Below are positions 1 through 64,000 of a DNA stretch of 64,000 nt, in pieces. Source of the stretch: Hyphomicrobiales bacterium (GTDB lineage: Bacteria > Pseudomonadota > Alphaproteobacteria > Parvibaculales > Parvibaculaceae); contig WGND01000001.1 in the NCBI GenBank assembly GCA_016124805.1, positions 372,001-436,000 on the forward strand, given 5' to 3'. A program made the position numbers and the translations under genes. A model generated the notes under the pieces. The model was not told where the DNA came from. It saw only the letters and a list, made by a program, of their open reading frames with translations, and made no database searches. Position 1 is the first letter of the stretch. Each line of letters starts with the position of its first letter.

Positions 1-2
1 GT

Positions 3-1721
<1,719 letters not shown>

Positions 1722-1756
1722 TCCATCGGGGCTGATCTGCTGCAAGGTGAATGTGA

Positions 1757-2155
1757 ATGGCTGAGAAGCTGAAATTCGATCTGGTATCGCCCGAGCGTCT
1801 CCTGCTTTCGGAGATGGTTGATCTCGTCGTCGTTCCCGGCGTCGAGGGTGAATTCGGTGTCATGTCACAGCATGCGCCGATCGTCTCGGTCATGCGTCCG
1901 GGCATTGTTCAGGTGCAGATTGAAGGCCAGGCCGACCAGCATATTTTCGTGCGTGGCGGTTTTGCGGAGGTGACACCGGCGGGCCTGACCATTCTGGCTG
2001 AATTCGCGGTACCGGTTGAGCAGCTGGATGGCGAGACCATTGAGCGCGAAATCAAGAATGCCGAAGAAGATGTCGCCGATGCCATAACTGAAGACAAGCG
2101 GCAGGCTGCGCAGGAAAAACTCGACCATCTCCGCGAGATGCAGCAGGCCCTCTGA
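1757..2155 (+). CDS. atpC: ATP synthase F1 subunit epsilon
   Basis: This is the epsilon subunit of the F1 central stalk, which couples rotation to catalysis and inhibits ATP hydrolysis. The 132-residue product has the N-terminal beta-sandwich (KFDLVSPERLLLSEMVDLVVVPG begins the domain; key pattern GxEGxFGVxxxHAP) and a short helical C-terminus rich in Glu, Lys and Gln. It lies 35 bases after atpD in the same direction and is followed by an intrinsic terminator, so it closes the atp operon. Confidence 0.95.
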   Translation: MAEKLKFDLVSPERLLLSEMVDLVVVPGVEGEFGVMSQHAPIVSVMRPGIVQVQIEGQADQHIFVRGGFAEVTPAGLTILAEFAVPVEQLDGETIEREIKNAEEDVADAITEDKRQAAQEKLDHLREMQQAL

Positions 2156-2182
2156 GGTCAGCCACTGCGACAATTAACCAGA

Positions 2183-2208
2183 GGGCGGCGCTGATGTGCC
2201 GCCCTTTT
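2183..2208 (+). terminator. Intrinsic terminator after atpC
   Basis: A 7-bp GC stem (GGGCGGC at 2183-2189, GCCGCCC at 2198-2204) with an 8-base loop is followed by TTTT. It lies 27 bases after the atpC stop and fits Rho-independent termination of the atp operon. Confidence 0.85.
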
Positions 2209-2264
2209 GGTTTTCTGGTCCCCGAGGCTATAATAATCACTTGTGACAGCGGGAGCTGAGAGCC

Positions 2265-3089
2265 ATGAGCCGCCATTGGACGCTGGAAGATATCGCCTGG
2301 AACGACTTTGATGCGTCAAAGGTCGATCCTGATATTCTGTGCGCCGTGAAGGCGGCTGCGCTGGTCGAGTTCAATGCCCCCGACTATGTGACCTATCTCT
2401 GCAATGTTTTTTCGGACCGTCCTGATCTCAAGGCCATCATTCATCAATGGGGGCGCGAGGAAGTGCAGCATGGCCAGGCGCTGGCCCGTTGGGCCGAGAT
2501 GGCCGATCCGGCTTTTGTGTTTGATGATGCCTTTGCCCGGTTTCGCGAGGGCTATTCCATCCCTGTCGATGCCATTGAGTCCGTTCGCGGCAGCCGCGCC
2601 GGCGAGATGATTGCGCGCTGTGTCGTTGAAAGCGGTACCTCCTCCTATTACACCGCCATCAAGGAAGCGAGCCGCGAACCTGTTCTCAAGCAGATCGCCA
2701 CCAATGTCGCGGCCGACGAGTTCAAGCATTACAAGCTTTTCTATGATTGCTTCAATGCGCTGCAGGAAGAGAAGCCAAATGTCATGCAGCGTTTGCGCGT
2801 GGCACTGGGGCGCATCAGCGAAGCCGATGATGATGAACTGGCCTGCGCCTATTATTCGGCCAATACGCCCAATGACGGCAGCGTGATCTATGACCGCGTG
2901 CTCTATGCCAAGGCCTATGAGAAGCGGGCGCTTGGCCTTTATCGCCGTCAGCATGTCGAGCGCCTGATCGCCATGGTCGGCAAAGCGTCTGGCCTGAAGC
3001 CGCAGAGCCTGCTTATGCGCGCGGTGAGTGCGCTTGCCTGGCGCTACTGGCAGTTCCGCAACTGGCGTCTGGAAAGTGTCGCGGTTTAG
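2265..3089 (+). CDS. Ferritin-like diiron protein
   Basis: The 274-residue protein carries the carboxylate/histidine pattern of ferritin-like diiron four-helix bundles: Glu35, EExxH at residues 65-69 (EEVQH), Glu122, and DExxH at 151-155 (DEFKH). This pattern is shared by rubrerythrins, acyl-ACP desaturases and related oxidases. It has no signal peptide, so it is probably cytoplasmic, and the substrate is unknown. It stands between the atp operon terminator and the convergent rppH gene, and the two stop codons overlap (TAG at 3087-3089 and, on the other strand, TAA at 3088-3086). I infer a diiron oxidase or iron-handling role; nothing narrower is supported. Confidence 0.75.
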   Translation: MSRHWTLEDIAWNDFDASKVDPDILCAVKAAALVEFNAPDYVTYLCNVFSDRPDLKAIIHQWGREEVQHGQALARWAEMADPAFVFDDAFARFREGYSIPVDAIESVRGSRAGEMIARCVVESGTSSYYTAIKEASREPVLKQIATNVAADEFKHYKLFYDCFNALQEEKPNVMQRLRVALGRISEADDDELACAYYSANTPNDGSVIYDRVLYAKAYEKRALGLYRRQHVERLIAMVGKASGLKPQSLLMRAVSALAWRYWQFRNWRLESVAV

Positions 3090-3607
3090 GCAGGCTTTGC
3101 CAGCGGTCCAAGCTCGGCGATCACCTGCTCATAAACGCCGCGCTTGAAGGGCACGATCAATTCGACCAGTTCCGACACCGGCACCCAGGCCCATTCGCTG
3201 AATTCCTGATGCGCATCAGCGGTCAGATCAATGTCTTCATCCTCACCTGTGAAGCGCATGGCGAACCATTTCTGCTTCTGCCCGCGAAACTTTCCCTTGA
3301 GCGCCACCCCCACGAGATGGGGCGGCAAATCATAGGTCAGCCAGTCGCGGGTTTCGCCAATGATGACGGCCTTGTCGACGCCGGTTTCTTCCTTGAGCTC
3401 GCGAAAGGCTGCGACATCGGCGGCTTCGCCTTCGTCGACACCGCCTTGCGGCATCTGCCAGGTCAGCGGGCTGCCGGTATCGACTTCCTGAATCCGGTTG
3501 CCTGCCCAGACAAGGCCCTGCGCATTGATCAGCATGATGCCGACGCAGGGACGATAGGGAAGCTCATCGGCGTTGACTGTGGTGCGTTTGTCGGCGTGTT
3601 TGGGCAT
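3086..3607 (-). CDS. rppH: RNA pyrophosphohydrolase (Nudix)
   Basis: RppH removes pyrophosphate from the 5' end of triphosphorylated mRNA and so starts decay. The 173-residue product has a complete Nudix box at residues 55-77, with the G-x5-E-x7-REL-x-EE-x-G-V pattern, and the RppH-type start YRPCVGIMLIN. The start at 3607 (MPKHADK) was chosen because upstream in-frame codons would lie inside the DUF610 gene and do not resemble the family. Its place after the DUF610 gene, ctpA and envC-like is typical for alphaproteobacteria. Confidence 0.92.
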   Translation of the reverse strand: MPKHADKRTTVNADELPYRPCVGIMLINAQGLVWAGNRIQEVDTGSPLTWQMPQGGVDEGEAADVAAFRELKEETGVDKAVIIGETRDWLTYDLPPHLVGVALKGKFRGQKQKWFAMRFTGEDEDIDLTADAHQEFSEWAWVPVSELVELIVPFKRGVYEQVIAELGPLAKPA

Positions 3608-3656
3608 GGGGTTCCGGTGGTCGTTGTCAGCCGTGGCGGGCTGTTTGAAAGAGTCG

Positions 3657-4904
3657 TTATTCCGTCGTTGCCAGCGAGGAAACCGGCACGAGTGCGATGT
3701 CCTTGTCGGGCAGCGTTTTTGCCCATTCGGTGAGTTCATCCACCGTGATGGGAAAGGCCGAGGCGATGCCGATGGCCGCACCGGCCTGACGAGCTGTGCG
3801 TTCCAGTGTCGTCATGGAAAGGCCGATGACATCAGGGTTCTGAACCGGGTCAATGATGCGCGAAGCAGCCGAGACGGGCATACCGATATCGGCAGCGGTG
3901 CGCGGGGCAAGCGACCGCGCCGAGCCGCCATTGTCGACATAGAGGAGACCGCGCCTGTGGAGCGCTTCAAGCACTGGCGAGATGGCTGATTGCGAGGTCG
4001 TGAAGCGCGCGCCCTGATAGTTCATGACGCCGGCATAGCCGGTGAAGCGCGACAGCAGCCATTCGAGACGGCTGTTATTGTCGGCGGCACTCAGGCTTGT
4101 CAGCAGCGTATAGGGGCCGGGATCATTCTGTGGATAACCGAAGGGTTCCATGGGCAATTCCAGCAGCACTTCATGGCCTGCCTTGCGGGCGCGGTTGATC
4201 CAGTTCTGCAGATTGGTGCCATAGGGTGCAAAGGAGAGCGTGACTTCCGGCGGCAGCACTTCAATGGCATGGGCGGTCGCGCTCTCGCTGATGCCAAGGC
4301 CGCTGACAACCAGAGCGACGCGCTTGGTGTCTGCCGGCAGAGCCTGCAACGGTCGGGCATAGACTTTCCATGGCTGACGACCATCCTTGCCGATGACGGG
4401 CAGCGGCCCGTATTTGCCCTGCTGGACAAGGGCCGGGTCAGGCACATCCGACAGGGGCCCCGTGACGCGCTCGGGCGCTGATGGTTTTGTGGATGTATTG
4501 CCATCAACGCTTTTGGCGCCAACGATATTCACATTGGCCGCCACATTGGCGTTGTCGAGACCATTGGCGGCATCAAGCAGGGCCTGTTCCTCGGGGCTGA
4601 GATCATCAAGAGGCGAGGGTTTGGTGGCGGGTGTTTCCGGCGTGCCGTCCACGCTGGCCGCACTTGCCGGTGCGGCTGCCGTTTCCGTGCGCAGGTCGGC
4701 GGGCGGGGCAACAGGCTCGGGATCAAGAGCCAGCCTGGCAAGCGGCTGCCCGCCAAAGCGATTGTCGCCTGCAACGACCCATAGCGTCAGGGCCAGATAG
4801 ACGGCACCCACGGCAATTGCCACGATACGCAGCAGCCTGAAGCGGTCTGAATGTGATTTATGCCTGTCGGCAGCTGAAGCTTTGCCAGCAAGATTGGCGT
4901 TCAT
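3657..4904 (-). CDS. Divergent polysaccharide deacetylase family protein (DUF610/YibQ-like)
   Basis: The 415-residue protein has a membrane anchor at about residues 25-46, a Pro/Ala-rich linker to about 185, and a C-terminal divergent polysaccharide deacetylase domain (LPPEVTLSFAPYG, ELPMEPFGYP). The usual metal residues are missing: the Asp-Asp of the first motif is Ser201-Gly202 (VVSGLG), the His of the second motif is Tyr296 (MNYQGARF), and the GHP motif is replaced by ASAFP at 381-385. I recall similar losses in other alphaproteobacterial members, so this may be a subfamily trait. It lies between ctpA and rppH and probably acts in the periplasm near the envC-like protein; its role is unknown. 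Confidence 0.85.
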   Translation of the reverse strand: MNANLAGKASAADRHKSHSDRFRLLRIVAIAVGAVYLALTLWVVAGDNRFGGQPLARLALDPEPVAPPADLRTETAAAPASAASVDGTPETPATKPSPLDDLSPEEQALLDAANGLDNANVAANVNIVGAKSVDGNTSTKPSAPERVTGPLSDVPDPALVQQGKYGPLPVIGKDGRQPWKVYARPLQALPADTKRVALVVSGLGISESATAHAIEVLPPEVTLSFAPYGTNLQNWINRARKAGHEVLLELPMEPFGYPQNDPGPYTLLTSLSAADNNSRLEWLLSRFTGYAGVMNYQGARFTTSQSAISPVLEALHRRGLLYVDNGGSARSLAPRTAADIGMPVSAASRIIDPVQNPDVIGLSMTTLERTARQAGAAIGIASAFPITVDELTEWAKTLPDKDIALVPVSSLATTE

Positions 4905-4960
4905 GGCTCACCCCAGACTGATCACATCAATCGACAATTTAACTGCAGCAGAGGCTGCGC

Positions 4961-6283
4961 CTAGTTGGCCATGGCGGCTGTTTGCTTGCCGCCAAGATAA
5001 GCTGCGTCCTTGCGGATGCCATTCAGCAGGTCGATGGCATAGAGAAGCTGCTTGTCGTCTTTCTTGTCAGCCGGCACATAGCTGTTGGACCCGGCCTGTT
5101 CCTCGCCCTTCTCGGCGGCCAGATGACCCGGCAGTTCCGCCTCACCTGTCACCATCGGGCGCTTTTTGCCTTCCGGATCATCCTGATCGACCATGATGTC
5201 GGGATCGATGCCCTTGGCCTGAATGGAGCGGCCGGCAGGCGTGTAATAACGCGCCGTTGTCAGGCGCAGAGCGCCGTCGGAACCGAGCGGAATGATTGTC
5301 TGGACGGAGCCCTTGCCGAATGAACGTGTGCCAAGGATCGTGGCGCGACGGTGATCCTGCAGGGCACCGGCAACAATTTCGGAGGCCGAGGCCGAACCGC
5401 CATTGACGAGCACGATGATGGGCTTGCCATTGGTGGTGTCGCCGCCACGGGCATTGTAGCGCTGCGTGTCTTCGGCATGGCGGCCGCGTGTTGAAACGAT
5501 CTCGCCGCCATCGAGGAAATCATCGCTGACCGAAATCGCCTGATCGAGAAGGCCGCCGGGATTGTTGCGCAGATCAAGGATGTAACCTTTGACCTTTGAC
5601 TTGCCGATCTGCTTGTTGAGATCGTCAATCGCCTCATCGAGAAGATCCGTGGTCTGCTCATTGAAAGAGGTGATGCGGATATAGCCGATGTCGCCTTCGC
5701 GATGGTAACGCACCGACTTGATCGTGATGATGTCGCGGGTCAGCGTCACATCGAAGGGATCGGGTACGTCCTTGCGCACGATGGTGAGTTTGATCTTCGT
5801 GTTTACAGCGCCGCGCATCTTGTCGACGGCATCGCTCAGCGTCAGGCCGAGGATCTGTTCGCCATCAATATGGGTGATGTAGTCATTGGGGCGCAGGCCG
5901 GCGCGGCTGGCAGGCGTGTCGTCGATCGGGGTGACAACCTTGACGACGCCATTTTCCATCGTGACTTCGATACCCAGGCCGCCGAACTCGCCGCGTGTCT
6001 GGACCTGCATGTCACGGAAATTTTTGGGGTTCATATAGCTTGAATGCGGATCAAGTGCGGTCAGCATGCCGTTGATGGCTGTTTCAACGAGTTTGGCGTC
6101 ATCGGTTGGCTCGACGTAATCGGCGCGCACCCGCTCAAACACATCGCCGAAAAGATTGAGCTGGCGATAGGTGTTGGAATCTTCCGCATGGGCGCCCGTA
6201 ATGCCACCAGACTGGAGGGTGAAGACGGTGAGAACGGATACGAAAGCACCAAGCGTGAAGCCGGCGATTACAGACTTTTTCAT
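4961..6283 (-). CDS. ctpA: S41 family C-terminal processing peptidase
   Basis: This periplasmic serine protease trims C-termini of envelope proteins. The 440-residue product has a signal anchor (residues 1-33), a PDZ domain (about 95-175, GGLGIEV through VDKMRGAV) and the S41 catalytic domain. The SASAS motif at 297-301 and SFGKG at 321-325 give a Ser299/Lys324 dyad, with the same 25-residue spacing as E. coli Tsp. The ATG at 6283 is one base after the stop of the envC-like gene; a GTG at 6307 would add eight residues and overlap that gene. It is co-directional with envC-like and DUF610 and likely co-transcribed. In other bacteria such proteases control peptidoglycan hydrolases. Confidence 0.93.
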   Translation of the reverse strand: MKKSVIAGFTLGAFVSVLTVFTLQSGGITGAHAEDSNTYRQLNLFGDVFERVRADYVEPTDDAKLVETAINGMLTALDPHSSYMNPKNFRDMQVQTRGEFGGLGIEVTMENGVVKVVTPIDDTPASRAGLRPNDYITHIDGEQILGLTLSDAVDKMRGAVNTKIKLTIVRKDVPDPFDVTLTRDIITIKSVRYHREGDIGYIRITSFNEQTTDLLDEAIDDLNKQIGKSKVKGYILDLRNNPGGLLDQAISVSDDFLDGGEIVSTRGRHAEDTQRYNARGGDTTNGKPIIVLVNGGSASASEIVAGALQDHRRATILGTRSFGKGSVQTIIPLGSDGALRLTTARYYTPAGRSIQAKGIDPDIMVDQDDPEGKKRPMVTGEAELPGHLAAEKGEEQAGSNSYVPADKKDDKQLLYAIDLLNGIRKDAAYLGGKQTAAMAN

Positions 6284-6284
6284 G

Positions 6285-7646
6285 TTAGCCACGAGCCTTT
6301 TTGTCACTCATTAACAGCCAAGGGCGAGGATCGACCGGATCACCGTCTTTACGAAATTCAATATAGAGCGTTGGACCGCTTTTAGACATAGCGCTGCCAC
6401 CGGCCTGGCTCGTTTGTGAAGCGATATTGCCGGTTTGGCCCATTTCACCCAGGGGCTCGCCTGCAAGAACCTGCTGGCCGGTTTGCCCATCTATGCGGGC
6501 CATTCCCGCAAGCAGCACATGGTAGCCTTCCCCGACTGAAATGATCAAGAGTTGCCCATATCCTCTGAATGGTCCGGCAAAAACGATTTTGCCATCAAAC
6601 GGGGCAATCACCTGCGCCTCATAGCGGGTCGCAATGGTCATGCCCTGCAATTTGCCGCCCAAACCGTTATCCGCGCCAAAGCCGCGCAGGATGGTCCCGG
6701 TTACAGGCGGCCTGATAAGACCTTTTGCCTCAGAAAAGCGGCGAGAAGAGGGCATGGCCGGGGGTGTTTTGGGGGGTGTGAGCACCGCCAGCCGGGTTTT
6801 TTCAGTCGGCGCGGCCTGAGGGGGCGATGGCGCGGCGGGTTCGGGTTGTGCCGAAGGGGCGGGCACCGGCTCAGGCCGGACAGGCTCCGGTCGGATGGCG
6901 GGCAGGCGGGAGGCGGCGTTTGCCTCCAGCCGGTTGATGAGGTCTTTCAGATCGGTCGCCTGCTGCGAGAGAGCCGCCACTTTTTGCTGTTCGCTCCGGG
7001 CTTCTGCCGAAAGCTTCTTGCTGACGGCTTCTTTCTCGGCCAGCAGTTTTTCCAGTTTGCTGCGTTCTGCATCCAGGGCCCCGCGCGCTGCGGTCATATT
7101 CTGCCGTTCGGCCAGGATTTCCTTACGCAGGCGTGCGAGCTCTTCCAGACGGTTGGCAAGGTCCTTTGCCTCCGCCTGGAGCTCGGGCACGGCCTTGCCC
7201 AGCAGCAGGGCACTGCGCAGGGCGGTCAACGCGTCATCAGGGCTTACGGCCATCGCCGGCGGGGGATTGGGATCAAGTCGCGTCAGGGCCGCCAGAAGGT
7301 CAGCCATTTCGCCACGACGATGCGCAAGACGCGCAGTGACCACTTCCTCGGCGGCTGTCAGCCCGCTCAGTCGGCCTTCCGACGCGGAGACATCTGCTTC
7401 CCGCGCCTGCACGCGGGCAGCGGTATCGATGAGCCTGGCACGGATCGCCTCGGCTTCCTTGCGGGCCGCGTCGGCTTCGGCGGACAGCTTTTCCTGACGG
7501 CCTGCACTTTTGTCGATTTTTTCCTGCAGTGTTTCCAGCTCGCCCGGATCGGCGACCTCTGCCATTGCCTCACATGCCGCAAGCGTTGCGACCAGCAGGA
7601 GACTGATCCCGACAAGACGATATGCCTTGCGGCTAGACATGGGCAT
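6285..7646 (-). CDS. EnvC-like murein hydrolase activator
   Basis: EnvC-type proteins activate periplasmic amidases during cell division. This 453-residue protein has a signal peptide, long coiled-coil segments (about residues 35-115 and 150-245), a Pro/Ala-rich linker and a C-terminal LytM/M23 domain. The M23 zinc ligands are missing: the HxGxD region reads QGMTIAT, and the HLHFE motif reads TLYIEF. The domain is therefore expected to be inactive as a peptidase, as in E. coli EnvC. The start overlaps the end of the gpmI-like gene by 14 bases (8 if Met3 is used), and ctpA begins one base after its stop, so the genes are translationally coupled. Confidence 0.88.
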   Translation of the reverse strand: MPMSSRKAYRLVGISLLLVATLAACEAMAEVADPGELETLQEKIDKSAGRQEKLSAEADAARKEAEAIRARLIDTAARVQAREADVSASEGRLSGLTAAEEVVTARLAHRRGEMADLLAALTRLDPNPPPAMAVSPDDALTALRSALLLGKAVPELQAEAKDLANRLEELARLRKEILAERQNMTAARGALDAERSKLEKLLAEKEAVSKKLSAEARSEQQKVAALSQQATDLKDLINRLEANAASRLPAIRPEPVRPEPVPAPSAQPEPAAPSPPQAAPTEKTRLAVLTPPKTPPAMPSSRRFSEAKGLIRPPVTGTILRGFGADNGLGGKLQGMTIATRYEAQVIAPFDGKIVFAGPFRGYGQLLIISVGEGYHVLLAGMARIDGQTGQQVLAGEPLGEMGQTGNIASQTSQAGGSAMSKSGPTLYIEFRKDGDPVDPRPWLLMSDKKARG

Positions 7647-9225
7647 CAGCGGCTTGCGTGGCGGCAGCCTGTGCCGCTTTCGGCTGCAGCAGGGACTGAC
7701 CGCTCATGGCCGCAGGCTTGCGAATGCCCAGAAGGGCCAGAAGCGTGGGGGCCACATCAGCCAGCGTGCCATGCGCCAGCGCAAAGCCTGTCTCTGCACC
7801 GGCCAGAATGAAGGGGACCTTCGCGGTCGTTGTGGCGCGATGCCCGCCTTTGCCGTCAGCCGTCTCCATGGTCTCGGCCTTGCCATAGCTGCCGACGACA
7901 ACGAGCGTGCCTTTTCGCTTTTCGACCTGCGCGACAATTTTGCCAAGATGTTTGTCGATGGCTTCCACGGCATCGATTGTTGCGCGGAGGTTGCCGGTCT
8001 TGCCAAAGAGCGCCGCATTGGGGAAATGCAGCGTGATGAGGTGATGTGTGCCGGCCTTCATGGCCACCAATGCTTCATGGGTGATGCTGGCCGCGGCAAG
8101 TTCGGGCCGCTTGTCAATTTTGGCAAAGGGGGGCGTGTCGGCCACGAGCACGGTTTCCCCAGGCCATAATTCATTCTTGCCTGCGCGCGCATTCAGCCAG
8201 ATCTGATTGGCACAGATCGACTCCGTCAGTGCGAGCTGCTCCATGCCCGCCTGTGAAAGCGTCTGGCTCAAGGTGTCCGCAATCTGTGGCGTTTCAAAGA
8301 TCGCCCTGATGTCTGTGTTCTCTGCATCAATTGTCGATACGAGACTATAGAAGCCTGAGAGCTTGCGAGGTGTCCGGTTGAGATGTGGATCTGCCAGCCG
8401 CGCCTGCAGCCCGCTCATCAGGCCGTGTGCCGTCTCGGCATGCAGATTGAGCAACAGGACGGCATCATCGGACCGTATGCCGCGATAGGCCTGCGTGATG
8501 ATGGGCGGGATGCGGTCGTCCCTCTGCCCCTTGGCATAGCAGGCGGCCAGATGCGCGGTGGGATAATCGGCGTTCAGCGCATCGGCATCGGCGAGCATGG
8601 CCACCGCCTTGGCTGCCAGTTCGGGATCGGATGGTTCGTCAAAGCCATAGGCGCGGCCCATGATGCTGGCAAGCATCGTGTTTTCAGCCGCCGAAATATC
8701 GTCGATGAATTCGCGCAGATGATCGAGACCGCTCTGTGCGCCCGCATCAATGCCGTCGAGCACGGCATGGACCTGCACATCCACACCCTCGTGGCTGAGG
8801 AGGGCGGCCATCACGGCCATCAGATGTTTGTGGCCCAGAATGCCCGACGGCGACACCATGCCGACAAGATGCACGGCACCGCCCAGTGAGCGCACGCGGG
8901 CAATCATTTCTGCCATGACCGGATGGCGCGCAAGGGCATCGGCCCCGTCTTCCTGAATGAAGCGTGAAATGATCTGGCCCATTTCAGGCACGGCGCGACC
9001 CGCACCCAATGTGGTGAAGGCGGCCTGGGCATAGCCGGGCCTGCCAGCAGGCAGGCCGACGGCTTCGCCGGCAGCGTCGAGATGGCAATGGGGATAGCTT
9101 GCCGCCAGACGGTCAAAGATGGGCGTGCGGGCCAATGCAATGGCATTGGCTTCTCGTTCGTCTCTCAGGCCCCAGCCGTCGAGAATGGCGAGGACAAGCG
9201 GGCGATCGGTGGTGATGGCAGTCAT
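7633..9225 (-). CDS. Phosphoglycerate mutase-like protein lacking the active site (GpmI pseudoenzyme)
   Basis: The 530-residue protein aligns along its whole length with cofactor-independent phosphoglycerate mutase (LVLAILDGWG start, GLPAG, VHAVLDG, KAVEAxD-like helix, SDIAPT-like end). From memory of the E. coli and Geobacillus enzymes, the metal ligands and catalytic Ser are replaced: GNSEVGH reads GYAQAAF (Ser to Ala66), GDMVGH reads AALFGK (Asp to Ala405, His to Lys409), DHGN reads SYGK (Asp to Ser446, His to Tyr447) and the last His is Thr465. Only Asp16 remains. Substrate arginines are also lost (DGRD to DGID, NFRADR to NLHAET). No stop or frameshift is present. The start at 9225 matches the family; Met at 9282 would add 19 residues. 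It overlaps the envC-like gene. Function unknown. Confidence 0.85.
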   Translation of the reverse strand: MTAITTDRPLVLAILDGWGLRDEREANAIALARTPIFDRLAASYPHCHLDAAGEAVGLPAGRPGYAQAAFTTLGAGRAVPEMGQIISRFIQEDGADALARHPVMAEMIARVRSLGGAVHLVGMVSPSGILGHKHLMAVMAALLSHEGVDVQVHAVLDGIDAGAQSGLDHLREFIDDISAAENTMLASIMGRAYGFDEPSDPELAAKAVAMLADADALNADYPTAHLAACYAKGQRDDRIPPIITQAYRGIRSDDAVLLLNLHAETAHGLMSGLQARLADPHLNRTPRKLSGFYSLVSTIDAENTDIRAIFETPQIADTLSQTLSQAGMEQLALTESICANQIWLNARAGKNELWPGETVLVADTPPFAKIDKRPELAAASITHEALVAMKAGTHHLITLHFPNAALFGKTGNLRATIDAVEAIDKHLGKIVAQVEKRKGTLVVVGSYGKAETMETADGKGGHRATTTAKVPFILAGAETGFALAHGTLADVAPTLLALLGIRKPAAMSGQSLLQPKAAQAAATQAADAHV

Positions 9226-9347
9226 AATTTTCTGAAATTCTGGCGCCGGTTCAGGCGATTCGTTCGCCGCATCGCGAAACAAGCGTTCAAATTAGAGGAA
9301 GGGTTGGGGACTGTCCATAAAACTGCATGCAGATCGGGTGTTTTAGA

Positions 9348-9830
9348 TCAGACGCGGTGATAGGGATGGCCGCTTAAAATTGTGATTGCACGATAAATCT
9401 GTTCCGCCAGCATGACGCGCACCAGCATATGCGGCCATGTCATCGGCCCGAGCGCCATGAGGTGATCAGCGCGCTCACGCAAGGCAGGTGCAAAACCGTC
9501 AGCGCCACCGATCAAGAAGCAGAGATCACTCGTGCCCTGATCGCGCCATTGCCCCAGTCGCGCGGCAAATTCGGTGCTGGGTTCAGCCTTGCCGCGCTCA
9601 TCCAGGGCGACGAGCGTTGCGCCCTTGGGCATCGCGCCCAGAAGCAGCGTTGCTTCGCGCTCGCGCAGCGCCATTCCTTCGAGGGCCTTTTTTTCCTCGA
9701 CCTCATGCAGGCTGAGGCTGGTCATGCCAATACCGCGCCCGACCGCGTCGATGCGCGCGGCATATGTGTCGAGAAGTTGCCGTTCCGGCCCACTGCGCAG
9801 GCGCCCTACGGCGCAAATCTGAATGCGCAT
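9348..9830 (-). CDS. rlmH: 23S rRNA (pseudouridine1915-N3)-methyltransferase RlmH
   Basis: RlmH is a small SPOUT methyltransferase that methylates pseudouridine 1915 of 23S rRNA in the assembled ribosome using S-adenosylmethionine. The 160-residue product has the knot-forming motifs LIGGADGF at 106-113 and [15 protein letters not shown] at 134-148, and ends in the family signature HPYHR. The ATG at 9830 has a strong GGAGG just upstream. It follows rsfS by 58 bases in the same direction, an order common in many bacteria. Confidence 0.94.
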
Positions 9831-9888
9831 GTTCCTCCGCTCGGCCCGACCGAACCTGCTATCGTCCCGCTTGTCTGCGCCCCGGTGA

Positions 9889-10311
9889 CTAGATCGCGGC
9901 CTGATCAGCCGGAATGTCTGCCGCCCACATTTTTTCCAGCCTGTAGAAGTCACGGACTTCAGGCCGGAAGATATGGATCACGACATCGCCGCCATCGATG
10001 AGCACCCAGTCACCCGACTGCATGCCCTCGACATGAGCCGACCCAAAACCGGCTTCCTTGATACGGCGCACAAGATGATCGGCCACCGCGCCGACATGGC
10101 GCTGCGAACGACCGCTTGCGACAACCATATTGTCAGCCATCGGTGTTTTTCCGGTAAGATCAATGGAAACGATGTCTTCGGCTTTGTCTTCATCAAGGCT
10201 CTCCATCACGAGAGCAAGCAGCGCCGAAGAGCTGCTATCAGGAGCAGGCCTATCACCCGGATAGGTCGCATCAGACTCGAGCCGTTCTGGCCCCTTACCC
10301 CTTGCGGGCAT
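9889..10311 (-). CDS. rsfS: Ribosomal silencing factor RsfS
   Basis: RsfS binds ribosomal protein L14 and blocks subunit joining when nutrients are low. The product has the RsfS core ([48 protein letters not shown]). From the ATG at 10311 it has 140 residues, with about 35 poorly conserved N-terminal ones. No clear ribosome binding site precedes this ATG. A strong AAGGAG at 10355-10360 lies seven bases before an in-frame CTG at 10347-10345, which would add 12 residues; the true start is therefore open. A terminator lies just upstream, after nadD. Confidence 0.92.
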
Positions 10312-10361
10312 GCGCTGGACGTTAAAGTCCGTTGTTTGAATGCTCAGGAAAGAACTCCTTA

Positions 10362-10390
10362 TAAAAAATCCCGAACGTCAGAACGTCGGG
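10362..10390 (-). terminator. Intrinsic terminator after nadD (minus strand)
   Basis: Read on the minus strand, a hairpin (TCGGG-side at 10386-10390 pairing with 10370-10374, plus CGT/ACG inside) is followed by ATTTTTT (10369-10363). It lies 94 bases after the nadD stop and separates the obgE-proBA-nadD run from rsfS. Confidence 0.85.
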
Positions 10391-10483
10391 GCCCTTGCGT
10401 GAACCCTGACGAATCAAGAATAGGGCGCATGGCATCGGGATTCAATGCAGTGTTTTTTATTGTCTCGTGACGGTCCGGCAGGC

Positions 10484-11086
10484 CTAGAGCGGCCAGAGCC
10501 GGGCGGCCCGAATGGATGTGGCTGAAAGCGGGCTTTCACGGCCCTCCAGAAACATCAGCGCGGGCGGATCAATGCGGGACAGCAGGCGCGCATCGGAGAT
10601 TTCAAGGGTTGAGGGACGCAGCGTGTCGGCGGCGGGCGAAAGCCGTGCCTTGATCGAATAGCCCGGGCGCGGGTAAACCGCGATAGGCACCAGATTGGCA
10701 AGTTCGCGCCAGCGTTCCCATTTGGGAAACTGGATCATGTTGTCGGCCCCCATCAGCCAGACGAAATTGACCTCGCGATGCCGCTGCTTCAGCGTTGTGA
10801 TCGTGTCGAAGGTATAGCGGGTCCGCAGGCGTGTTTCGATGTCGGTGACGCAGATGCGGCGGTCCTTCGCCATCGCGCGGGCCGAGGCCATGCGCTCGGC
10901 GAGCGGGGCCATGCCGCTGGCCTCTTTCAGCGGGTTTTGCGGTGACACCATCCACCACACGCGGTCGAGCCCGAGGGCGCGAATGCACATGCGCGTGATG
11001 TGAAGATGGCCTTCATGGGCTGGGTTGAATGAACCGCCCAGCAGGCCCACCCGCATATGGGGTGCGAGCATTTCGCAGCGACTCAT
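10484..11086 (-). CDS. nadD: Nicotinate-nucleotide adenylyltransferase
   Basis: NadD joins nicotinate mononucleotide and ATP to form deamido-NAD, an essential step in NAD synthesis. The 200-residue product has the nucleotidyltransferase motif GGSFNPAHEGH at residues 17-27, the WLMGADN segment and the C-terminal SATSIR motif. Met11 (11056) is an alternative start that would begin right at the conserved MRVGLLGGSF. It lies 24 bases after proA and is the last gene before an intrinsic terminator. Confidence 0.94.
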   Translation of the reverse strand: MSRCEMLAPHMRVGLLGGSFNPAHEGHLHITRMCIRALGLDRVWWMVSPQNPLKEASGMAPLAERMASARAMAKDRRICVTDIETRLRTRYTFDTITTLKQRHREVNFVWLMGADNMIQFPKWERWRELANLVPIAVYPRPGYSIKARLSPAADTLRPSTLEISDARLLSRIDPPALMFLEGRESPLSATSIRAARLWPL

Positions 11087-11110
11087 GAGCTTTGCGTTTC
11101 CATGCGCCGG

Positions 11111-12400
11111 TTATGGCCTGATCTGGCCGTTGCCGCGCACGACATATTTGAAGCTTGTGAGCTGCTCCACGCCGACGGGCCCGCGGGCGTGGAACTTGCC
11201 TGTGGAAATGCCGATCTCGGCGCCCATGCCGAATTCGCCACCATCGGCAAATTGCGTGGAGGCGTTGTGCAGGACGATGGCGCTGTCGACCTCATTGAGA
11301 AACCGTTCCGCTGTGGCGGCATCATCGGTCACGATTGACTCGGTATGGTTGGAGCCATAGCGCGCAATATGGTTGATCGCGCCTTCGACGCCCTTGACGA
11401 GGCGGACGGCAATGATGGCGTCAAGATATTCCGTATGCCAATCGTCTTCGCTGGCCGGTTTGACGCGGGTGTCGACGGCGCAGGTGGCTTCATCGCCGCG
11501 CACTTCGCAACCGGCATCGAGCAATGCCTTGACGAGCGTGGGAAGTGTTTCTTTCGCACAGGCTTGATCCACGAGTAGGGTTTCAGCCGACCCGCAGACG
11601 CCGGTGCGGCGCAGTTTGGCGTTGAGCAAAATCTCGCGCGCCATGTCGAGATTTGATTTGGCATCGACATAGACATGGCAGATGCCTTCCAGATGCGCAA
11701 AGACAGGCACGCGCGCTTCGTCCTGCACGCGTGCCACAAGGCTCTTGCCACCGCGCGGCACGATCACGTCAATATTGCCGTCAAGGCCGCGCAGCATTTC
11801 GCCCACCGCGGCGCGATCGGTTGTGGGGATCAGCTGGATGGATGTTTCGGGCAGACCCGCCGACATGACGCCCTGCATGAGCGCATCATGAATGGCGCGG
11901 TTGGAGCGCAGGCTTTCTGAACCGCCGCGCAGAATGGCGGCATTGCCTGCCTTCATGCAAAGGGCACCGGCATCTGCCGTCACATTGGGACGGCTTTCAT
12001 AGATGATGCCGATGACGCCGAGCGGCACGCGCACGCGTTCGATATGCAGGCCATTGGGACGGTCCCATTCTGCCAGTCTTGTGCCGACGGGATCGGGCAG
12101 GGCGGCTATGTCTTCCAGCGCTCGGGCGATGGCTTCCACGCGCTGATCATTGAGTGTCAGGCGATCCAGGAGCGCGGGGCTGAGACCCTTGTGTTTGGCA
12201 TCAATCAGGTCTGCTTCATTGGCGCTCAGAATGTCGTCGATATCGGCGCGGATGGCAGCGGCGGCGGCAAGAAGTGCGGCGTCTTTCTGCTTTGTCGGCG
12301 CCTTGGCCAGAACGCGGGCGGCGGCACGTGCCTCCACGCCGATTTCCTGCATGAGCATGGAAATATTGTCGCTGGCTGTTGTGACATCAAGGACAGTCAT
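11111..12400 (-). CDS. proA: Gamma-glutamyl phosphate reductase
   Basis: ProA reduces glutamyl-5-phosphate with NADPH to the semialdehyde, the second step of proline synthesis. The 429-residue product belongs to the aldehyde dehydrogenase fold, with [17 protein letters not shown] near residue 125 and the catalytic Cys in [13 protein letters not shown]. It has the normal length and lies 13 bases after proB, so the two proline genes are co-transcribed. Confidence 0.96.
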
Positions 12401-12413
12401 TTGTTTCCCTTTC

Positions 12414-13532
12414 TCATCCCTTCTTGAGGACGAGGTCGTCGCGGTGGATCATTTCCGAGCGGCCGCTATAGCCGAGCAGAACTTCGATCTCGCGGCTGTT
12501 GTGCCCCATGATACGCAGGGCATCTTCGCTTGAATAGGCCGAAAGGCCGCGCGCGATTTCGATGCCGTCCGTATCGAGAACACTGACGGCATCGCCGCGT
12601 TCAAATTGGCCGTCGGTTGCGGTGACACCGGCAGGCAACAGGCTGCGGCCCTGCGCCAATGCCCGTGCCGCGCCGGCATCGATGGTAAAGCTGCCGGATG
12701 TCTTGAGCCCGCCTGAAATCCATCTTTTGCGGGCCGCCACAGGGGTCGTGCGTGCCTTGAAGAGGGTGCAGCGCGCGCCATCCTCCAGTGCCTTGATCGG
12801 GTGCATGGCGCGGCCATTGGCAATCAGCATGTTGGTGCCGCTCTCAATGGCGATGCCTGCTGCAATGAGTTTGGTCTTCATGCCGCCGCGGGAGAACTCG
12901 CTCGCCGCACCACCGGCCATGGCTTCGATGGCGGGGGTAATCTCGCTGACCTCGGCAATATGGGTGGCGCCGGGCTCGGAAGGCGGGGCTGTGTAAAGCC
13001 CGTCAATATCGGAGAGCAACACAAGGCAGTCTGCCGAAATCATGCTCGACACGCGCGCAGCGAGCCGGTCATTGTCGCCATAGCGGATTTCGCTGGTGGC
13101 AACGGTGTCATTTTCATTGACGACGGGGATCGCGCCGAGCTTCAGCAGCGTGTTCATGGTGGAGCGCGCATTGAGGTAGCGGCGGCGCTCTTCCGTGTCT
13201 TCCAGTGTCACGAGGATCTGGGCGCAGGTGTGACCATAGGCGCTCAGCATTTCCTGAAAGGCATGGGCAAGACTGATCTGCCCGACAGCGGCCGCTGCCT
13301 GGCTTTCCTCCAGCAACAGCGCACCGGCCGGCAGCTTCAGGGCCCGCCGCCCGAGCGAAATGGCGCCGGAAGAAACGATGAGCACTTCCTGTCCGCGGGC
13401 GCGCAGACGGGCAATATCCTCCACCATGGCCTGAAGCCAGTTCCGGTTGAGCTTGCCGGTTTCCTGATCTGTGAGAAGCGAAGAGCCGATCTTGACCACG
13501 ATGCGTTCGGCACTGCCAAGGATCGAATTCAT
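12414..13532 (-). CDS. proB: Glutamate 5-kinase
   Basis: ProB phosphorylates glutamate on the gamma carboxyl group, the first and feedback-regulated step of proline synthesis. The 372-residue product has an amino-acid kinase domain ([34 protein letters not shown]) followed by a PUA domain (about residues 275-365). Its ATG overlaps the obgE stop by four bases (ATGA), which suggests translational coupling. Confidence 0.96.
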
Positions 13533-14575
13533 GGCTGCCAGCCCTCGCTTTCATCCTTGCCTGTTTCGGTGGCGGGGGCTTCAGGATGGCGGATGCCGAT
13601 CTCGTCGGCGATGAGATGCAGCAGCCGCTCCACACCTTCGCGCGAGACGCCGGATATGACATGCACGATGGCGCCGCTGGCTTTGGCGAGCGCCTTCTGT
13701 TTGGCCTTGCGGTCTTCAGGCGTCAGGGCATCGGCCTTGTTGAGGCAGACGATTTCGGTCTTCTCCTCAAGACCTGCACCATAGGCTTCAATCTCGCCAC
13801 GGATCACATGATAGGCTTCGACAACATCTTCCTGTGTGCCGTCAACCAGATGGATGAGCACATTGCAGCGTTCGACATGGGCGAGGAATTTGTCGCCCAG
13901 ACCCACACCCTCCGAAGCGCCTTCAATGAGGCCGGGAATATCGGCGAGCACGAAGCTGCGCCCGTCCACCGCGACAACGCCGAGACCGGGTGTCAGCGTG
14001 GTGAAGGGATAGTCGGCAATCTTGGGACGTGCGGCGCTGACCACCGAAAGGAAGGTGCTCTTGCCCGCATTGGGTTTGCCGATGAGGCCGGCATCCGCAA
14101 TCAGCTTGAGGCGGAGGATGATCCACATCTCTGTGCCGGGCAGGCCGGGATTGGCGTGTCGGGGGGCCTGGTTTGTGGGGCTTTTGAAATAGGCATTGCC
14201 GAAGCCGCCATTGCCGCCCTTGAGCAGGACCATGCGCTGGCCCACTTCGGTAAAGTCGGCGATCAGTGTTTCTTCATCTTCGGCAAAAACCTGTGTGCCG
14301 ACCGGCACCTTGAGGACGGCATCGGCGCCATTATAGCCATGGCGGTTTTTGCCCATGCCATGCATGCCGGTCTTGGCCTTGAAATGCTGCTGGTAGCGAT
14401 AGTCAATGAGGGTGTTGAGTCCGTCGACGCATTCAATGACGACATTGCCGCCGCGGCCGCCATTGCCCCCGTTGGGGCCGCCAAATTCCTTGAATTTTTC
14501 GCGCAGAAAGGCGACGGCGCCCGCACCGCCATCGCCTGATCGCACATAGATTTTTGCCTGGTCGAGGAATTTCAT
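13529..14575 (-). CDS. obgE: GTPase Obg/CgtA
   Basis: Obg is an essential GTPase that acts in late 50S subunit assembly and stress response. The 348-residue protein has the glycine-rich Obg fold (residues 1-158, many GGxGG segments) and a G domain with G1 GKPNAGKST, switch/G3 DIPGLIEGA and G4 NKAD. The C-terminus is short and ends in an acidic tail, as in other alphaproteobacteria. It is preceded by a GNAT gene and followed by proB with a four-base overlap. Confidence 0.96.
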
Positions 14576-14604
14576 GTTGTCGTTCTTTCAGGGCGTCCCG
14601 CCGC

Positions 14605-15177
14605 TTACAGGCGGGCGTCCTTTCGTTGCAGGGCCATGGTGAGGGCGTGAACCTCCTGCTGGCGGGCCTCGCACCAGCGTTGCTCCTCACCAGTATAGCG
14701 AAAGCCGAGTTTTGTCAGCACCGTGCCGGAAGCATGGTTATCGGCAAAATGTCCGGCGACGAGATGATCAAGCGCAAAATGGCCAAAGGCAAAGCCGATG
14801 ACGGCGCGTGCCGCTTCCGTGGCAAAACCCTGGTTCCACCAGCTCTTGCCGATCCAGTAGCCGATTTCGACCGTGCCATGGTCATGGGCTGTTGCGCCCA
14901 CGCAACCGATGAGGGTCCCGTCCAAAGTCACGGCAAAGGGAAACTCACGGTTCCCGGCGCGCATCTCGGCATGTCGGGCGATCCATTCGGCTGCCAGTCC
15001 GTCGACATAGGGAAAGGGCATGCGGCTGAGCATCCGCGCCACGTCCCAGTCGCCGCCAAGCTGCTGGATGGCGGGGGCGTCTGCGGCTGTGAAATGACGC
15101 AGCACGAGGCGCTGCGTGATCAGGCGCTGCGGGCCATTCTGCTCGCCATTTTCGGGGTCGATTTTGACATTCAGCAT
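14605..15177 (-). CDS. GNAT family N-acetyltransferase (RimJ/RimL-like)
   Basis: The 190-residue protein is a GNAT acetyltransferase of the RimJ/RimL type, with TQRLVLRHFTAADA at the start, EIGYWIGKSWWNQGFATEA containing the acetyl-CoA loop (QGFATEA) and NHASGTVLTKLGFRY as the last motif. The acceptor may be a protein N-terminus or a small amine; the sequence does not tell. It is placed between the rpmA terminator and obgE, 29 bases before the latter, and is probably the first gene of the obgE-proBA-nadD unit. Confidence 0.88.
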   Translation of the reverse strand: MLNVKIDPENGEQNGPQRLITQRLVLRHFTAADAPAIQQLGGDWDVARMLSRMPFPYVDGLAAEWIARHAEMRAGNREFPFAVTLDGTLIGCVGATAHDHGTVEIGYWIGKSWWNQGFATEAARAVIGFAFGHFALDHLVAGHFADNHASGTVLTKLGFRYTGEEQRWCEARQQEVHALTMALQRKDARL

Positions 15178-15208
15178 TTTCGGTCTCTCGATCTAACGAG
15201 AGGGCATG

Positions 15209-15236
15209 AAAAAAGGGAGATGGCATCCCATCTCCC
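15209..15236 (-). terminator. Intrinsic terminator after rpmA (minus strand)
   Basis: A perfect 9-bp stem (15215-15223 with 15228-15236, loop of four bases) is followed on the minus strand by six T residues (15214-15209). It lies 47 bases after the rpmA stop and ends the rplU-rpmA transcript just before the GNAT gene. Confidence 0.9.
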
Positions 15237-15283
15237 TCTACCGTTTCAGATGGTCGCCACCGAGGTGGCGCGTCCACCTCGTA

Positions 15284-15559
15284 TCAGTCAGCCGCTTTGG
15301 CCATGTCCGCCGGTACAACCGACACATAGGTGCGGCCGTTTTTGCGTGCGCGGAAAGCCACGACGCCCGGGAATTTTGCGAAAATGGTGTGGTCCTTGCC
15401 CATGCCGACATTGTCGCCGGGGTGCCACTGTGTGCCGCGCTGGCGCAGAATGATGTTGCCGGGTTCGACAACCTGGCCACCAAACTTCTTCACGCCGAGA
15501 CGACGACCGGCGCTGTCGCGACCGTTGCGGGATGAGCCGCCTGCTTTTTTATGTGCCAT
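15284..15559 (-). CDS. rpmA: 50S ribosomal protein L27
   Basis: L27 lies near the peptidyl transferase centre of the 50S subunit. The 91-residue product begins [16 protein letters not shown] and contains GVKKFGGQ and [14 protein letters not shown], all diagnostic. It starts directly with MAHKK, so no N-terminal prosequence is cleaved, unlike in Firmicutes. It follows rplU by 29 bases. Confidence 0.98.
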
Positions 15560-15588
15560 GTGTCCTGCTCCTAAATTCTTTCGCGCGC

Positions 15589-15897
15589 TTAACCGGCGAT
15601 CTCAAGAATCTTGAGCATCATCAGGTCCTGACGATGGCCGTTCTTGCGACGATAATTCTGGCGGCGCTTCTTCTTGAAGATGATGATCTTGGGGCCGCGC
15701 GTCATTTCGACGACTTCAGCCTTGACGCTGGCGCCTGAAAGCACGGGCGAACCCACTTTGACGCCGCCTTCGCCGCCGACCATGAGCACTTCAAGGTCGA
15801 TTGTGTCGCCAGCAGCCGCATCTACGCGTTCGACCTCAAGGAGATCGTCTTTTGCGACTTTGTATTGCTTTCCGCCGGTCCGGATGACTGCGAACAT
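15589..15897 (-). CDS. rplU: 50S ribosomal protein L21
   Basis: L21 binds 23S rRNA in the large subunit. The 102-residue product has the family pattern [14 protein letters not shown] at the start and [20 protein letters not shown] near the end. The ATG at 15897 was chosen by homology; upstream codons in frame reach into the spacer before pcs and are not conserved. It is the first gene of the rplU-rpmA pair. Confidence 0.98.
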
Positions 15898-15924
15898 TGG
15901 TAAACCCGCCATGTAACGAATAAG

Positions 15925-15958
15925 GGCCCGCGAAACCGCCTTTTGAGCGGTACGGGCC
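15925..15958 (-). promoter_or_regulatory. Hairpin in the rplU leader
   Basis: A two-part stem (GGCCCG at 15925-15930 with CGGGCC at 15953-15958, and CCGC at 15936-15939 with GCGG at 15947-15950) lies 28 bases upstream of rplU. L21 leader RNAs that regulate this operon are known in other bacteria, but this one does not obviously match a described class. It might also be a weak pcs terminator if read from another transcript; pcs itself ends at 15995 on the same strand. Confidence 0.4.
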
Positions 15959-15994
15959 GGATTGGCGCGGAATATACAGCCGGAGCCTGCCCTG

Positions 15995-16753
15995 TCAAGC
16001 CGAACGGGCGCTCTGGAAGGTACGCCAGAGGCAGAATCCGAGGAAATAGAGCGATGTGGCAAGCCAGGCCCAGAAAGCAAGCGGGGCGAGTGCTGCAGGG
16101 GCGTGGCTGCCATCTGCGACCCAAACCAGCCAGAAAGTGAGGCCTGCCCAAAGCGCGGTCAGCACCAGTGTCAGGCGGCGCAGGGCGACAACCCTGAAAG
16201 GATGGATGAATTTGACCGGAATGAAGGTCAGCACGCCAAGGGCCAAAATCACCAGCAAATTGAGCCAGGCGGGGCTGCCGAAGATGAAGAAATAGAGCAC
16301 GACAATGTTCCAGACGGCGGGAAAGCCGGAGAAGTAATTGTCCTCTGTTTTCATGTCGCGATTGCCGAAGCAATAAAGCGAGGTCGTCATGATATAGGCG
16401 GCCGCCGCTATGCCCCAGCCGGCGGGCACCATGGCGAAGAAAAAGACCATCAAGGCGGGAATGACGGCATAGGTCAGATAATCGATCACAAGGTCGAGAA
16501 TCGCCCCGTCAAAGCGCGGCACCACCTCGCTCACGCCGACGCGCCGCGCCATGGGGCCATCAAAGCCGTCAATGATGAGGGCAGCGCCCAGCCAGAGCAG
16601 CGCCTGCCGAAGATCGCCTGCCACCAGTGCGATTACTGCCAGCAGGGCCGTGATGACGCCGCTTGCCGTGAAGGCATGCACCGCCCAGGCGGCCATGACG
16701 CGGCTTTTGGCCTGCAAGGTGCTTTTGCGCGCGGAAGATTCAGAATCGCTCAT
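15995..16753 (-). CDS. pcs: Phosphatidylcholine synthase
   Basis: Pcs condenses choline with CDP-diacylglycerol to phosphatidylcholine in the inner membrane. The 252-residue protein has about eight hydrophobic segments and the CDP-alcohol phosphatidyltransferase motif between residues 62 and 91: DG-x2-AR (65-70), then 12 residues to Gly83, then Asp87 and Asp91. The 12-residue spacing and the DYLTYxxIPA that follows fit Pcs rather than PssA or PgsA. Phosphatidylcholine made by this route is common in alphaproteobacteria that meet eukaryotes or need stable membranes. Confidence 0.9.
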
Positions 16754-16925
16754 GGACCCAGATTATCAGTCCCCGACGCTGCGCCTAGCGATATTGCGGG
16801 CCCGAAAAGGTGTGTGACGTGCTCCGCAGGGATCATTGGCCCCGGGGCCTTGTGTCGAGGGGCTGCCTCGGTCTACATTCCGGCCCGTTTCGACCCTTCG
16901 GATAATTTGCGTCCGGTGATCTCGC

Positions 16926-17015
16926 GGAGAGGTGGCTGAGTGGTTGAAAGTACCGCACTCGAAATGCGGCGTACGAGCAATCGTATCGTGGGTTCGAATC
17001 CCACCCTCTCCGCCA
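16926..17015 (+). tRNA. tRNA-Ser (anticodon CGA)
   Basis: The sequence folds as a class II tRNA. The acceptor GGAGAGG (16926-16932) pairs with CCTCTCC (17005-17011); the anticodon stem CCGCA/TGCGG encloses the loop CTCGAAA, giving anticodon CGA for UCG codons. A long variable arm (GTACGAGCAATCGTATC region) is typical of tRNA-Ser, and the T arm GTGGGTTCGAATCCCAC is perfect. The discriminator G and CCA end are encoded. Confidence 0.97.
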
Positions 17016-17023
17016 TTAAATCA

Positions 17024-17045
17024 GCCGCCTTCGGGCGGCTTTTTT
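17024..17045 (+). terminator. Intrinsic terminator after tRNA-Ser
   Basis: The stem GCCGCC (17024-17029) and GGCGGC (17034-17039) with a TTCG tetraloop is followed by six T residues. It lies eight bases after the tRNA CCA end. Confidence 0.92.
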
Positions 17046-17241
17046 ATTGGTAATAGGCAGATTTCAATTCGTGCGGAATTGTTCGACGGTGGTATTTTCA
17101 CTTTCTCACATGTATGTAGATTACATATAATAAAAAGAGTTCTATTTTACCTTATTAAGAAATAATTCTATCGTCGAAATTCGTAATTATTGACACAGAT
17201 GGAATTTCGATGCGGATTTTTTTGCAATATTTTTTTCTGTG

Positions 17242-17709
17242 ATGGCGGTGCTCGCCAGCCGGGATGCTTCTGCAGCGCAGTATTCGATTAACATTCACGG
17301 AAACCCTTTTAGCTGCACGGCTCACAACGGGCAGTTGGTGCCGATTTTTGTGGATTCGCAATCCGCTATAGCGGCAGCTCAATTGGGCGGTGCCCGCGCA
17401 GATTATGTGCCTGGCATGGGCTATAGAATTTCGCTGAATACAATGATGCTCAGCAACACCCCGCCGAGGGCGGCGATTTTGGTGTTTTTCCATGAGTGCG
17501 GACATGTGGCTTTGCCGCCGGGTGTCGGCTTGAGTTCACCCTTTTCTGAGCGCAATGCAGACTGTTGGGCCGCCGAGCAGATGGTTCTTTTTGGCTATAT
17601 TCAGAATATTGAAGAGTTTCAGGAGGCCGCAACTTATCTTATTCAAATCGGCGGCTTGAACAGTTTAACGCAACAAAGAATTGCGGCCATGCAGCAATGT
17701 CTCTTTTGA
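17242..17709 (+). CDS. Exported HExxH-motif protein of unknown function
   Basis: The 155-residue product contains HECGH at residues 84-88 and ERNADCWAA near 103-111, a pairing seen in gluzincin-type metallopeptidases (HExxH plus a downstream Glu/Asp helix). It lies in AT-rich DNA just after the tRNA-Ser gene, which suggests acquisition. The start is a problem: ATG 17242 (or GTG 17239) leaves only the end of a signal peptide. An ATG at 17210 in another frame begins MRIFLQYFF, and one extra T in the run at 17230-17236 would join it to this frame and make a complete signal peptide. I do not recognise a named family. Confidence 0.6.
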   Translation: MAVLASRDASAAQYSINIHGNPFSCTAHNGQLVPIFVDSQSAIAAAQLGGARADYVPGMGYRISLNTMMLSNTPPRAAILVFFHECGHVALPPGVGLSSPFSERNADCWAAEQMVLFGYIQNIEEFQEAATYLIQIGGLNSLTQQRIAAMQQCLF

Positions 17710-17836
17710 AAATACCGATACGATATTTCAACGCCGGAATATGGAAGCAGACAGCCGCAGGTCAGTGTGGGGTGGGTTGCAGCGAGTATCGCGATAATTG
17801 CTTCAAGCAATAAGTTGGTTTTGTTTCGGCTGAGAC

Positions 17837-18697
17837 TCAGCCCTTGGCTCTCAACATCGGATTGGGCAGCTCGAAGTGGCGCGGATGGCTGGGGCACATG
17901 CCGCAGACGGCTTCATCCTCCAGCTTGAGGAAGGCGGCAAGTTCCTCAGGCGCGCAATCCGGATCAAGTGCTTCATAGGCCAGATAGGGATCCCATTCCG
18001 CAGACAGATTATATTTTTCAGCCTGCAGGGGCAGATAGGTGAGCGGGGGGCATTTCCAAAGCTTGCCGTCATATAGCTGCTTGCACCAGCGCGACGGACA
18101 AATCTCCCAACTCTTGCGCGTGTCGCCATCGGCATATGGCTTCATGCCGTCGCCAAAGCCTGTATAGCGCCGCGTCCAGTTTTTGAAGGCCGGGCGGATG
18201 CGGGCATCCATGCCCTCTTTTTCGCGCCATTCTTGCAGCAGGGCTAGCGGTTCTTCGACGCGCTTCAGATAGGCCGGATCATTGTGGTGGATCGACATGA
18301 AGAGGACGCAATTGCCCGCCTCGCGCATCAGCGCGGGCAGAGCAGGATGGCGGCTGAGGAAAAAGCCGTTGGTGACAATCTCGATCTGCGTGCGCGGCCA
18401 ATGCCTGCGCACAAGGGGAATGAATTGCGGGAAGTCGGGGTGCACGGTCGGTTCGCCGCCGAGCAGGCTCGTGCAGGCAACCCTGATCTTTCCGTTCCAG
18501 GCAGACATCCAGCTTTCCGCCTCTGCCAGGCTGATATGCCCCTTGTGGCCTTGATTGGAATAATGGGAGCAGCTTTCACAGGCGAGGTTGCAGGCATGGG
18601 TCACATGCAGCTCAAGACGCCGCAGCATGGGGCGCAGATCAAGACCAGCCCCTGTCGGCGCCTGTGTTGCCGGGACGATGCCTGCCGCTTTGTCCAT
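17837..18697 (-). CDS. Radical SAM protein with C-terminal cysteine cluster
   Basis: The 286-residue protein has the radical SAM motif CxxxCxxC at Cys36, Cys40 and Cys43 and the GGEPT SAM-binding motif at 80-84. Six further cysteines in the C-terminal third (200, 205, 216, 248, 265, 268) suggest an auxiliary iron-sulfur cluster as in SPASM or Twitch proteins. The substrate is unknown; no precursor peptide gene is evident nearby. The start at 18697 avoids overlap with the upstream PAS gene, which ends at 18717. Upstream codons in frame lie inside that gene. Confidence 0.85.
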   Translation of the reverse strand: MDKAAGIVPATQAPTGAGLDLRPMLRRLELHVTHACNLACESCSHYSNQGHKGHISLAEAESWMSAWNGKIRVACTSLLGGEPTVHPDFPQFIPLVRRHWPRTQIEIVTNGFFLSRHPALPALMREAGNCVLFMSIHHNDPAYLKRVEEPLALLQEWREKEGMDARIRPAFKNWTRRYTGFGDGMKPYADGDTRKSWEICPSRWCKQLYDGKLWKCPPLTYLPLQAEKYNLSAEWDPYLAYEALDPDCAPEELAAFLKLEDEAVCGMCPSHPRHFELPNPMLRAKG

Positions 18698-18716
18698 ATG
18701 TGTCAGGTCTTCCGGT

Positions 18717-19244
18717 TCAGCCGGGTATGCCGGCGCCAATATCGATCCACTGCGCGACGCCAAGCTCAGTAATGGCGAATGTATCTGAGTCGTGACTGCC
18801 GGTGACCTCCAATATGGGCATATGGGAGACAAGGATCAGGGAATGGTTGGTGGTATGCATCATCGGCACATCTGTGGCCTCGCAGCGCATGTGCCAGCCG
18901 GTGGCCGCCTGGACGCCTGCCGTCAGAATGCCGGCGCAGGGTGTGTTGAGCATCGTTTCTGTGATGGCAAAAAAATCACCCAGACTCTCCGGATTGAGGA
19001 ATTGGAGATATTCCTGCTGCGTGGGGTCAAAACCAACCCGTTCGGTGAGTTTGCTGCCCACATATCTGAAAACGGGCGCTCCCTCTTTGGGGAATTCCAC
19101 CATCAGCACTTCAGGCATCAATTTGTAGATGGCTGCCGGGTTGAAAGACTTTCTGTCCGGGAGCAGGCCCTCGCGTGGCAGACTTTGCCAGTATTCAAAA
19201 AAGGTTCTGGATTCTTCCAGCTGGAATTGGGGGCGGATCGTCAT
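18717..19244 (-). CDS. PAS-domain protein (PAS_5 type)
   Basis: The 175-residue protein resembles the short alphaproteobacterial PAS_5 proteins: FFEYWQSLPREGLLPDRKSF, MPEVLMVEF, FRYVGSKLTERVGFD, and a later half that would fold as the PAS sheet. It has no output domain, membrane segment or signal peptide, so it may be a soluble sensor or adaptor. The next gene on the strand is the radical SAM gene, 19 bases after its stop, so the two could be co-transcribed. Confidence 0.7.
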   Translation of the reverse strand: MTIRPQFQLEESRTFFEYWQSLPREGLLPDRKSFNPAAIYKLMPEVLMVEFPKEGAPVFRYVGSKLTERVGFDPTQQEYLQFLNPESLGDFFAITETMLNTPCAGILTAGVQAATGWHMRCEATDVPMMHTTNHSLILVSHMPILEVTGSHDSDTFAITELGVAQWIDIGAGIPG

Positions 19245-19387
19245 TTTTGACCTGTAGCGAAAAGGGCTCAGGTCAGCCTCTGCCTTGCAGGCATTTGATA
19301 CAAGGGCAAATCCGGCGAAAATTGATCGTTACGCAACTGATATGATCGCCATTTTGCCGGCACTTTTGCGTTCTCCAACCCCTCCGG

Positions 19388-19768
19388 CTAGACCAGAAGG
19401 CCTGTGCCGCCGATGATTGTGACGATAGCCCAGATATAGGGGGCGGGCGTTTTCCAGAGGGCGGCGTTGCCCCATATCGCCAGCGTCACCCCCAGCAAGG
19501 TGAAAGACAGGCTGATGGCTGTCGCAATGACGGCCATGGCTTGATTGCCGGGCACGAAAGCCGGATAGATATAAAGGGCCATGAGGGCGGCAATGGCGAT
19601 GGAGCCGACATGCCATGAAAAATGGTGCAGCCAGATAATATTGGCGGGAAGCTGCGCTTTCTCGAGTGGCGGGAGCACAAGCGGGGCACCAAGAAATTCA
19701 TGTGCCAGCAGGCCGAGCAGCGAGATGAAGGCTGCCATGAGGAAGAAAAGGCCTGCCGCGTCGATCAT
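19388..19768 (-). CDS. Small integral membrane protein, unknown function
   Basis: The 126-residue protein has four predicted membrane helices (roughly residues 5-27, 42-63, 71-95 and 101-124). A histidine pair (LHHFSWH) lies between the first two helices. No family is recognised. It follows the small lipoprotein gene by 11 bases and may be co-transcribed with it. The start at 19768 was chosen because the upstream in-frame codons run through the lipoprotein gene. Confidence 0.6.
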   Translation of the reverse strand: MIDAAGLFFLMAAFISLLGLLAHEFLGAPLVLPPLEKAQLPANIIWLHHFSWHVGSIAIAALMALYIYPAFVPGNQAMAVIATAISLSFTLLGVTLAIWGNAALWKTPAPYIWAIVTIIGGTGLLV

Positions 19769-19779
19769 GCCGGATGTCC

Positions 19780-19908
19780 TCAGAATTTGAAGATCGTGCC
19801 GTGAACGCCGGCTCTTGCGCCCTTGTTGTTGCCATGCACATCGGCCCCGACCGATGAGCATCCCGTCAACACGGCACCCAGCAGAACGAAAATTAAAAGC
19901 TTTCTCAT
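19780..19908 (-). CDS. Very small lipoprotein
   Basis: The 42-residue product begins MRKLLIFVLLGAVLTGCSS, a classic lipoprotein signal with the lipobox LTGC and lipidated Cys17. The mature part would be only 26 residues and contains VHG twice. It is too short for a domain assignment; it could be an entericidin-like peptide or a structural envelope lipoprotein, but no such similarity is clear. It precedes the four-helix membrane protein. Confidence 0.6.
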   Translation of the reverse strand: MRKLLIFVLLGAVLTGCSSVGADVHGNNKGARAGVHGTIFKF

Positions 19909-20149
19909 GGTCGCGCTCTTTTCTGCGTCATTGGCCATGCCCATATAGCGGTGGCGGGCATTCGCGTCCCGATTATCGGTTAAAAACCCGGTTCGGGCCA
20001 CCTAATTAGCGCGATACCGCTTACGCATTCAGCGTCCCGGGTTAAGCATGACACGCCGTTTCAGGCGCAATTCCTTTGACCCGCCGCCATTCCTCAGGCT
20101 ATCTCCACCCCTCTTCAGCGCCGCGAGGACGGCAACCAACGCAGGCTGC

Positions 20150-21136
20150 ATGCAAAACAAAATCAAAGAATTTGCCGATCATTGTCTCAAATATCGCACG
20201 CCCAACATGACGCGGGCCGTGGGCCAGATCGTGACCACGGGCCTGGCTTTTGTCGCCTGTGTCACGGCGATGTATTTCAGCCTTGAATATGGCTATTGGC
20301 TGACATTGCTGCTGGCCATTCCGACGGCGGGCTGTGCCTTGCGGTTTTTCGTGATCCAGCATGATTGCGGTCACGGGTCGTTCTTTGCCTCACGCCGCGC
20401 CAATGATGTGACGGGACGCGTGCTGAGCGTGTTGACGATTACGCCCTATGCCTATTGGCGCCGTCTGCATGCGCTGCATCATGCCTCATCTTCCAATCTC
20501 GACCGTCGCGGTTTTGGTGATATCGACACGCTGACAACAGATGAATATGCCGTTCTCACGCCGTTGCGCCGCCTCTGGTACCGGATTTATCGCAACCCGG
20601 CTTTCTTGCTGATCATAGGCGGACCGCTGCATTTCCTCGTCCTGCAGCGTTTCCCGATGACGCTGCGCACACCGGCGCTGGAAATGTGGAGCAGTGTGAT
20701 GCTGCACAATGTGGCGATACTCATTTTCTATGGCGGGCTCGTGGCTTTGTTGGGCTGGGAACATTTCGCCATTCTGGTGCTACCGGTGCTGGTGTTTGCG
20801 GCCGGCATGGGTGTCTGGCTTTTCTATGTGCAGCATCAGTTTGAAGCGACGACCTGGGACGAGACCGAAAACTGGGACCGCAAGACAGCGGCTATGCTTG
20901 GCAGTTCCTATTATGTGTTGCCGCGCGTGCTGCGATGGTTCACAGGCAATATCGGCCTGCATCACATCCATCATCTCTGCAGCCACATTCCCAATTACCG
21001 CCTGCAGGAATGTCTGGATGCCATGCCGGAACTCAAAGGCATCAATCGCCTGACCATGATTGAGAGCCTGAAGACGGCCTCGCTCGCGCTGTGGGACCCG
21101 AAGGCCCGCAGGCTTGTCGGCTTTCACGGGCATTGA
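20150..21136 (+). CDS. Membrane fatty acid desaturase
   Basis: The 328-residue integral membrane protein has the three histidine boxes of diiron acyl-lipid desaturases: HDCGH at 71-75, HALHH at 107-111 and HHIHH near 269-273, separated by hydrophobic helices. It introduces a double bond into acyl chains of membrane lipids or acyl-CoA with oxygen and an electron donor; position specificity cannot be read. The ATG at 20150 was chosen over 20048, because the upstream 34 residues are Pro/Arg-rich and unlike the family. The neighbouring convergent cytochrome c ends ten bases away. Confidence 0.88.
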   Translation: MQNKIKEFADHCLKYRTPNMTRAVGQIVTTGLAFVACVTAMYFSLEYGYWLTLLLAIPTAGCALRFFVIQHDCGHGSFFASRRANDVTGRVLSVLTITPYAYWRRLHALHHASSSNLDRRGFGDIDTLTTDEYAVLTPLRRLWYRIYRNPAFLLIIGGPLHFLVLQRFPMTLRTPALEMWSSVMLHNVAILIFYGGLVALLGWEHFAILVLPVLVFAAGMGVWLFYVQHQFEATTWDETENWDRKTAAMLGSSYYVLPRVLRWFTGNIGLHHIHHLCSHIPNYRLQECLDAMPELKGINRLTMIESLKTASLALWDPKARRLVGFHGH

Positions 21137-21146
21137 GCCTTGCGGG

Positions 21147-22010
21147 CTATTCCGCGTCTTGGCTTTCGCTTTCATTCAGATAGGCGTGAATAGCATCTAT
21201 TTCATCGTCACGCATATGGCTGAGATCACTGCGGGCAATCGTTGACATCAAATTGACGTCACGATCACCCAACGCCACGCCGGTGCGCATCAGGCGGCGG
21301 AAATCAGGCAGCGGATAGGCCTGGACCATCATGCGCACTGGCGGTGTGACGATACCCCAGCCATTGTCATGTTCAGTATCGAGATTGTGGCAATCACTGC
21401 AAATGGCCTGAACAAGATAGGCACCCTGCTCGGCAGGTGTTGCCATGGGCCGGTGCAGGGAAGCGATTTGAGGCACGACTTTTTCTGCACTGAAGGGGAC
21501 GGCTCCCAACAGCATGGCGATGCGACCGAATGGTCCCCAGCTCGTGACAGCCGGTTGAGCGTCTTTCAGCTGGGGCTGGGTGCGCAACCATGAAAGAATG
21601 GCCGCAAGGTCGTCATCTGACAGCGCATTGAGGCCAGCGCTGGGCATGGCAATGATGCCGGTGCCGTCGCGCTTCACGCCATAGCGGACAAGGCGGACAA
21701 ATTCCTCGTCACTATAGTCGCGTATCTTGCGTGTCAGGTTTGGTGCAACAAGGTGGCCCACACCGGGTCCTTCAAATAGCACATTCCCATTGGCATGATG
21801 GCAGCCGAGACATCCGAAAACATTGGCGAGGCGCTCGCCTTCTGGTGCCAGGGCCGGTGAGGGTGCGACACGCAGGGGCGTGAGCGCCACGTCATAGGTT
21901 TTGCCGAGCTTCAGGGCTGATGCCAGATAGATTGTCGGGGGCATCAAGACAATCACGATGCCAAGCCCGAGGCTCACCCATTTCAGGGTCTTGATGATGT
22001 TGATGGACAT
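21147..22010 (-). CDS. Membrane-anchored dihaem cytochrome c
   Basis: The 287-residue protein has an N-terminal membrane helix (about residues 11-31) and two c-type haem sites: CLGCH at 67-71 and CSDCH near 209. Each lies in a class I cytochrome c domain facing the periplasm. Likely Met ligands occur in MPSAG and other segments. It resembles cytochrome subunits of membrane dehydrogenases, but no dehydrogenase gene is next to it. The gene diverges from a lysR gene, with two inverted repeats between them, so the regulator may control it. Confidence 0.85.
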   Translation of the reverse strand: MSINIIKTLKWVSLGLGIVIVLMPPTIYLASALKLGKTYDVALTPLRVAPSPALAPEGERLANVFGCLGCHHANGNVLFEGPGVGHLVAPNLTRKIRDYSDEEFVRLVRYGVKRDGTGIIAMPSAGLNALSDDDLAAILSWLRTQPQLKDAQPAVTSWGPFGRIAMLLGAVPFSAEKVVPQIASLHRPMATPAEQGAYLVQAICSDCHNLDTEHDNGWGIVTPPVRMMVQAYPLPDFRRLMRTGVALGDRDVNLMSTIARSDLSHMRDDEIDAIHAYLNESESQDAE

Positions 22011-22021
22011 GGTCTGTTGTT

Positions 22022-22044
22022 CCCGTGGTCTGCGACTCCACGGG
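22022..22044. promoter_or_regulatory. Inverted repeat in the cytochrome c/lysR intergenic region
   Basis: Perfect 7-bp arms CCCGTGG (22022-22028) and CCACGGG (22038-22044) are separated by nine bases, only 12 bases before the cytochrome c start. This could be an operator or a 5' UTR hairpin. The function is not proven by sequence alone. Confidence 0.45.
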
Positions 22045-22077
22045 ATTTAGGCAATGGCCGGACCGGTCTCAAACACC

Positions 22078-22093
22078 ATTGTTGCGAAACAAT
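22078..22093. promoter_or_regulatory. Putative LysR-type regulator binding site
   Basis: The 16-base element ATTGTT-GCGA-AACAAT is a palindrome with 6-bp arms and contains the T-N11-A pattern of LysR-family sites. It lies 24 bases before the lysR start chosen here and within the divergent region with the cytochrome c gene. Autoregulation is likely by family habit. Confidence 0.6.
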
Positions 22094-22116
22094 TCACCAA
22101 AGTTGCAGAATGCGAC

Positions 22117-23010
22117 ATGTTTGACTGGAACGACATTCGCTTCTTTCTCAGTGTGGCCCGGCAGGGCACGACGCTGGCTGCCTCGCGGGAGCTGAAGGTC
22201 AGTCAGAGTACGGTTGCCCGCCGTATCGTGGCCATGGAGGCCGCCCTTGGGCTGGAACTCTTCGACAAGCGCCAGTCCGGTTATGTGCTCAGTGAAAAGG
22301 GCGATGATATTCGAGCCGAAATGGAGGCGGCTGAGGCCTGTCTGCTTGGTATTGAGGCACGCGCTTCGTCTCTGGGTCGTGATGTTTCTGGCATTGTGAG
22401 GGTGACGACGAATGACCTTTTTGCGTCGGGCTTCCTGATCGGCGCGATCAAGGCTTTTCAGCAGGCATATCCCGGCATCAAACTGGACATTGTGACGTCT
22501 GACAGGCTGCTTGATCTGGCTGCAGGGGAGGCCGACATCGCCATTCGCGCCGGTCGTCGTCCTACTGAGCCCAATCTCGTCGGCCGTCAGCTGGCCGTCG
22601 ACACGTGGAGTCTTTATTGCGGCGCTGGCTATGCCGCACGCCATGGGGTGCCGCGCAATATCGAAGAACTCGCGCAGCACAGGATCATCGGTGCCGATCC
22701 GGGGGCTTTTGCAGGCCCTCATCTGACATGGGTGGAAAAACATGTCAGGCCCGATCAGGTGGTCCTGCGCCAGAACTCCATCCCGGGGCTTTATGCAATG
22801 ATCCGGAATGATCTCGGCATTTCCTTCATGTCGGATTTTTTTGTGGCGGGTGATCCCCAATTTGTGTGCTGTTTCACACCTGACATTGCGCCTTATGATG
22901 AAATATGGCTTGTGACGCATGAGCGTTTGCGGCATGTGCCGCGCGTGCGGGCTGTGCTTGATTTTCTCGCGGGTCAGATGTCTTCAAGGATGCGGCAGGC
23001 AGCTGTCTGA
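22117..23010 (+). CDS. LysR family transcriptional regulator
   Basis: The 297-residue protein begins with the LysR winged helix (FDWNDIRFFLSVARQG, STVARRIVAMEAALG) and continues with a periplasmic-binding-protein-like effector domain from about residue 90. The effector is unknown. The start at 22117 (MFDWND) agrees with the family; the longer frame from 22054 would run through the palindrome at 22078-22093. It diverges from the dihaem cytochrome c gene and converges with the amidohydrolase gene, ending ten bases from it. Confidence 0.9.
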   Translation: MFDWNDIRFFLSVARQGTTLAASRELKVSQSTVARRIVAMEAALGLELFDKRQSGYVLSEKGDDIRAEMEAAEACLLGIEARASSLGRDVSGIVRVTTNDLFASGFLIGAIKAFQQAYPGIKLDIVTSDRLLDLAAGEADIAIRAGRRPTEPNLVGRQLAVDTWSLYCGAGYAARHGVPRNIEELAQHRIIGADPGAFAGPHLTWVEKHVRPDQVVLRQNSIPGLYAMIRNDLGISFMSDFFVAGDPQFVCCFTPDIAPYDEIWLVTHERLRHVPRVRAVLDFLAGQMSSRMRQAAV

Positions 23011-23020
23011 CTTTGTCCCG

Positions 23021-24841
23021 TCAGGCAGCATAGACTTTCCGGCCGCCGACCCATGTTTCAAGAATCTGCAGGCTGCGGATATCCTTCGGGTCGATGCTGA
23101 GCGGGTCCTTGTCGAGGACGACAAAATCCGCAAATTTGCCCGCTTCCAATGTGCCGACCTCATGATCTGAATGGCACTGCCATGCCGCATCTCTTGTCAG
23201 CGCAATGATGGCGTCTTGCATGCTGACGCGTTCGGCTGGATTGAGGACGCTGCCCGGCTCCTTCCACAGCGTGCGATTGACGGCATTGTCGATCAGGCGC
23301 AAAGGGCCCATTTCGCTGACGGGTTCATCGGAATGGACGGTCCAGCGGATGCCGCTTTGGCCACAGCTTGCCGCACGCCCCAGCAGCAATGATTTTTCGG
23401 GTCCGAAAATGTCGTCGCGGAAAGCCTTGCCCCAGTAATGCACATGGCCGATTAGGAAGCTCGGGCTGACGCCCAGCTCGGCGATGCGTTGGATCTGTTC
23501 ATCATGCAGGATGGAGCAATGCTCGATGCGGAAGCGCAGGTCGCGTGAGGCCCCGGCGGCATAGGCCGCCTCGAAGGCATCAAGCGCATTATCGATCGCC
23601 TGATCGCCGTTGGCGTGGACGACGACCTGCCAGCCCTGAAGCGCGCGTTTGACGACCATGTCGCGCAGCGCGTCTTTTTCGACATAGGCAATGCCGTGAT
23701 CCTCGCGGCCCATATAGGGTGCCCGCTGCAACCCTGTGCGGCCCTGATTGGAGCCATCGGAAACGATCTTCCAGCCGGTGGCCCGCGCCATCTCGTCGCC
23801 CTGGCCAAAGGCGATGTCAGAAGCGTCCCAGTTGCGTTCGCCCGCCTGGATGAGGGAATAGCGCAGGCGCGTGGTCATGTGGCCCGAGGCGGCAAAGGCA
23901 TGGAAGACGTCGATTTCACCCTTGCCCTGAAAGCCGCCGCTCGCCATGTCGCAGAATGTCGTCACGCCGACGCTGTTGGCCCGGGCGCAAACATCCCGGC
24001 AGGCGGCGGGCACGTCTTCCAGTGCCAGCGCCGTCAAATTGTGCCCCAGCACGGTGAACATGGTCGCCTGACCCTGCAGGACGCCATTGGGGGTGCCATC
24101 GGCATCGCGCCCATAGGCCGCGCCGGGTGGATTGGGTGTCTTTGCGTTGATACCGGCAATCTCAAGCGCCTTGCTGTTGCAATAGGCGATGTGGAGCGAT
24201 GCGTTGAAAATGAAAACGGGATTGGCAGGCGCGACCTGGTCGAGCGTGTGACGCGTGATGATGTCGGCCCCTTCTTGCAGGGATGGGTCAAACTGGCGGG
24301 CGACGATCCATTCATCCGGTTTGGCCTTGCCTGCCAGATCGCCGATCCGGTTGATGACGGCGTCGGCATTTTCGCATTCAAAGGCGCCCACATCGGCAAG
24401 GCGGTTCATGATCGCGATGGGGAAGAAATGCATATGGGGTTCGATGAAGCCGGGCAGGATGGTGCGGCCCTTTGCATCAATGATGTCCGCCTTCTCGCCT
24501 GCCACGGCCTGCACCTCTTCGAGTGTGCCGACGGCTATGATCCTGCCATCGCGAAAGGCGAGCGCGTCGGCGGTGCTGAAATCGGCATCGGCCGTGATGA
24601 TGGTGGCATTGTGGAGGAGCGTTGTGCCGCTATGGGCGGCGGGCGGCGTGCCAAGCCGTTTCCAGTTGGTCTCGCGGCTGGCATTTGAGAGCGCCGGGAG
24701 CGACATCAGTCCCAGATCCTGCAGCACCGGGGCGCAGCAGGGACAGCCGAACTGATCTGCCTTGTGCGGCTGCGTTGGCGTTTCGAGCGCTGCGGCATCG
24801 GCACAGCACAAAAGATCATGGTCTGGATGGCTGTCTGACAT
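23021..24841 (-). CDS. Amidohydrolase (YtcJ-like) with cysteine-rich N-terminus
   Basis: The 606-residue protein belongs to the metal-dependent amidohydrolase_3/YtcJ group: GFIEPHMHFF carries the first metal His pair, RIEHCSI a later His, and SDEP the catalytic Asp. The substrate is unknown. It is odd in having about 70 residues before the normal start (TLLHNATIITAD), with Cys12-Cys13 and CPCC at 33-36, which could bind a metal. The ATG at 24841 has an AGGGGA nearby; an upstream Met at 24898 would add 19 more. There is no signal peptide. Confidence 0.85.
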   Translation of the reverse strand: MSDSHPDHDLLCCADAAALETPTQPHKADQFGCPCCAPVLQDLGLMSLPALSNASRETNWKRLGTPPAAHSGTTLLHNATIITADADFSTADALAFRDGRIIAVGTLEEVQAVAGEKADIIDAKGRTILPGFIEPHMHFFPIAIMNRLADVGAFECENADAVINRIGDLAGKAKPDEWIVARQFDPSLQEGADIITRHTLDQVAPANPVFIFNASLHIAYCNSKALEIAGINAKTPNPPGAAYGRDADGTPNGVLQGQATMFTVLGHNLTALALEDVPAACRDVCARANSVGVTTFCDMASGGFQGKGEIDVFHAFAASGHMTTRLRYSLIQAGERNWDASDIAFGQGDEMARATGWKIVSDGSNQGRTGLQRAPYMGREDHGIAYVEKDALRDMVVKRALQGWQVVVHANGDQAIDNALDAFEAAYAAGASRDLRFRIEHCSILHDEQIQRIAELGVSPSFLIGHVHYWGKAFRDDIFGPEKSLLLGRAASCGQSGIRWTVHSDEPVSEMGPLRLIDNAVNRTLWKEPGSVLNPAERVSMQDAIIALTRDAAWQCHSDHEVGTLEAGKFADFVVLDKDPLSIDPKDIRSLQILETWVGGRKVYAA

Positions 24842-24989
24842 TGGTGCTTTCCCCTGCGTGTTTTTGCCTAGGTTTGACGCTGGGGGGCTCACTGTCAATT
24901 CGCGATGCCGGAAATGGGTTTAAGGCGCAGGCCGCTTTGCTATATGGTTCCCCAAAAGAACATGAACCCGCCGGGTGGAGGCAGATAAA

Positions 24990-25811
24990 ATGAGCGAACG
25001 GATTTCCGTCAAGATTGAGAATGGCGTCGCCGATGTGAGGCTGACCCGGGCAGACAAGATGAACGCGCTGGACGATGCGATGTTCAATGCGCTGCTTGAG
25101 ACCGGCGAGCGGCTGAAAAACGACAAGAGCGTTCGCTGTGTGGTTCTCTCGGGCGAGGGCCGGGCTTTTTGCGCCGGTCTCGACATGGGTAATTTCGGCA
25201 GGATGGCTGCACCCAAGGATGAATCCGGTGCAAAAAAAGAGGGTGCTGTGCCGAGCCGTCTGATCCCGCGCACCCATGGCATCGCCAATCGGGCGCAATA
25301 TGCCGCCTGGCTCTGGCGTGAGCTGCCCATGCCGGTGATCGCGGCTGTCCATGGCGTGGCCTATGGCGGCGGCTTTCAGGTGATGCTGGGGGCGGATATC
25401 CGCTATGTCGCGCCCGACACCAAGCTTGCCATCATGGAAATCAAATGGGGTCTGGTGCCGGATATGTCGGGCACGCAGATCATGCGTCATCTGGTGCGCG
25501 AGGATATTGTGCGCGAACTGACCTATACGGGTCGTGTTTTCTCCGGTGAGGAAGCAGGCCAATATGGCTTTGCGACCCGCGTGACGGCGACCCCGCTTGA
25601 AGATGCGCTGGCCACGGCACGTGACATCGCCTCCAAGAGCCCGAGCGCCATCCGTGCCTCCAAGCGCCTGCTCAACAAGGCTGTTTCGGTGGATCAGGCC
25701 ACCGGCCTGATGGAGGAGTCGATTGAGCAGGATGTGCTGATCGGCAGCCCCAATCAGGTTGAAGCCATCATGTCCAATCTGGAAAAGCGCGCCGCCAATT
25801 ATATCGACTAG
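24990..25811 (+). CDS. Enoyl-CoA hydratase/isomerase family protein (crotonase)
   Basis: The 273-residue protein has the crotonase fold: AFCAGLDM with the first oxyanion-hole residue, and HGVAYGGGFQVML with the second, followed by MEIKWGLVPDM. Members hydrate or isomerise acyl-CoA double bonds, and this one keeps Glu in the MEIKWG segment. The ATG at 24990 has GGAGG eight bases upstream (24977-24981), which decides against the GTG at 24975. It is a single gene, diverging from the amidohydrolase. A second crotonase occurs at 27355. Confidence 0.88.
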   Translation: MSERISVKIENGVADVRLTRADKMNALDDAMFNALLETGERLKNDKSVRCVVLSGEGRAFCAGLDMGNFGRMAAPKDESGAKKEGAVPSRLIPRTHGIANRAQYAAWLWRELPMPVIAAVHGVAYGGGFQVMLGADIRYVAPDTKLAIMEIKWGLVPDMSGTQIMRHLVREDIVRELTYTGRVFSGEEAGQYGFATRVTATPLEDALATARDIASKSPSAIRASKRLLNKAVSVDQATGLMEESIEQDVLIGSPNQVEAIMSNLEKRAANYID

Positions 25812-25924
25812 GCACCTTGCTCCGAATTTATCATCTGCGTGCATATCGCACAGGCGGAACGCTTTGAAACCGGCTATAATGTGGCGCGGCATGCGTTCCG
25901 CATGCCTCACCCATGGAGAGTGAA

Positions 25925-26059
25925 TTGGCCAAAGGTCAGATGAAGAGCAATCGCGAAACCAAGAAACCGAAGCAGGTCAAAAAGGCCGCTGCGGTCAGTG
26001 TCTCGCCATTCGCCGCCGGCAATACCGGCAAGAGCGACGTTCCCGGCAAAAAGAAATAA
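25925..26059 (+). CDS. Small basic conserved hypothetical protein
   Basis: The 44-residue product, starting MAKGQMKSNRETKKPKQVKK, is Lys-rich and ends in GKKK. I recall short proteobacterial proteins with the same opening (MAKGQxxSNREAKKPK), function unknown. The start is probably TTG at 25925, six bases after GGAG at 25915-25918; an ATG at 25913 would overlap the ribosome binding site. Its stop lies three bases from the stop of the convergent hydrolase gene. Disorder is likely, and nucleic acid binding is a guess only. Confidence 0.65.
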   Translation: MAKGQMKSNRETKKPKQVKKAAAVSVSPFAAGNTGKSDVPGKKK

Positions 26060-26062
26060 GCG

Positions 26063-27202
26063 TTACGGTGCCGTTGACGTTTCGTTGAGCCAGTCGATCA
26101 ATCTCACATTTTCCTCAGTCGGGTAAGTGTGGGAGAGGTCGCTTATTTCCTCATAGCTGCAATTTGCGCCCGCGCCTGACAGGGTCAGATGGGCTTCGCG
26201 CGCCATTTCATATGAGAACATCCAGTCGAGCGCACCATGCAGAATGCGGATGGGCAGGGCCTTCAACCTGTCCGGCGTTGTCGTCTGCAGCAGGAACGGA
26301 TGGAAGCTTGCCGCAACGGGTGCCAGATGCGTATAGGGCGCCTTGGGATGCAGCCCGCAGAGATAGGTGAAGGTGCCGCCATCGCTCATGCCGGTGAGCA
26401 GGATGCGGCTCGCGTCGATCTGCCAGCGCTGGCTGACAAAGGCAAGGATACGCTGCAGATTGGCGCTGTCGTGGTCGGGTTCCATGAGCGACCAGGTGTC
26501 TTCGCGGGAGGTGGGGCAGAGGAGGATGGCGCCCCGGCTTCGGGCCGCGCGCAGCCAGCTCCAGACAGAATCGCGGCCATGACCGCTGCCGCCATGCAGA
26601 GCTATGATCAAGGGGTAGCTTGCCTCGGCGGAATAATATTCCGGTACATAGATCGAAAAGCCGCCGCGCGTGCCGCGTTCATTGCTGTCATGCATGAGGC
26701 CGACATCTTCGCGATTGGCTTCGGCGGCGGCAATTCTCGCCTGCAGGTCTTCATCCTCGCGGGCATCGGCCTCCAGAAAGAAATCGCTGATCGGTGGGAA
26801 CAGCCAGACAAGGGCATAAACAGCCTCCTGGGCGCGGCTGTAATGGCGCAGGGCCCGATAGGCATGAAGGGTCGCCTGCGGTGAGGCCGGTGCTTCACGC
26901 AATTCATCAAAGGCACGGCATGTTTCAGCCGCGGCACGCAGCAGCTGGTCACGCACGGCGACCAGATTTTCGGGACAGTCCAGACCCTCCAGGGTCGCCA
27001 TGGCCGGGCGGATATCGGTGTCGCGCCCGTCCAGCATGGCGATGAGTTCGGGAATATGCGGGGGATGCAGGTGCCGCGCGGTGAAGCCCAGCGCCTGCAG
27101 ACCGGACAGCACAGGCATCAGCAGCGCCATCATCGGCCCCAGGACACGCTCCATCCTGCCGGTCATGTCATCCGGCTCATCATCATGCCCTTTATCGCGC
27201 AT
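26063..27202 (-). CDS. Alpha/beta hydrolase (PHB depolymerase/esterase-like)
   Basis: The 379-residue protein has a helical N-terminal part (residues 1-180) of unknown role and a C-terminal alpha/beta hydrolase domain. The latter has the oxyanion segment IALHGGSGHG, the nucleophile in TGMSDGG, Asp in HGALDWMF and His in LSHTYP, a complete catalytic triad. It resembles poly(3-hydroxybutyrate) depolymerase-like and phospholipase/carboxylesterase proteins, but the substrate cannot be assigned. No signal peptide is present. The gene is divergent from the 27355 operon. Confidence 0.75.
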   Translation of the reverse strand: MRDKGHDDEPDDMTGRMERVLGPMMALLMPVLSGLQALGFTARHLHPPHIPELIAMLDGRDTDIRPAMATLEGLDCPENLVAVRDQLLRAAAETCRAFDELREAPASPQATLHAYRALRHYSRAQEAVYALVWLFPPISDFFLEADAREDEDLQARIAAAEANREDVGLMHDSNERGTRGGFSIYVPEYYSAEASYPLIIALHGGSGHGRDSVWSWLRAARSRGAILLCPTSREDTWSLMEPDHDSANLQRILAFVSQRWQIDASRILLTGMSDGGTFTYLCGLHPKAPYTHLAPVAASFHPFLLQTTTPDRLKALPIRILHGALDWMFSYEMAREAHLTLSGAGANCSYEEISDLSHTYPTEENVRLIDWLNETSTAP

Positions 27203-27354
27203 CGGCTTGCTCCCTTGATTTTTGACCAGTCTAGACGGAAATGGCCGACGCGGTCGCCTGATTGGGGCCAGCGGGCTGGCAGGAGGGCAAAAATGTTCTA
27301 GGCTTGACGATCAAGCAAGATCCGGCAGCAAGCCGGGCAGGGCGGGGAGGCCTT

Positions 27355-28158
27355 ATGAGACAGTTCGATTTTTCACGCTATGAAACCCTCGCCTTTGAGC
27401 GGCAGGGGCGGCTTTTGCGTGTCACCATCAATCGGCCCGATGCGATGAATGCGATTAATGATGATCTCCATGAGGAACTCTCGCATGTCTTTGAGGATGT
27501 CAATCGCGATCCGGAGAGTGACGTCATTGTCCTAACGGGCGCGGGCAAGGCCTTCTGTGCCGGGGGTGATGCGGCCTGGATGCAGGAGATGATTGATGAG
27601 CCGACGCGCTTTCGTGACATTGGCCTTGCCGCCAAGCGCATTGTGCTCAGCCTGCTGGAACTGGAAAAGCCGATCATCTGCCGGTTGAACGGCGCGGCGG
27701 CGGGGCTTGGCGCAACGGTTGCCCTGATGTGCGATGTGATTATTGCGTCTGAAAAAGCGGTGATCGGCGATCCGCATGTGAAGATGGGTTTTGTCGCAGG
27801 CGATGGCGGTGCGGTGATCTGGCCGCAGCTTCTGGGCTATGCGCGGGCCAAGGAATTTCTGATGACGGGGGAGATGATTTCCGCCGAACGTGCTGAACGC
27901 ATGGGGCTGATCAATTATGTCGTGCCGCATGATGAACTTGACGCCCGTGTTGATGCCATGGCCGATACGCTTGTGAATGGCGCGACGCAAGCCATTCGCT
28001 GGACCAAGACCGTGACGAATATTCCGCTGCGGCGTCTTGCAGCCGAATTGATGGATACATCGGTTGCCTATGAAATGATGACCAATCTGAGTGCCGATCA
28101 TCAGGAGGCGGTGAACGCTTTCCGCGAGAAGCGCGCGCCGAAATTTACCGGATCGTGA
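27355..28158 (+). CDS. Enoyl-CoA hydratase family protein
   Basis: The 267-residue crotonase has AFCAGGDAAWM and the loop NGAAAGLGATVALMCDVI as oxyanion-hole elements, and DPHVKMGFVAGDGG where the active-site acids are expected. It is the first gene of a four-gene run; acyl-CoA dehydrogenase starts six bases after its stop. GGGGAGG just upstream of ATG 27355 decides the start; the frame is open back to 27262. It probably hydrates an enoyl-CoA made by the next gene product. Confidence 0.9.
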   Translation: MRQFDFSRYETLAFERQGRLLRVTINRPDAMNAINDDLHEELSHVFEDVNRDPESDVIVLTGAGKAFCAGGDAAWMQEMIDEPTRFRDIGLAAKRIVLSLLELEKPIICRLNGAAAGLGATVALMCDVIIASEKAVIGDPHVKMGFVAGDGGAVIWPQLLGYARAKEFLMTGEMISAERAERMGLINYVVPHDELDARVDAMADTLVNGATQAIRWTKTVTNIPLRRLAAELMDTSVAYEMMTNLSADHQEAVNAFREKRAPKFTGS

Positions 28159-28164
28159 GGCGCC

Positions 28165-29331
28165 ATGTTTACGCAAGAGCCTGAACATCTGAGCCTGCTG
28201 CGCGCCTCGATGCAGCGCTTTGTCGAAAGGGAGATGCCGCGCGACAAGGTGCGTGAATGGGATCGTGACAAGACATTTCCGATGGAAACCTTCAAACGCC
28301 TGGCCGAAACCGGTGTGTGCGGGCTGACGGTCGACGAAGAATTTGGCGGCGCGGGCCGCGATCTTGTTGCCGCTGTCAGCGTGATTGAAGAACTTGCGCG
28401 ACGCGGAGGCGCGATGGCCGGCCCCTATATTCACTGCGCCTTTTATGGCGGCATGAATATCGGCGAAAATGGCTCGCAGGCCCAAAAGGAAGAGCTGCTG
28501 CCGCGCATTGCGCGCGGGGAGCTTCTCTTCGGCTATGGGCTCTCTGAGCCTGATGTGGGCGGTGATCTCGCCAGTGTTTCCATGTCGGCGCGAAAGAGCG
28601 CGGACGGGATGCGCGTCATCTTGAACGGCACCAAAAGATGGTGCACCGGCGCGCGCTTTGCAGATTATATCATCTGCCTTGTCCGGTCCGACGCAGACGC
28701 GCCGCGCTATAAAAATCTTTCCTTCGTTCTCGTGCCGCCGACATTACCGGGTGTGACGATCCGGAATATCGATCATCTGGGTCTGCGTTATGCCGATACG
28801 ACCGATGTCATTTTCGATGACGTGGACGTGCCGGTGGGCAATATTCTCGGCGGGCCGGAAGGCTGGAACAAGGGCTGGGGCATGCTGGCGGGACCGGCCC
28901 TTGATGTTGAGAAACTGGAGATTACAGCCGTTGCCTATGGCATTGCCTGCGCCGCGGTGGATGATGCCTGGGCCTATGCTCAGGAGCGGCGGCAGTTCGG
29001 CAAACCGATCTCCGGTCATCAATCGGTGCGTCATGCGCTGGTCGAAGCCAGGACCAAACTTCAGGCCTGCAGGCATATGCTTTATCACGCGGCCTGGCTT
29101 GCGACATCGCGGGCGCCCTGCAGTGTCGAAACGTCCATGGCCAAGCTCTTCATTGCGGATACCGCCGTCGAGATCGTGCTCGCCTGCCAGCGCGTGATGG
29201 GGGCCTATGGCTGCGCGGAAGGCTATGACATGGAGCGCTATGTGCGCGACATTTGCGTCATGCCCATTGTGGGCGGCTCGTCCAACATGCAGAAAAACAA
29301 TATTGCCGCGCGGTTGCGGCTGGCCGAATAG
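28165..29331 (+). CDS. Acyl-CoA dehydrogenase
   Basis: The 388-residue FAD enzyme has the N-terminal helical domain (EEFGGAGRD), the middle beta domain (YGLSEPDVGGDLAS, GTKRWCTGA) and the C-terminal helices (ERRQFGKPI, QRVMGAYG). It oxidises an acyl-CoA to enoyl-CoA and feeds electrons to ETF. The Glu of the YEGT motif is replaced (IVGGSS), but a Glu in LDVEKLEITA sits where isovaleryl-CoA and long-chain dehydrogenases keep the catalytic base. It is spaced six bases from the crotonase and eight bases from the next gene. Confidence 0.9.
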   Translation: MFTQEPEHLSLLRASMQRFVEREMPRDKVREWDRDKTFPMETFKRLAETGVCGLTVDEEFGGAGRDLVAAVSVIEELARRGGAMAGPYIHCAFYGGMNIGENGSQAQKEELLPRIARGELLFGYGLSEPDVGGDLASVSMSARKSADGMRVILNGTKRWCTGARFADYIICLVRSDADAPRYKNLSFVLVPPTLPGVTIRNIDHLGLRYADTTDVIFDDVDVPVGNILGGPEGWNKGWGMLAGPALDVEKLEITAVAYGIACAAVDDAWAYAQERRQFGKPISGHQSVRHALVEARTKLQACRHMLYHAAWLATSRAPCSVETSMAKLFIADTAVEIVLACQRVMGAYGCAEGYDMERYVRDICVMPIVGGSSNMQKNNIAARLRLAE

Positions 29332-29339
29332 GAGCGCTG

Positions 29340-30488
29340 ATGTCGATCTTCCAGAAGGCCGAAACGCTGAAGCCGATCATTGCCGGGCGTGTTGATGAAA
29401 TCGAAGTGGCGCGGCGTCTGCCGGCTGATCTGGCCGGCATGATGGCCGAGCAGGGTCTCTTTCGCATGATGGTGCCGAAGTCGCTTGGCGGCCTGGAGCT
29501 TGAGGCAGCTGAGGCGCTGGCCATTCTCGAGACGATTGGCGCGGCTGATGCTTCTGTCGGCTGGTGCCTGATGATCGGTTCGACAACGGGTCTTTGCGCG
29601 GCCTATCTGCCGCATGAAACGGCCCACGAGATCTATGGCGGGGCGACAACGATCACAGGCGGCGTTTTTGCGCCGATGGGCAAGGCCGTGGTGGAAGGCG
29701 AGAATTATCGCCTCAACGGGCGCTGGCAATGGGCAAGCGGCAGCGCCAATTGCAGCTGGCTGATGGGCGGCGCCGTGATCCTTGAAGATGGCAAGCCGCG
29801 CCTGCTGCCAAACGGCATGCCGGATTCGCGCATGCTTGTGTTTCCGGCGGGCGATGCCGAATTGATTGACAGCTGGCATGTGTCGGGGCTGTGCGGCACG
29901 GGCAGCGGCGACATGGCCGTGAATGATCTGGTGGTGCCGCGCGCGCGCTCGATTTCCCTGATCGTGGACAAACCTGTTGAAGAGGGCCCGCTCTATCGCT
30001 TTCCGATTTTCGGGCTGCTGGCGTTGGGTATTGCCGCGGTGATGATGGGCAATGCGCGGGCCTCGATTGAGGCGCTGACAGACCTTGCCGGTGGCAAGAA
30101 GGCACCGGGTGCCCGCAAATCACTGGCCGAGCGGACATCGGCGCAGGCAGAACTTGCCAAAGCCGAAGCACAGCTGCGCGGCGCGCGCGCCTATTATTAC
30201 GACGCGGTGGGGGCGGCATGGAAAGCGGCGGCGCGGGGCGAGGCGCTTGATGTGGAAGCCCGGGCAGGCTTGCGACTGGCAGCGACGCATGCGACGCGCA
30301 TATCGGCTGATGTGACGCGCGTCATGTATGATCTTGGTGGCGGGTCGTCTGTTTTTCTGGGCAATGCCCTACAGCGGAAATTCCGCGACGGTCATGTGGG
30401 CACGCAGCATGTGATGGTCGCGCCTGCAACCTATGAATTGACGGGCCGCGTTTTCATGGGCCTGCCCACTGACGCCAGCATGTTGTGA
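29340..30488 (+). CDS. Acyl-CoA dehydrogenase-fold flavin monooxygenase-like protein
   Basis: The 382-residue protein has the acyl-CoA dehydrogenase fold with the Acyl-CoA_dh_2 C-terminal domain, as in reduced-flavin monooxygenases such as HsaA, HpaB-like and DszC enzymes. Typical segments are RWQWASGSANCSWLM, SGLCGTGSGDM and FRDGHVGTQHVMV near the end. Family knowledge suggests hydroxylation with oxygen and FMNH2 or FADH2, though no flavin reductase gene is adjacent. GGAG at 29331-29334 supports the start at 29340. Its position in an acyl-CoA operon points to breakdown of an unusual carbon skeleton. Confidence 0.82.
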   Translation: MSIFQKAETLKPIIAGRVDEIEVARRLPADLAGMMAEQGLFRMMVPKSLGGLELEAAEALAILETIGAADASVGWCLMIGSTTGLCAAYLPHETAHEIYGGATTITGGVFAPMGKAVVEGENYRLNGRWQWASGSANCSWLMGGAVILEDGKPRLLPNGMPDSRMLVFPAGDAELIDSWHVSGLCGTGSGDMAVNDLVVPRARSISLIVDKPVEEGPLYRFPIFGLLALGIAAVMMGNARASIEALTDLAGGKKAPGARKSLAERTSAQAELAKAEAQLRGARAYYYDAVGAAWKAAARGEALDVEARAGLRLAATHATRISADVTRVMYDLGGGSSVFLGNALQRKFRDGHVGTQHVMVAPATYELTGRVFMGLPTDASML

Positions 30489-30495
30489 GACGCCA

Positions 30496-31500
30496 ATGAA
30501 GAACAGAAAATTCGTTCTGGCGCGCCGTCCGGATGGGACGCCACGGCCTGATGATTTCCGTCTTGAAACCGAAGAACTGCCGACGCTGGGCGAGGGGCAG
30601 TTGCTTGTTCGCAATCAGTTCATCTCTGTCGATCCGGGCATGCGGGCAGCGCTTGATGATGTGGTGAGCTATACCCAGCCGGTGCCGTTGGGCGGCGTGA
30701 TCCCCGGGGCGACGGTGGGCGTGGTTGAGACGTCCAACAATCCGAAATTCAAGAAGGGTGATTTCGTGGCCGCCGGTTTTGGCTGGCAGGAATACGGCCT
30801 GAGCGACGGGCGCGGCATTCGTATTGTGCCGGATGGCCCGATGCCGTCCTCCACGGCCATTGGCGTGTTGGGCATTCCGGGACTGACAGCCTATTTCGGG
30901 CTGCTCTCTGTCGGTCGCCTCAAGGAAGGTGACACGGTGCTGGTGACATCGGCAGCGGGTGCCGTGGGCACCGCCGTTGCGCAGATTGCGGCGCTCAAAG
31001 GCGCCAAGGTTGTGGCTGTCGCCGGTGGGGCCGAGAAATGCCAGTGGCTGCGTGACGAGATCGGCGTGGCGGATGTGATTGATTATCGCGGGGTCCCTGA
31101 TCTGGCTGCCGCCATTGCCGCCATGGCGCCTGACGGGATTGATGTTCTTTTTGATAATGTCGGCAATGCCATGATTGATCTGACGCTGCCCATGATGCGG
31201 CAAGGCGGGCGGATCGTCGTGTGCGGGCAGGTGGCAGACTATAATATCCCCGCCTCCCGAAAGCCCGGTATTGTGAATACCAGCGCTTTTATCAGCCACC
31301 GCCTGACGATGAGCGGATTTGTCGCGTTTGACTATGCGCGCGAGTTCCGCACGGCCTGGGGCGAGATGACGGACTGGATTCTGGAAGGAAAACTCAAATA
31401 TCGTGAGGATATTGCCGAAGGCTTTGAAAAACTTCCCGAGGCATTTATCGGCCTTTTCGGCGGAAAAAACTTCGGCCGCAAACTTATCCTCGTCTTTTGA
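30496..31500 (+). CDS. NADP-dependent MDR family oxidoreductase
   Basis: The 334-residue medium-chain reductase has the family pattern of leukotriene B4 dehydrogenase/curcumin reductase: SVDPGMRAAL, GIPGLTAYFGLL, the dinucleotide loop TSAAGAVG (about residues 153-160) and DVLFDNVGN. No zinc-binding residues are seen. These enzymes reduce double bonds conjugated to ketones or aldehydes. It is the last gene of the run starting at 27355, seven bases after the monooxygenase-like gene. Confidence 0.88.
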   Translation: MKNRKFVLARRPDGTPRPDDFRLETEELPTLGEGQLLVRNQFISVDPGMRAALDDVVSYTQPVPLGGVIPGATVGVVETSNNPKFKKGDFVAAGFGWQEYGLSDGRGIRIVPDGPMPSSTAIGVLGIPGLTAYFGLLSVGRLKEGDTVLVTSAAGAVGTAVAQIAALKGAKVVAVAGGAEKCQWLRDEIGVADVIDYRGVPDLAAAIAAMAPDGIDVLFDNVGNAMIDLTLPMMRQGGRIVVCGQVADYNIPASRKPGIVNTSAFISHRLTMSGFVAFDYAREFRTAWGEMTDWILEGKLKYREDIAEGFEKLPEAFIGLFGGKNFGRKLILVF

Positions 31501-31730
31501 GTCCCGCCCTATAATGGGTGACGTGGAAGGCAGGGGTTCTGTTTGCTATATTCAGGCCCCATATAAGGCAGGCGAACATGAACTGGTTAACGGGTTCGGG
31601 TCATAATGCCGGTTGACCCAACCGGTTTCTGAACCGATGTTCCCACCGCGCCGGGCCGGCATTTATCGCAAGGAAGAAGACGCTGACAATCATTACGCAA
31701 ACTGACGTCAAGACAGACTCCTATGGTCTG

Positions 31731-33473
31731 GTGAAACGTCTCTTCAAGGAAAATGTCGGTGAGCATATTCCAGGCTATGTGATGGCCTTCATCTGCATGG
31801 GTATTGTGGCGGCGACAACCGGCGCCAGTGCCTGGATCATGAAGGACATCATCAATCGTATCTTCGTCCAGAAAGAAGAGAGCATGGTCTGGATCATCGC
31901 CGGTGCGGTGATGATCATTTTTCTGACCAAGGGTCTGGCAACCTATTTTCAGCAGGTCCTTCTGACGCGCATCGGCAACAGCATTATTGCAAGTCTGCAG
32001 CGTCGCATTTTTGACCGCATTCTGTCGCAGTCGCTGGATTTCTATCAGCGCCATCCAATGAGCGATCTGGCGACACGCATGTCGCATAATGCAGGGGCTG
32101 CGCGGGCTGTCATTGATCTCATCATCACAAGCATCGGGCGCGACGTGCTCTCGGTGATCGCGCTGACATCGGTGATGGTCATTCAGGACCCGCTGATGTC
32201 GGTTCTGGTGCTGGTCGTCATGCCGGTGGCGGTTCTTTTTGTGACCAATCTTGTGAAGCGCGTAAAAAAAATCGCGCGCGCCGAGCTGCAGTTCCTGACG
32301 CGGATTACCTCGACCATGAACGAGACGGCGACGGGTGTTCGCATCGTCAAGTCCTTCAACATGGAAGAGCGGATGCGCGCGATCATGAACAGCGCCATCG
32401 CCGATGTTCAGAAGCGCAACAACAAGATGGCGACCATTGGCGCCATGACCAGCCCGATCATGGAAACGCTGGGCGGCTTCGCCGTGGCGCTGGTGATCTG
32501 CTATGGCGGCTGGAACGTGATTCAGAACGGTGCTGATCCGGGTGGCTTCTTTTCGTTTTTAACGGCTCTTCTGATGGCCTATGAACCGGCCAAGCGTCTG
32601 GCGCGCCTCAATGTGCAGTTCCATGGCGGCATGGTGGGTGTGGGTCAGCTTTATGATGTGCTCGATGAGCCGGTCTCGATCAGTGAAGCCGATGATGCGC
32701 GCGTGCTTGAAGTGAAAGAGGGCCGCGTATCGCTGAAAGATGTGACCTTTGCCTATAGCGACGTGCCTGCGCTCAACAGTCTCAGCCTTGATGCCGCGCC
32801 GTCTTCGGTGACTGCGCTTGTCGGCCCCTCGGGTGCGGGCAAATCGACGATCTTCGGATTGATCGAACGTTTCTATGATCCCCAGCAGGGCACGATCAGC
32901 ATTGATGGTCAGGACCTCAAGGGTGTGACATTTGAATCGCTGCGCCGACAGGTGGCGCTGGTGACGCAGGAGACGTTTCTCTTTGAAGGCACCATTCGTG
33001 AAAACATTGCCTATGGCCTGCCGGATGCAAGCTTCGACATGATTGTCGAGGCCGCGAAGAACGCCAATGCCGATGAGTTCATTCAGGAAATGCCCGACGG
33101 CTATGACAGCATGGTGGGGGCGGCAGGGTCGCTTCTCTCCGGTGGCCAGCGCCAGCGTATTTCCATTGCGCGGGCCATGCTGCGTGATGCGCCCATTCTG
33201 CTGATGGATGAGCCGACCTCGGCGCTGGATGCCCAGTCAGAGGCCAAGGTGCAGGAAGCGCTGGACCGTCTGATGAAGGGGCGCACGACCATTGTCATTG
33301 CCCATCGCCTGTCGACCGTGCGCAATGCCGACGTCATTCATGTGATGGATCGTGGCCGTGTGCTGCAATCAGGGTCGCATGATGAGCTGCTGCGCCAGGG
33401 CGGGCTTTATGCCCAGCTCTATGAATTGCAGTTCAAGGACGTGCCAGTGAAAATGGCCGCCACGGCTGACTGA
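31731..33473 (+). CDS. ABC exporter, MsbA-like half transporter
   Basis: The protein fuses six membrane helices with an ATPase domain: Walker A GPSGAGKS near residue 365, signature LSGGQRQR near 468, Walker B ILLMDEP, and the H-loop IAHRLS. It forms a homodimer that exports a lipid or hydrophobic compound, and MsbA-type lipid flipping is a reasonable guess. From GTG 31731 it has 580 residues, but no ribosome binding site precedes this codon. The frame is open upstream, and AAGGAAG (31670-31676) stands six bases before an in-frame CTG at 31683; the added residues (TDVKTDSYGLVKRLF) look homologous to relatives. Its TGA abuts the opposite gene's stop. Confidence 0.9.
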   Translation: MKRLFKENVGEHIPGYVMAFICMGIVAATTGASAWIMKDIINRIFVQKEESMVWIIAGAVMIIFLTKGLATYFQQVLLTRIGNSIIASLQRRIFDRILSQSLDFYQRHPMSDLATRMSHNAGAARAVIDLIITSIGRDVLSVIALTSVMVIQDPLMSVLVLVVMPVAVLFVTNLVKRVKKIARAELQFLTRITSTMNETATGVRIVKSFNMEERMRAIMNSAIADVQKRNNKMATIGAMTSPIMETLGGFAVALVICYGGWNVIQNGADPGGFFSFLTALLMAYEPAKRLARLNVQFHGGMVGVGQLYDVLDEPVSISEADDARVLEVKEGRVSLKDVTFAYSDVPALNSLSLDAAPSSVTALVGPSGAGKSTIFGLIERFYDPQQGTISIDGQDLKGVTFESLRRQVALVTQETFLFEGTIRENIAYGLPDASFDMIVEAAKNANADEFIQEMPDGYDSMVGAAGSLLSGGQRQRISIARAMLRDAPILLMDEPTSALDAQSEAKVQEALDRLMKGRTTIVIAHRLSTVRNADVIHVMDRGRVLQSGSHDELLRQGGLYAQLYELQFKDVPVKMAATAD

Positions 33474-34322
33474 TCAGAGCGGCTCCCGCGTGAAGGGAAT
33501 GCGCAGCTGTGCCCAGAATGTTTCCGGCATGGGGTGGCTGATGCCGATGTCGCGTGGCGGGCGCCGATCCGAATTGTAATAGGTCCCGAAAATCTGGTCA
33601 TAGATCATGAGGTTTTCGCCATAGTTGCGATTGCCTTCACTCAGCACTTTCGAGTGATGCCAGCGATGCAGATTGGGCGTGTTGAAGATGTAGTTCAGCC
33701 AGCCGCAATTCACCTCGATATTGGCATGGGTGAGAATGCCGATAATGGCCGTCGCGGCGCTCACCATAAGCAGTGCATCCTGGGGGGCGCCCAGAAGCAG
33801 CAGCACCGGAATGCCCACCATCAGACCTGTGACCGTGTCGACAAGATGGAAGCGCCCGGTATTGAAAAACCACAGGCGCGTGACGCTGTGATGGATGGCA
33901 TGGAAACGCCATAGCCAATGCCACTCATGGGCAAGGCGGTGCTTCCAGTAGAGTCCGAATTCCACGATCACCATGCCAAGGGCGATCTGGACAATTAAAG
34001 GCCATTGGGCCGGCCAGAAACCGCTATGTGTCGGCGCCAGCCATTTGGCCAGTCCCATGAAGATGGTGAAGGAGATGATGACCTGCGCCACGCTTTTGCT
34101 GAGCACGGTGTGGGCCAGGTCCTGGAGGATCTGGCCGTCATTTTCAAGCCATTCCGGCTCGTGGGGCATGCTGCGCTCCAGCAGCGCGAGCGCCAGCGCC
34201 AGGGTGAGATAGACGACATTGAAGATGATGACGCCGTGGCCGGTTTCCATGCCGAGATAGATCAGGCTCATGGGAACAAGGAAGAGAATGGGCCATAGAA
34301 CTTGTGACAGAAAATGTCTCAA
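33474..34322 (-). CDS. Sterol desaturase/fatty acid hydroxylase family protein
   Basis: The 282-residue membrane protein has the diiron histidine boxes HRLAH, HAIHH and NLHRWHH of the fatty acid hydroxylase superfamily, with several membrane helices before and between them. Members hydroxylate or desaturate sterols, carotenoids or acyl chains; the substrate here is not clear. Its stop codon directly abuts that of the ABC transporter on the other strand. Confidence 0.85.
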   Translation of the reverse strand: MRHFLSQVLWPILFLVPMSLIYLGMETGHGVIIFNVVYLTLALALALLERSMPHEPEWLENDGQILQDLAHTVLSKSVAQVIISFTIFMGLAKWLAPTHSGFWPAQWPLIVQIALGMVIVEFGLYWKHRLAHEWHWLWRFHAIHHSVTRLWFFNTGRFHLVDTVTGLMVGIPVLLLLGAPQDALLMVSAATAIIGILTHANIEVNCGWLNYIFNTPNLHRWHHSKVLSEGNRNYGENLMIYDQIFGTYYNSDRRPPRDIGISHPMPETFWAQLRIPFTREPL

Positions 34323-34423
34323 GGGTGTCCTCTTTCATCTGCGTGTTTTCCAGTACCCCGCCAGCCTAGCCCAAAATGCGGCTTTTGGGGGCGCCATTTT
34401 GCTGCAAATGCGAAGACATGCCC

Positions 34424-36307
34424 CTAGCGCGATTTCAGGGCACCGCGCAGGAGGCGCGCGGTGAAGCGTTCCTTCAGCGTTTTGGGGGTCGCCAGACCCA
34501 TCCGCTTAAGCGCAGCGGCTTCCCGGGAATTGCCAGGTGCGCTGTCACCTTTCAGCAAGAGGGTGAGGATTTGCCAGGGTGCGGAGGCGGCCGCCTTGAG
34601 GCGGGTGAGGGCGGGCACCAAAGTGAGTTCCTCGGCGGTAAAATCACAGCCAAAGGGATAGGCTGGCAGCAGGCCCTGCTCACGAGCCGGTGTGAGCGTG
34701 CTCTTGAGGCGTCGCGGGGTGTTGTTGCGCGCCTCGGGCGGGATCACATAATCGCGGTCGATCTTGCCCGCAGCCTTGGCTTCCTTCAGGAGCTTTTCCT
34801 GAAAGCGGCTGTCGGTGATGGCGAGAAGGGCGGCGATGACGGCTGAGTCCTTTTTGCCGCGCAGATCAGCCACGCCATATTCCGTGATCACGACATCGCG
34901 CAGATGGCGGGGAATGGTGGTGTGCCCATAATTCCAGACAATGTTGGATTGCGTTTTGCCGCCCGCGTCACGCGTGGCGCGCAGCATGATGACGGAGCGG
35001 GCGTCTTTGAGCGCGAAGGCCTGGGCGACGAAATTATATTGTCCGCCGACACCGCTGACGACGCGCCCGTCCGCCAGCCCGTCGGAGACGGCGGCGCCGA
35101 GCAAGGTGACCATCATGGCATTGTTGAGGAAGCGGGCCTTTATGCGCGCCTGCCGTTTGGCTTCCTCCCCACCATAGAGATCATTGATGAAGACGATGGG
35201 TTTCATCCCGATGGCATTGCGTGCCTCGGGTGTCATGTCACGCAGGCGCTTGTATAGCTGCTCGCTGCCGAGAAAGAAACCTGCATGAATCAGCGCGCCA
35301 TCGACGCGACGCTTGATGACGCCAGCGTCGATCAGGTCGAGAAAACATTCGACCAGCATTTCACTGGCGCCGTAGAGCCCCTGCTCAAACAGACCGGTTT
35401 CCGGCGTGGCGGGCCATGCCGGGCCCATGGGAAGGCCTTTTGAAATGGCCTGAAATTCATCATTCTTCTGCTGGCGCAGAATGAGCGCCTTGCCGATGGC
35501 ATCGCCAATGGAACCGATGCCGATCTGCAGTGTGCCGCCATCCGCCACCAGGCGGGCGGCATGAAGGCCGATGGCGTAATCCGTCAGCGAGACGGCCTCC
35601 TTGGGCACGCTGAAAAGCGGATAGCGCTGTTCGGGGGCATCGAGAAGGATGTCGAGATTGTTGAGCGCTATGGCCGCCTCGCCGCCCATGAAGGGCAGGT
35701 CGGGGTGGATTTCTGCCGCCATCACAAAATCAGCTTCACCCGCCGCGCGCGCCTTCAGCAGGTCGAGGATGAGGTCCGGATTGCAGCTCACGCTGACGGG
35801 CCGATCCTGCGTGTCGTCATGGGCAACGAGCTGGGCGACGACATTGACACCGGCCTCCAGCACATAGTCGCCCGCATGGGTGTAGTTGGCCGAGATGTAG
35901 CTTTGCTGGGCGAGCGGGGTGGCAAGCCAGCTGCCCGCCTGAAAGAAGAACTCATTCACTTCCACATTGGCAGGCAGGCACCCGGCATGCAGGTCGCGGG
36001 CATAATGCAGGCCCGGATAGGCACCGAAGAGCCGCTCGGCGAAAGGCGTCAGGAAACGGGATTCCAGATCGCTTTTGGCGCGGGGTTTTTCCAGCGTCAG
36101 CGCCGTGAAGATGCGCAGCGAGATCGTCGGATCGGTAACGGCAAGATCATAAAGCGCATTGGCAATGAGATTGGCCTTGCCGAGCCCCAGCGGCATGGCG
36201 AGCACGATCTGCTTGCCGGTGCGCGCCAGAATGGCCCGGGCAACCTCTTGCGGGCTCGCGAGCCGGAGGGGTGCTGCGCGGATGTCATGCAGTTTGGGGG
36301 CACTCAT
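34424..36307 (-). CDS. Acetyl-CoA hydrolase/transferase family protein
   Basis: The 627-residue protein belongs to the acetyl-CoA hydrolase/4-hydroxybutyrate CoA-transferase group, with VITEYGVADLRGK and the SGVGGQYNFVAQAF segment near the C-terminal CoA-binding part. It transfers CoA between acyl donors and acids, through a glutamyl thioester in this family. The length is above the usual 430-550 residues: an extra helical tail follows residue 540. The start at 36307 (MSAPKL) was preferred to 36361. It diverges from the sulfatase gene. Confidence 0.85.
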   Translation of the reverse strand: MSAPKLHDIRAAPLRLASPQEVARAILARTGKQIVLAMPLGLGKANLIANALYDLAVTDPTISLRIFTALTLEKPRAKSDLESRFLTPFAERLFGAYPGLHYARDLHAGCLPANVEVNEFFFQAGSWLATPLAQQSYISANYTHAGDYVLEAGVNVVAQLVAHDDTQDRPVSVSCNPDLILDLLKARAAGEADFVMAAEIHPDLPFMGGEAAIALNNLDILLDAPEQRYPLFSVPKEAVSLTDYAIGLHAARLVADGGTLQIGIGSIGDAIGKALILRQQKNDEFQAISKGLPMGPAWPATPETGLFEQGLYGASEMLVECFLDLIDAGVIKRRVDGALIHAGFFLGSEQLYKRLRDMTPEARNAIGMKPIVFINDLYGGEEAKRQARIKARFLNNAMMVTLLGAAVSDGLADGRVVSGVGGQYNFVAQAFALKDARSVIMLRATRDAGGKTQSNIVWNYGHTTIPRHLRDVVITEYGVADLRGKKDSAVIAALLAITDSRFQEKLLKEAKAAGKIDRDYVIPPEARNNTPRRLKSTLTPAREQGLLPAYPFGCDFTAEELTLVPALTRLKAAASAPWQILTLLLKGDSAPGNSREAAALKRMGLATPKTLKERFTARLLRGALKSR

Positions 36308-36516
36308 GCGGGATTTGCTCGACACGGGGGTTGTTGTTTCCGGTTGCGGAAAGACTAGCAAGGCGGGCCTCTTGCAGCCAGCGGGGCTTGCGCAGGCCGA
36401 TATTCCCGTCTATTTTAATGGTGTCCATTATTTGGCTGGGGGCTCTCCGGTCCCAATGGCGTGGGCGTAGCAAAAATTGTCCTGACCCGAACGGGTCGGG
36501 GATGGGGAGGAAGATC

Positions 36517-38190
36517 GTGAAACTGGGAAAATGGCTTATAGGCGTTGCCGTCGTGCTGGTGCTTGTGGCCGTAGGCACTGTGGGGTGGCTGCGGACAATC
36601 GACGGCAGGATTTTTCTGTTCAAGGCAGTGGCGGAATGGAAATTCCCCGTTGGACCCAATGAACCTGTTGTCTGGCAGAAAGGGCCCGATGTGGCCGCGG
36701 TGTCGGCCAATGAGCGGGCGCCCAATATCATCGTCATTCTGGCAGATGATCTTGGTTACAATGATCTCACCTTTGACGGGGGTGGCGTGGCCGATGGGGC
36801 TGTGCCGACGCCCTATATCAATTCGATTGCCCATGATGGCGCCACGCTGCGCGATGGCTATGCAGGCAATGCGACCTGTGCCCCTTCGCGCGCGGCCATC
36901 ATGACAGGCCGTTATGCCACGCGGATCGGATATGAGTTCACGCCCGCAGGCATTGCTTTTTCCAGGACGATCGCGGGCTTTAACAATCGCGGGTCGGCCC
37001 ACTCACCGATCTATAATGAAGAAGGCGAGGAACATTATCCGTCGGCTGATGAAATCGGTGTGCCACCGGGCGAGATCATGATGCCGGAACTGCTCAAGGC
37101 GAAGGGCTATCATTCCGTCATTCTCGGCAAATGGCATCTGGGCGAAGGGCCGGGCATGACGCCCAATGAACAGGGATTTGATGAATTCCTCGGGTTCCAT
37201 GCCGGCGCGCAGATGTTTGATTTCCCTGACTCACCCAATGTGGTGAATTCGAAGCAGGATTTTGATCCGATTGACCAGTTTCTCTGGGCCGCGTTGCCTT
37301 TCTCCGTTCAATACAACAATGAAAAGCGCTTCCATCCGTCTGAATATATGACGGACTATCTCGGCGATGAGGCGGTTTCCTATATTGAGGCCAACAAGAA
37401 CCGTCCGTTCTTCATGTATCTGTCTTTCAATGCCGTGCACACACCTCTGCAGGCTTTGAAGTCCGATTACGATGCGCTGTCCAACATTTCCGATCATCGC
37501 CTGCGTGTCTATGCAGCCATGGTCAAATCGCTGGACCGCAATGTCGGTAAGGTGCTGGAAAAGCTGAAGGCTGAAGGTCTTGATGAAAATACGCTGGTCA
37601 TTTTTTCCAGCGACAATGGCGGTGCGCATTACATTGGCTTGCCCGACATCAACAAGCCCTATCGCGGCTGGAAGGCGACCTTCTTTGAAGGTGGTCTGCG
37701 TGTGCCCTATTTCGTCAAATGGCCCAAGAAGATTGCCAAGGGCACCGTGCTTGATGCGCCTGTCGGGCATGTCGACATCTTCGCAACGGCGGCGGCTGCA
37801 GCAAATGTCGCTGTGCCGTCAGATCGCAAGATCGATGGGGTCAATCTGCTGCCCTATATCGAAGGCACCGCAACGGGTCGTCCGCATGAGACACTTTTCT
37901 GGCGATCCGGCAAATACAAGGTGGTGCTGGATGGCGACTGGAAGCTGCAGGAGGATGATACGCAGGGCAAAAGCTGGCTCTTCAACCTGAAGGATGATCC
38001 GACCGAGCAGAATGATCTGGCGCAGACAATGCCGGAGAAGGTGACCGAAGTGAAAGCCTCGCTTGACGCGATCAATGCCGAGCAGCGCGATCCGCTCTGG
38101 CCCGCGCTGATTACCAGCCCGATCGCGATTGATCATACGCTGGAGCAGGTTCTGCAGAAGGACGACACCTATATTTACTGGTCCAACTAG
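36517..38190 (+). CDS. Membrane-anchored arylsulfatase (Cys-type)
   Basis: The 557-residue protein has an N-terminal membrane anchor (residues 6-25) and a periplasmic sulfatase domain. Metal-binding Asp77-Asp78 (ILADDLG), the maturation motif CAPSR at 121-125, GKWHLG and SSDNGG are all present. The motif's Cys121 must be oxidised to formylglycine for activity. The next gene encodes a formylglycine-generating enzyme, so the pair forms a self-sufficient unit. The sulfate ester substrate is unknown. GGGGAGG six bases upstream supports GTG 36517; an ATG at 36502 overlaps that site. Confidence 0.92.
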   Translation: MKLGKWLIGVAVVLVLVAVGTVGWLRTIDGRIFLFKAVAEWKFPVGPNEPVVWQKGPDVAAVSANERAPNIIVILADDLGYNDLTFDGGGVADGAVPTPYINSIAHDGATLRDGYAGNATCAPSRAAIMTGRYATRIGYEFTPAGIAFSRTIAGFNNRGSAHSPIYNEEGEEHYPSADEIGVPPGEIMMPELLKAKGYHSVILGKWHLGEGPGMTPNEQGFDEFLGFHAGAQMFDFPDSPNVVNSKQDFDPIDQFLWAALPFSVQYNNEKRFHPSEYMTDYLGDEAVSYIEANKNRPFFMYLSFNAVHTPLQALKSDYDALSNISDHRLRVYAAMVKSLDRNVGKVLEKLKAEGLDENTLVIFSSDNGGAHYIGLPDINKPYRGWKATFFEGGLRVPYFVKWPKKIAKGTVLDAPVGHVDIFATAAAAANVAVPSDRKIDGVNLLPYIEGTATGRPHETLFWRSGKYKVVLDGDWKLQEDDTQGKSWLFNLKDDPTEQNDLAQTMPEKVTEVKASLDAINAEQRDPLWPALITSPIAIDHTLEQVLQKDDTYIYWSN

Positions 38191-38291
38191 AGGCGTGACC
38201 GGTTGAAGAAAATGCGGGGGCGCTGTCTGATGAAGGCAGCGCCTCTGACATGTCGGGCATGTGGCATGTCGGATGAGTGGAAAGAGAGAAT

Positions 38292-39323
38292 ATGAAGAAG
38301 ATCATTTTTGGCGGACTGATCGCGGTGCTGGTGATCCTGCTGGGTGCTGTTGCAACGGTCTGGGTGATGGGCGGGCGCTCGGCAGAAAAAATGGCTTCTG
38401 CCGAAAAGCGCCAGTGCCTTGCCCCTGCGAGCGATGATACGGGGGCCCATGCCGGTATGGTGTTTGTGCCCGGTGGCCGTTTTGAAATGGGTGACACGAT
38501 CTATGCTGAGGAGGGTCCGCTCAAGCCTGTCCAGGTGACGGGTTTCTGGATGGACCGGCATGAGGTGACCAACCGCGAATTTGTGGCTTTCGTGTCGGCG
38601 ACAGATTACGTGACGGTCGCCGAACGGCCCGTTGATGCCGCCAAACATCCGGGCTTGCCGCCCGAGATGCTGAAGCCGGGTGCGGTTGTCTTCATCATGC
38701 CCAATGACCTCAACGGGCTGGGGGATGTGACGCAGTGGTGGCATTACGTCCCCGGCGCGAACTGGCGCCATCCCGGCGGCCCGCAGACAAGCATTGAGGG
38801 CCGTGAGGATTTTCCGGTGGTCAATCTCACCTATGCCGATATTGAAGCCTATGCCCGCTGGAAGGGAAACCGCATACCGAGTGAGGCGCAATGGGAATGG
38901 GCCGCGCGTGGCGGGTTGGACAAGCCGCCGGGTGATCACGATCAGCCCCGCGAGGCCAATACATGGCAGGGCATTTTCCCGATCCAGAATTCGGCTGATG
39001 ACGGTTTTGTCGGCCTCGCCCCTGTCGGCTGCTATCAGCCCAATGGCTATGGCCTCTATGACATGATCGGCAATACCTGGGAGTGGACGTCCGACCTCTA
39101 TCAGCCGGGCCATCAGGATGAAGGGGGGACTGACCCGACAGGGCCACAGGAGGGTTTTCATCCTGATTCAGGGGAAGCCCCGCGCTATGTCATCAAGGGG
39201 GGATCCTATCTCTGTGCGCCGAATTACTGCCTGCGCTATCGCGCCGGCTCCCGGCAGCCTCAGGAGGCAGATCTCGGCACGAGCCATGTCGGGTTCCGCA
39301 CGATTCGGCCTGCAACGGAGTGA
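38292..39323 (+). CDS. Formylglycine-generating enzyme family protein, membrane-anchored
   Basis: FGE oxidises the sulfatase active-site cysteine to formylglycine with oxygen and copper. The 343-residue protein keeps the paired copper-binding cysteines, Cys308 and Cys313 (GGSYLCAPNYCLRYR), as in human FGE 336/341, and the GNTWEWTSD and HVGFRTI motifs. An N-terminal hydrophobic helix (residues 4-26) would place the catalytic domain in the periplasm with the sulfatase, unlike soluble cytoplasmic bacterial FGE. It lies 101 bases after the sulfatase gene. Its TGA abuts the arsR-family gene's stop. Confidence 0.9.
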   Translation: MKKIIFGGLIAVLVILLGAVATVWVMGGRSAEKMASAEKRQCLAPASDDTGAHAGMVFVPGGRFEMGDTIYAEEGPLKPVQVTGFWMDRHEVTNREFVAFVSATDYVTVAERPVDAAKHPGLPPEMLKPGAVVFIMPNDLNGLGDVTQWWHYVPGANWRHPGGPQTSIEGREDFPVVNLTYADIEAYARWKGNRIPSEAQWEWAARGGLDKPPGDHDQPREANTWQGIFPIQNSADDGFVGLAPVGCYQPNGYGLYDMIGNTWEWTSDLYQPGHQDEGGTDPTGPQEGFHPDSGEAPRYVIKGGSYLCAPNYCLRYRAGSRQPQEADLGTSHVGFRTIRPATE

Positions 39324-39644
39324 TCAGATCTCCGGCGGGCAGTAGATCAAGGCGAGAAGTTCGATGACCTGGCGGGCCTCGGTGCTCGCCAGGCGGTAGT
39401 AGATGGTCTGCGATTCGCGCCGGGTGACGACGAGGCCCTGGGTGCGCAAAATGGCCAGATGCTGGGAGAGGGCTGACTGGCTGATTCCGATCTGGGCCTG
39501 AAGTTCCCCAACGGAAACTTCCTTGTCCACGATCATGCAGAGGATCAAAAGACGACGCTCATTGGCGAGCGCCGAGAGCAGTTTTGCTGCCTCACCGGCG
39601 CTTTTTTCAAGCTCGCGAATATCCCGTTGAGCTGTCATATCCAT
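39324..39644 (-). CDS. ArsR-family repressor, BigR-like (thiol/sulfide type)
   Basis: The 106-residue winged-helix protein has the recognition helix SQSALSQHLAILR. Cys36 (LLILCMIV) and Cys102 (LIYC) lie where BigR/YgaV-type repressors keep the two cysteines that form a disulfide or persulfide bridge. No metal-binding ELCVCDL motif is present. Such repressors control sulfide detoxification, but no persulfide dioxygenase or rhodanese gene is next to it. An 8-bp palindrome lies just before the start, so it probably represses itself. GGGAAG supports the ATG at 39644. Confidence 0.85.
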   Translation of the reverse strand: MDMTAQRDIRELEKSAGEAAKLLSALANERRLLILCMIVDKEVSVGELQAQIGISQSALSQHLAILRTQGLVVTRRESQTIYYRLASTEARQVIELLALIYCPPEI

Positions 39645-39664
39645 TTGATGCTTCCCGCAGCCAA

Positions 39665-39693
39665 GATATAACCATTCTTATATAAGTTATATC
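39665..39693. promoter_or_regulatory. Palindromic operator upstream of the BigR-like gene
   Basis: Perfect arms GATATAAC (39665-39672) and GTTATATC (39686-39693) with a 13-base AT-rich spacer lie 21 bases upstream of the arsR-family start. The size and AT content resemble BigR/ArsR operators. I infer autoregulation. Confidence 0.65.
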
Positions 39694-39708
39694 TCATGTA
39701 TAGAGCGA

Positions 39709-40971
39709 TCACGATAAGCCTGAATTTTTTGTGAGGCAAGAGAGCACGGCCCGGCCTGCTGCTCGACCTGTTGCAAGGCAGGCGGTGAGCAGATAGCCGC
39801 CAGTGGGCGCTTCCCAATCCAGCATTTCGCCGACGGCATAGACACCGGGCAGGCGTGTCAGTTTGAAGTCGGCATCCAGTTCATTGAGCGCAATGCCACC
39901 TGCGGTGCTGATCGCTTCTTCAAGCGGGCGGGCTGCTGTCAGCGTGAGTGGTGTCGCCTTGATGGCTTTTGCCAGAGCGGCGGGCGCCAGACCCGTCAGA
40001 TCCTGCTGCTCGCGCAGCAAAGCGGCCTTTACGCCTTCAATGCCGGTTGTCTTGCGCAGATGGCTGGCGCGTGAATGCTTGCCGCGCGGCTTTTCCAGAT
40101 CAGCTGTCAGGCGCTCAAGGCTGCGGTCAGGCGCGAGATCAAGCATGAGGTTTGCCTTGCCGTCTTGCTCAATGGCATCCCGCAGGCGGGCTGACAAAGC
40201 ATAGATGGCGCTGCCTTCAACACCATGGCGGGTGACAACAAATTCGCCACGCAGGGCCTCGCCGCGGAAATGAAGTGTCACGGGCTTGACCGGCGCGCCG
40301 GCAAAGCGTGTCGCCACATGCGGGCTCCAGTCGATGTCGAAGCCGCAATTGGCCGGCCTGAGCGGGGTAATCGCCACGCCGCGTGATTTGAGCAAGGCGA
40401 CCCAGCTGCCATCAGAGCCGAGGCGCGGCCAGGACGCGCCACCCAAGGCAAGAATGGTGGCATCGGCTTCGACATGCCGGACGCCGTGGGGTGTTTCAAA
40501 TTGCAGGCGGCCATCCTCTGCCCAGCCGAGCCAGCGATGGCGGGGATGAAACCGGACATTCTGGGCTGCAAGCCGTTGCAGCCAGGCACGCAACAGGGGT
40601 GAGGCTTTCCAGCTGCGCAGGAAGACGCGGCCCGAGCTGCCGATGAAGGTGTCGCTGCCAAGGGCGCCTGCCCAGTCGCGCAGCATGGCGGGCGTGAAAC
40701 CGGCAAGGGCTGGCGCGAGATGCGGGGCGGCGTCCCCAAAGCGCGTCAGAAAGTGCGCCTCTTCTTCTGAATGGGTGAGGTTGAGGCCGCTCTTGCCTGC
40801 GAGCAGAAATTTGCGCCCGAAACTCGGCATGGAGTCATAGACATGAACCTCGACCGCTGCGCCCGCGCATTGCTCCGCCGCCATCAGGCCGGCTGGCCCC
40901 CCGCCAATGATGACGACACGCGGCGGTGCCCCATCGGGGCGGGCTCTGCTATGAAGGGATGTGCTGCTCAT
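39709..40971 (-). CDS. FAD-dependent oxidoreductase (BaiN/HI0933 family)
   Basis: The 420-residue flavoprotein has an N-terminal dinucleotide fold (VVIIGGGPAGLMAAEQ) and the family signature FGRKFLLAGKSGLNLTHSE, and ends with a second FAD contact (GVYAVGEMLDWEAPTGGY). Members reduce enones or bile-acid intermediates in some gut bacteria; in most organisms the substrate is unknown. It is co-directional with the arsR-family gene, 64 bases downstream. Confidence 0.88.
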   Translation of the reverse strand: MSSTSLHSRARPDGAPPRVVIIGGGPAGLMAAEQCAGAAVEVHVYDSMPSFGRKFLLAGKSGLNLTHSEEEAHFLTRFGDAAPHLAPALAGFTPAMLRDWAGALGSDTFIGSSGRVFLRSWKASPLLRAWLQRLAAQNVRFHPRHRWLGWAEDGRLQFETPHGVRHVEADATILALGGASWPRLGSDGSWVALLKSRGVAITPLRPANCGFDIDWSPHVATRFAGAPVKPVTLHFRGEALRGEFVVTRHGVEGSAIYALSARLRDAIEQDGKANLMLDLAPDRSLERLTADLEKPRGKHSRASHLRKTTGIEGVKAALLREQQDLTGLAPAALAKAIKATPLTLTAARPLEEAISTAGGIALNELDADFKLTRLPGVYAVGEMLDWEAPTGGYLLTACLATGRAAGRAVLSCLTKNSGLS

Positions 40972-41045
40972 GGGCGACGGACGCTATCACCAAGCCTTGC
41001 GCAGGAACAGGCGCAACTTGGGCAGGAAATATTGTTGGAAGGCCA

Positions 41046-41495
41046 ATGACCGAGATTTACGTGGATGCTGATGCCTGTCCGGTGAAGGACGATGTGATAC
41101 GCGTGGCCGAGCGCCATGAACTGCTTGTGCATATTGTCAGCAATGGCGGCATGCGGCCGAGCGGGCATCCGCTTGTGCGTCATGTGGTGGTGCCGCAGAC
41201 ACCGGATGCAGCGGACGACTGGATCGCCGGGCGCATTGGCGCGGGCGACATTGCAATCACGGGTGACATTCCGCTGGCGGCGCGCTGTCTGGAACGAGGC
41301 GCGGTGGTGCTGGGTCATGACGGGCGACCCTTTACCAGCGACAGTATCGGCATGGCGCTGGCCATGCGCGAGCTGATGCGCGATTTGCGCGAAAGCGGCG
41401 CCTCAAAAGGCGGCGGCCCTGCCTATGGCAAGCAGGACCGCTCTCGTTTTCTCAGATCGCTTGAAGACAATATTCAGGCCATCAAGCGGGCGTGA
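41046..41495 (+). CDS. UPF0178 (YaiI/YqxD) family protein
   Basis: The 149-residue protein matches the YaiI/YqxD family, a PIN/NYN-like fold of unknown role: [15 protein letters not shown] at the start, [14 protein letters not shown] and [16 protein letters not shown] with conserved acidic residues, and [10 protein letters not shown] near the end. The acidic set suggests a nuclease-like metal site. Its 3' end overlaps the end of the convergent msrB by 14 bases. Confidence 0.9.
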
Positions 41496-41991
41496 AGACC
41501 ATGGCCACACCGTTCATGCAATAGCGCAGGCCGGTGGGGGGCGGCCCATCATTGAAGACATGGCCCAAATGCCCGCCGCAACGGCGGCAATGGACTTCCG
41601 TGCGGACCGAAAAGAAGGATCGGTCTTCGCTGGTGCCGATGGCATCGGGCAAGGGCTGGTAGAAGCTCGGCCAACCCGTGCCGCTGTCAAATTTGGTCTT
41701 TGAATCATAAAGCGGCAGCGCGCAACCGGCGCAGTCAAATGTGCCGTCGCGATGCTCGTCATTGAGTTCGCTTGTGAAAGCGCGCTCGGTGCCATGCTTG
41801 CGCAAGACACGATACTGCTCTGGTGTCAGCTGTTCGCGCCATTCGGCATCGGTTTTGGTGACTTCAAACATTGTGCCTGCTCCAGCTTCGGTTTCTGCCT
41901 GGGCATTGCTGCGAAGTCGCAGACCAGCCCCTGTGACGGCTATTACGCTGCCAAGGGCGGTGCCTGTCAAAAATTGGCGTCTCGACATCAT
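41482..41991 (-). CDS. msrB: Peptide-methionine (R)-S-oxide reductase, exported
   Basis: MsrB reduces the R form of methionine sulfoxide in proteins. The 169-residue product has zinc cysteines in CAGC and CRRC, the conserved [13 protein letters not shown] and the catalytic Cys in RYCMNG. The N-terminus [16 protein letters not shown] has a twin-arginine motif, so it is probably sent to the periplasm by Tat. msrA lies 36 bases upstream on the same strand and is exported too, making a periplasmic repair pair. Confidence 0.93.
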
Positions 41992-42027
41992 GTTGATCTC
42001 CTGTTTGTGGGATGTTTACAGAGGCGT

Positions 42028-42681
42028 TCAGTGGCTGCCTGCCTCATCCCCCCAGAGTTCTTCAAGGCGCTGGTCGCGCCCGCAATTCCAGCGATAGAAG
42101 CTGTATTTGTAGCTGTTCTTTTTGTAATAGGACTGGTGATAGTCCTCTGCGGCATAAAAGGGACCCGCTTTGACAATCTGCGTGACGATGGGCTGGTGAT
42201 TGAATTTTCCCGATTCATCAAGCGCCTTTTTTGACGCTTCCGCGGCCTCTCTCTGCGCTTCGTCGTGATAGAAGATGGCGCTGCGATATTGATTGCCGAC
42301 ATCACAGAACTGGGCATCGACCCGCAGCGGGTCAATATTGTGCCAGAAGACATCCAGCAGCTTTTCATAGGTGACACGCTTGGGGTCGTAAACGACCTGA
42401 ATGGCTTCCGCATGGCCAGTGCCGCCTGCCGAGACTTCGCGATAGCTCGGGTTCACGGTCTCGCCACCGGTATAGCCGACGGTGGTGCTGATCACGCCCT
42501 CCAGCTTGTCATAGGGCGGCTGCATGCACCAGAAACAGCCACCGGCAAAGGTGGCGATCTCGTAACCGGCGGCAGGCGGCGGTGTTTCCTGCGTGGCGGC
42601 GCTGTTGGCCCGAAAGGCGAAAAGCGAGAATGCCGTCGCCATGACCAGACCTAGGATTATGGGCAGTCGGTTGCGTTTCAT
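42028..42681 (-). CDS. msrA: Peptide-methionine (S)-S-oxide reductase, exported
   Basis: MsrA repairs the S form of methionine sulfoxide. The 217-residue protein has a signal peptide or anchor (MKRNRLPIILGLVMATAFSL), then the catalytic motif GGCFWC, VGYTGG, GHAEAIQVVYDP and the NQYRSAIFY segment. The start at 42681 was chosen over 42732, because it begins the basic/hydrophobic signal. It precedes msrB in the same direction and is probably co-transcribed. Confidence 0.93.
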   Translation of the reverse strand: MKRNRLPIILGLVMATAFSLFAFRANSAATQETPPPAAGYEIATFAGGCFWCMQPPYDKLEGVISTTVGYTGGETVNPSYREVSAGGTGHAEAIQVVYDPKRVTYEKLLDVFWHNIDPLRVDAQFCDVGNQYRSAIFYHDEAQREAAEASKKALDESGKFNHQPIVTQIVKAGPFYAAEDYHQSYYKKNSYKYSFYRWNCGRDQRLEELWGDEAGSH

Positions 42682-42867
42682 GGTGTGGCGTTCCTCAAGA
42701 AAAAGGGGTGGTCGGGGGGTGTCCTTATTCAATATACGGGATTGGCACCTTGATGGTTCTCAACACTGCATCACGACTTCGAGAGCAGGGCGTGGGTTGA
42801 GATGGACGGGAGGCGGCGGCTATGCGTAAAATCCCTTCATATAAGAAGGTTATTCGGGGGAGCGATC

Positions 42868-43668
42868 ATGAGCACGGCATCAGACGGGCAGATAAATGCC
42901 GCAGCGCCATCAGGCGCATTGCCAGAGATCAACAAGGTGCAGCCTGATGCGGCCTGGGCCTGGCTCGCGCTCGGCTTTGCCGATCTGAAGGCCATGCCGG
43001 GGGTGAGCCTGACTTACGGGCTGGTCTTTGCGCTGATTTCCGCGCTGATTGCGGGCGGTCTGTTCATGCTCAAGCTCGGGGCCTTTCTGCCCGCGCTTGC
43101 CGCAGGTTTCATGCTGGTGGCCCCGCTCGGCGCGGTGGGCATGTATGAGGCGAGCCGCCGTCGGGAAACAGGCGAGGCGATCGGTCTGGGCCTTGTCATC
43201 CGCGCCTCGCTCGCCCGGCCCGGCCAGCTTGCCTATATGGGTGCGCTGCTGATGGTGCTGCTGCTGGCCTGGATGGAACTGGCCGCGCTTCTTTTTGCCC
43301 TCTTCTTTGGTGGCATGACCATTCCGGCGATGAATGAATTTATTGAAACGCTGCTGATGACAAGCCACGGGCTGGGTCTGCTGGTGGTGGGCACGGCGAC
43401 AGGCGCGGTTCTCGCCTTTATAACCTTTGCCTTCACGGCGATTTCGGTTCCCATGCTGCTGGCGCGTGATGTCGATGCGGTCACGGCGGGGCTGACAAGC
43501 CTCAAGGCGGTCCGGAAAAATTTCTGGGCCATGGTGATCTGGGCCTGGGCGATTTCCGTGCTGACAGCGATTGGCATTGTCACGCTTTTTGTCGGGATGA
43601 TCGTGACCTTCCCGCTGGTCGGTCACGCCACGTGGCATGCCTATCGGGCGCTGGTGGCCGGGAAGTAA
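42868..43668 (+). CDS. DUF2189 family integral membrane protein
   Basis: The 266-residue protein has about six membrane helices and the family pattern of a small soluble start (VQPDAAWAWLALGFADLK), GVSLTYGLVFALISALI, and VGHATWHAYRAL at the end. The function is unknown. In other alphaproteobacteria a gene of this kind often lies near cbb3 oxidase genes, and here it converges with ccoS six bases away. GGGGGAG upstream supports ATG 42868. Confidence 0.82.
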   Translation: MSTASDGQINAAAPSGALPEINKVQPDAAWAWLALGFADLKAMPGVSLTYGLVFALISALIAGGLFMLKLGAFLPALAAGFMLVAPLGAVGMYEASRRRETGEAIGLGLVIRASLARPGQLAYMGALLMVLLLAWMELAALLFALFFGGMTIPAMNEFIETLLMTSHGLGLLVVGTATGAVLAFITFAFTAISVPMLLARDVDAVTAGLTSLKAVRKNFWAMVIWAWAISVLTAIGIVTLFVGMIVTFPLVGHATWHAYRALVAGK

Positions 43669-43674
43669 GACGGC

Positions 43675-43827
43675 TTATTCTTCCGGTTCGTCTTCATCAA
43701 CAAGGATGCGCTCTGCGGCACCTGCCATGTCGTCATATTGACCCGACCGCAGCGACCAGAGAAAGGCGCCGAGCCCGAGCAGGCCGAGAAACAGCGCGAC
43801 GGGCAGCAGGATGATGAGACCTTCCAT
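43675..43827 (-). CDS. ccoS: cbb3-type cytochrome oxidase assembly protein CcoS
   Basis: CcoS is a one-helix membrane protein needed for cofactor insertion into the cbb3 oxidase. The 50-residue product starts MEGLIILLPVALFLGLLGLG, continues with the conserved AFLWSLRSGQYDD segment, and ends in an acidic tail. It starts five bases after the ccoI stop and ends the cco assembly genes. Confidence 0.9.
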   Translation of the reverse strand: MEGLIILLPVALFLGLLGLGAFLWSLRSGQYDDMAGAAERILVDEDEPEE

Positions 43828-43832
43828 TGCGC

Positions 43833-46037
43833 CTAGCCTTTCCTGCCGCCGAGATTGAGCCGCAGCGAATTCACCGTCACCGTGATGGAAGACGCTGACA
43901 TGGCAATTGCGGCAATGAGCGGTGTGACGAAGCCTGCCATGGCGAGCGGCACGGCGATGGCATTGTAAAGCAGGGCGAGGCCGAAATTTTCAAAGACAAT
44001 GCTGCGGGCACGGCGCGACACGTCAATGGTCTCGAGAATGGTCGAAAGGCCTGAGCCCTGAAACACGAAATCGGCCGCGTTCTGGCTGATGTCTGCGGCG
44101 GAGGCGGGCGAAAGGGAAACATGCGCGGCACGCAGGGCCGGGGCATCATTGAGCCCATCGCCCACCATGGCCGTTTTGCGTCCCAGCGTTTTCAATTCTT
44201 CCAGCCGGGCGATCTTGTCGGCGGGGCGGGCTTCGGCGCGCCACTGCGTGATGCCAAGCGCCGTGGCGGCCTCGCGCACGGCAGGCTCCCGGTCGCCGGA
44301 GAGAAGCTCAACCGCAAAACCGCGTGCGATCAGGTTCCTCACCGTTGTTGCCGCATCATCGCGCAGGCGGTCGGTGAACCGGAAGCAGACGGGCGCTTCG
44401 GTGCCCCTGCGCAGCCAGATTTCAGAGCCGCTATGGGCGACGGTTTCGTCGGCCCCGACAAAGTGACGATTGCCGAGACGGACAGGCTCACCCTGATGGC
44501 GGCCTTCCAGACCCATCCCGCTTTCTTCGCTGATCTCGTCAATCGCCACGGCATCATGCGGCAGGCGGGCAAGCGCCTGGGCGAGCGGGTGGTGGCTATG
44601 GGCGGCAAGGCTTGCGGCCAGCGCGATGCTGGCAGGCGCAATCTCCTGCGCGTTGGCTATGTCGGGGGTACCGAAAGTGAGTGTGCCGGTCTTGTCGAAG
44701 ATGATGGTGTCGGTTTCGGCCAGACGCTCCAGGCCATCGGCGGCCTTGACGAGCACGCCCCGGCGCAAGAGACGGCCGGTGGCGACGACCTGCACCACGG
44801 GCACGGCCAGACCGAGCGCGCAGGGGCAGGTGACGATCAGTACGGCAATGGCATAGGTCAGGCTGGTGGTGATGCCCGCCCCGAGCAGCAGCCAGAGAAG
44901 CAGCGTGGCGCCGGCGAGGATATGCACGGCAGGGGCATAGATGCGCGCGGCGCGGTCAGCAATGCGGACATAGCCGGCGCGCCCCTGCTCGGCTGTTTCC
45001 ATGAGGCGGACGATTTCCGAGAGCAGGGAGTCATCATCGCGCTTGGTGACACGGATGGTCAGCGGCGTCTCCAGATTGAGGGTGCCTGCAAAAACCTGCA
45101 CGCCGGGTGCTGCGGGGGCGGGCAGGCTTTCGCCTGTAACGAGGCTTGTGTCGAGCGCGCTCGTGCCGGTGACGATTTCACCATCGGCGGGCAGGCGCGT
45201 ACCGGCCGCGACGGCCACCATCATGCCGGGTTCGAGCGATTCAACGGGTATGGCGGTCTGGGCTCCATCGGCCCCGATGACATAGGCGGCCACGGCGCGC
45301 AGGCCGAGCAGGTTCTGTGCTGCCGAGCAGGCCTGCTGGCGGGCCTGCACATCGAGATAGCGGCCAATCAGCAAAAAGAAGAGCAGCGAGATACTGGCGT
45401 CGAAATAGACATGCTCGGCATTGAAAATGGTCTGCACGAGGCTCATGCCGCTTGCCAGAATGACGGCCAGTGAAATCGGCACATCCATATTCATCTGGCC
45501 ATGCGACACCGCTTTCCAGGCTGACCTGAAAAAGGGGCGTCCGGCATAGGCGATGGCGGGCAGTGCGATCAGTGCCGAGACCCAATAGAAGAAGGCGCGC
45601 GTTTCAGGCTCCATGTCGCTGACAAGGCCGGACCAGACCGACACCGAGAGCAGCATGACATTGGCAGCGGCAAAGCCTGCGACACCGAGCGCGCGCAGCA
45701 GCTTGCGGCCCTCGTCATTTTCCATGCTGCCGATGAGCTTGGGGTCGAAGGGCACAGCATTGAAGCCGGTTGCGGCGAGCTTTTCAACAATCTCGGATGC
45801 GGTGGCGCGCTTGGGGTCCCAGCGCACGGCAACGCGTTTGGTGGAGAGATTGGCGCGGGCATAATCGACGCCGTCAACCTCATGCAGACCGCGTTCGACC
45901 TTGCGCAGGCAGCCTGCGCAATGCATGTCCTGCACCACCAGATCAAGGCGGGCTGAGCCTTGCGGCGTTTCGCGGACAAAGAATCCGGGATCGGGACGCA
46001 GGCTCAGATCAAGACGAAGGCGGGCGATGTCGGTCAT
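43833..46037 (-). CDS. ccoI: Copper P1B-type ATPase for cbb3 oxidase assembly
   Basis: CcoI/FixI exports copper across the inner membrane for the cbb3 oxidase binuclear centre. The 734-residue protein has an HMA domain with MHCAGC (Cys40, Cys43), eight predicted membrane helices, the metal-translocating CPC at 404-406 (VTCPCALGLA), and the P-type DKTGT at 448-452. TGES and GDGLNDAPAL are present. Its ATG overlaps the ccoH stop by four bases. Confidence 0.95.
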   Translation of the reverse strand: MTDIARLRLDLSLRPDPGFFVRETPQGSARLDLVVQDMHCAGCLRKVERGLHEVDGVDYARANLSTKRVAVRWDPKRATASEIVEKLAATGFNAVPFDPKLIGSMENDEGRKLLRALGVAGFAAANVMLLSVSVWSGLVSDMEPETRAFFYWVSALIALPAIAYAGRPFFRSAWKAVSHGQMNMDVPISLAVILASGMSLVQTIFNAEHVYFDASISLLFFLLIGRYLDVQARQQACSAAQNLLGLRAVAAYVIGADGAQTAIPVESLEPGMMVAVAAGTRLPADGEIVTGTSALDTSLVTGESLPAPAAPGVQVFAGTLNLETPLTIRVTKRDDDSLLSEIVRLMETAEQGRAGYVRIADRAARIYAPAVHILAGATLLLWLLLGAGITTSLTYAIAVLIVTCPCALGLAVPVVQVVATGRLLRRGVLVKAADGLERLAETDTIIFDKTGTLTFGTPDIANAQEIAPASIALAASLAAHSHHPLAQALARLPHDAVAIDEISEESGMGLEGRHQGEPVRLGNRHFVGADETVAHSGSEIWLRRGTEAPVCFRFTDRLRDDAATTVRNLIARGFAVELLSGDREPAVREAATALGITQWRAEARPADKIARLEELKTLGRKTAMVGDGLNDAPALRAAHVSLSPASAADISQNAADFVFQGSGLSTILETIDVSRRARSIVFENFGLALLYNAIAVPLAMAGFVTPLIAAIAMSASSITVTVNSLRLNLGGRKG

Positions 46038-46564
46038 GGCAGCACGAGGCGCTTGCTCGTCGCGTAGCGCTGATGGGCGGTATCCTCAGCGGCGATGCGC
46101 ACTTCCCAGTTGCCACCAAAGGCGAGATCAAAATCAACCTCATAGAGGCCGGGTCCTGTCTGCACGAGGGGTTTGCGTTCATCGCTGCCCTGCATGACCG
46201 GCCGCCAGAAGGTGGCATGGACCATGAGATTGGTGAGCGGCTTGCCGGCGGCATCATTCAGCCGGACGGTCAGCCGGGTTGCATGAGGGGAGGCGGCGTT
46301 GGCATTTGCAGCGGTGCTGATGGCGCTTGTCCAGCCCAGTGCCTCCTGGGCGGCCATTTCGTCAAGGACGTGATTATAGGCGCGGCCCTTGCGATAGGCG
46401 TCTTCCTGTTCGAGGCCGTCAAATCCGGAAATGGCGTTATAGATAAGGGCGCCGTTGACGGCGAAAACGATCCCGAAAAAGAAGACGAAACCCAGCGCGA
46501 CATGCCAGCCCTTGAGGGGGCCGAACCATGTGGCGGGATGAAAATCGCTTTCGCTCTCATTCAT
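46034..46564 (-). CDS. ccoH: FixH/CcoH cbb3 oxidase assembly protein
   Basis: CcoH/FixH is a single-helix membrane protein that stabilises the cbb3 oxidase during assembly. The 176-residue protein has a short cytoplasmic start, one membrane helix (GWHVALGFVFFFGIVFAVNG, residues 19-38) and a periplasmic Ig-like domain with FWRPV and DFDLAFGGNWEVRI. It overlaps both ccoG and ccoI by four bases. Confidence 0.9.
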   Translation of the reverse strand: MNESESDFHPATWFGPLKGWHVALGFVFFFGIVFAVNGALIYNAISGFDGLEQEDAYRKGRAYNHVLDEMAAQEALGWTSAISTAANANAASPHATRLTVRLNDAAGKPLTNLMVHATFWRPVMQGSDERKPLVQTGPGLYEVDFDLAFGGNWEVRIAAEDTAHQRYATSKRLVLP

Positions 46565-48078
46565 TTTTCAGGTCCCCGGAAGCTGGTGTCCCTGATGGCG
46601 CGCTTGCCGTCATCAATGGCGGTGGCCACGAAATGGAACTCGGCCTTGCCATCATCCAGTTGAGGCAGGTCGGCTGCCGGCAGGGTCACGAAGAACTTCA
46701 CATTGGCAAGCGTATCGGGGCCGACAGTGACAGTCGAGGATTCTTCGCCCAGCGCACCGACCCGGCTGATGCGGGCATTGGGGAGACCTTCGATGCTGAT
46801 CACATAATCATGGGCGTCATGATCCTTGTTGACGATCTTGACGGCGTAGCCGTTCCGGATGCTGCCATCCGAGAGGGTGACGAAAAGCGGATTGCGGTCG
46901 CGCAGCACGCTGACCTGCAGGGTTTCGCGATTAACGAGGGCGTAAAGCATGATGAGGCCGACGGTGGCCAGCACGACGATATAGACGATGGTGCGCGGAC
47001 GCAGCAGGCTGAGTTTTGTGGGCTCGCCTTTGGCGCGGCGTTCCTGATTGCGCAGCGTGTCATAGGCGATCAGATTGCGCGGGCGTTCCACGCGATCCAT
47101 GATTTCGTTGCAGGCATCAATGCAGAGCGCGCATTGAATGCATTCGAGCTGCATGCCGTCGCGAATGTCGATGCCCATGGGGCAGGCGGCAACACACTGG
47201 CCGCAATCGATGCAATCGCCGCGTCCTTCCCAGCTTGCCCCCTTTTTGTGCGGGCCGCGCTGCTCGCCGCGATCTTCCTTGTAGCTGACGAGCAGGGATT
47301 CCTCGTCAAACATCGCGCCCTGAATACGCGGCCAGGGGCACATGTAGATGCAGACCTGTTCGCGCGCGAGACCGCCCATGGTGTAGGTGGTGGCGGTGAA
47401 GATGGCGATGGAGAGATAGGCGATCATTGGCGCCTGAAAGGTCAGGAGCTGGCGGGCAAGTTCGGGCGCATCGGCAAAATAGAAAACCCAGGCACCGCCG
47501 GTGGCGATGGCAATCAGCACCCATGTGATGTGCTTGGCGAATTTGCGCCCGAATTTGCCAAGGCTCCAGGGCTGCTTGTCGAGGCGGATGCGGGCCGAGC
47601 GATCGCCTTCAAAGAAGCGTTCGACGGTGACGAAGAGATCGGTCCAGACCGTCTGGGGGCAGCTATAGCCGCACCAGACACGACCGGCGACGCTGGTCAC
47701 CAGAAAGAGGCCCAGCGCGGCGAGAATGAGGAGGCCGGTGATGTAATAAAATTCCTGCGGCCAGATTTCGAGAAAGAAGAAATAGAACCGGCGGGCGGGG
47801 AAATCGAGGAGTACGGCCTGGTCGGGCAGGTTGGGGCCACGGTCCCAGCGGATCCAGGGTGTCAGATAATAGATGCCCAGCGTGATCGCCATGACGATCC
47901 ATTTGAGCCGGCGAAAACTGCCATGAACGAGTTTGGGATAAATCTTGACCCGGCTGGCGTAGAGCGAGCGGTTCGCCTCTGAATTGACAGCGGTGTAGCG
48001 CTCGCCCTCGTCACCATGCGGATTTGCGATGTGGGCGGCTTCATTTGCCAGGGCAGTGAGATCAGCAGCAGGCGACAT
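46561..48078 (-). CDS. ccoG: CcoG/FixG polyferredoxin assembly protein
   Basis: CcoG/RdxA is an inner-membrane ferredoxin-like protein implicated in reducing copper for cbb3 oxidase assembly. The 505-residue protein has five predicted membrane helices, WCGYSCPQTVW, and two 4Fe-4S binding motifs, CIDCGQCVAACP and CIQCALCIDAC, followed by a C-terminal FixG Ig-like domain. It lies 65 bases after ccoP; that spacer carries complementary G/C runs. Confidence 0.94.
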   Translation of the reverse strand: MSPAADLTALANEAAHIANPHGDEGERYTAVNSEANRSLYASRVKIYPKLVHGSFRRLKWIVMAITLGIYYLTPWIRWDRGPNLPDQAVLLDFPARRFYFFFLEIWPQEFYYITGLLILAALGLFLVTSVAGRVWCGYSCPQTVWTDLFVTVERFFEGDRSARIRLDKQPWSLGKFGRKFAKHITWVLIAIATGGAWVFYFADAPELARQLLTFQAPMIAYLSIAIFTATTYTMGGLAREQVCIYMCPWPRIQGAMFDEESLLVSYKEDRGEQRGPHKKGASWEGRGDCIDCGQCVAACPMGIDIRDGMQLECIQCALCIDACNEIMDRVERPRNLIAYDTLRNQERRAKGEPTKLSLLRPRTIVYIVVLATVGLIMLYALVNRETLQVSVLRDRNPLFVTLSDGSIRNGYAVKIVNKDHDAHDYVISIEGLPNARISRVGALGEESSTVTVGPDTLANVKFFVTLPAADLPQLDDGKAEFHFVATAIDDGKRAIRDTSFRGPEK

Positions 48079-48104
48079 TCCGACATCCTAGAAAAGCGAC
48101 ACAC

Positions 48105-48139
48105 GGGGGAAAGGCCCCCGCATCCCACTCATCCGGGGG
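48105..48139. promoter_or_regulatory. Alternative G/C hairpins between ccoP and ccoG
   Basis: Three runs occur in order: GGGGG (48105-48109), CCCCCG (48115-48120) and CGGGGG (48134-48139). The middle run can pair with either side, giving two mutually exclusive hairpins. No T run follows, so a standard terminator is not supported. Processing or partial attenuation between oxidase and assembly genes is possible. Confidence 0.35.
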
Positions 48140-48143
48140 CGGA

Positions 48144-49034
48144 TTACTGTCCGCCACCCAGTGAGTGAACATAAAGTGTGAGTTGTTTGATCGTGCCTTC
48201 ATCAAGGCGGCTTGACCAAGCTGGCATGACGCCGCCGCGTCCATTTGACACTGTTTGCACGATGGTTGCCTTGTCGCCGCCATAGAGCCAGATGGCATCG
48301 GTCAGGTTGGGGGCGCCAAGCTCCTGATTGCCTTTGGCATCCTCACCGTGACAGGCCACGCAGTTATTGGCGAAGACTTCCTGTCCGCGGGCAATGGCTT
48401 CAGCTTCCGCCTGTGTGCCCGAAAGAGAAAGCACATAATCGGCGACATCGCTGATTTCGGCCGGTGTCAAAATCTCGTCCTTGCCAAAGGCCGACATGAT
48501 GTTGAAACGTGTTTCGTCGTCAGCCTCCCAGCGGATGCCATGCTGCAGGGTGGTGTGAATGTCGTCCAGCGTGCCGCCCCAGAGCCAGTCATCATCATTG
48601 AGATTTGGAAATCCCTTGGAGCCCTGAGCGCCCGAGCCGTGGCAGGGCGCGCAATTGTCGCCGAAGGCGGCTTTGCCGCCGGCCAGAGCCAGTTCCATCA
48701 GGGCCGGGTTCTCAGCGATCTCGACAAGCGGCTTTGTCGTGATTTCGGCAAGCTGGTCGGCGCGACCGGCCTGAACGGCTGCCAGTTCGTCGGCCACGCT
48801 CTGGCGCTGTTCATAGCCGAGTACGCCCTTGGTGTAGGTCCAGCCCTCTGTCGAGAGATGGGGCCAGGCCGGCATGAAAATCCAGTAGACGAAGGCCCAT
48901 GCGCAGCAGGCGTAGAATGTATAAAGCCACCATTTGGGCAAAGGATTGTTGAGTTCCTTGATACCATCCCACTCGTGACCGGTCGTTTCGACGCCCGAGA
49001 CGTCGTCTTTATGCTTGTGTGGGTTGTCGCTCAT
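48144..49034 (-). CDS. ccoP: cbb3-type cytochrome c oxidase subunit III (dihaem)
   Basis: CcoP carries electrons through two periplasmic c-type haems to CcoO/CcoN. The 296-residue protein has the FixP N-terminal domain (GIKELNNPLPKWW), a membrane helix (LYTFYACCAWAFVYWIF) and two haem sites, CAPCH and CVACH, each with a downstream Met ligand segment. Its start overlaps the ccoQ stop by four bases. Confidence 0.96.
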   Translation of the reverse strand: MSDNPHKHKDDVSGVETTGHEWDGIKELNNPLPKWWLYTFYACCAWAFVYWIFMPAWPHLSTEGWTYTKGVLGYEQRQSVADELAAVQAGRADQLAEITTKPLVEIAENPALMELALAGGKAAFGDNCAPCHGSGAQGSKGFPNLNDDDWLWGGTLDDIHTTLQHGIRWEADDETRFNIMSAFGKDEILTPAEISDVADYVLSLSGTQAEAEAIARGQEVFANNCVACHGEDAKGNQELGAPNLTDAIWLYGGDKATIVQTVSNGRGGVMPAWSSRLDEGTIKQLTLYVHSLGGGQ

Positions 49035-49231
49035 CTGGCGGACTCCGTTTTTTCGTCAGGCGTATCGATATCTTCGTTGAGCGCGAGAGAGGCTGCATGA
49101 TCGAAGATCTTCTTGTTGCCGGGTCGAAGGGCATAAAAGAGGATCCCGAGGAACATGATGACCATGAAGACGAGGCCGCCCGATGTGGTCCATGTATGCA
49201 CTGTCTCGTAAGCCGTTGTTGTGTGTTCCAT
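49031..49231 (-). CDS. ccoQ: cbb3-type oxidase subunit IV (CcoQ)
   Basis: CcoQ is a small one-helix subunit that stabilises the cbb3 oxidase. The 66-residue product has a hydrophobic helix (GGLVFMVIMFLGILFYALRP) and an acidic tail with NKKIFDHAASL. ATG 49231 was chosen over 49249 because it begins the family pattern MEHTTTAYE. It lies between ccoO and ccoP. Confidence 0.9.
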   Translation of the reverse strand: MEHTTTAYETVHTWTTSGGLVFMVIMFLGILFYALRPGNKKIFDHAASLALNEDIDTPDEKTESAR

Positions 49232-49251
49232 GATGTGTTCCTGCCACACGC

Positions 49252-49983
49252 TTACTGCGTGAAGTCGGCCTTCTCCTGATCATTGAAATCGACAAGGGTG
49301 CCCAGCATCTGCAGATAGGCGATGAGGGCATCCAGTTCGGTAATCTTGGCCGGGTTGCCATCGAAATCGCGCGCGACCGCTTTGGGGTAGCGTGCCATCA
49401 GGCCGTCGGTGTCGGCGTCAGGCGTGGCCTGTGCTTCGATGTCGGCTTTGGCATTAGCGATATCTTCTTCGCTGTAGGGAACACCAGCATCAACAAGCGC
49501 ACGCAGATCATTTTCGATGTGCTTGTAGTCCAGTGCCGTAGTGGCGAGGAAGGGATAGCCCGGCATGATCGATTCCGGTACGACATTGCGCGGGTTCTGC
49601 ATGTGCAATGTGTGCCATTCGTCGGAATATTTGCCGCCGATGCGGGCCAGATCCGGCCCTGTGCGCTTTGAGCCCCACTGGAAGGGGTGGTCATATTTGC
49701 TCTCGGCCGCCAGTGAATAATGGCCATAGCGTTCGACCTCGGCGCGCAGTGAGCGAATCATCTGGCTGTGGCAGAGGTAGCAACCTTCGCGGATATAGAC
49801 ATTGCGACCCTCCAGCTCGAGCGGGCTGTAGGGGCGCACACCCTTCACATCCTCAATCGTTGTCTTGATGAGGAATGTGGGGGTGATTTCCACGAGGCCG
49901 CCAATGGCCACCACGATGAGGGTAAGGACGAGGAGAAGAATGGAGTTCTTCTCGATGACGTCGTGAGAAAATTTACGTGCCAT
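49252..49983 (-). CDS. ccoO: cbb3-type cytochrome c oxidase subunit II (monohaem)
   Basis: CcoO is the monohaem cytochrome c subunit. The 243-residue protein has an N-terminal membrane helix ([20 protein letters not shown]) and the haem motif CYLCHSQ, preceded by YIREG, as in Fix[17 protein letters not shown] and the Met-containing SIMPGYP segment are conserved. It lies 12 bases after ccoN. Confidence 0.97.
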
Positions 49984-49995
49984 TTTTTCTGATCC

Positions 49996-51687
49996 TCACT
50001 CTGCCGGCAGTGCGGCGGCGCCCACAGGCAGGTCTGACTGCCCGGCAAGCACGGGTTCGTTTTTGCGGATGCGTCCCTTGATGGTCATCCAGCAGTTGTA
50101 GGTCATGATCAGCGCCCCGATCAGGAACAGCACGCCGCCCAGACCGCGGATGATGTAGAAGGGGTGCATGGCGGCGACGGTTTCCACGAAGGAATATTCA
50201 AGGAAGCCCGAGGCGTCATAGGCGCGCCACATCAGGCCCTGAAGGATGCCCGACACCCACATCGAGGTGATGTAGAGAACAATGCCGATGGAGGCGATCC
50301 AGAAGTGCCAGCTGACAAGCGCCATGGAATAGAGGCGTTCGCGCTTCCAGAGCCAGGGCACGAGGCAGTAGATCGCGCCGAAGGAGACGAAGCCGACCCA
50401 GCCGAGGGCACCGGAATGCACATGGCCGATGGTCCAGTCGGTGTAATGGGACAGCGAATTGACCGCCTTGACCGACATGACCGGCCCTTCAAAGGTGGAC
50501 ATGCCGTAGAAGGCCACGGAGACCACCAGCATGCGGATGACGGGGTCTGTGCGCAGCTTGTCCCAAGCGCCTGACAGCGTCATCAGGCCGTTGATCATGC
50601 CACCCCATGAGGGCATCCACAGCATGATGGAAAAGGTCATGCCGAGCGTCTGCGCCCAGTCGGGCAGGGCCGTGAAGTGCAGATGATGGGGACCGGCCCA
50701 GATATAGAGGAAGATCAGTGACCAGAAATGGATGATCGACAGGCGGTATGAATAGACAGGCCGACCGGCACGCTTGGGGATGAAGTAATACATCATCCCG
50801 AGGAAGCCTGCTGTGAGGAAGAAGCCCACGGCGTTATGGCCATACCACCACTGGATCAGCGCATCCTGCACGCCGGAGAAGAGCGAATAGCTCTTGGAGC
50901 CGAAGAAGCTCTCGGGAATCGCCAGATTATTGACGATATGCAGCATGGCGATGGTGACGATGAAGGCCAGGTAGAACCAGTTGGCGACGTAGATATGGGG
51001 CTCCTTGCGCCGGGCGAGGGTGGCGAGGAAGACCAGCAGGTAGACGACCCAGACGATGGTCAGCCAGATATCGGCATACCATTCCGGTTCGGCATATTCC
51101 TTGGACTGGGTCACACCCATCAGATAGCCGGTTGCGGCCACCACGATGAAGAGATTGTAGCCCCAGAACACGAACCAGGGGGCGATGTCGCCGGCCAGCC
51201 GCGTCCGGCAGGTGCGCTGGACGGCGTAAAAGGATGTCGCAATCAGCGCATTGCCGCCAAAGGCAAAGATCACAGCGGAGGTGTGGAGCGGACGCAGGCG
51301 TCCGAATGTGGTGAAGGGCAGATCAAGGTTGAGCCAGGGAAAAGCCAGCTGGAAGGCGATATAGCACCCCACCAGAAAACCCGCCAAACCCCAGAAAATC
51401 GTGGCAATAACGCCTGCTTTGACGACATTGTCATTATATCCGAGCTTGGTCTCGCCGGTCTTTTTGAAGGTCTCAAGGGCATCAAAATGCCGATGACCGA
51501 TGGCCAGGGCGCCAAATGTCAGCGCGAAGGCGAAAAGCCATGCATGGATGGCCATGGGCGTATCCACGGCCTTGGCTGCCACAATAAGACTGACGAGGAC
51601 CCCGAGGACCAGTGCGCCCGTGACCAGATAGGACGCAGTCGTCATGGTGCCGGGAATATGGCTCCCGCGCGTGCTCGAAACCGCCAT
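49996..51687 (-). CDS. ccoN: cbb3-type cytochrome c oxidase subunit I
   Basis: CcoN is the catalytic subunit, holding haem b and the haem b3/CuB centre where oxygen is reduced at low oxygen tension. The 563-residue protein has 12 or more membrane helices with the ligand histidines in [25 protein letters not shown] and [21 protein letters not shown] upstream supports ATG 51687; the frame is open back to 51798. It heads the ccoNOQP genes, followed by ccoGHIS, in one direction. No convincing FNR/FixK box was found upstream. Confidence 0.97.
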
Positions 51688-52050
51688 GTGACGATCTCCT
51701 TTAATTCGTTGCCTCTTCCGGGTTCGGGTCCCCGGCCCCATTTCATGCGTTCCATCCCGACGGCCATCGCCCCTGGGGGCATGCCAACTGTCACGCAATC
51801 AAGAATCCATAACATGTTTGTGGGTATACAACGACGACTTGTTACAGGAAATTAAGGTGGCGCATCACTGTGTCGCATAAACCAAGCGTTCTGCTGGGGA
51901 ACTCATCCTGTTAACCAAGGCGCGGTAGGCTGGTGCGGACCGCGCGCAACAGTTTTGTGTGCGTATCATATGACGAGGGATATTTTGGCTGTGCCAAAGC
52001 TGAGCTACATGATAAGTACTCAAGCTTATGCGTGAGTGTAAAAGGAGTCC

Positions 52051-52140
52051 GTGCTGTCCATTTGTGATATGAAGCGGATCGTTACACGGGCGGTTTTCTG
52101 TCTTGGCGCGGCGCAGCAAGCGTTCTGGCAGGGAAAGTGA
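52051..52140 (+). other. Candidate short leader peptide frame
   Basis: A GTG at 52051, with AAAGGAG at 52040-52046 just upstream, opens a 29-codon frame (MLSICDMKRIVTRAVFCLG start) ending in TGA at 52138-52140. A terminator-like hairpin begins five bases later. This layout could be a leader peptide or a small regulatory transcript, but it may be chance; there is no homology support. Confidence 0.25.
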
Positions 52141-52144
52141 AAAG

Positions 52145-52175
52145 CCGATTGGGGCAAAGCTTGATCGGTTTTTTT
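52145..52175 (+). terminator. Terminator-like hairpin upstream of the RND exporter gene
   Basis: CCGAT (52145-52149) pairs with ATCGG (52164-52168) and seven T residues follow. It faces the same way as the exporter gene 93 bases downstream and ends the short candidate frame before it. It may be an attenuator or the end of a small RNA. Confidence 0.55.
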
Positions 52176-52268
52176 CTTTCTAGGTAACAAACAAGAGAGC
52201 GAAACGCTCCGAATTAGTGGACAGCGGATGGTGCCGTGAAAAGGCGGGCCATTCTTGGGGAGGTAAGA

Positions 52269-54626
52269 GTGCAGCGTATAGAAAATCTCGTGTTCGGCCT
52301 GCGAGCGGTGATCCTTGTGGTCCTGGCGGTCTTCACGGTCATAATGGGTGCCTATGCCATTCAGCTCCGTATGGATGCTGGTTTTGCGAAGATGCTCCCG
52401 ATCGGACATCCATATATCCAGACCTTCCTGAAATATGCCGACTCATTTGGTGGCGGTAATCGTGTGCTGGTCGTTTTGCAGCAGAAGAAAGACGGCGATA
52501 TCTTCAATGCCGAGTTTCTGGAAAAGCTGAATGAAGCAACGCAGGATCTCTTCTATATTCCGGGTGTTGCGCGCCACACGGTGACATCGCTCTGGACCCC
52601 GAACACGCGATTCATCGCGGTGACGGAAGAAGGCCTTGAAGCAGGCGACGTTATCCCCGCGAATTTCTCGCCATCGCCTGAGAGCATCAACCAGGTCATG
52701 CAGAATACGCTGCGTGCTGACCTTGTGGGTCGTCTGGTGTCGACCGACTTCAAGTCGGCCATGATCCGTGCCGAGCTTCAGGACTTCGACCCCGAGACGC
52801 GCGCCAAGCTTGACTATTTCAAGGTGGCCCGTCTGCTCGAACAGAATATTCGCGACAAATATGTCTCCGACGACATCGACGTCAAAATCATCGGCTTTGC
52901 CAAGCTGACCGGTGACATTGCCGATGGTGCCCGTTCGGTTGTGATGTTCTTCATCGTCGCCTTCATTCTCACCTGCCTGATGCTCTGGCTCTATTGCCGC
53001 TCCTGGCTGTTGACGATCGTGACGGTGAGCTGCTCACTCTGCTCGCTCATCTGGCAATTCGGTCTGCTCAAGATCATGGGCTTTGGTCTCGACCCGCTCG
53101 CGGTTCTGGTGCCATTCCTCGTTTTCGCCATCGGCGTGAGCCATGGTGTGCAGCAGATCAACATGGTCGGTGCTGAAATTGCTGCCGGTCTCGACAAGGA
53201 ACAGGCGGCACGTGCCACCTTCACCTTCCTGCTGCGTCCGGGCTCGGTGGCTCTGTTCACCGCTCTTTCCGGCTTCGCCACGCTCTACATCATTCCCATC
53301 GGCATGATCCAGGAACTCGCCATCACCGCTTCGATCGGTGTGTCCCTGAAGATCATCTCCAACCTCATCATGTTGCCGCTCATCGTGTCCTATGTGGCGC
53401 CGGGCGCGGAATATGGTGACAAGGTGCGTCATGCCATGGAAGCCCGCGCCAAGTTCTGGCCCTATCTGGCCGCTCTGGCACGTCCTGCCAATGCCTTCAT
53501 CTTCATTGGTATCTGCATGGCGATTGGTGCCGTGGCGCTTTATGAAAGCCGCGACCGCCAGATCGGTGACGTGCATGCCGGTGCCGGTGAGCTCTGGCCG
53601 AATGCGCGCTACAATCTGGACTCCGAATATATCGCGGAGCATTTCAATCTTGGTCTCAACGTGCTGACCATCATTGGCAAGTCAGACAAGGTGGTCTGCA
53701 CCGATTATCCACAGATGCTCTATCTGCAGGATTTCAGCTGGTACATGCGCAATGTGCCCGGTGTGCAGGCGTCGATCAGCCTTCCGGTTGTTGCCAAGAA
53801 GATCAACTCGATGTGGCAGGAGGGTAATCCGAAGTGGCAGGCGCTGCCGCGCAATCCCGCTTCGCTGTCACAGGCGACGTCCAGTGTTGGCAGTTCCACC
53901 GGTCTGGTGGACACCAATTGCGAAACAGTTGCCGTGCAGATCTTCATTGCCGACACCAAGGCCGACACGGTCAAGACGGTGGTCAATGCCGCTGAGTCCT
54001 GGCTTGACGAGCACAAGATGGAAGGCCTCGACATGCAGATCGGAACGGGTACCGTTTCGATTATCGCGGCGACCAACGAGGTCGTGGAGCATTCGGAAAT
54101 TCCGATGCTGCTCTATGTCTATGCCGTGGTCATGTTCCTCGTCATCCTCACCTATCGTGAGTGGCGTGGTGCGCTTGTCTGCGTGATCCCGCTGATCCTC
54201 GCAACCATCATCGGTAACTGGTTCCTGACGGCCGCGACCATCGGCCTGAAGATTTCCACTTTGCCTGTGCTGGCGATCGCGGTGGGTATCGGTGTGGATT
54301 ACGGGATCTATGAGTACAACCGAATCCAGCGCTATATGCGCATGGGGCTGACGCCTTATGCCGCCTATCTCCAGGCGCTGAATGACGTGGGCTCGGCCAC
54401 GATGTTCACCGGCGGTACGCTTGCCATCGGTGTGAGCACATGGATCTTCTCGGCCCTGAAGTTCCAGGCCGATATGGGGCTCTTGCTGACCTTCATGTTC
54501 ATCGTGAACATGGTCGGTGCCGTGACCCTGCTGCCGGCTCTTGTGGCTGCCTTTGAATATATCTGGCCGCTCAAGCGCAAGCCGCTCTCGGAAGAAGAAG
54601 CCCGCGCGATCCGTCACGCGCATTAA
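52269..54626 (+). CDS. RND-superfamily (MMPL/SSD-type) exporter
   Basis: The 785-residue membrane protein has two repeats of one helix, a periplasmic loop of about 200 residues and five helices. The helix groups hold SVVMFFIVAFILTCLMLW and ALVCVIPLILATIIGNWFL, and the sterol-sensing-like GIGVDYGIYEYN. It belongs to the predicted-exporter MMPL type, not the AcrB tripartite type, and has no adaptor gene nearby. Lipid or hopanoid-like cargo is a family-based guess. GGGGAGG (52257-52263) supports GTG 52269 over 52236. Codons end mostly in C, as in highly expressed atpD. Confidence 0.85.
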   Translation: MQRIENLVFGLRAVILVVLAVFTVIMGAYAIQLRMDAGFAKMLPIGHPYIQTFLKYADSFGGGNRVLVVLQQKKDGDIFNAEFLEKLNEATQDLFYIPGVARHTVTSLWTPNTRFIAVTEEGLEAGDVIPANFSPSPESINQVMQNTLRADLVGRLVSTDFKSAMIRAELQDFDPETRAKLDYFKVARLLEQNIRDKYVSDDIDVKIIGFAKLTGDIADGARSVVMFFIVAFILTCLMLWLYCRSWLLTIVTVSCSLCSLIWQFGLLKIMGFGLDPLAVLVPFLVFAIGVSHGVQQINMVGAEIAAGLDKEQAARATFTFLLRPGSVALFTALSGFATLYIIPIGMIQELAITASIGVSLKIISNLIMLPLIVSYVAPGAEYGDKVRHAMEARAKFWPYLAALARPANAFIFIGICMAIGAVALYESRDRQIGDVHAGAGELWPNARYNLDSEYIAEHFNLGLNVLTIIGKSDKVVCTDYPQMLYLQDFSWYMRNVPGVQASISLPVVAKKINSMWQEGNPKWQALPRNPASLSQATSSVGSSTGLVDTNCETVAVQIFIADTKADTVKTVVNAAESWLDEHKMEGLDMQIGTGTVSIIAATNEVVEHSEIPMLLYVYAVVMFLVILTYREWRGALVCVIPLILATIIGNWFLTAATIGLKISTLPVLAIAVGIGVDYGIYEYNRIQRYMRMGLTPYAAYLQALNDVGSATMFTGGTLAIGVSTWIFSALKFQADMGLLLTFMFIVNMVGAVTLLPALVAAFEYIWPLKRKPLSEEEARAIRHAH

Positions 54627-54654
54627 TCAGTCGGGGTTTCCCGACAAACGGAAA

Positions 54655-54689
54655 GGGCGGCCTCCGCAAGGAGAGCCGCCCTTTCTTTT
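54655..54689 (+). terminator. Intrinsic terminator after the RND exporter gene
   Basis: GGGCGGC (54655-54661) pairs with GCCGCCC (54675-54681), with CTCC/GGAG and a GCAA tetraloop inside, followed by TTTCTTTT. It lies 28 bases after the stop. The stem could also act for the convergent RND pump gene on the other strand, but the T run there is weaker. Confidence 0.88.
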
Positions 54690-54779
54690 GACCCCGTGCA
54701 TTGAGGGAATGCCACTGGGGTATGCGAAACAATGAAACGCGCCCGACGCCTGCCGAGCGAGGAAGCCCCCGCCGGATGG

Positions 54780-57700
54780 TCAGATCAGGCTTGCCGTCGC
54801 CTCACTATTCTCTTCCACATCCAGATCGGTTGGCGCCAACAGCAGATACATGGTTGGCGTGACCAGTCGTGACAGGAAGGTGGAGGTGATGAGGCCGCCG
54901 ATAATGACCCAGGCGAGCGGGGAGTAGAGGCCCGAGCCGCCCAGCGCCAAGGGCAGCAGGCCGCCAATGGCTGTCGCCGATGTCAGCAGTACCGGCAGGA
55001 AGCGCAATTCGCCCGCCTGCTCGATGGCGTCGGTCAGCGGCGTGCCTGCCTTGCGCAGCTGGTTGGTGAAGTCCACAAGCAGGATCGAGTTCTTGATCTC
55101 GATGCCGATGAGGGCGATGAAGCCGATCACGGCGGTAAAGGACAGCGTGTAGCCGGAGAAGAGCAAGGCCATGATGCCGCCGAAGATGCCGAGCGGGATC
55201 ACGCCGGCCACCACAAGCGTGGCGCGGAAAGAGCGGAACTCGAGCACCAGAACTGCCATGATGCCGAAGATCGCAATCAGCACCGCATTGGCAAGACCGG
55301 CAAAGCTTTTTGAGGCCGCTTCGGCTTCGCCGCCACTGCGGAATTCATAACCGGGCGGCAGTGGAATTTCGGGGAGCTGGGCGAGCACGTCAGTTGTGAT
55401 CTTGCTCGTGTTGTAGCCGGTCTGCGTATAGGCGGTGATGGTGACCAGACGTTCGCGATTATAGCGGTCGACGCGCCCGGTGACGGATTCCAGTTTGGGA
55501 TTGGTCAGCAGGCTCAAGGGAACGGAATTGCCTGATGATGTCTGGATATAAATCTTGCCCAGTTCCGAGACGGTCTGATGCCTGTCCAGCGGCAGGCGCA
55601 CCGTGATCGGAAATTGCTCGCCATTGGCTTCGCGATAAATGCCGGCCTGTTCGCCGACGATGGCCAGACGCACGGTGCGGTCGATGGCACCGGTGGGCAC
55701 ATTCAGGAGGGCGGCCTTGTCGGTATTGATGCCGAGATTGAGGTCGGTCCGTTCCAGACGCACGGGGTTCTGCACATCGCGCACACCGGGTGTTGCTTCC
55801 ATCAGGCGCGCGACGCTGGCGGCAAGGCCCTTCAGCACGTCAAGATCGGGCCCCACAATGCGGATGGCGATGGGCGCTTCGATGGGCGGGCCGTTCTGGA
55901 ATACGCGCAGGATGATCTGGGCGCCGGGATAGCGCTCAAACTGCGCCCGCAGCTTGTCAAAGAATTTCGGTGTTTCGACTTCGTCAAACTTGTAGAGCTG
56001 GCTGAAGACCTCCGCCTTGTTGGCGCGCGTCTCATAGGACCGCACATTGTAATAGATCTGCGGATTGGAATGGCCGAGGTTTGACATGACCCAGGTCAGG
56101 TCGTCGGGATATTGCGAGAGCACATCCTCGACAAAATTCATCGCCTTCCGGGTCTGGTCCATGCTGGCCCCTTGAGGCGTTTCGATCTGGACAAGGAACT
56201 GTCGGCTGTCTGCCGGCGGGAAAAGACTGAAACCGATCACCGGCACAAAGACGAGGCTGGCAAAGCAGAGGGCCATGGCGCCCAGAACCGTCTTTTTCGG
56301 ATTGGTCAGGGCCCTGTGCAGCAGCGGGCGATAGATGCGATGGATGCCGCCCATGACACCGCGCAGGAAGACATTGCCCTCCGGATGCGACTTGTCGCTC
56401 AGCAGACGGCTGGAGAGGAAGGGGATGATGGTGAGTGAGACAAAAAGAGAGGCAATGATTGTCAGCGTCACGGCAACGGGGAGTGAACGGGTAAACTTGC
56501 CAGCGCCTTCGGGCAGGAAAAGAAGCGGCAGGAAGGCAAAGAGCAGCGCAGCGGTGCAGCCCACCACAGCGATTGATATTTGCGAGGTGGCGTCTACCAC
56601 GGCTTCGATGCGGCTCTTGCCCATGCGCAGATGTCGCTCGATATTTTCCACGACCACAATGGAGTCATCGACCAGAAGACCGAGCGCGATCACGAAGCCG
56701 GCAATGGAAAGCTGGTTGAGCGAATAGCCGAAGAAATTGATGAGCGACAGGCCGATGGCCAGCGAAAGCGGGATCGAGACCATCACCACGGCGGAAGCAC
56801 GCGGCCCGAGCGGCAGTAGGGTGAAAATGACAATGCCGACAGCGATCATGAAGTCGCGATAGAGATGGTTCAGGCGGTCGGCAACGGAGACCGACTGGTC
56901 AAAGGCGCGTTTCATCTCGACGTCTTTTGGCAGCCGCGTTTCGAAACGGTCCAGCGCCCTGAAAATGCCGTCACGCACATCAAAGACGTTCTGGTTTTCT
57001 TTCTGGTTGGCGGCGATGAAGACCGCGCGCTTGCCATTATACCAGGACAGGTGACCGGCTTCTTCCTGCGCCCATGAGACATCAGCGACATCGCCAATGC
57101 GCACGACATTGCCATCATAAGTGCCGATGACCGTGTCGCGGATTTCCGAAAGGCTCTGATAGCCGCCTGTTGTTTTCACGTTGAAACGGCGCAGGCCGGC
57201 CTGAATGGGGCCGCCGGGAATATCCTGACTTTCGGCATTGATGGCGTCGGAGATGCGCGAGACGGGAATGCCAAGGCTTGTCAGGCGTCCGAAATTGACG
57301 GCCACGCGGATTTCAGATGCAGGCAGGCCCCAGATCGTCGTTGTCCGGACACCGGCTGTGCGGTCAATATCGTCGCGCAGATCCTTGGCCAGATCTTCAA
57401 GCTCACGCGCCGGGGCGGTTTCACTGACAAGGGCCACCTGCACGATATTGGTGAGGGAGGGGCGGAACTTGTCGACCTGCAAGACCTGCAGACCGTCGGG
57501 CAGTGAGCCGCGCAGGGCGTTGATCTCACGCACGACATCGTCATAGCGCTTGTCGGGATCGGTCGACCAGTTGAATTCGACCTGGATGCTGGCAACGCCA
57601 TCTTCGGCGCGGCTGATGATGTTTTCCAGATCATCAAGGCCATTGACTGCATCTTCGATGGGACGGACGACAAGGCGTTCCATGTCGGTGGGTGAGGCGC

Positions 57701-57866
57701 CCGGCAGCACGGCGGTGACGATGGCATAGGGGGCGGCAAAGTCGGGGTCTTCGGCGCGGGTGATGTTCTGAAAAGTGTTCAAACCCATCATGGCCAGAAG
57801 GAAAAAGAGGACGAGCGTGAACTGCCAGTTGCGCACAAAAAAGGCGCTGATTTTACCAAGGATCAT
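54780..57866 (-). CDS. Tripartite RND efflux pump permease (AcrB/MexB-type)
   Basis: The 1028-residue permease has the usual plan of 12 membrane helices and two large periplasmic loops: NWQFTLVLFFLLAMMGLNTF at the start, ISRAEDGVASIQVEF in the porter domain, and GLLVDDSIVVVENIERHL with the proton-relay aspartates of helix 4. It expels drugs, solvents or lipophiles using the proton gradient. It overlaps the upstream adaptor gene by four bases. No outer membrane channel gene is adjacent. Confidence 0.94.
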   Translation of the reverse strand: MILGKISAFFVRNWQFTLVLFFLLAMMGLNTFQNITRAEDPDFAAPYAIVTAVLPGASPTDMERLVVRPIEDAVNGLDDLENIISRAEDGVASIQVEFNWSTDPDKRYDDVVREINALRGSLPDGLQVLQVDKFRPSLTNIVQVALVSETAPARELEDLAKDLRDDIDRTAGVRTTTIWGLPASEIRVAVNFGRLTSLGIPVSRISDAINAESQDIPGGPIQAGLRRFNVKTTGGYQSLSEIRDTVIGTYDGNVVRIGDVADVSWAQEEAGHLSWYNGKRAVFIAANQKENQNVFDVRDGIFRALDRFETRLPKDVEMKRAFDQSVSVADRLNHLYRDFMIAVGIVIFTLLPLGPRASAVVMVSIPLSLAIGLSLINFFGYSLNQLSIAGFVIALGLLVDDSIVVVENIERHLRMGKSRIEAVVDATSQISIAVVGCTAALLFAFLPLLFLPEGAGKFTRSLPVAVTLTIIASLFVSLTIIPFLSSRLLSDKSHPEGNVFLRGVMGGIHRIYRPLLHRALTNPKKTVLGAMALCFASLVFVPVIGFSLFPPADSRQFLVQIETPQGASMDQTRKAMNFVEDVLSQYPDDLTWVMSNLGHSNPQIYYNVRSYETRANKAEVFSQLYKFDEVETPKFFDKLRAQFERYPGAQIILRVFQNGPPIEAPIAIRIVGPDLDVLKGLAASVARLMEATPGVRDVQNPVRLERTDLNLGINTDKAALLNVPTGAIDRTVRLAIVGEQAGIYREANGEQFPITVRLPLDRHQTVSELGKIYIQTSSGNSVPLSLLTNPKLESVTGRVDRYNRERLVTITAYTQTGYNTSKITTDVLAQLPEIPLPPGYEFRSGGEAEAASKSFAGLANAVLIAIFGIMAVLVLEFRSFRATLVVAGVIPLGIFGGIMALLFSGYTLSFTAVIGFIALIGIEIKNSILLVDFTNQLRKAGTPLTDAIEQAGELRFLPVLLTSATAIGGLLPLALGGSGLYSPLAWVIIGGLITSTFLSRLVTPTMYLLLAPTDLDVEENSEATASLI

Positions 57867-58981
57867 GAGCGTGGTTCCCTGGCATTGGTCAGGGCGGAGA
57901 TATCCTCGACAATGTTCACGCTGGCACCGTCACGCAGATAGGGCGCGCCGGCGCTGATTACTTTCATGTCAGCGGAGAGGCCCTTTGTGACGAGTATTTC
58001 ATCGCCATTGATGCGGCCAATCGTGATGCGCGTCTCACGCACCGTCGATGTTTCCGCGTCATAGGCATAGACATTCGCCGTTGAGCCATGGCCTTCTAGA
58101 ATGGCGGTGGCCGGTATGGCGAGATAGTCAGGTCCGCTCTGTGTCGAGGGCGTGATGCGGGCAGAGGCGATGAAGCCGCTGCCGACACCATCGGGCACGC
58201 TGTCGAGTGTGATCTCGACCTCGAAGGTGCCCGTCTGGGGGCTGCTTTCGCCGGCGATGCGGCGCACGGCACCGGTGATCGGCTGGTCGGGGAAGGCATC
58301 AAGGGTGATGGTTGCCTTGTTGCCGAGGCCGATGCGGGCAACATCCCGGTCGCTGAGCCCGGCTTTCAGGATGAAGCCCTGTGTGCCCTGGCTCACTGTC
58401 AGAACGGGGGTTCCGGCAGAGACAATTTCATTTTTCTCGACATGGCGGGAGAGCACAGTGCCGTCATTGGGGGCGACAATGCGGGCAAGGCTGCGATTGA
58501 ATTCGACCTGTTGGAGATTGGCGCGGGCCTGGGCAAGTGCCGTGCGGGCATCCTCGGCGCGCTGAACACTGACGAAGCCCTTTGGCAGCAGCGGCTCGAT
58601 GCGGGCGAGATCGCGGCGGGCCTTGTCGGCGGTGGCGCGTGCATTGATCGCCTGGGCATCGATTTCACGCTGGTCAAGCTCGGCCAGAAGTTGGCCTTTT
58701 TTGACCTTGTCGCCGGTATCCACGTTCAATTTCTTGACCAGTCCGCCGATCTTGAACGAGAGGGTGGCTTCCCGGTCGGGCTTGACGAGCCCATAGGCCA
58801 CAACATCGGCGGCTTCGGGCGCGGCGCGCACGATGGCCACCTCGACGGGGACCGGCTGGTCTTTCTGGCTGGTTTCAGCCTCTTCGCCGGGGCCGCAGGC
58901 GGCCACAACGAGACAGAAGGCCAGACTGACCGCCAGCGGGCCTGCCCGTTTGACCTGACATGAACGGATGAAATTGAGCAC
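57863..58981 (-). CDS. RND efflux periplasmic adaptor (lipoprotein)
   Basis: This membrane fusion protein links the RND permease to an outer membrane channel. The 372-residue product has a lipobox (VVAAC), a barrel-sandwich domain (ADVVAYGLVKPDREATLSF), an alpha-hairpin with coiled coil and a beta-barrel. GTG 58981 has GGGGAGG six bases upstream; an alternative GTG at 59008 would add nine residues and overlap the palindrome. It is coupled to the permease gene, and a tetR gene diverges from it. Confidence 0.92.
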   Translation of the reverse strand: MLNFIRSCQVKRAGPLAVSLAFCLVVAACGPGEEAETSQKDQPVPVEVAIVRAAPEAADVVAYGLVKPDREATLSFKIGGLVKKLNVDTGDKVKKGQLLAELDQREIDAQAINARATADKARRDLARIEPLLPKGFVSVQRAEDARTALAQARANLQQVEFNRSLARIVAPNDGTVLSRHVEKNEIVSAGTPVLTVSQGTQGFILKAGLSDRDVARIGLGNKATITLDAFPDQPITGAVRRIAGESSPQTGTFEVEITLDSVPDGVGSGFIASARITPSTQSGPDYLAIPATAILEGHGSTANVYAYDAETSTVRETRITIGRINGDEILVTKGLSADMKVISAGAPYLRDGASVNIVEDISALTNAREPRS

Positions 58982-59000
58982 CTGAAACCTCCCCAGCTTA

Positions 59001-59020
59001 CCTAACACTGTTTATTTAGG
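59001..59020. promoter_or_regulatory. Palindrome between the RND adaptor and TetR genes
   Basis: CCTAA (59001-59005) and TTAGG (59016-59020) are separated by ten bases in the divergent promoter region of the adaptor and tetR genes. This is a plausible TetR operator for both genes, but the arms are short. Confidence 0.4.
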
Positions 59021-59068
59021 AGGGTGCCTGCTATGGTCAAGGCGCTTTCTTGCGTGTATTGAACGAAA

Positions 59069-59773
59069 ATGACAAAAGCGCCGACCCGTCACCCAAAAAG
59101 CACTCTCCCGCCCAAGAAGACTTCACCGCGTCCCGTGCGCCGGCGGCTGCCGCCTGCCGAACGTCGCGCCCAGATCATCGCGGCGGCTCGGCTGCTCTTT
59201 GCGGCGGAGGGTATCGACAATGTCTCCATGCGCAAGATTGCCAGCCGGGTCGGCATAACCCAGGCGGCGATCTATCAGCATTTCGAGGATAAGGCGGCCA
59301 TCATCTTTGCGCTGAGTGAAGCCTTTTTCACCGGCATGATCGAGACCTTTGAAGCGCGGCTTGCCGGTATCGATGATTCAATGAAGGCTTTTCGGCTGTC
59401 CCTGAAAGCCTATGTCGAATATGGCCTCTCGCGACCGGAGGAATATCGGCTGATCTTCATGATGAGCACCTCGCAGATGGTTGGCGCCGGTCATCGCATC
59501 CCGGCGGGGCAGGTGGACGATGTGGTCGAGTCTGCCGGTCGGATCGCCTTTGGTTATCTGCATGACCGGGTCCGCAACCTGGTAGCCGAGGGGCGCATCA
59601 TCCAGGGTGATCCCGATGCGATGGCGGAGGCGATCTGGGCGGCAGGTCACGGGATTGTCTCGCTTCTCATCACGCATCAGCATTATCCCTGGTCGGCCCC
59701 GGAGGCCATCCTGGAATCCCAGCTGGATATTCTCTTCAACGGCCTGTTGTTGCGCTCATCCTCTTCGAGCTGA
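59069..59773 (+). CDS. TetR family regulator of the RND pump
   Basis: The 234-residue protein has a basic N-terminal tail, then a TetR helix-turn-helix (RRAQIIAAARLLFAAEG, SMRKIASRVGITQAAIYQHF) and a C-terminal ligand domain of the TetR_C_33 kind (AYVEYGLSRPEEYRLIF). It is divergent from the RND adaptor gene, so it probably represses the pump and itself. It converges with the MFS pump gene 15 bases away. Confidence 0.88.
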   Translation: MTKAPTRHPKSTLPPKKTSPRPVRRRLPPAERRAQIIAAARLLFAAEGIDNVSMRKIASRVGITQAAIYQHFEDKAAIIFALSEAFFTGMIETFEARLAGIDDSMKAFRLSLKAYVEYGLSRPEEYRLIFMMSTSQMVGAGHRIPAGQVDDVVESAGRIAFGYLHDRVRNLVAEGRIIQGDPDAMAEAIWAAGHGIVSLLITHQHYPWSAPEAILESQLDILFNGLLLRSSSSS

Positions 59774-59788
59774 CGGTAGCGCTTGCCC

Positions 59789-61366
59789 TCAATGGGCTTC
59801 GGCTGCGCTTGCAGCCGCATGCGGTGTCGGCTTGCGCACAAGGGGAAGCACGAAGAGCATGGCCGCAAAACAGACCGTGAGGATGTAGAAACAGTCTGCA
59901 AAGGCAAGAACTGTCGCCTCACGGGTCATCAGGAGATACAGCTCCTTGAGGGCTGCCAGATGACCGTTGATGCCAGGGGTCTGGCCGATCATGTTGCCGA
60001 GCCCCTGCAGTGTGCTTTCGATATTTGCGTCGCCCGGCGTGAAATGCTCGCGCAAAACGGATTTGTGATAGTCGGTGCGCTCGATCAGCACGGTATTGAT
60101 GATGGCAAGGCCGATCGCGCCGCCCAGATTGCGCATCAGATTATAAAGACCGCTGGCATTTTTCAGCTGCTCGGGCGCCATTGTGCCAAGCGCGAGTGTA
60201 TTGATCGGGATGATGCAGAACATGAGCCCGACACCGCGCACGACCTGCGGCAGGAAGAAATCTCCGAAATCCCATTCCCAGGTGATTCCAAGCAGCATGT
60301 AGTTGGAAAGCGCCAGCAGGGAAAAACCGGTGAGGATGAGATAGCGGATATCGAGCTTGTTGCTCAATATGCCTGCAACAGGCGCAGTGATGAACTGACA
60401 GATGCCGGTCACGAACATGATCTGTCCGATCTGACCTGCACTCAGCCCGCGGATCTCGGCGAGAAAGAGGGGATAGAGATAGGTCAGCCCGTAAAGACCC
60501 ACGCCGAGAAACAGGCTCAACAGGCTGCCGACGGCGAAATTCCGGTTTGAATAGGAGCGCAATTCGACAATCGGATTGCGGAAGGTCAGGACGCGGGCAA
60601 AGAAGAAGCTGGCCGAAACAACGCAGAGCACGCTCATCCACCAGATCGTGCTGTTTTCAAACCAGTCGTTGCGGGGCCCTTCTTCAAGCACATATTCCAG
60701 CGAGCCCAGAAAGAGCGCCATCAGGGCGATACCCCAGCCGTCAAAGCTGTTGAGCAAGGACCAGTTCGGCTGATCAATATCGAAGAGATTCCAGACCATG
60801 ATCGCGACAATGATGCCCGGTGGCACGTTGATCAGGAAGAGCCAGTGCCATGACAGGGCATCGGTGATGTAGCCGCCCAGCGTTGGCCCGATGGTGGGCG
60901 CGAAAGTGACGACAAGGCCGATCATGACGGAGATGCTGGCGCGACGGTCCGGTGGAAAGACATTGCCATAGGCCGCCGAGAACACGGTCGGGATCATGGC
61001 GCCGCCGAGAAAACCCTGCAGGGCGCGATAGATGATCATCTGCTCAATCGAGGTGGCGGTGGCGCAGACAAGGCTCATCACCGTGAAGCCGACGGCCGAA
61101 ATCACGAAGAGGTAGCGCGTGGAGAGAAGACGCGCGAGCCAGCCGGACATGGGGATCATGACAACTTCGGCAATCAGATAGGAGGTCTGGACCCAACTTA
61201 TTTCATCGCTGCTGGCGGAAAGACCCGCCTGAATGCTGGTGATGGAACTTGAGACGATCTGAATGTCGAGGATGGCCATGAACATGCCCACCACCATGAA
61301 GAAAAAGCCGGCGACGCGCCGCCAGTCAAGCGGTGTGGCCGGGGCGATGGGTTCGGCAATGCTCAT
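59789..61366 (-). CDS. EmrB/QacA-type (DHA2) MFS drug exporter
   Basis: The 525-residue protein has 14 membrane helices typical of the DHA2 group. FMAILDIQIVSSSITSIQ lies in helix 1, motif C GPTLGGYITDALSWHW in helix 5, and LARLLSTRY carries motif A. It exports hydrophobic drugs or acids by proton antiport, with the EmrA-like adaptor encoded 14 bases upstream. The pair forms an EmrAB-type pump. Confidence 0.93.
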   Translation of the reverse strand: MSIAEPIAPATPLDWRRVAGFFFMVVGMFMAILDIQIVSSSITSIQAGLSASSDEISWVQTSYLIAEVVMIPMSGWLARLLSTRYLFVISAVGFTVMSLVCATATSIEQMIIYRALQGFLGGAMIPTVFSAAYGNVFPPDRRASISVMIGLVVTFAPTIGPTLGGYITDALSWHWLFLINVPPGIIVAIMVWNLFDIDQPNWSLLNSFDGWGIALMALFLGSLEYVLEEGPRNDWFENSTIWWMSVLCVVSASFFFARVLTFRNPIVELRSYSNRNFAVGSLLSLFLGVGLYGLTYLYPLFLAEIRGLSAGQIGQIMFVTGICQFITAPVAGILSNKLDIRYLILTGFSLLALSNYMLLGITWEWDFGDFFLPQVVRGVGLMFCIIPINTLALGTMAPEQLKNASGLYNLMRNLGGAIGLAIINTVLIERTDYHKSVLREHFTPGDANIESTLQGLGNMIGQTPGINGHLAALKELYLLMTREATVLAFADCFYILTVCFAAMLFVLPLVRKPTPHAAASAAEAH

Positions 61367-61380
61367 GTTTCTCGCCTCTG

Positions 61381-62496
61381 TTAGCGGAAGGCGCCTGCCG
61401 TCACTGTGGTGCTGTCATCTCTGGCCGCGCCATAGACGCCGCCATGTTCGGCGGGCTGCTCATCGCCCCTGCTCCGTGTGTTGACGGAGACCGTGACGGA
61501 GAGGCCGGGCCGCAAGAGACCTTTGAGTTCATTGTCATCCGGGATGGCGATGCGCAGGGGGATGCGCTGGACGACCTTGGTGAAGTTGCCGGTCGCATTT
61601 TCGGCCGGCAGCAGGCTGAAGACCTGTCCGCTGGCGGGCGAGAAGGATGCGATGTGACCCTTGATCCTGACATCGGGATAGGCGTCGGTGGTGATAGTCG
61701 CTTCCTGACCGACGCGCATATTCTCGATCTGGGTTTCCTTGAAATTGGCTTCCACATAGACATGCGGGAGCGCGACGAGCGAGGCCAGCTGCTGGCCGGG
61801 CTGAACGAGCTGCCCGGTATCCAGATTCTTGTTGCCGACCACGCCATCAATCGGTGCCCGGATGACGGTGTAGTCGAGATTGCGCTGGGCCTCCTCGACT
61901 TCGGAATCGACCTGGGCTGCAAGCTTTTCTGCTTCGGCCTGCTGTGCGCGCAGCACGCTGACTTGCGCCTCGGCGGCCACATAGGCGGCGCGGGCGCTGG
62001 CAAGGGAGGCATTGGCGCTTTGGGTGTCGGCGCGCGCCTGATCCAGCTTCTGCTTGCTGGCAAAATTCGCGCTGGCCAGTTTGGTGTAGCGGGCAAGATC
62101 GGCGCGGGCCCGCACGGCCTCTGCTTCGGCATAGGCGATCTCGGCCTTGCTCTTTTCGGCATTGGCGATCTGCGCGGCGACCTGCTCGCCATAGGTGGTG
62201 ATGGCGGCATGTTGCGCCGCCGCCTTGGCTTTGGCCTGGTTGAGGGCGATTTCAAAGTCGCGCGGATCGATCTGCGCCAGCACATCGCCCTTATGCACAT
62301 AAGCGTTTTCGGCGATGTCGACGCTCGCCAGATAGCCTGTGACTTTGGGCGAAATGACGGAAATGTCGCTCGAAACATAGGCGTTGTCGGTGGTCTGGAT
62401 GTAGCGATATTCGGTGAACCACAACACGGCGTAGATCAGCCCCAGAATGCCGAAGACGCCGCCCAGAATGGGGAAAATTCTCTGTTTCAGTTGCAT
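61381..62496 (-). CDS. EmrA/HlyD-type membrane fusion protein
   Basis: The 371-residue adaptor has one N-terminal membrane helix (IFPILGGVFGILGLIYAVLWF), a biotinyl-lipoyl-like domain (SPKVTGYLASVDIAENAYVHKGDVLAQID), a long coiled coil rich in Ala, Glu and Lys, and a barrel domain. It bridges the MFS pump across the periplasm. Two palindromes and a tetR gene lie upstream, divergent. Confidence 0.93.
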   Translation of the reverse strand: MQLKQRIFPILGGVFGILGLIYAVLWFTEYRYIQTTDNAYVSSDISVISPKVTGYLASVDIAENAYVHKGDVLAQIDPRDFEIALNQAKAKAAAQHAAITTYGEQVAAQIANAEKSKAEIAYAEAEAVRARADLARYTKLASANFASKQKLDQARADTQSANASLASARAAYVAAEAQVSVLRAQQAEAEKLAAQVDSEVEEAQRNLDYTVIRAPIDGVVGNKNLDTGQLVQPGQQLASLVALPHVYVEANFKETQIENMRVGQEATITTDAYPDVRIKGHIASFSPASGQVFSLLPAENATGNFTKVVQRIPLRIAIPDDNELKGLLRPGLSVTVSVNTRSRGDEQPAEHGGVYGAARDDSTTVTAGAFR

Positions 62497-62510
62497 GCTG
62501 TCACCTGTTT

Positions 62511-62529
62511 TGACCGAACCGATCGGTCA
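62511..62529. promoter_or_regulatory. TetR operator candidate upstream of emrA
   Basis: TGACCG and CGGTCA form a 19-base palindrome 14 bases before the emrA-like start. The core ACCGAAC also occurs in the second palindrome at 62577, so both are probably bound by the divergent TetR protein. Confidence 0.6.
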
Positions 62530-62576
62530 TTTGTGATTGAAATATGGCGCAGGCGGGCCGATATTCAAGTAGTATT

Positions 62577-62593
62577 TACCGAACCGTTCAGTA
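62577..62593. promoter_or_regulatory. Second TetR operator candidate at the tetR start
   Basis: The 17-base element TACCGAACCGTTCAGTA is palindromic except for one base pair. It shares ACCGAAC with the site at 62511-62529. It lies 11 bases before the tetR start, suiting autorepression. Confidence 0.6.
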
Positions 62594-62604
62594 TGATAGG
62601 GATT

Positions 62605-63240
62605 ATGGAACAGACATTGGATCGGGACGTCGAGGACACCCAATCTTCGCAGAAGCGCCGTCAGATTCTGGATGGCGCCAGCCGCGTTTTCATGGAATCC
62701 GGCTATGAGGGGGCGAGCATGTCGCTCATTGCCCGGGAAGCTGGCGTCTCCAAGGGCACGCTTTATGTCTATTTTCCCGGCAAGGAAGAGCTCTTTTCTG
62801 CCGTCGTGAGCGATGCCTGCCAGCAATCGGCGGGCCCGGCCTTTGACAATCTCGACCGCGAACCGGATCTCTTCAAGGCCATGTCTCTGGCCGGGCGCGG
62901 CTTTCTCACCTTCCTGCTGCGCCCGCAGACACAGGCAATTTATCGCGTTGTGATTGCGGAGTCGGAAAAATTCCCCGAACTCGGACGGCGCTTCTATGCC
63001 TCCGGCCCGCAGGTCAATCTTGAGCGCGTGGCGGGTTTCCTGCGCAGGAAAATCGCGTCAGGGGAACTGACGATTGAAGACCCGGACCTTGCTGCCATGC
63101 AGTTCATGGAACTCTGCAAATCAGGCGTGATGCAGCAACGCCAGATGCGGGTGATTGACGGGGCCAGCCCGGCGCGCATCGAACATGTGGTCGATAGCGC
63201 GGTCAGGCTGTTTCTGCGCGGTTATCGCGGCGCCCCGTGA
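62605..63240 (+). CDS. TetR family regulator of the EmrAB-type pump
   Basis: The 211-residue protein has a TetR helix-turn-helix (KRRQILDGASRVFMESG, SMSLIAREAGVSKGTLYVYF) and the TetR_C_14-like domain with FLRRKIASGEL and DPDLAAMQFMELCK. ATG 62605 with AGGG upstream was chosen; ATG 62593 is an alternative with four more residues. It diverges from the emrA-like gene, with two palindromes between, and converges with a P450 gene 18 bases away. Confidence 0.88.
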   Translation: MEQTLDRDVEDTQSSQKRRQILDGASRVFMESGYEGASMSLIAREAGVSKGTLYVYFPGKEELFSAVVSDACQQSAGPAFDNLDREPDLFKAMSLAGRGFLTFLLRPQTQAIYRVVIAESEKFPELGRRFYASGPQVNLERVAGFLRRKIASGELTIEDPDLAAMQFMELCKSGVMQQRQMRVIDGASPARIEHVVDSAVRLFLRGYRGAP

Positions 63241-63258
63241 TAACTGGCCTGCGTTTCT

Positions 63259-64000
63259 TCAGCCTGCCATCTTGTAACGGATGGGCAGGCGCTTGAGACC
63301 GCTTACGAAATTGGCCTGTGTGAAGGCAGGCGTTCCGTCCAGCTCAAAATGTTCAATGCGGGAAAGCAGTTCCTTGTAGAGCGTGCGGATTTCCATTTTC
63401 GCCAGATGTTGCCCGAGGCAGAGATGCGGGCCATAGCCGAAAGCAAGGTGCTTGTTGGGCTTGCGTTCGATGTCGAAGGTCTCCGGCTTGTCGAAGGCAT
63501 CTTCGTCCCGATTGGCAGACCAGTAGCACATGAGCAGATTGTCACCCGCCTTGATCTGCTGACCGTTGAGCATGTAGTCGCTCTTGGCGGTGCGGAAGAA
63601 ATTCTTCACAGGCGTTGACCAGCGGATCATCTCATCGACAGCACCCGGCAGCAGATCGGGATTGGCCCTGAGCTTGGCCATCTGGTCGGGATTTTCCATC
63701 AGGGCCAGCAACCCACCCGAGGTGGTGGAGCTTGTCGTGTCATGCCCGGCAGTTGCCACGATGATATAGTAGGAGATGGCTTCCAGGTGACCCAGCGGTT
63801 TGCCGTCGATGGTGGCATTGGCGATCACCGTCGCGACATCGTCGCGCGGATTTTTGCGCCGGTCTTCCACCATGGCGCTGAAATAGTTGAAGAAGTCTTC
63901 GACTGTCTTGCTGGTTTCATCGGCCGAATGTTCCTCGCGCTTCAGCTCCGGATCGGTGGCGCCGAAAAGTTCCTGCGTCAGTTTCAGCATGAAGGCTTCG
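63259..64000 (-). CDS. Cytochrome P450 (N-terminus beyond the window)
   Basis: The 247 residues visible are the C-terminal part of a soluble bacterial P450. The I-helix oxygen-binding motif is TAGHDTTSS, the K-helix ExxR is EMIR, and the haem loop is FGYGPHLCLGQH with the thiolate Cys. It resembles CYP108/CYP125/CYP142-type enzymes acting on terpenes or sterol side chains, but the substrate cannot be fixed. The reading frame stays open to the right edge, so the start is missing. No ferredoxin gene is seen in this window. Confidence 0.93.
   Translation of the reverse strand, partial: EAFMLKLTQELFGATDPELKREEHSADETSKTVEDFFNYFSAMVEDRRKNPRDDVATVIANATIDGKPLGHLEAISYYIIVATAGHDTTSSTTSGGLLALMENPDQMAKLRANPDLLPGAVDEMIRWSTPVKNFFRTAKSDYMLNGQQIKAGDNLLMCYWSANRDEDAFDKPETFDIERKPNKHLAFGYGPHLCLGQHLAKMEIRTLYKELLSRIEHFELDGTPAFTQANFVSGLKRLPIRYKMAG

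Follow-up and report, generated by a model that had tools for sequence, protein, structure and literature searches.

A reading frame at 7633..9225 on the minus strand of a 64,000-nucleotide stretch of Hyphomicrobiales bacterium DNA (hereafter the window) encodes a relative of the cofactor-independent phosphoglycerate mutase iPGM (GpmI) in which most metal and nucleophile residues are replaced while the frame is intact. Has such a protein kept the glycolytic reaction and, if not, what carries out that step and why is the gene still there? We refer to it as psGpmI (pseudo-GpmI, a catalytically degenerate iPGM homologue).

Homology and active-site residues of psGpmI

The protein of 530 aa is read from 9225 down to 7633, from ATG to stop, and matches two Pfam domains, Metalloenzyme (128.5 bits) and iPGM_N (88.9 bits). 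The original prediction had called it a full-length GpmI relative and, indeed, the match to TIGR01307 runs from model position 2 to 504 of 504, and residues 7-513 align with two iPGM chains of known structure, 1o99 (E 5e-66) and 1ejj (E 1e-65), with only short gaps against 1ejj. The homology is full-length and covers both domains; the TIGR01307 score of 311.2 bits falls just below the equivalog cut-off of 330.65 bits. This cut-off fails to part dead from live proteins, since 3 of the order's 40 genomes reach or slightly pass it. An AlphaFold2 model built with 3 sequences was of no use (mean pLDDT 36.6), and fold and pocket are predicted here from the sequence alignment.

Sites were numbered by mapping onto the 1ejj chain (B. 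stearothermophilus iPGM), in which we take D12, S62, D403, H407, D444, H445 and H462 to be the metal and nucleophile residues and H123, R153, D154, R185, R191, R261, R264 and K336 to be the substrate residues. Six of the seven metal and nucleophile residues are replaced, as had been proposed: A66 (codon 9028..9030) stands for the phosphoserine Ser62, A405 (8011..8013) for Asp403, K409 (7999..8001) for His407, S446-Y447 (7885..7890) for Asp444-His445, and T465 (7831..7833) for His462, all on the minus strand and each of them a replacement that the original prediction had named. Counting Ser62 together with the ligands of both metal sites, one residue in seven is present, the only retained metal ligand being D16 (9178..9180, minus strand), the equivalent of Asp12. 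Among the eight substrate residues, H123 (L130), R153 (I159), R191 (E197), R261 (H262), R264 (T265) and K336 (C338) are lost, and D154 (D160) and R185 (R191) are retained. The original prediction had noted the missing substrate arginines at DGRD and NFRADR and passed over the surviving D154 and R185.

A misalignment or a rebuilt ligand set found no support as far as the sequence goes, the gaps to 1ejj being short. A rebuilt site is still conceivable, since H145 is a newly conserved His and several acidic residues have become conserved as well; no Cys is invariant. psGpmI would have neither mutase activity nor bound metal. It would fold as a two-domain iPGM lacking the catalytic metal pair, and the Arg found at one metal-ligand position in most of the family (Lys in the window) may neutralise the remaining Asp16.

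Distribution of the losses and selection on the gene

The alignment of the family (Parvibaculum and kin) held 31 rows from 30 genomes, two of them partial, and a sister group, a second order in which a more eroded version was present in 4/4 genomes, contributed 3 aligned rows. Ser62 (0/30 family rows), Asp403 (0/31), Asp444 (0/31), His462 (0/31), Arg264 (0/30) and Lys336 (0/31) are missing from every family row and every sister-group row reaching them (0/3 for Asp403 and His462). Position 409 is Arg in 27/31 family rows, His in 3 and Lys in the window, and His445 occurs in 7/31; at the other substrate sites we found Arg153 in 0/30 family rows reaching them, His123 in 1/30, Arg191 in 6/30 and Arg261 in 12/30. 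The D16 equivalent is retained in 29/29 family rows reaching the site and is Gln in the three sister-group rows, from which both active-site loops are gone; the segment carrying Ser62 is deleted in 3/3. D154 and R185 are present in 30/30 family rows and 3/3 sister-group rows, and Arg153, absent from the family, is present in 3/3 sister-group rows. In canonical iPGMs used as a control, 15/15 mapped residues were present in 40 of 41 rows (two genomes entered twice), the single exception being a change of Arg153 to Cys in one member of a tandem gene pair of G121.

A search of relatives for the same substitutions at the same locus, proposed as a check, thus showed the losses to be clade-wide (31 family rows). 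Chance and sequencing error are excluded, because the same sites are lost in relatives and no internal stop was present in 32/32 matched rows of the order within the part matching TIGR01307; over a longer match span one stop was flagged in each of 7 family rows, and these were taken for terminal stops since the same 7 rows have none within the matched part. The psGpmI rows form one clade with a support of 0.999 (two partial rows left out of the tree). Most simply, retention after lost chemistry arose once. A FastTree species tree of the flanking genes (34 taxa; G038, G040, G046 and G057 dropped for low coverage) joined family and sister group with a support of only 0.899, and the gpmA tree placed the sister group inside the family, which together leave room for two separate inactivations.

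Canonical iPGM matches in the class were mostly judged by score, with active sites read in 41 rows. Eleven weak TIGR01307 scorers were followed up: G147, G233 and G305 are degenerate and make up the sister group, both nearly complete copies of G121 have their metal and nucleophile residues intact, and G054, G081, G143, G192, G226, G287 and G389 gave partial matches, several starting at a contig end. G084, G232, G315 and G416, with two matches and stronger scores, stood outside this follow-up, and further iPGM matches in G011 and G088 are contig-end pieces.

The original prediction suggested that the intact frame was under selection, and pairwise dN/dS of psGpmI was 0.05-0.21 in 10/10 pairs (dS >1 in 3 of them), against 0.04-0.24 for envC. 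In addition, 105 positions are invariant or nearly so among 22 family rows. psGpmI changes more quickly than the genes around it (its distances relative to those of flanking genes give ratios of 1.80 and 2.05, vs 1.54 and 1.68 for envC). A decaying pseudogene is ruled out by dN/dS and the open frames, and the random decay in relatives that would have spoken against the original prediction was not seen. We conclude that psGpmI is a pseudo-iPGM of old standing, shared by the whole clade and maintained by purifying selection, and not a case of local decay: its catalytic motif is gone, the homologous family is recognisable and the gene is retained.

Newly conserved residues could also point to a new enzyme, its site remodelled for a different and perhaps metal-free reaction, and pseudoenzymes of other families described in parts of PMC10211241 did prove active through relocated residues or by different chemistry. 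Replacements such as Arg at position 409, Thr at 446 and Tyr at 447 recur within the genus, and new conservation is seen at H145, E146, E172 and D253. H145 lies in residues 137-147 of the iPGM_N domain (AVMAALLSHEG; 8785..8817, minus strand), where A141, S144, H145 and E146 are family-fixed and variable in active enzymes. However, H145 is the sole new His (30/30 family rows, 2/3 sister-group rows), the only His residues invariant in both groups, H119 and H153, are usual in canonical enzymes too, replacement residues at the lost sites vary from genus to genus, and the sister group lacks the two loops altogether. We regard a new enzyme as very unlikely.

The phosphatase domain carries the clade-specific K425, K436 and R437 within residues 421-437 (E..DK.LGK..A...KR; 7915..7965, minus strand). 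Within the family, iPGM_N is not the better conserved domain (mean entropy 1.36 vs 1.23 for the phosphatase domain; 46/226 vs 59/272 near-invariant positions), and it gains only relative to canonical enzymes (1.51 and 1.17, respectively). In the sister group, iPGM_N scored 78.0 bits vs 88.9 in the window and Metalloenzyme 27.8 bits vs 128.5, the latter drop partly reflecting merely the deleted active-site loops. iPGM_N, the transferase domain, may thus be the part that stays recognisable longest.

The mutase step, the gpmI-envC locus and possible roles

A separate gpmA is present in the genome of the window and keeps the motifs that we take to be catalytic, and a second intact gpmI was not found there (a single match each with P0001 and TIGR01307); a search for either gene had been proposed as a check. 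gpmA was present in 34/37 family genomes and probably carries out the mutase step in place of psGpmI. Among 387 genomes of the class, in which gpmA was called with TIGR01258 at E 1e-25 and weaker gpmA matches count as absent, 273 have only an iPGM match, 79 only gpmA, 11 both and 24 neither, and 8 of the 11 with both belong to the psGpmI clade. Since 79 of the 90 gpmA genomes, including many families outside that clade, have no iPGM match, retention of the displaced iPGM is the exception.

The neighbourhood is an old one. On the minus strand, psGpmI is preceded by rsfS (9889..10311) and rlmH (SPOUT methyltransferase; 9348..9830) and followed by a gene for an EnvC/DipM-like M23 (LytM) protein (6285..7646, its first ATG overlapping the psGpmI end by 14 nt) and a ctpA-like S41 protease gene (4961..6307). 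This rlmH–gpmI–envC–ctpA order is also that of ancestral gpmI, and the predicted gpmI-envC neighbourhood was recovered in 21/21 psGpmI-bearing family genomes whose flanks were read (in G030 across two contigs), the gene being flanked by rlmH and envC; the degenerate gene of the sister group has the same place in 3/3. In 20/20 family rows a putative start of envC precedes the end of psGpmI by 4-14 nt, and 4/11 genomes with intact gpmI have one at -4 to -14, so that synteny and possible gene overlap are ancestral, both occurring with intact gpmI as well.

No psGpmI match was found in 8/40 family genomes. Seven of them (G003, G005, G015, G021, G023, G031 and G034) also have no rlmH match, so that the locus is probably absent from those assemblies, and weak matches in G003, G005, G015, G021 and G023 were provisionally taken for sulfatase-type relatives. 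In G027 (100% complete) psGpmI was not found at an otherwise readable locus; this is the only true absence among family genomes as far as can be told, and it means that psGpmI can be lost. G007 carries two copies, the entire locus being doubled; with an assembly contamination of 4%, this was taken for two species in one bin.

The overlapping candidate starts would suit a slowly decaying relic kept as spacer and translational coupler between rlmH and envC, and G027 illustrates that such a relic could go. But the low dN/dS, the open frames and the near-invariant positions argue against it, similar candidate starts occur with intact gpmI, and G027, G053 and G047 have rlmH adjacent to envC with no gpmI-type gene between them; we consider a relic highly improbable.

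Conserved adjacency and possible overlap could also mean that psGpmI works with the adjoining EnvC-like protein in the control of peptidoglycan hydrolysis. In G027, the lineage that dropped psGpmI yet kept envC, envC is the most accelerated gene tested at the locus (z 4.1 vs 17 other family rows; 4.9 for whole ORFs), and a deacetylase gene was not found at that locus. However, the signal comes from one lineage only, and rate outliers are not rare, as rsfS (z 3.4) and proA (slowed, z -3.6) of G027 and ctpA (z -4.6) of G007b also deviate; against these comparable outliers in the all-gene control, the envC acceleration is a hint only. Moreover, the adjacency is inherited and also seen where gpmI is intact, and the two proteins are probably in different compartments: read by eye, the EnvC-like protein has an N-terminal export signal and none was seen in psGpmI. 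The link to EnvC is weak, consisting of synteny plus weak rate evidence, and such a partnership seems to us quite doubtful. The structural or regulatory role that the original prediction considered beside the cell-wall genes is likewise hypothetical.

The retained D154 and R185 suggest another role, a metabolite sensor that binds a small molecule through this leftover corner of the old substrate pocket. Their presence in all rows reaching them, Arg153 in the sister group and the still recognisable iPGM_N domain there speak for it. However, most substrate residues are lost in the family, so that 3-phosphoglycerate is unlikely to be bound as in the active enzyme, and D154 and R185 could be structural. 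We hold a sensor to be unlikely, if still worth some weight.

Taking together the homology, residue loss, locus, clade-wide sharing, selection and gpmA presence observed here, we consider it highly probable that psGpmI descends from alphaproteobacterial gpmI, lost catalysis in a common ancestor with gpmA as the likely trigger, and was kept as a pseudoenzyme. The descent would be direct, the gene still occupying its ancestral locus; the ancestor would be that of the Parvibaculum family and a related order, in which the gain of gpmA, a cofactor-dependent phosphoglycerate mutase taking over the glycolytic step, may have caused the loss, and purifying selection would have kept the protein since then. 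psGpmI very probably does a different job from the glycolytic mutase; a metal-free binding or scaffold role would fit best, exerted in the cytoplasm through a partner. More specifically, the displaced iPGM might have turned into a permanent regulator without catalysis in the cytoplasm, its iPGM_N domain binding one of the other products of the rsfS-rlmH-psGpmI-envC-ctpA operon, a proposal that we make tentatively and think rather unlikely as it stands. If true, central metabolism or ribosome status would be tied to envelope processing in this order and its sister order.

Comparison with known systems

In one bacterial branch, an unrelated enzyme seems to have taken the place of a glycolytic mutase while the old gene was kept full-length where it was. 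This is apparently a natural experiment, in which a redundant glycolytic enzyme lost its chemistry yet stayed in a related order and in most of the order studied here, and it offers a series of intermediates, His407 or His445 persisting in some genera and even Asp12 being gone in the sister group. Should the retained role be identified, it may also reveal non-catalytic functions of iPGM at the gpmI-envC locus. The original prediction knew of no such pseudoenzyme, and no published description of a pseudo-GpmI came up in literature searches.

Compared with bacterial GpmI/GpmM (TIGR01307; 1ejj), psGpmI shares full-length homology, a Metalloenzyme domain with inserted iPGM_N and the ancestral locus, and differs in that the window protein lost 6/7 metal and nucleophile and 6/8 substrate residues and scores below the TIGR01307 cut-off. 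The same two enzymes figure in the non-homologous isofunctional replacement of iPGM and dPGM (Foster et al. 2010, PMC2964296), in passages of which Parvibaculum lavamentivorans is discussed among genomes with both mutase forms, its dPGM being of the short, S. pombe-like type. According to these passages, iPGM was called by tblastn at a 100-bit threshold with best hits back to E. coli, and pseudogenes are named only if truncated or carrying a stop; by such criteria a dead iPGM homologue would be counted as an enzyme. Sequence-based iPGM counts can thus mistake a dead protein for an enzyme, and the NCBIfam cut-off, reached in the 3/40 order genomes mentioned above, carries the same warning. As in the pseudokinases and pseudophosphatases treated in the pseudoenzyme review PMC10211241, from the main text of which the word "phosphoglycerate" is absent, the catalytic motif is lost by sequence, the fold family is recognisable and the gene is retained. 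Unlike the pseudoenzymes described in the parts of that review considered here, psGpmI has a central glycolytic enzyme as its parent, and its inactive form goes together with a non-homologous enzyme for the same step.

The pseudo-GpmI protein and its active site

Judged by homology, the 530-aa protein encoded on the minus strand from 9225 (ATG) to 7633 (stop) is a member of the iPGM family beyond doubt. The full-length GpmI homologue of the original prediction was confirmed by the Pfam domains Metalloenzyme (E 4e-37) and iPGM_N (E 4e-25), by the iPGM equivalog model TIGR01307 (model positions 2-504 of 504; 311.2 bits, below the cut-off of 330.65 bits) and by alignment of residues 7-513 with PDB iPGM chains (phmmer, E 5e-66 and weaker); a profile built from 14 relatives matched PDB at E 1.5e-105. 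Sites were mapped on the B. stearothermophilus chain 1ejj, with residue roles that we presume, and among the seven metal/nucleophile residues D12 alone was kept, as the predicted tally of six losses implied: S62 is A66, D403 is A405, H407 is K409, D444 is S446, H445 is Y447 and H462 is T465. Just D154 and R185 were left of eight substrate residues. From the known chemistry of the iPGM family, the protein would almost certainly have no mutase activity. The analysis as a whole supports the pseudoenzyme reading.

Losses at the same sites were found in related genomes at the same locus. TIGR01307 matched in 31/40 genomes of the order, all 40 within one family, Parvibaculaceae (Alphaproteobacteria, including Parvibaculum; NCBI taxonomy), and G011 carried the gene as a contig-end fragment. 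The family alignment held 31 rows from 30 genomes (G013 and G016 partial; G062 and two fragments omitted). Among the rows reaching each site, Ser62 (0/30), Asp403, Asp444 and His462 (0/31 each) were never present, nor were the substrate residues Arg264 (0/30), Lys336 (0/31) and Arg153 (0/30); His445 (7/31), Arg191 (6/30), Arg261 (12/30) and His123 (1/30) were partly retained, and Asp12 (29/29), Asp154 (30/30) and Arg185 (30/30) always. The His407 position was Arg in 27/31 rows, His in 3/31 and Lys in the window. All 15 sites were intact in 40 of 41 canonical rows. Of these rows, one was the PDB reference, 38 came from 36 class genomes (G043 and G051 each entered twice) and two from the alphaproteobacterial genome G121, whose two iPGM genes lie in tandem (L172:5928-8920) and both encode Asp at the His125 position. 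The exception was the second G121 copy, in which Cys replaces Arg153 and the N-terminus carries a hydrophobic extension, signal-sequence-like by eye.

Locus, sister group and origin

The order rlmH-gpmI-envC-ctpA was found in 21/21 pseudo-GpmI family genomes with flanks read, in 3 genomes of the sister group (family f108, of a second order) and in many with intact gpmI. Flanking genes were named from Pfam (SPOUT methyltransferase, RsfS, Peptidase_M23, Peptidase_S41, Polysacc_deac_2, NUDIX); the M23 protein was EnvC/DipM-like, with NCBIfam EnvC, DipM and ActS matches all far under their cut-offs. Pseudo-GpmI may be functionally linked to EnvC, and the cell-wall role of the original prediction is a possible one. 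A candidate envC start lay 4-14 nt before the pseudo-GpmI end in 20/20 family rows, but likewise in 4/11 genomes with intact gpmI. By eye, the EnvC-like LytM domain (window 6285-7646) seems to lack at least part of what we take to be its zinc-binding motif; the neighbour of pseudo-GpmI would then be another enzyme that is probably inactive. In G027 (L116, G027:C3:270000-287000) the locus was readable and rlmH was followed directly by envC, which indicates a true loss of pseudo-GpmI; its envC was accelerated (z 4.1; other outliers were G027 rsfS, z 3.4, G027 proA, z -3.6, and G007b ctpA, -4.6), and the divergent polysaccharide deacetylase gene had no match at this locus. The seven other pseudo-GpmI-negative family genomes also had no rlmH match, so in these the locus is probably absent from the assembly. 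In G007 most of the locus, from proA to rppH, was present twice (L036 and L037), with seven compared genes 67-86% identical, and this assembly is probably two species in one bin. The atpD frame had a ~97-residue N-terminal extension (window 6-296) ahead of the part matched by TIGR01039, which may be conserved, since tblastn matches in G019, G025 and G233 also exceeded the core.

Among 387 genomes sampled from the class, all with completeness of at least 90, three from f108 matched TIGR01307 very weakly (E 1e-14 to 1e-19), each through an ORF of ~520 aa in the identical place between rlmH and envC. Pseudo-GpmI was found in 4/4 genomes of that order. The three proteins with aligned active sites had Gln for Asp12 and deletions of the Ser62 and Asp444-His445 segments, and kept D154, R185 and also R153. 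All pseudo-GpmI rows formed a single clade in the gene tree (support 0.999, two partial rows omitted), and a tree of 10 flanking genes from 34 taxa joined family and sister group at 0.899 (family alone 1.000). One origin for both groups is the simplest, though not proven, reading.

Selection and proposed working mode

Pairwise dN/dS (NG86, own script) of pseudo-GpmI was 0.05-0.21 in 10/10 pairs, rough in the 3 where dS exceeded 1; envC was close (0.04-0.24) and ctpA lower (0.00-0.13). Across 22 family rows 105 positions were invariant or nearly so, 55 of them also fixed in 3 sister-group rows, and 32/95 positions invariant in 17 canonical rows were still invariant in the family. Several positions that the clade conserves vary, or hold another residue, in active enzymes, among them A141, E172, D253, K425, R437 and K436, the last being Arg in the sister group; S144-H145-E146 was fixed in the family alone.

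A metal-free scaffold or binding protein appears to be the most likely working mode. Arg or Lys at the His407 position, beside the kept Asp, would be expected if a positive side chain stood in for the metal. Domain scores in the sister group (iPGM_N 78.0 bits, Metalloenzyme 27.8; window 88.9 and 128.5) favour iPGM_N as the lasting part, and conservation within the family speaks against this, the phosphatase domain showing equal or higher conservation (mean entropy 1.23 vs 1.36; nearly invariant positions 59/272 and 46/226). The AlphaFold2 model had a mean pLDDT of 36.6.

The cofactor-dependent mutase

The window genome has a separate gpmA, which the original prediction proposed to look for and which is the probable replacement for GpmI. 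Its reading frame is open over 226 aa and contains RHG and HGNS, presumably its catalytic motifs. TIGR01258 matched in 34/37 family genomes, the three negatives being assemblies of 71-84% completeness. Among the 387 class genomes 273 had iPGM only, 79 gpmA only, 11 both and 24 neither (iPGM list E 1e-10, gpmA list E 1e-25; G011 counted as gpmA only, its iPGM fragment missed). Eight of the 11 belong to the pseudo-GpmI clade, and the other three, G150, G244 (8% contamination) and G397, had iPGM matches with canonical scores. In a tree of 35 gpmA sequences the short type, found in the family and the sister group, split from the rest (support 0.926), with the sister group placed inside the family; G012 (6% contamination) had a second, long-type gpmA outside this group.

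The open-access literature searched, including PMC2964296, PMC9765024 and PMC10211241, yielded no account of an iPGM that has lost catalysis, and PMC8416486 contained none of the terms sought. Within that literature, PMC2964296 was the only paper found with both Parvibaculum and phosphoglycerate mutase. It treats P. lavamentivorans as one of the genomes with both mutase types, and called iPGM by tblastn at a 100-bit threshold with best hits back to E. coli; its P. lavamentivorans iPGM entry is probably the pseudo-GpmI counterpart. The GpmA of the window genome skips TIGR01258 model positions 122-145, and in this gap it resembles the S. pombe-type dPGM, as described in PMC2964296.
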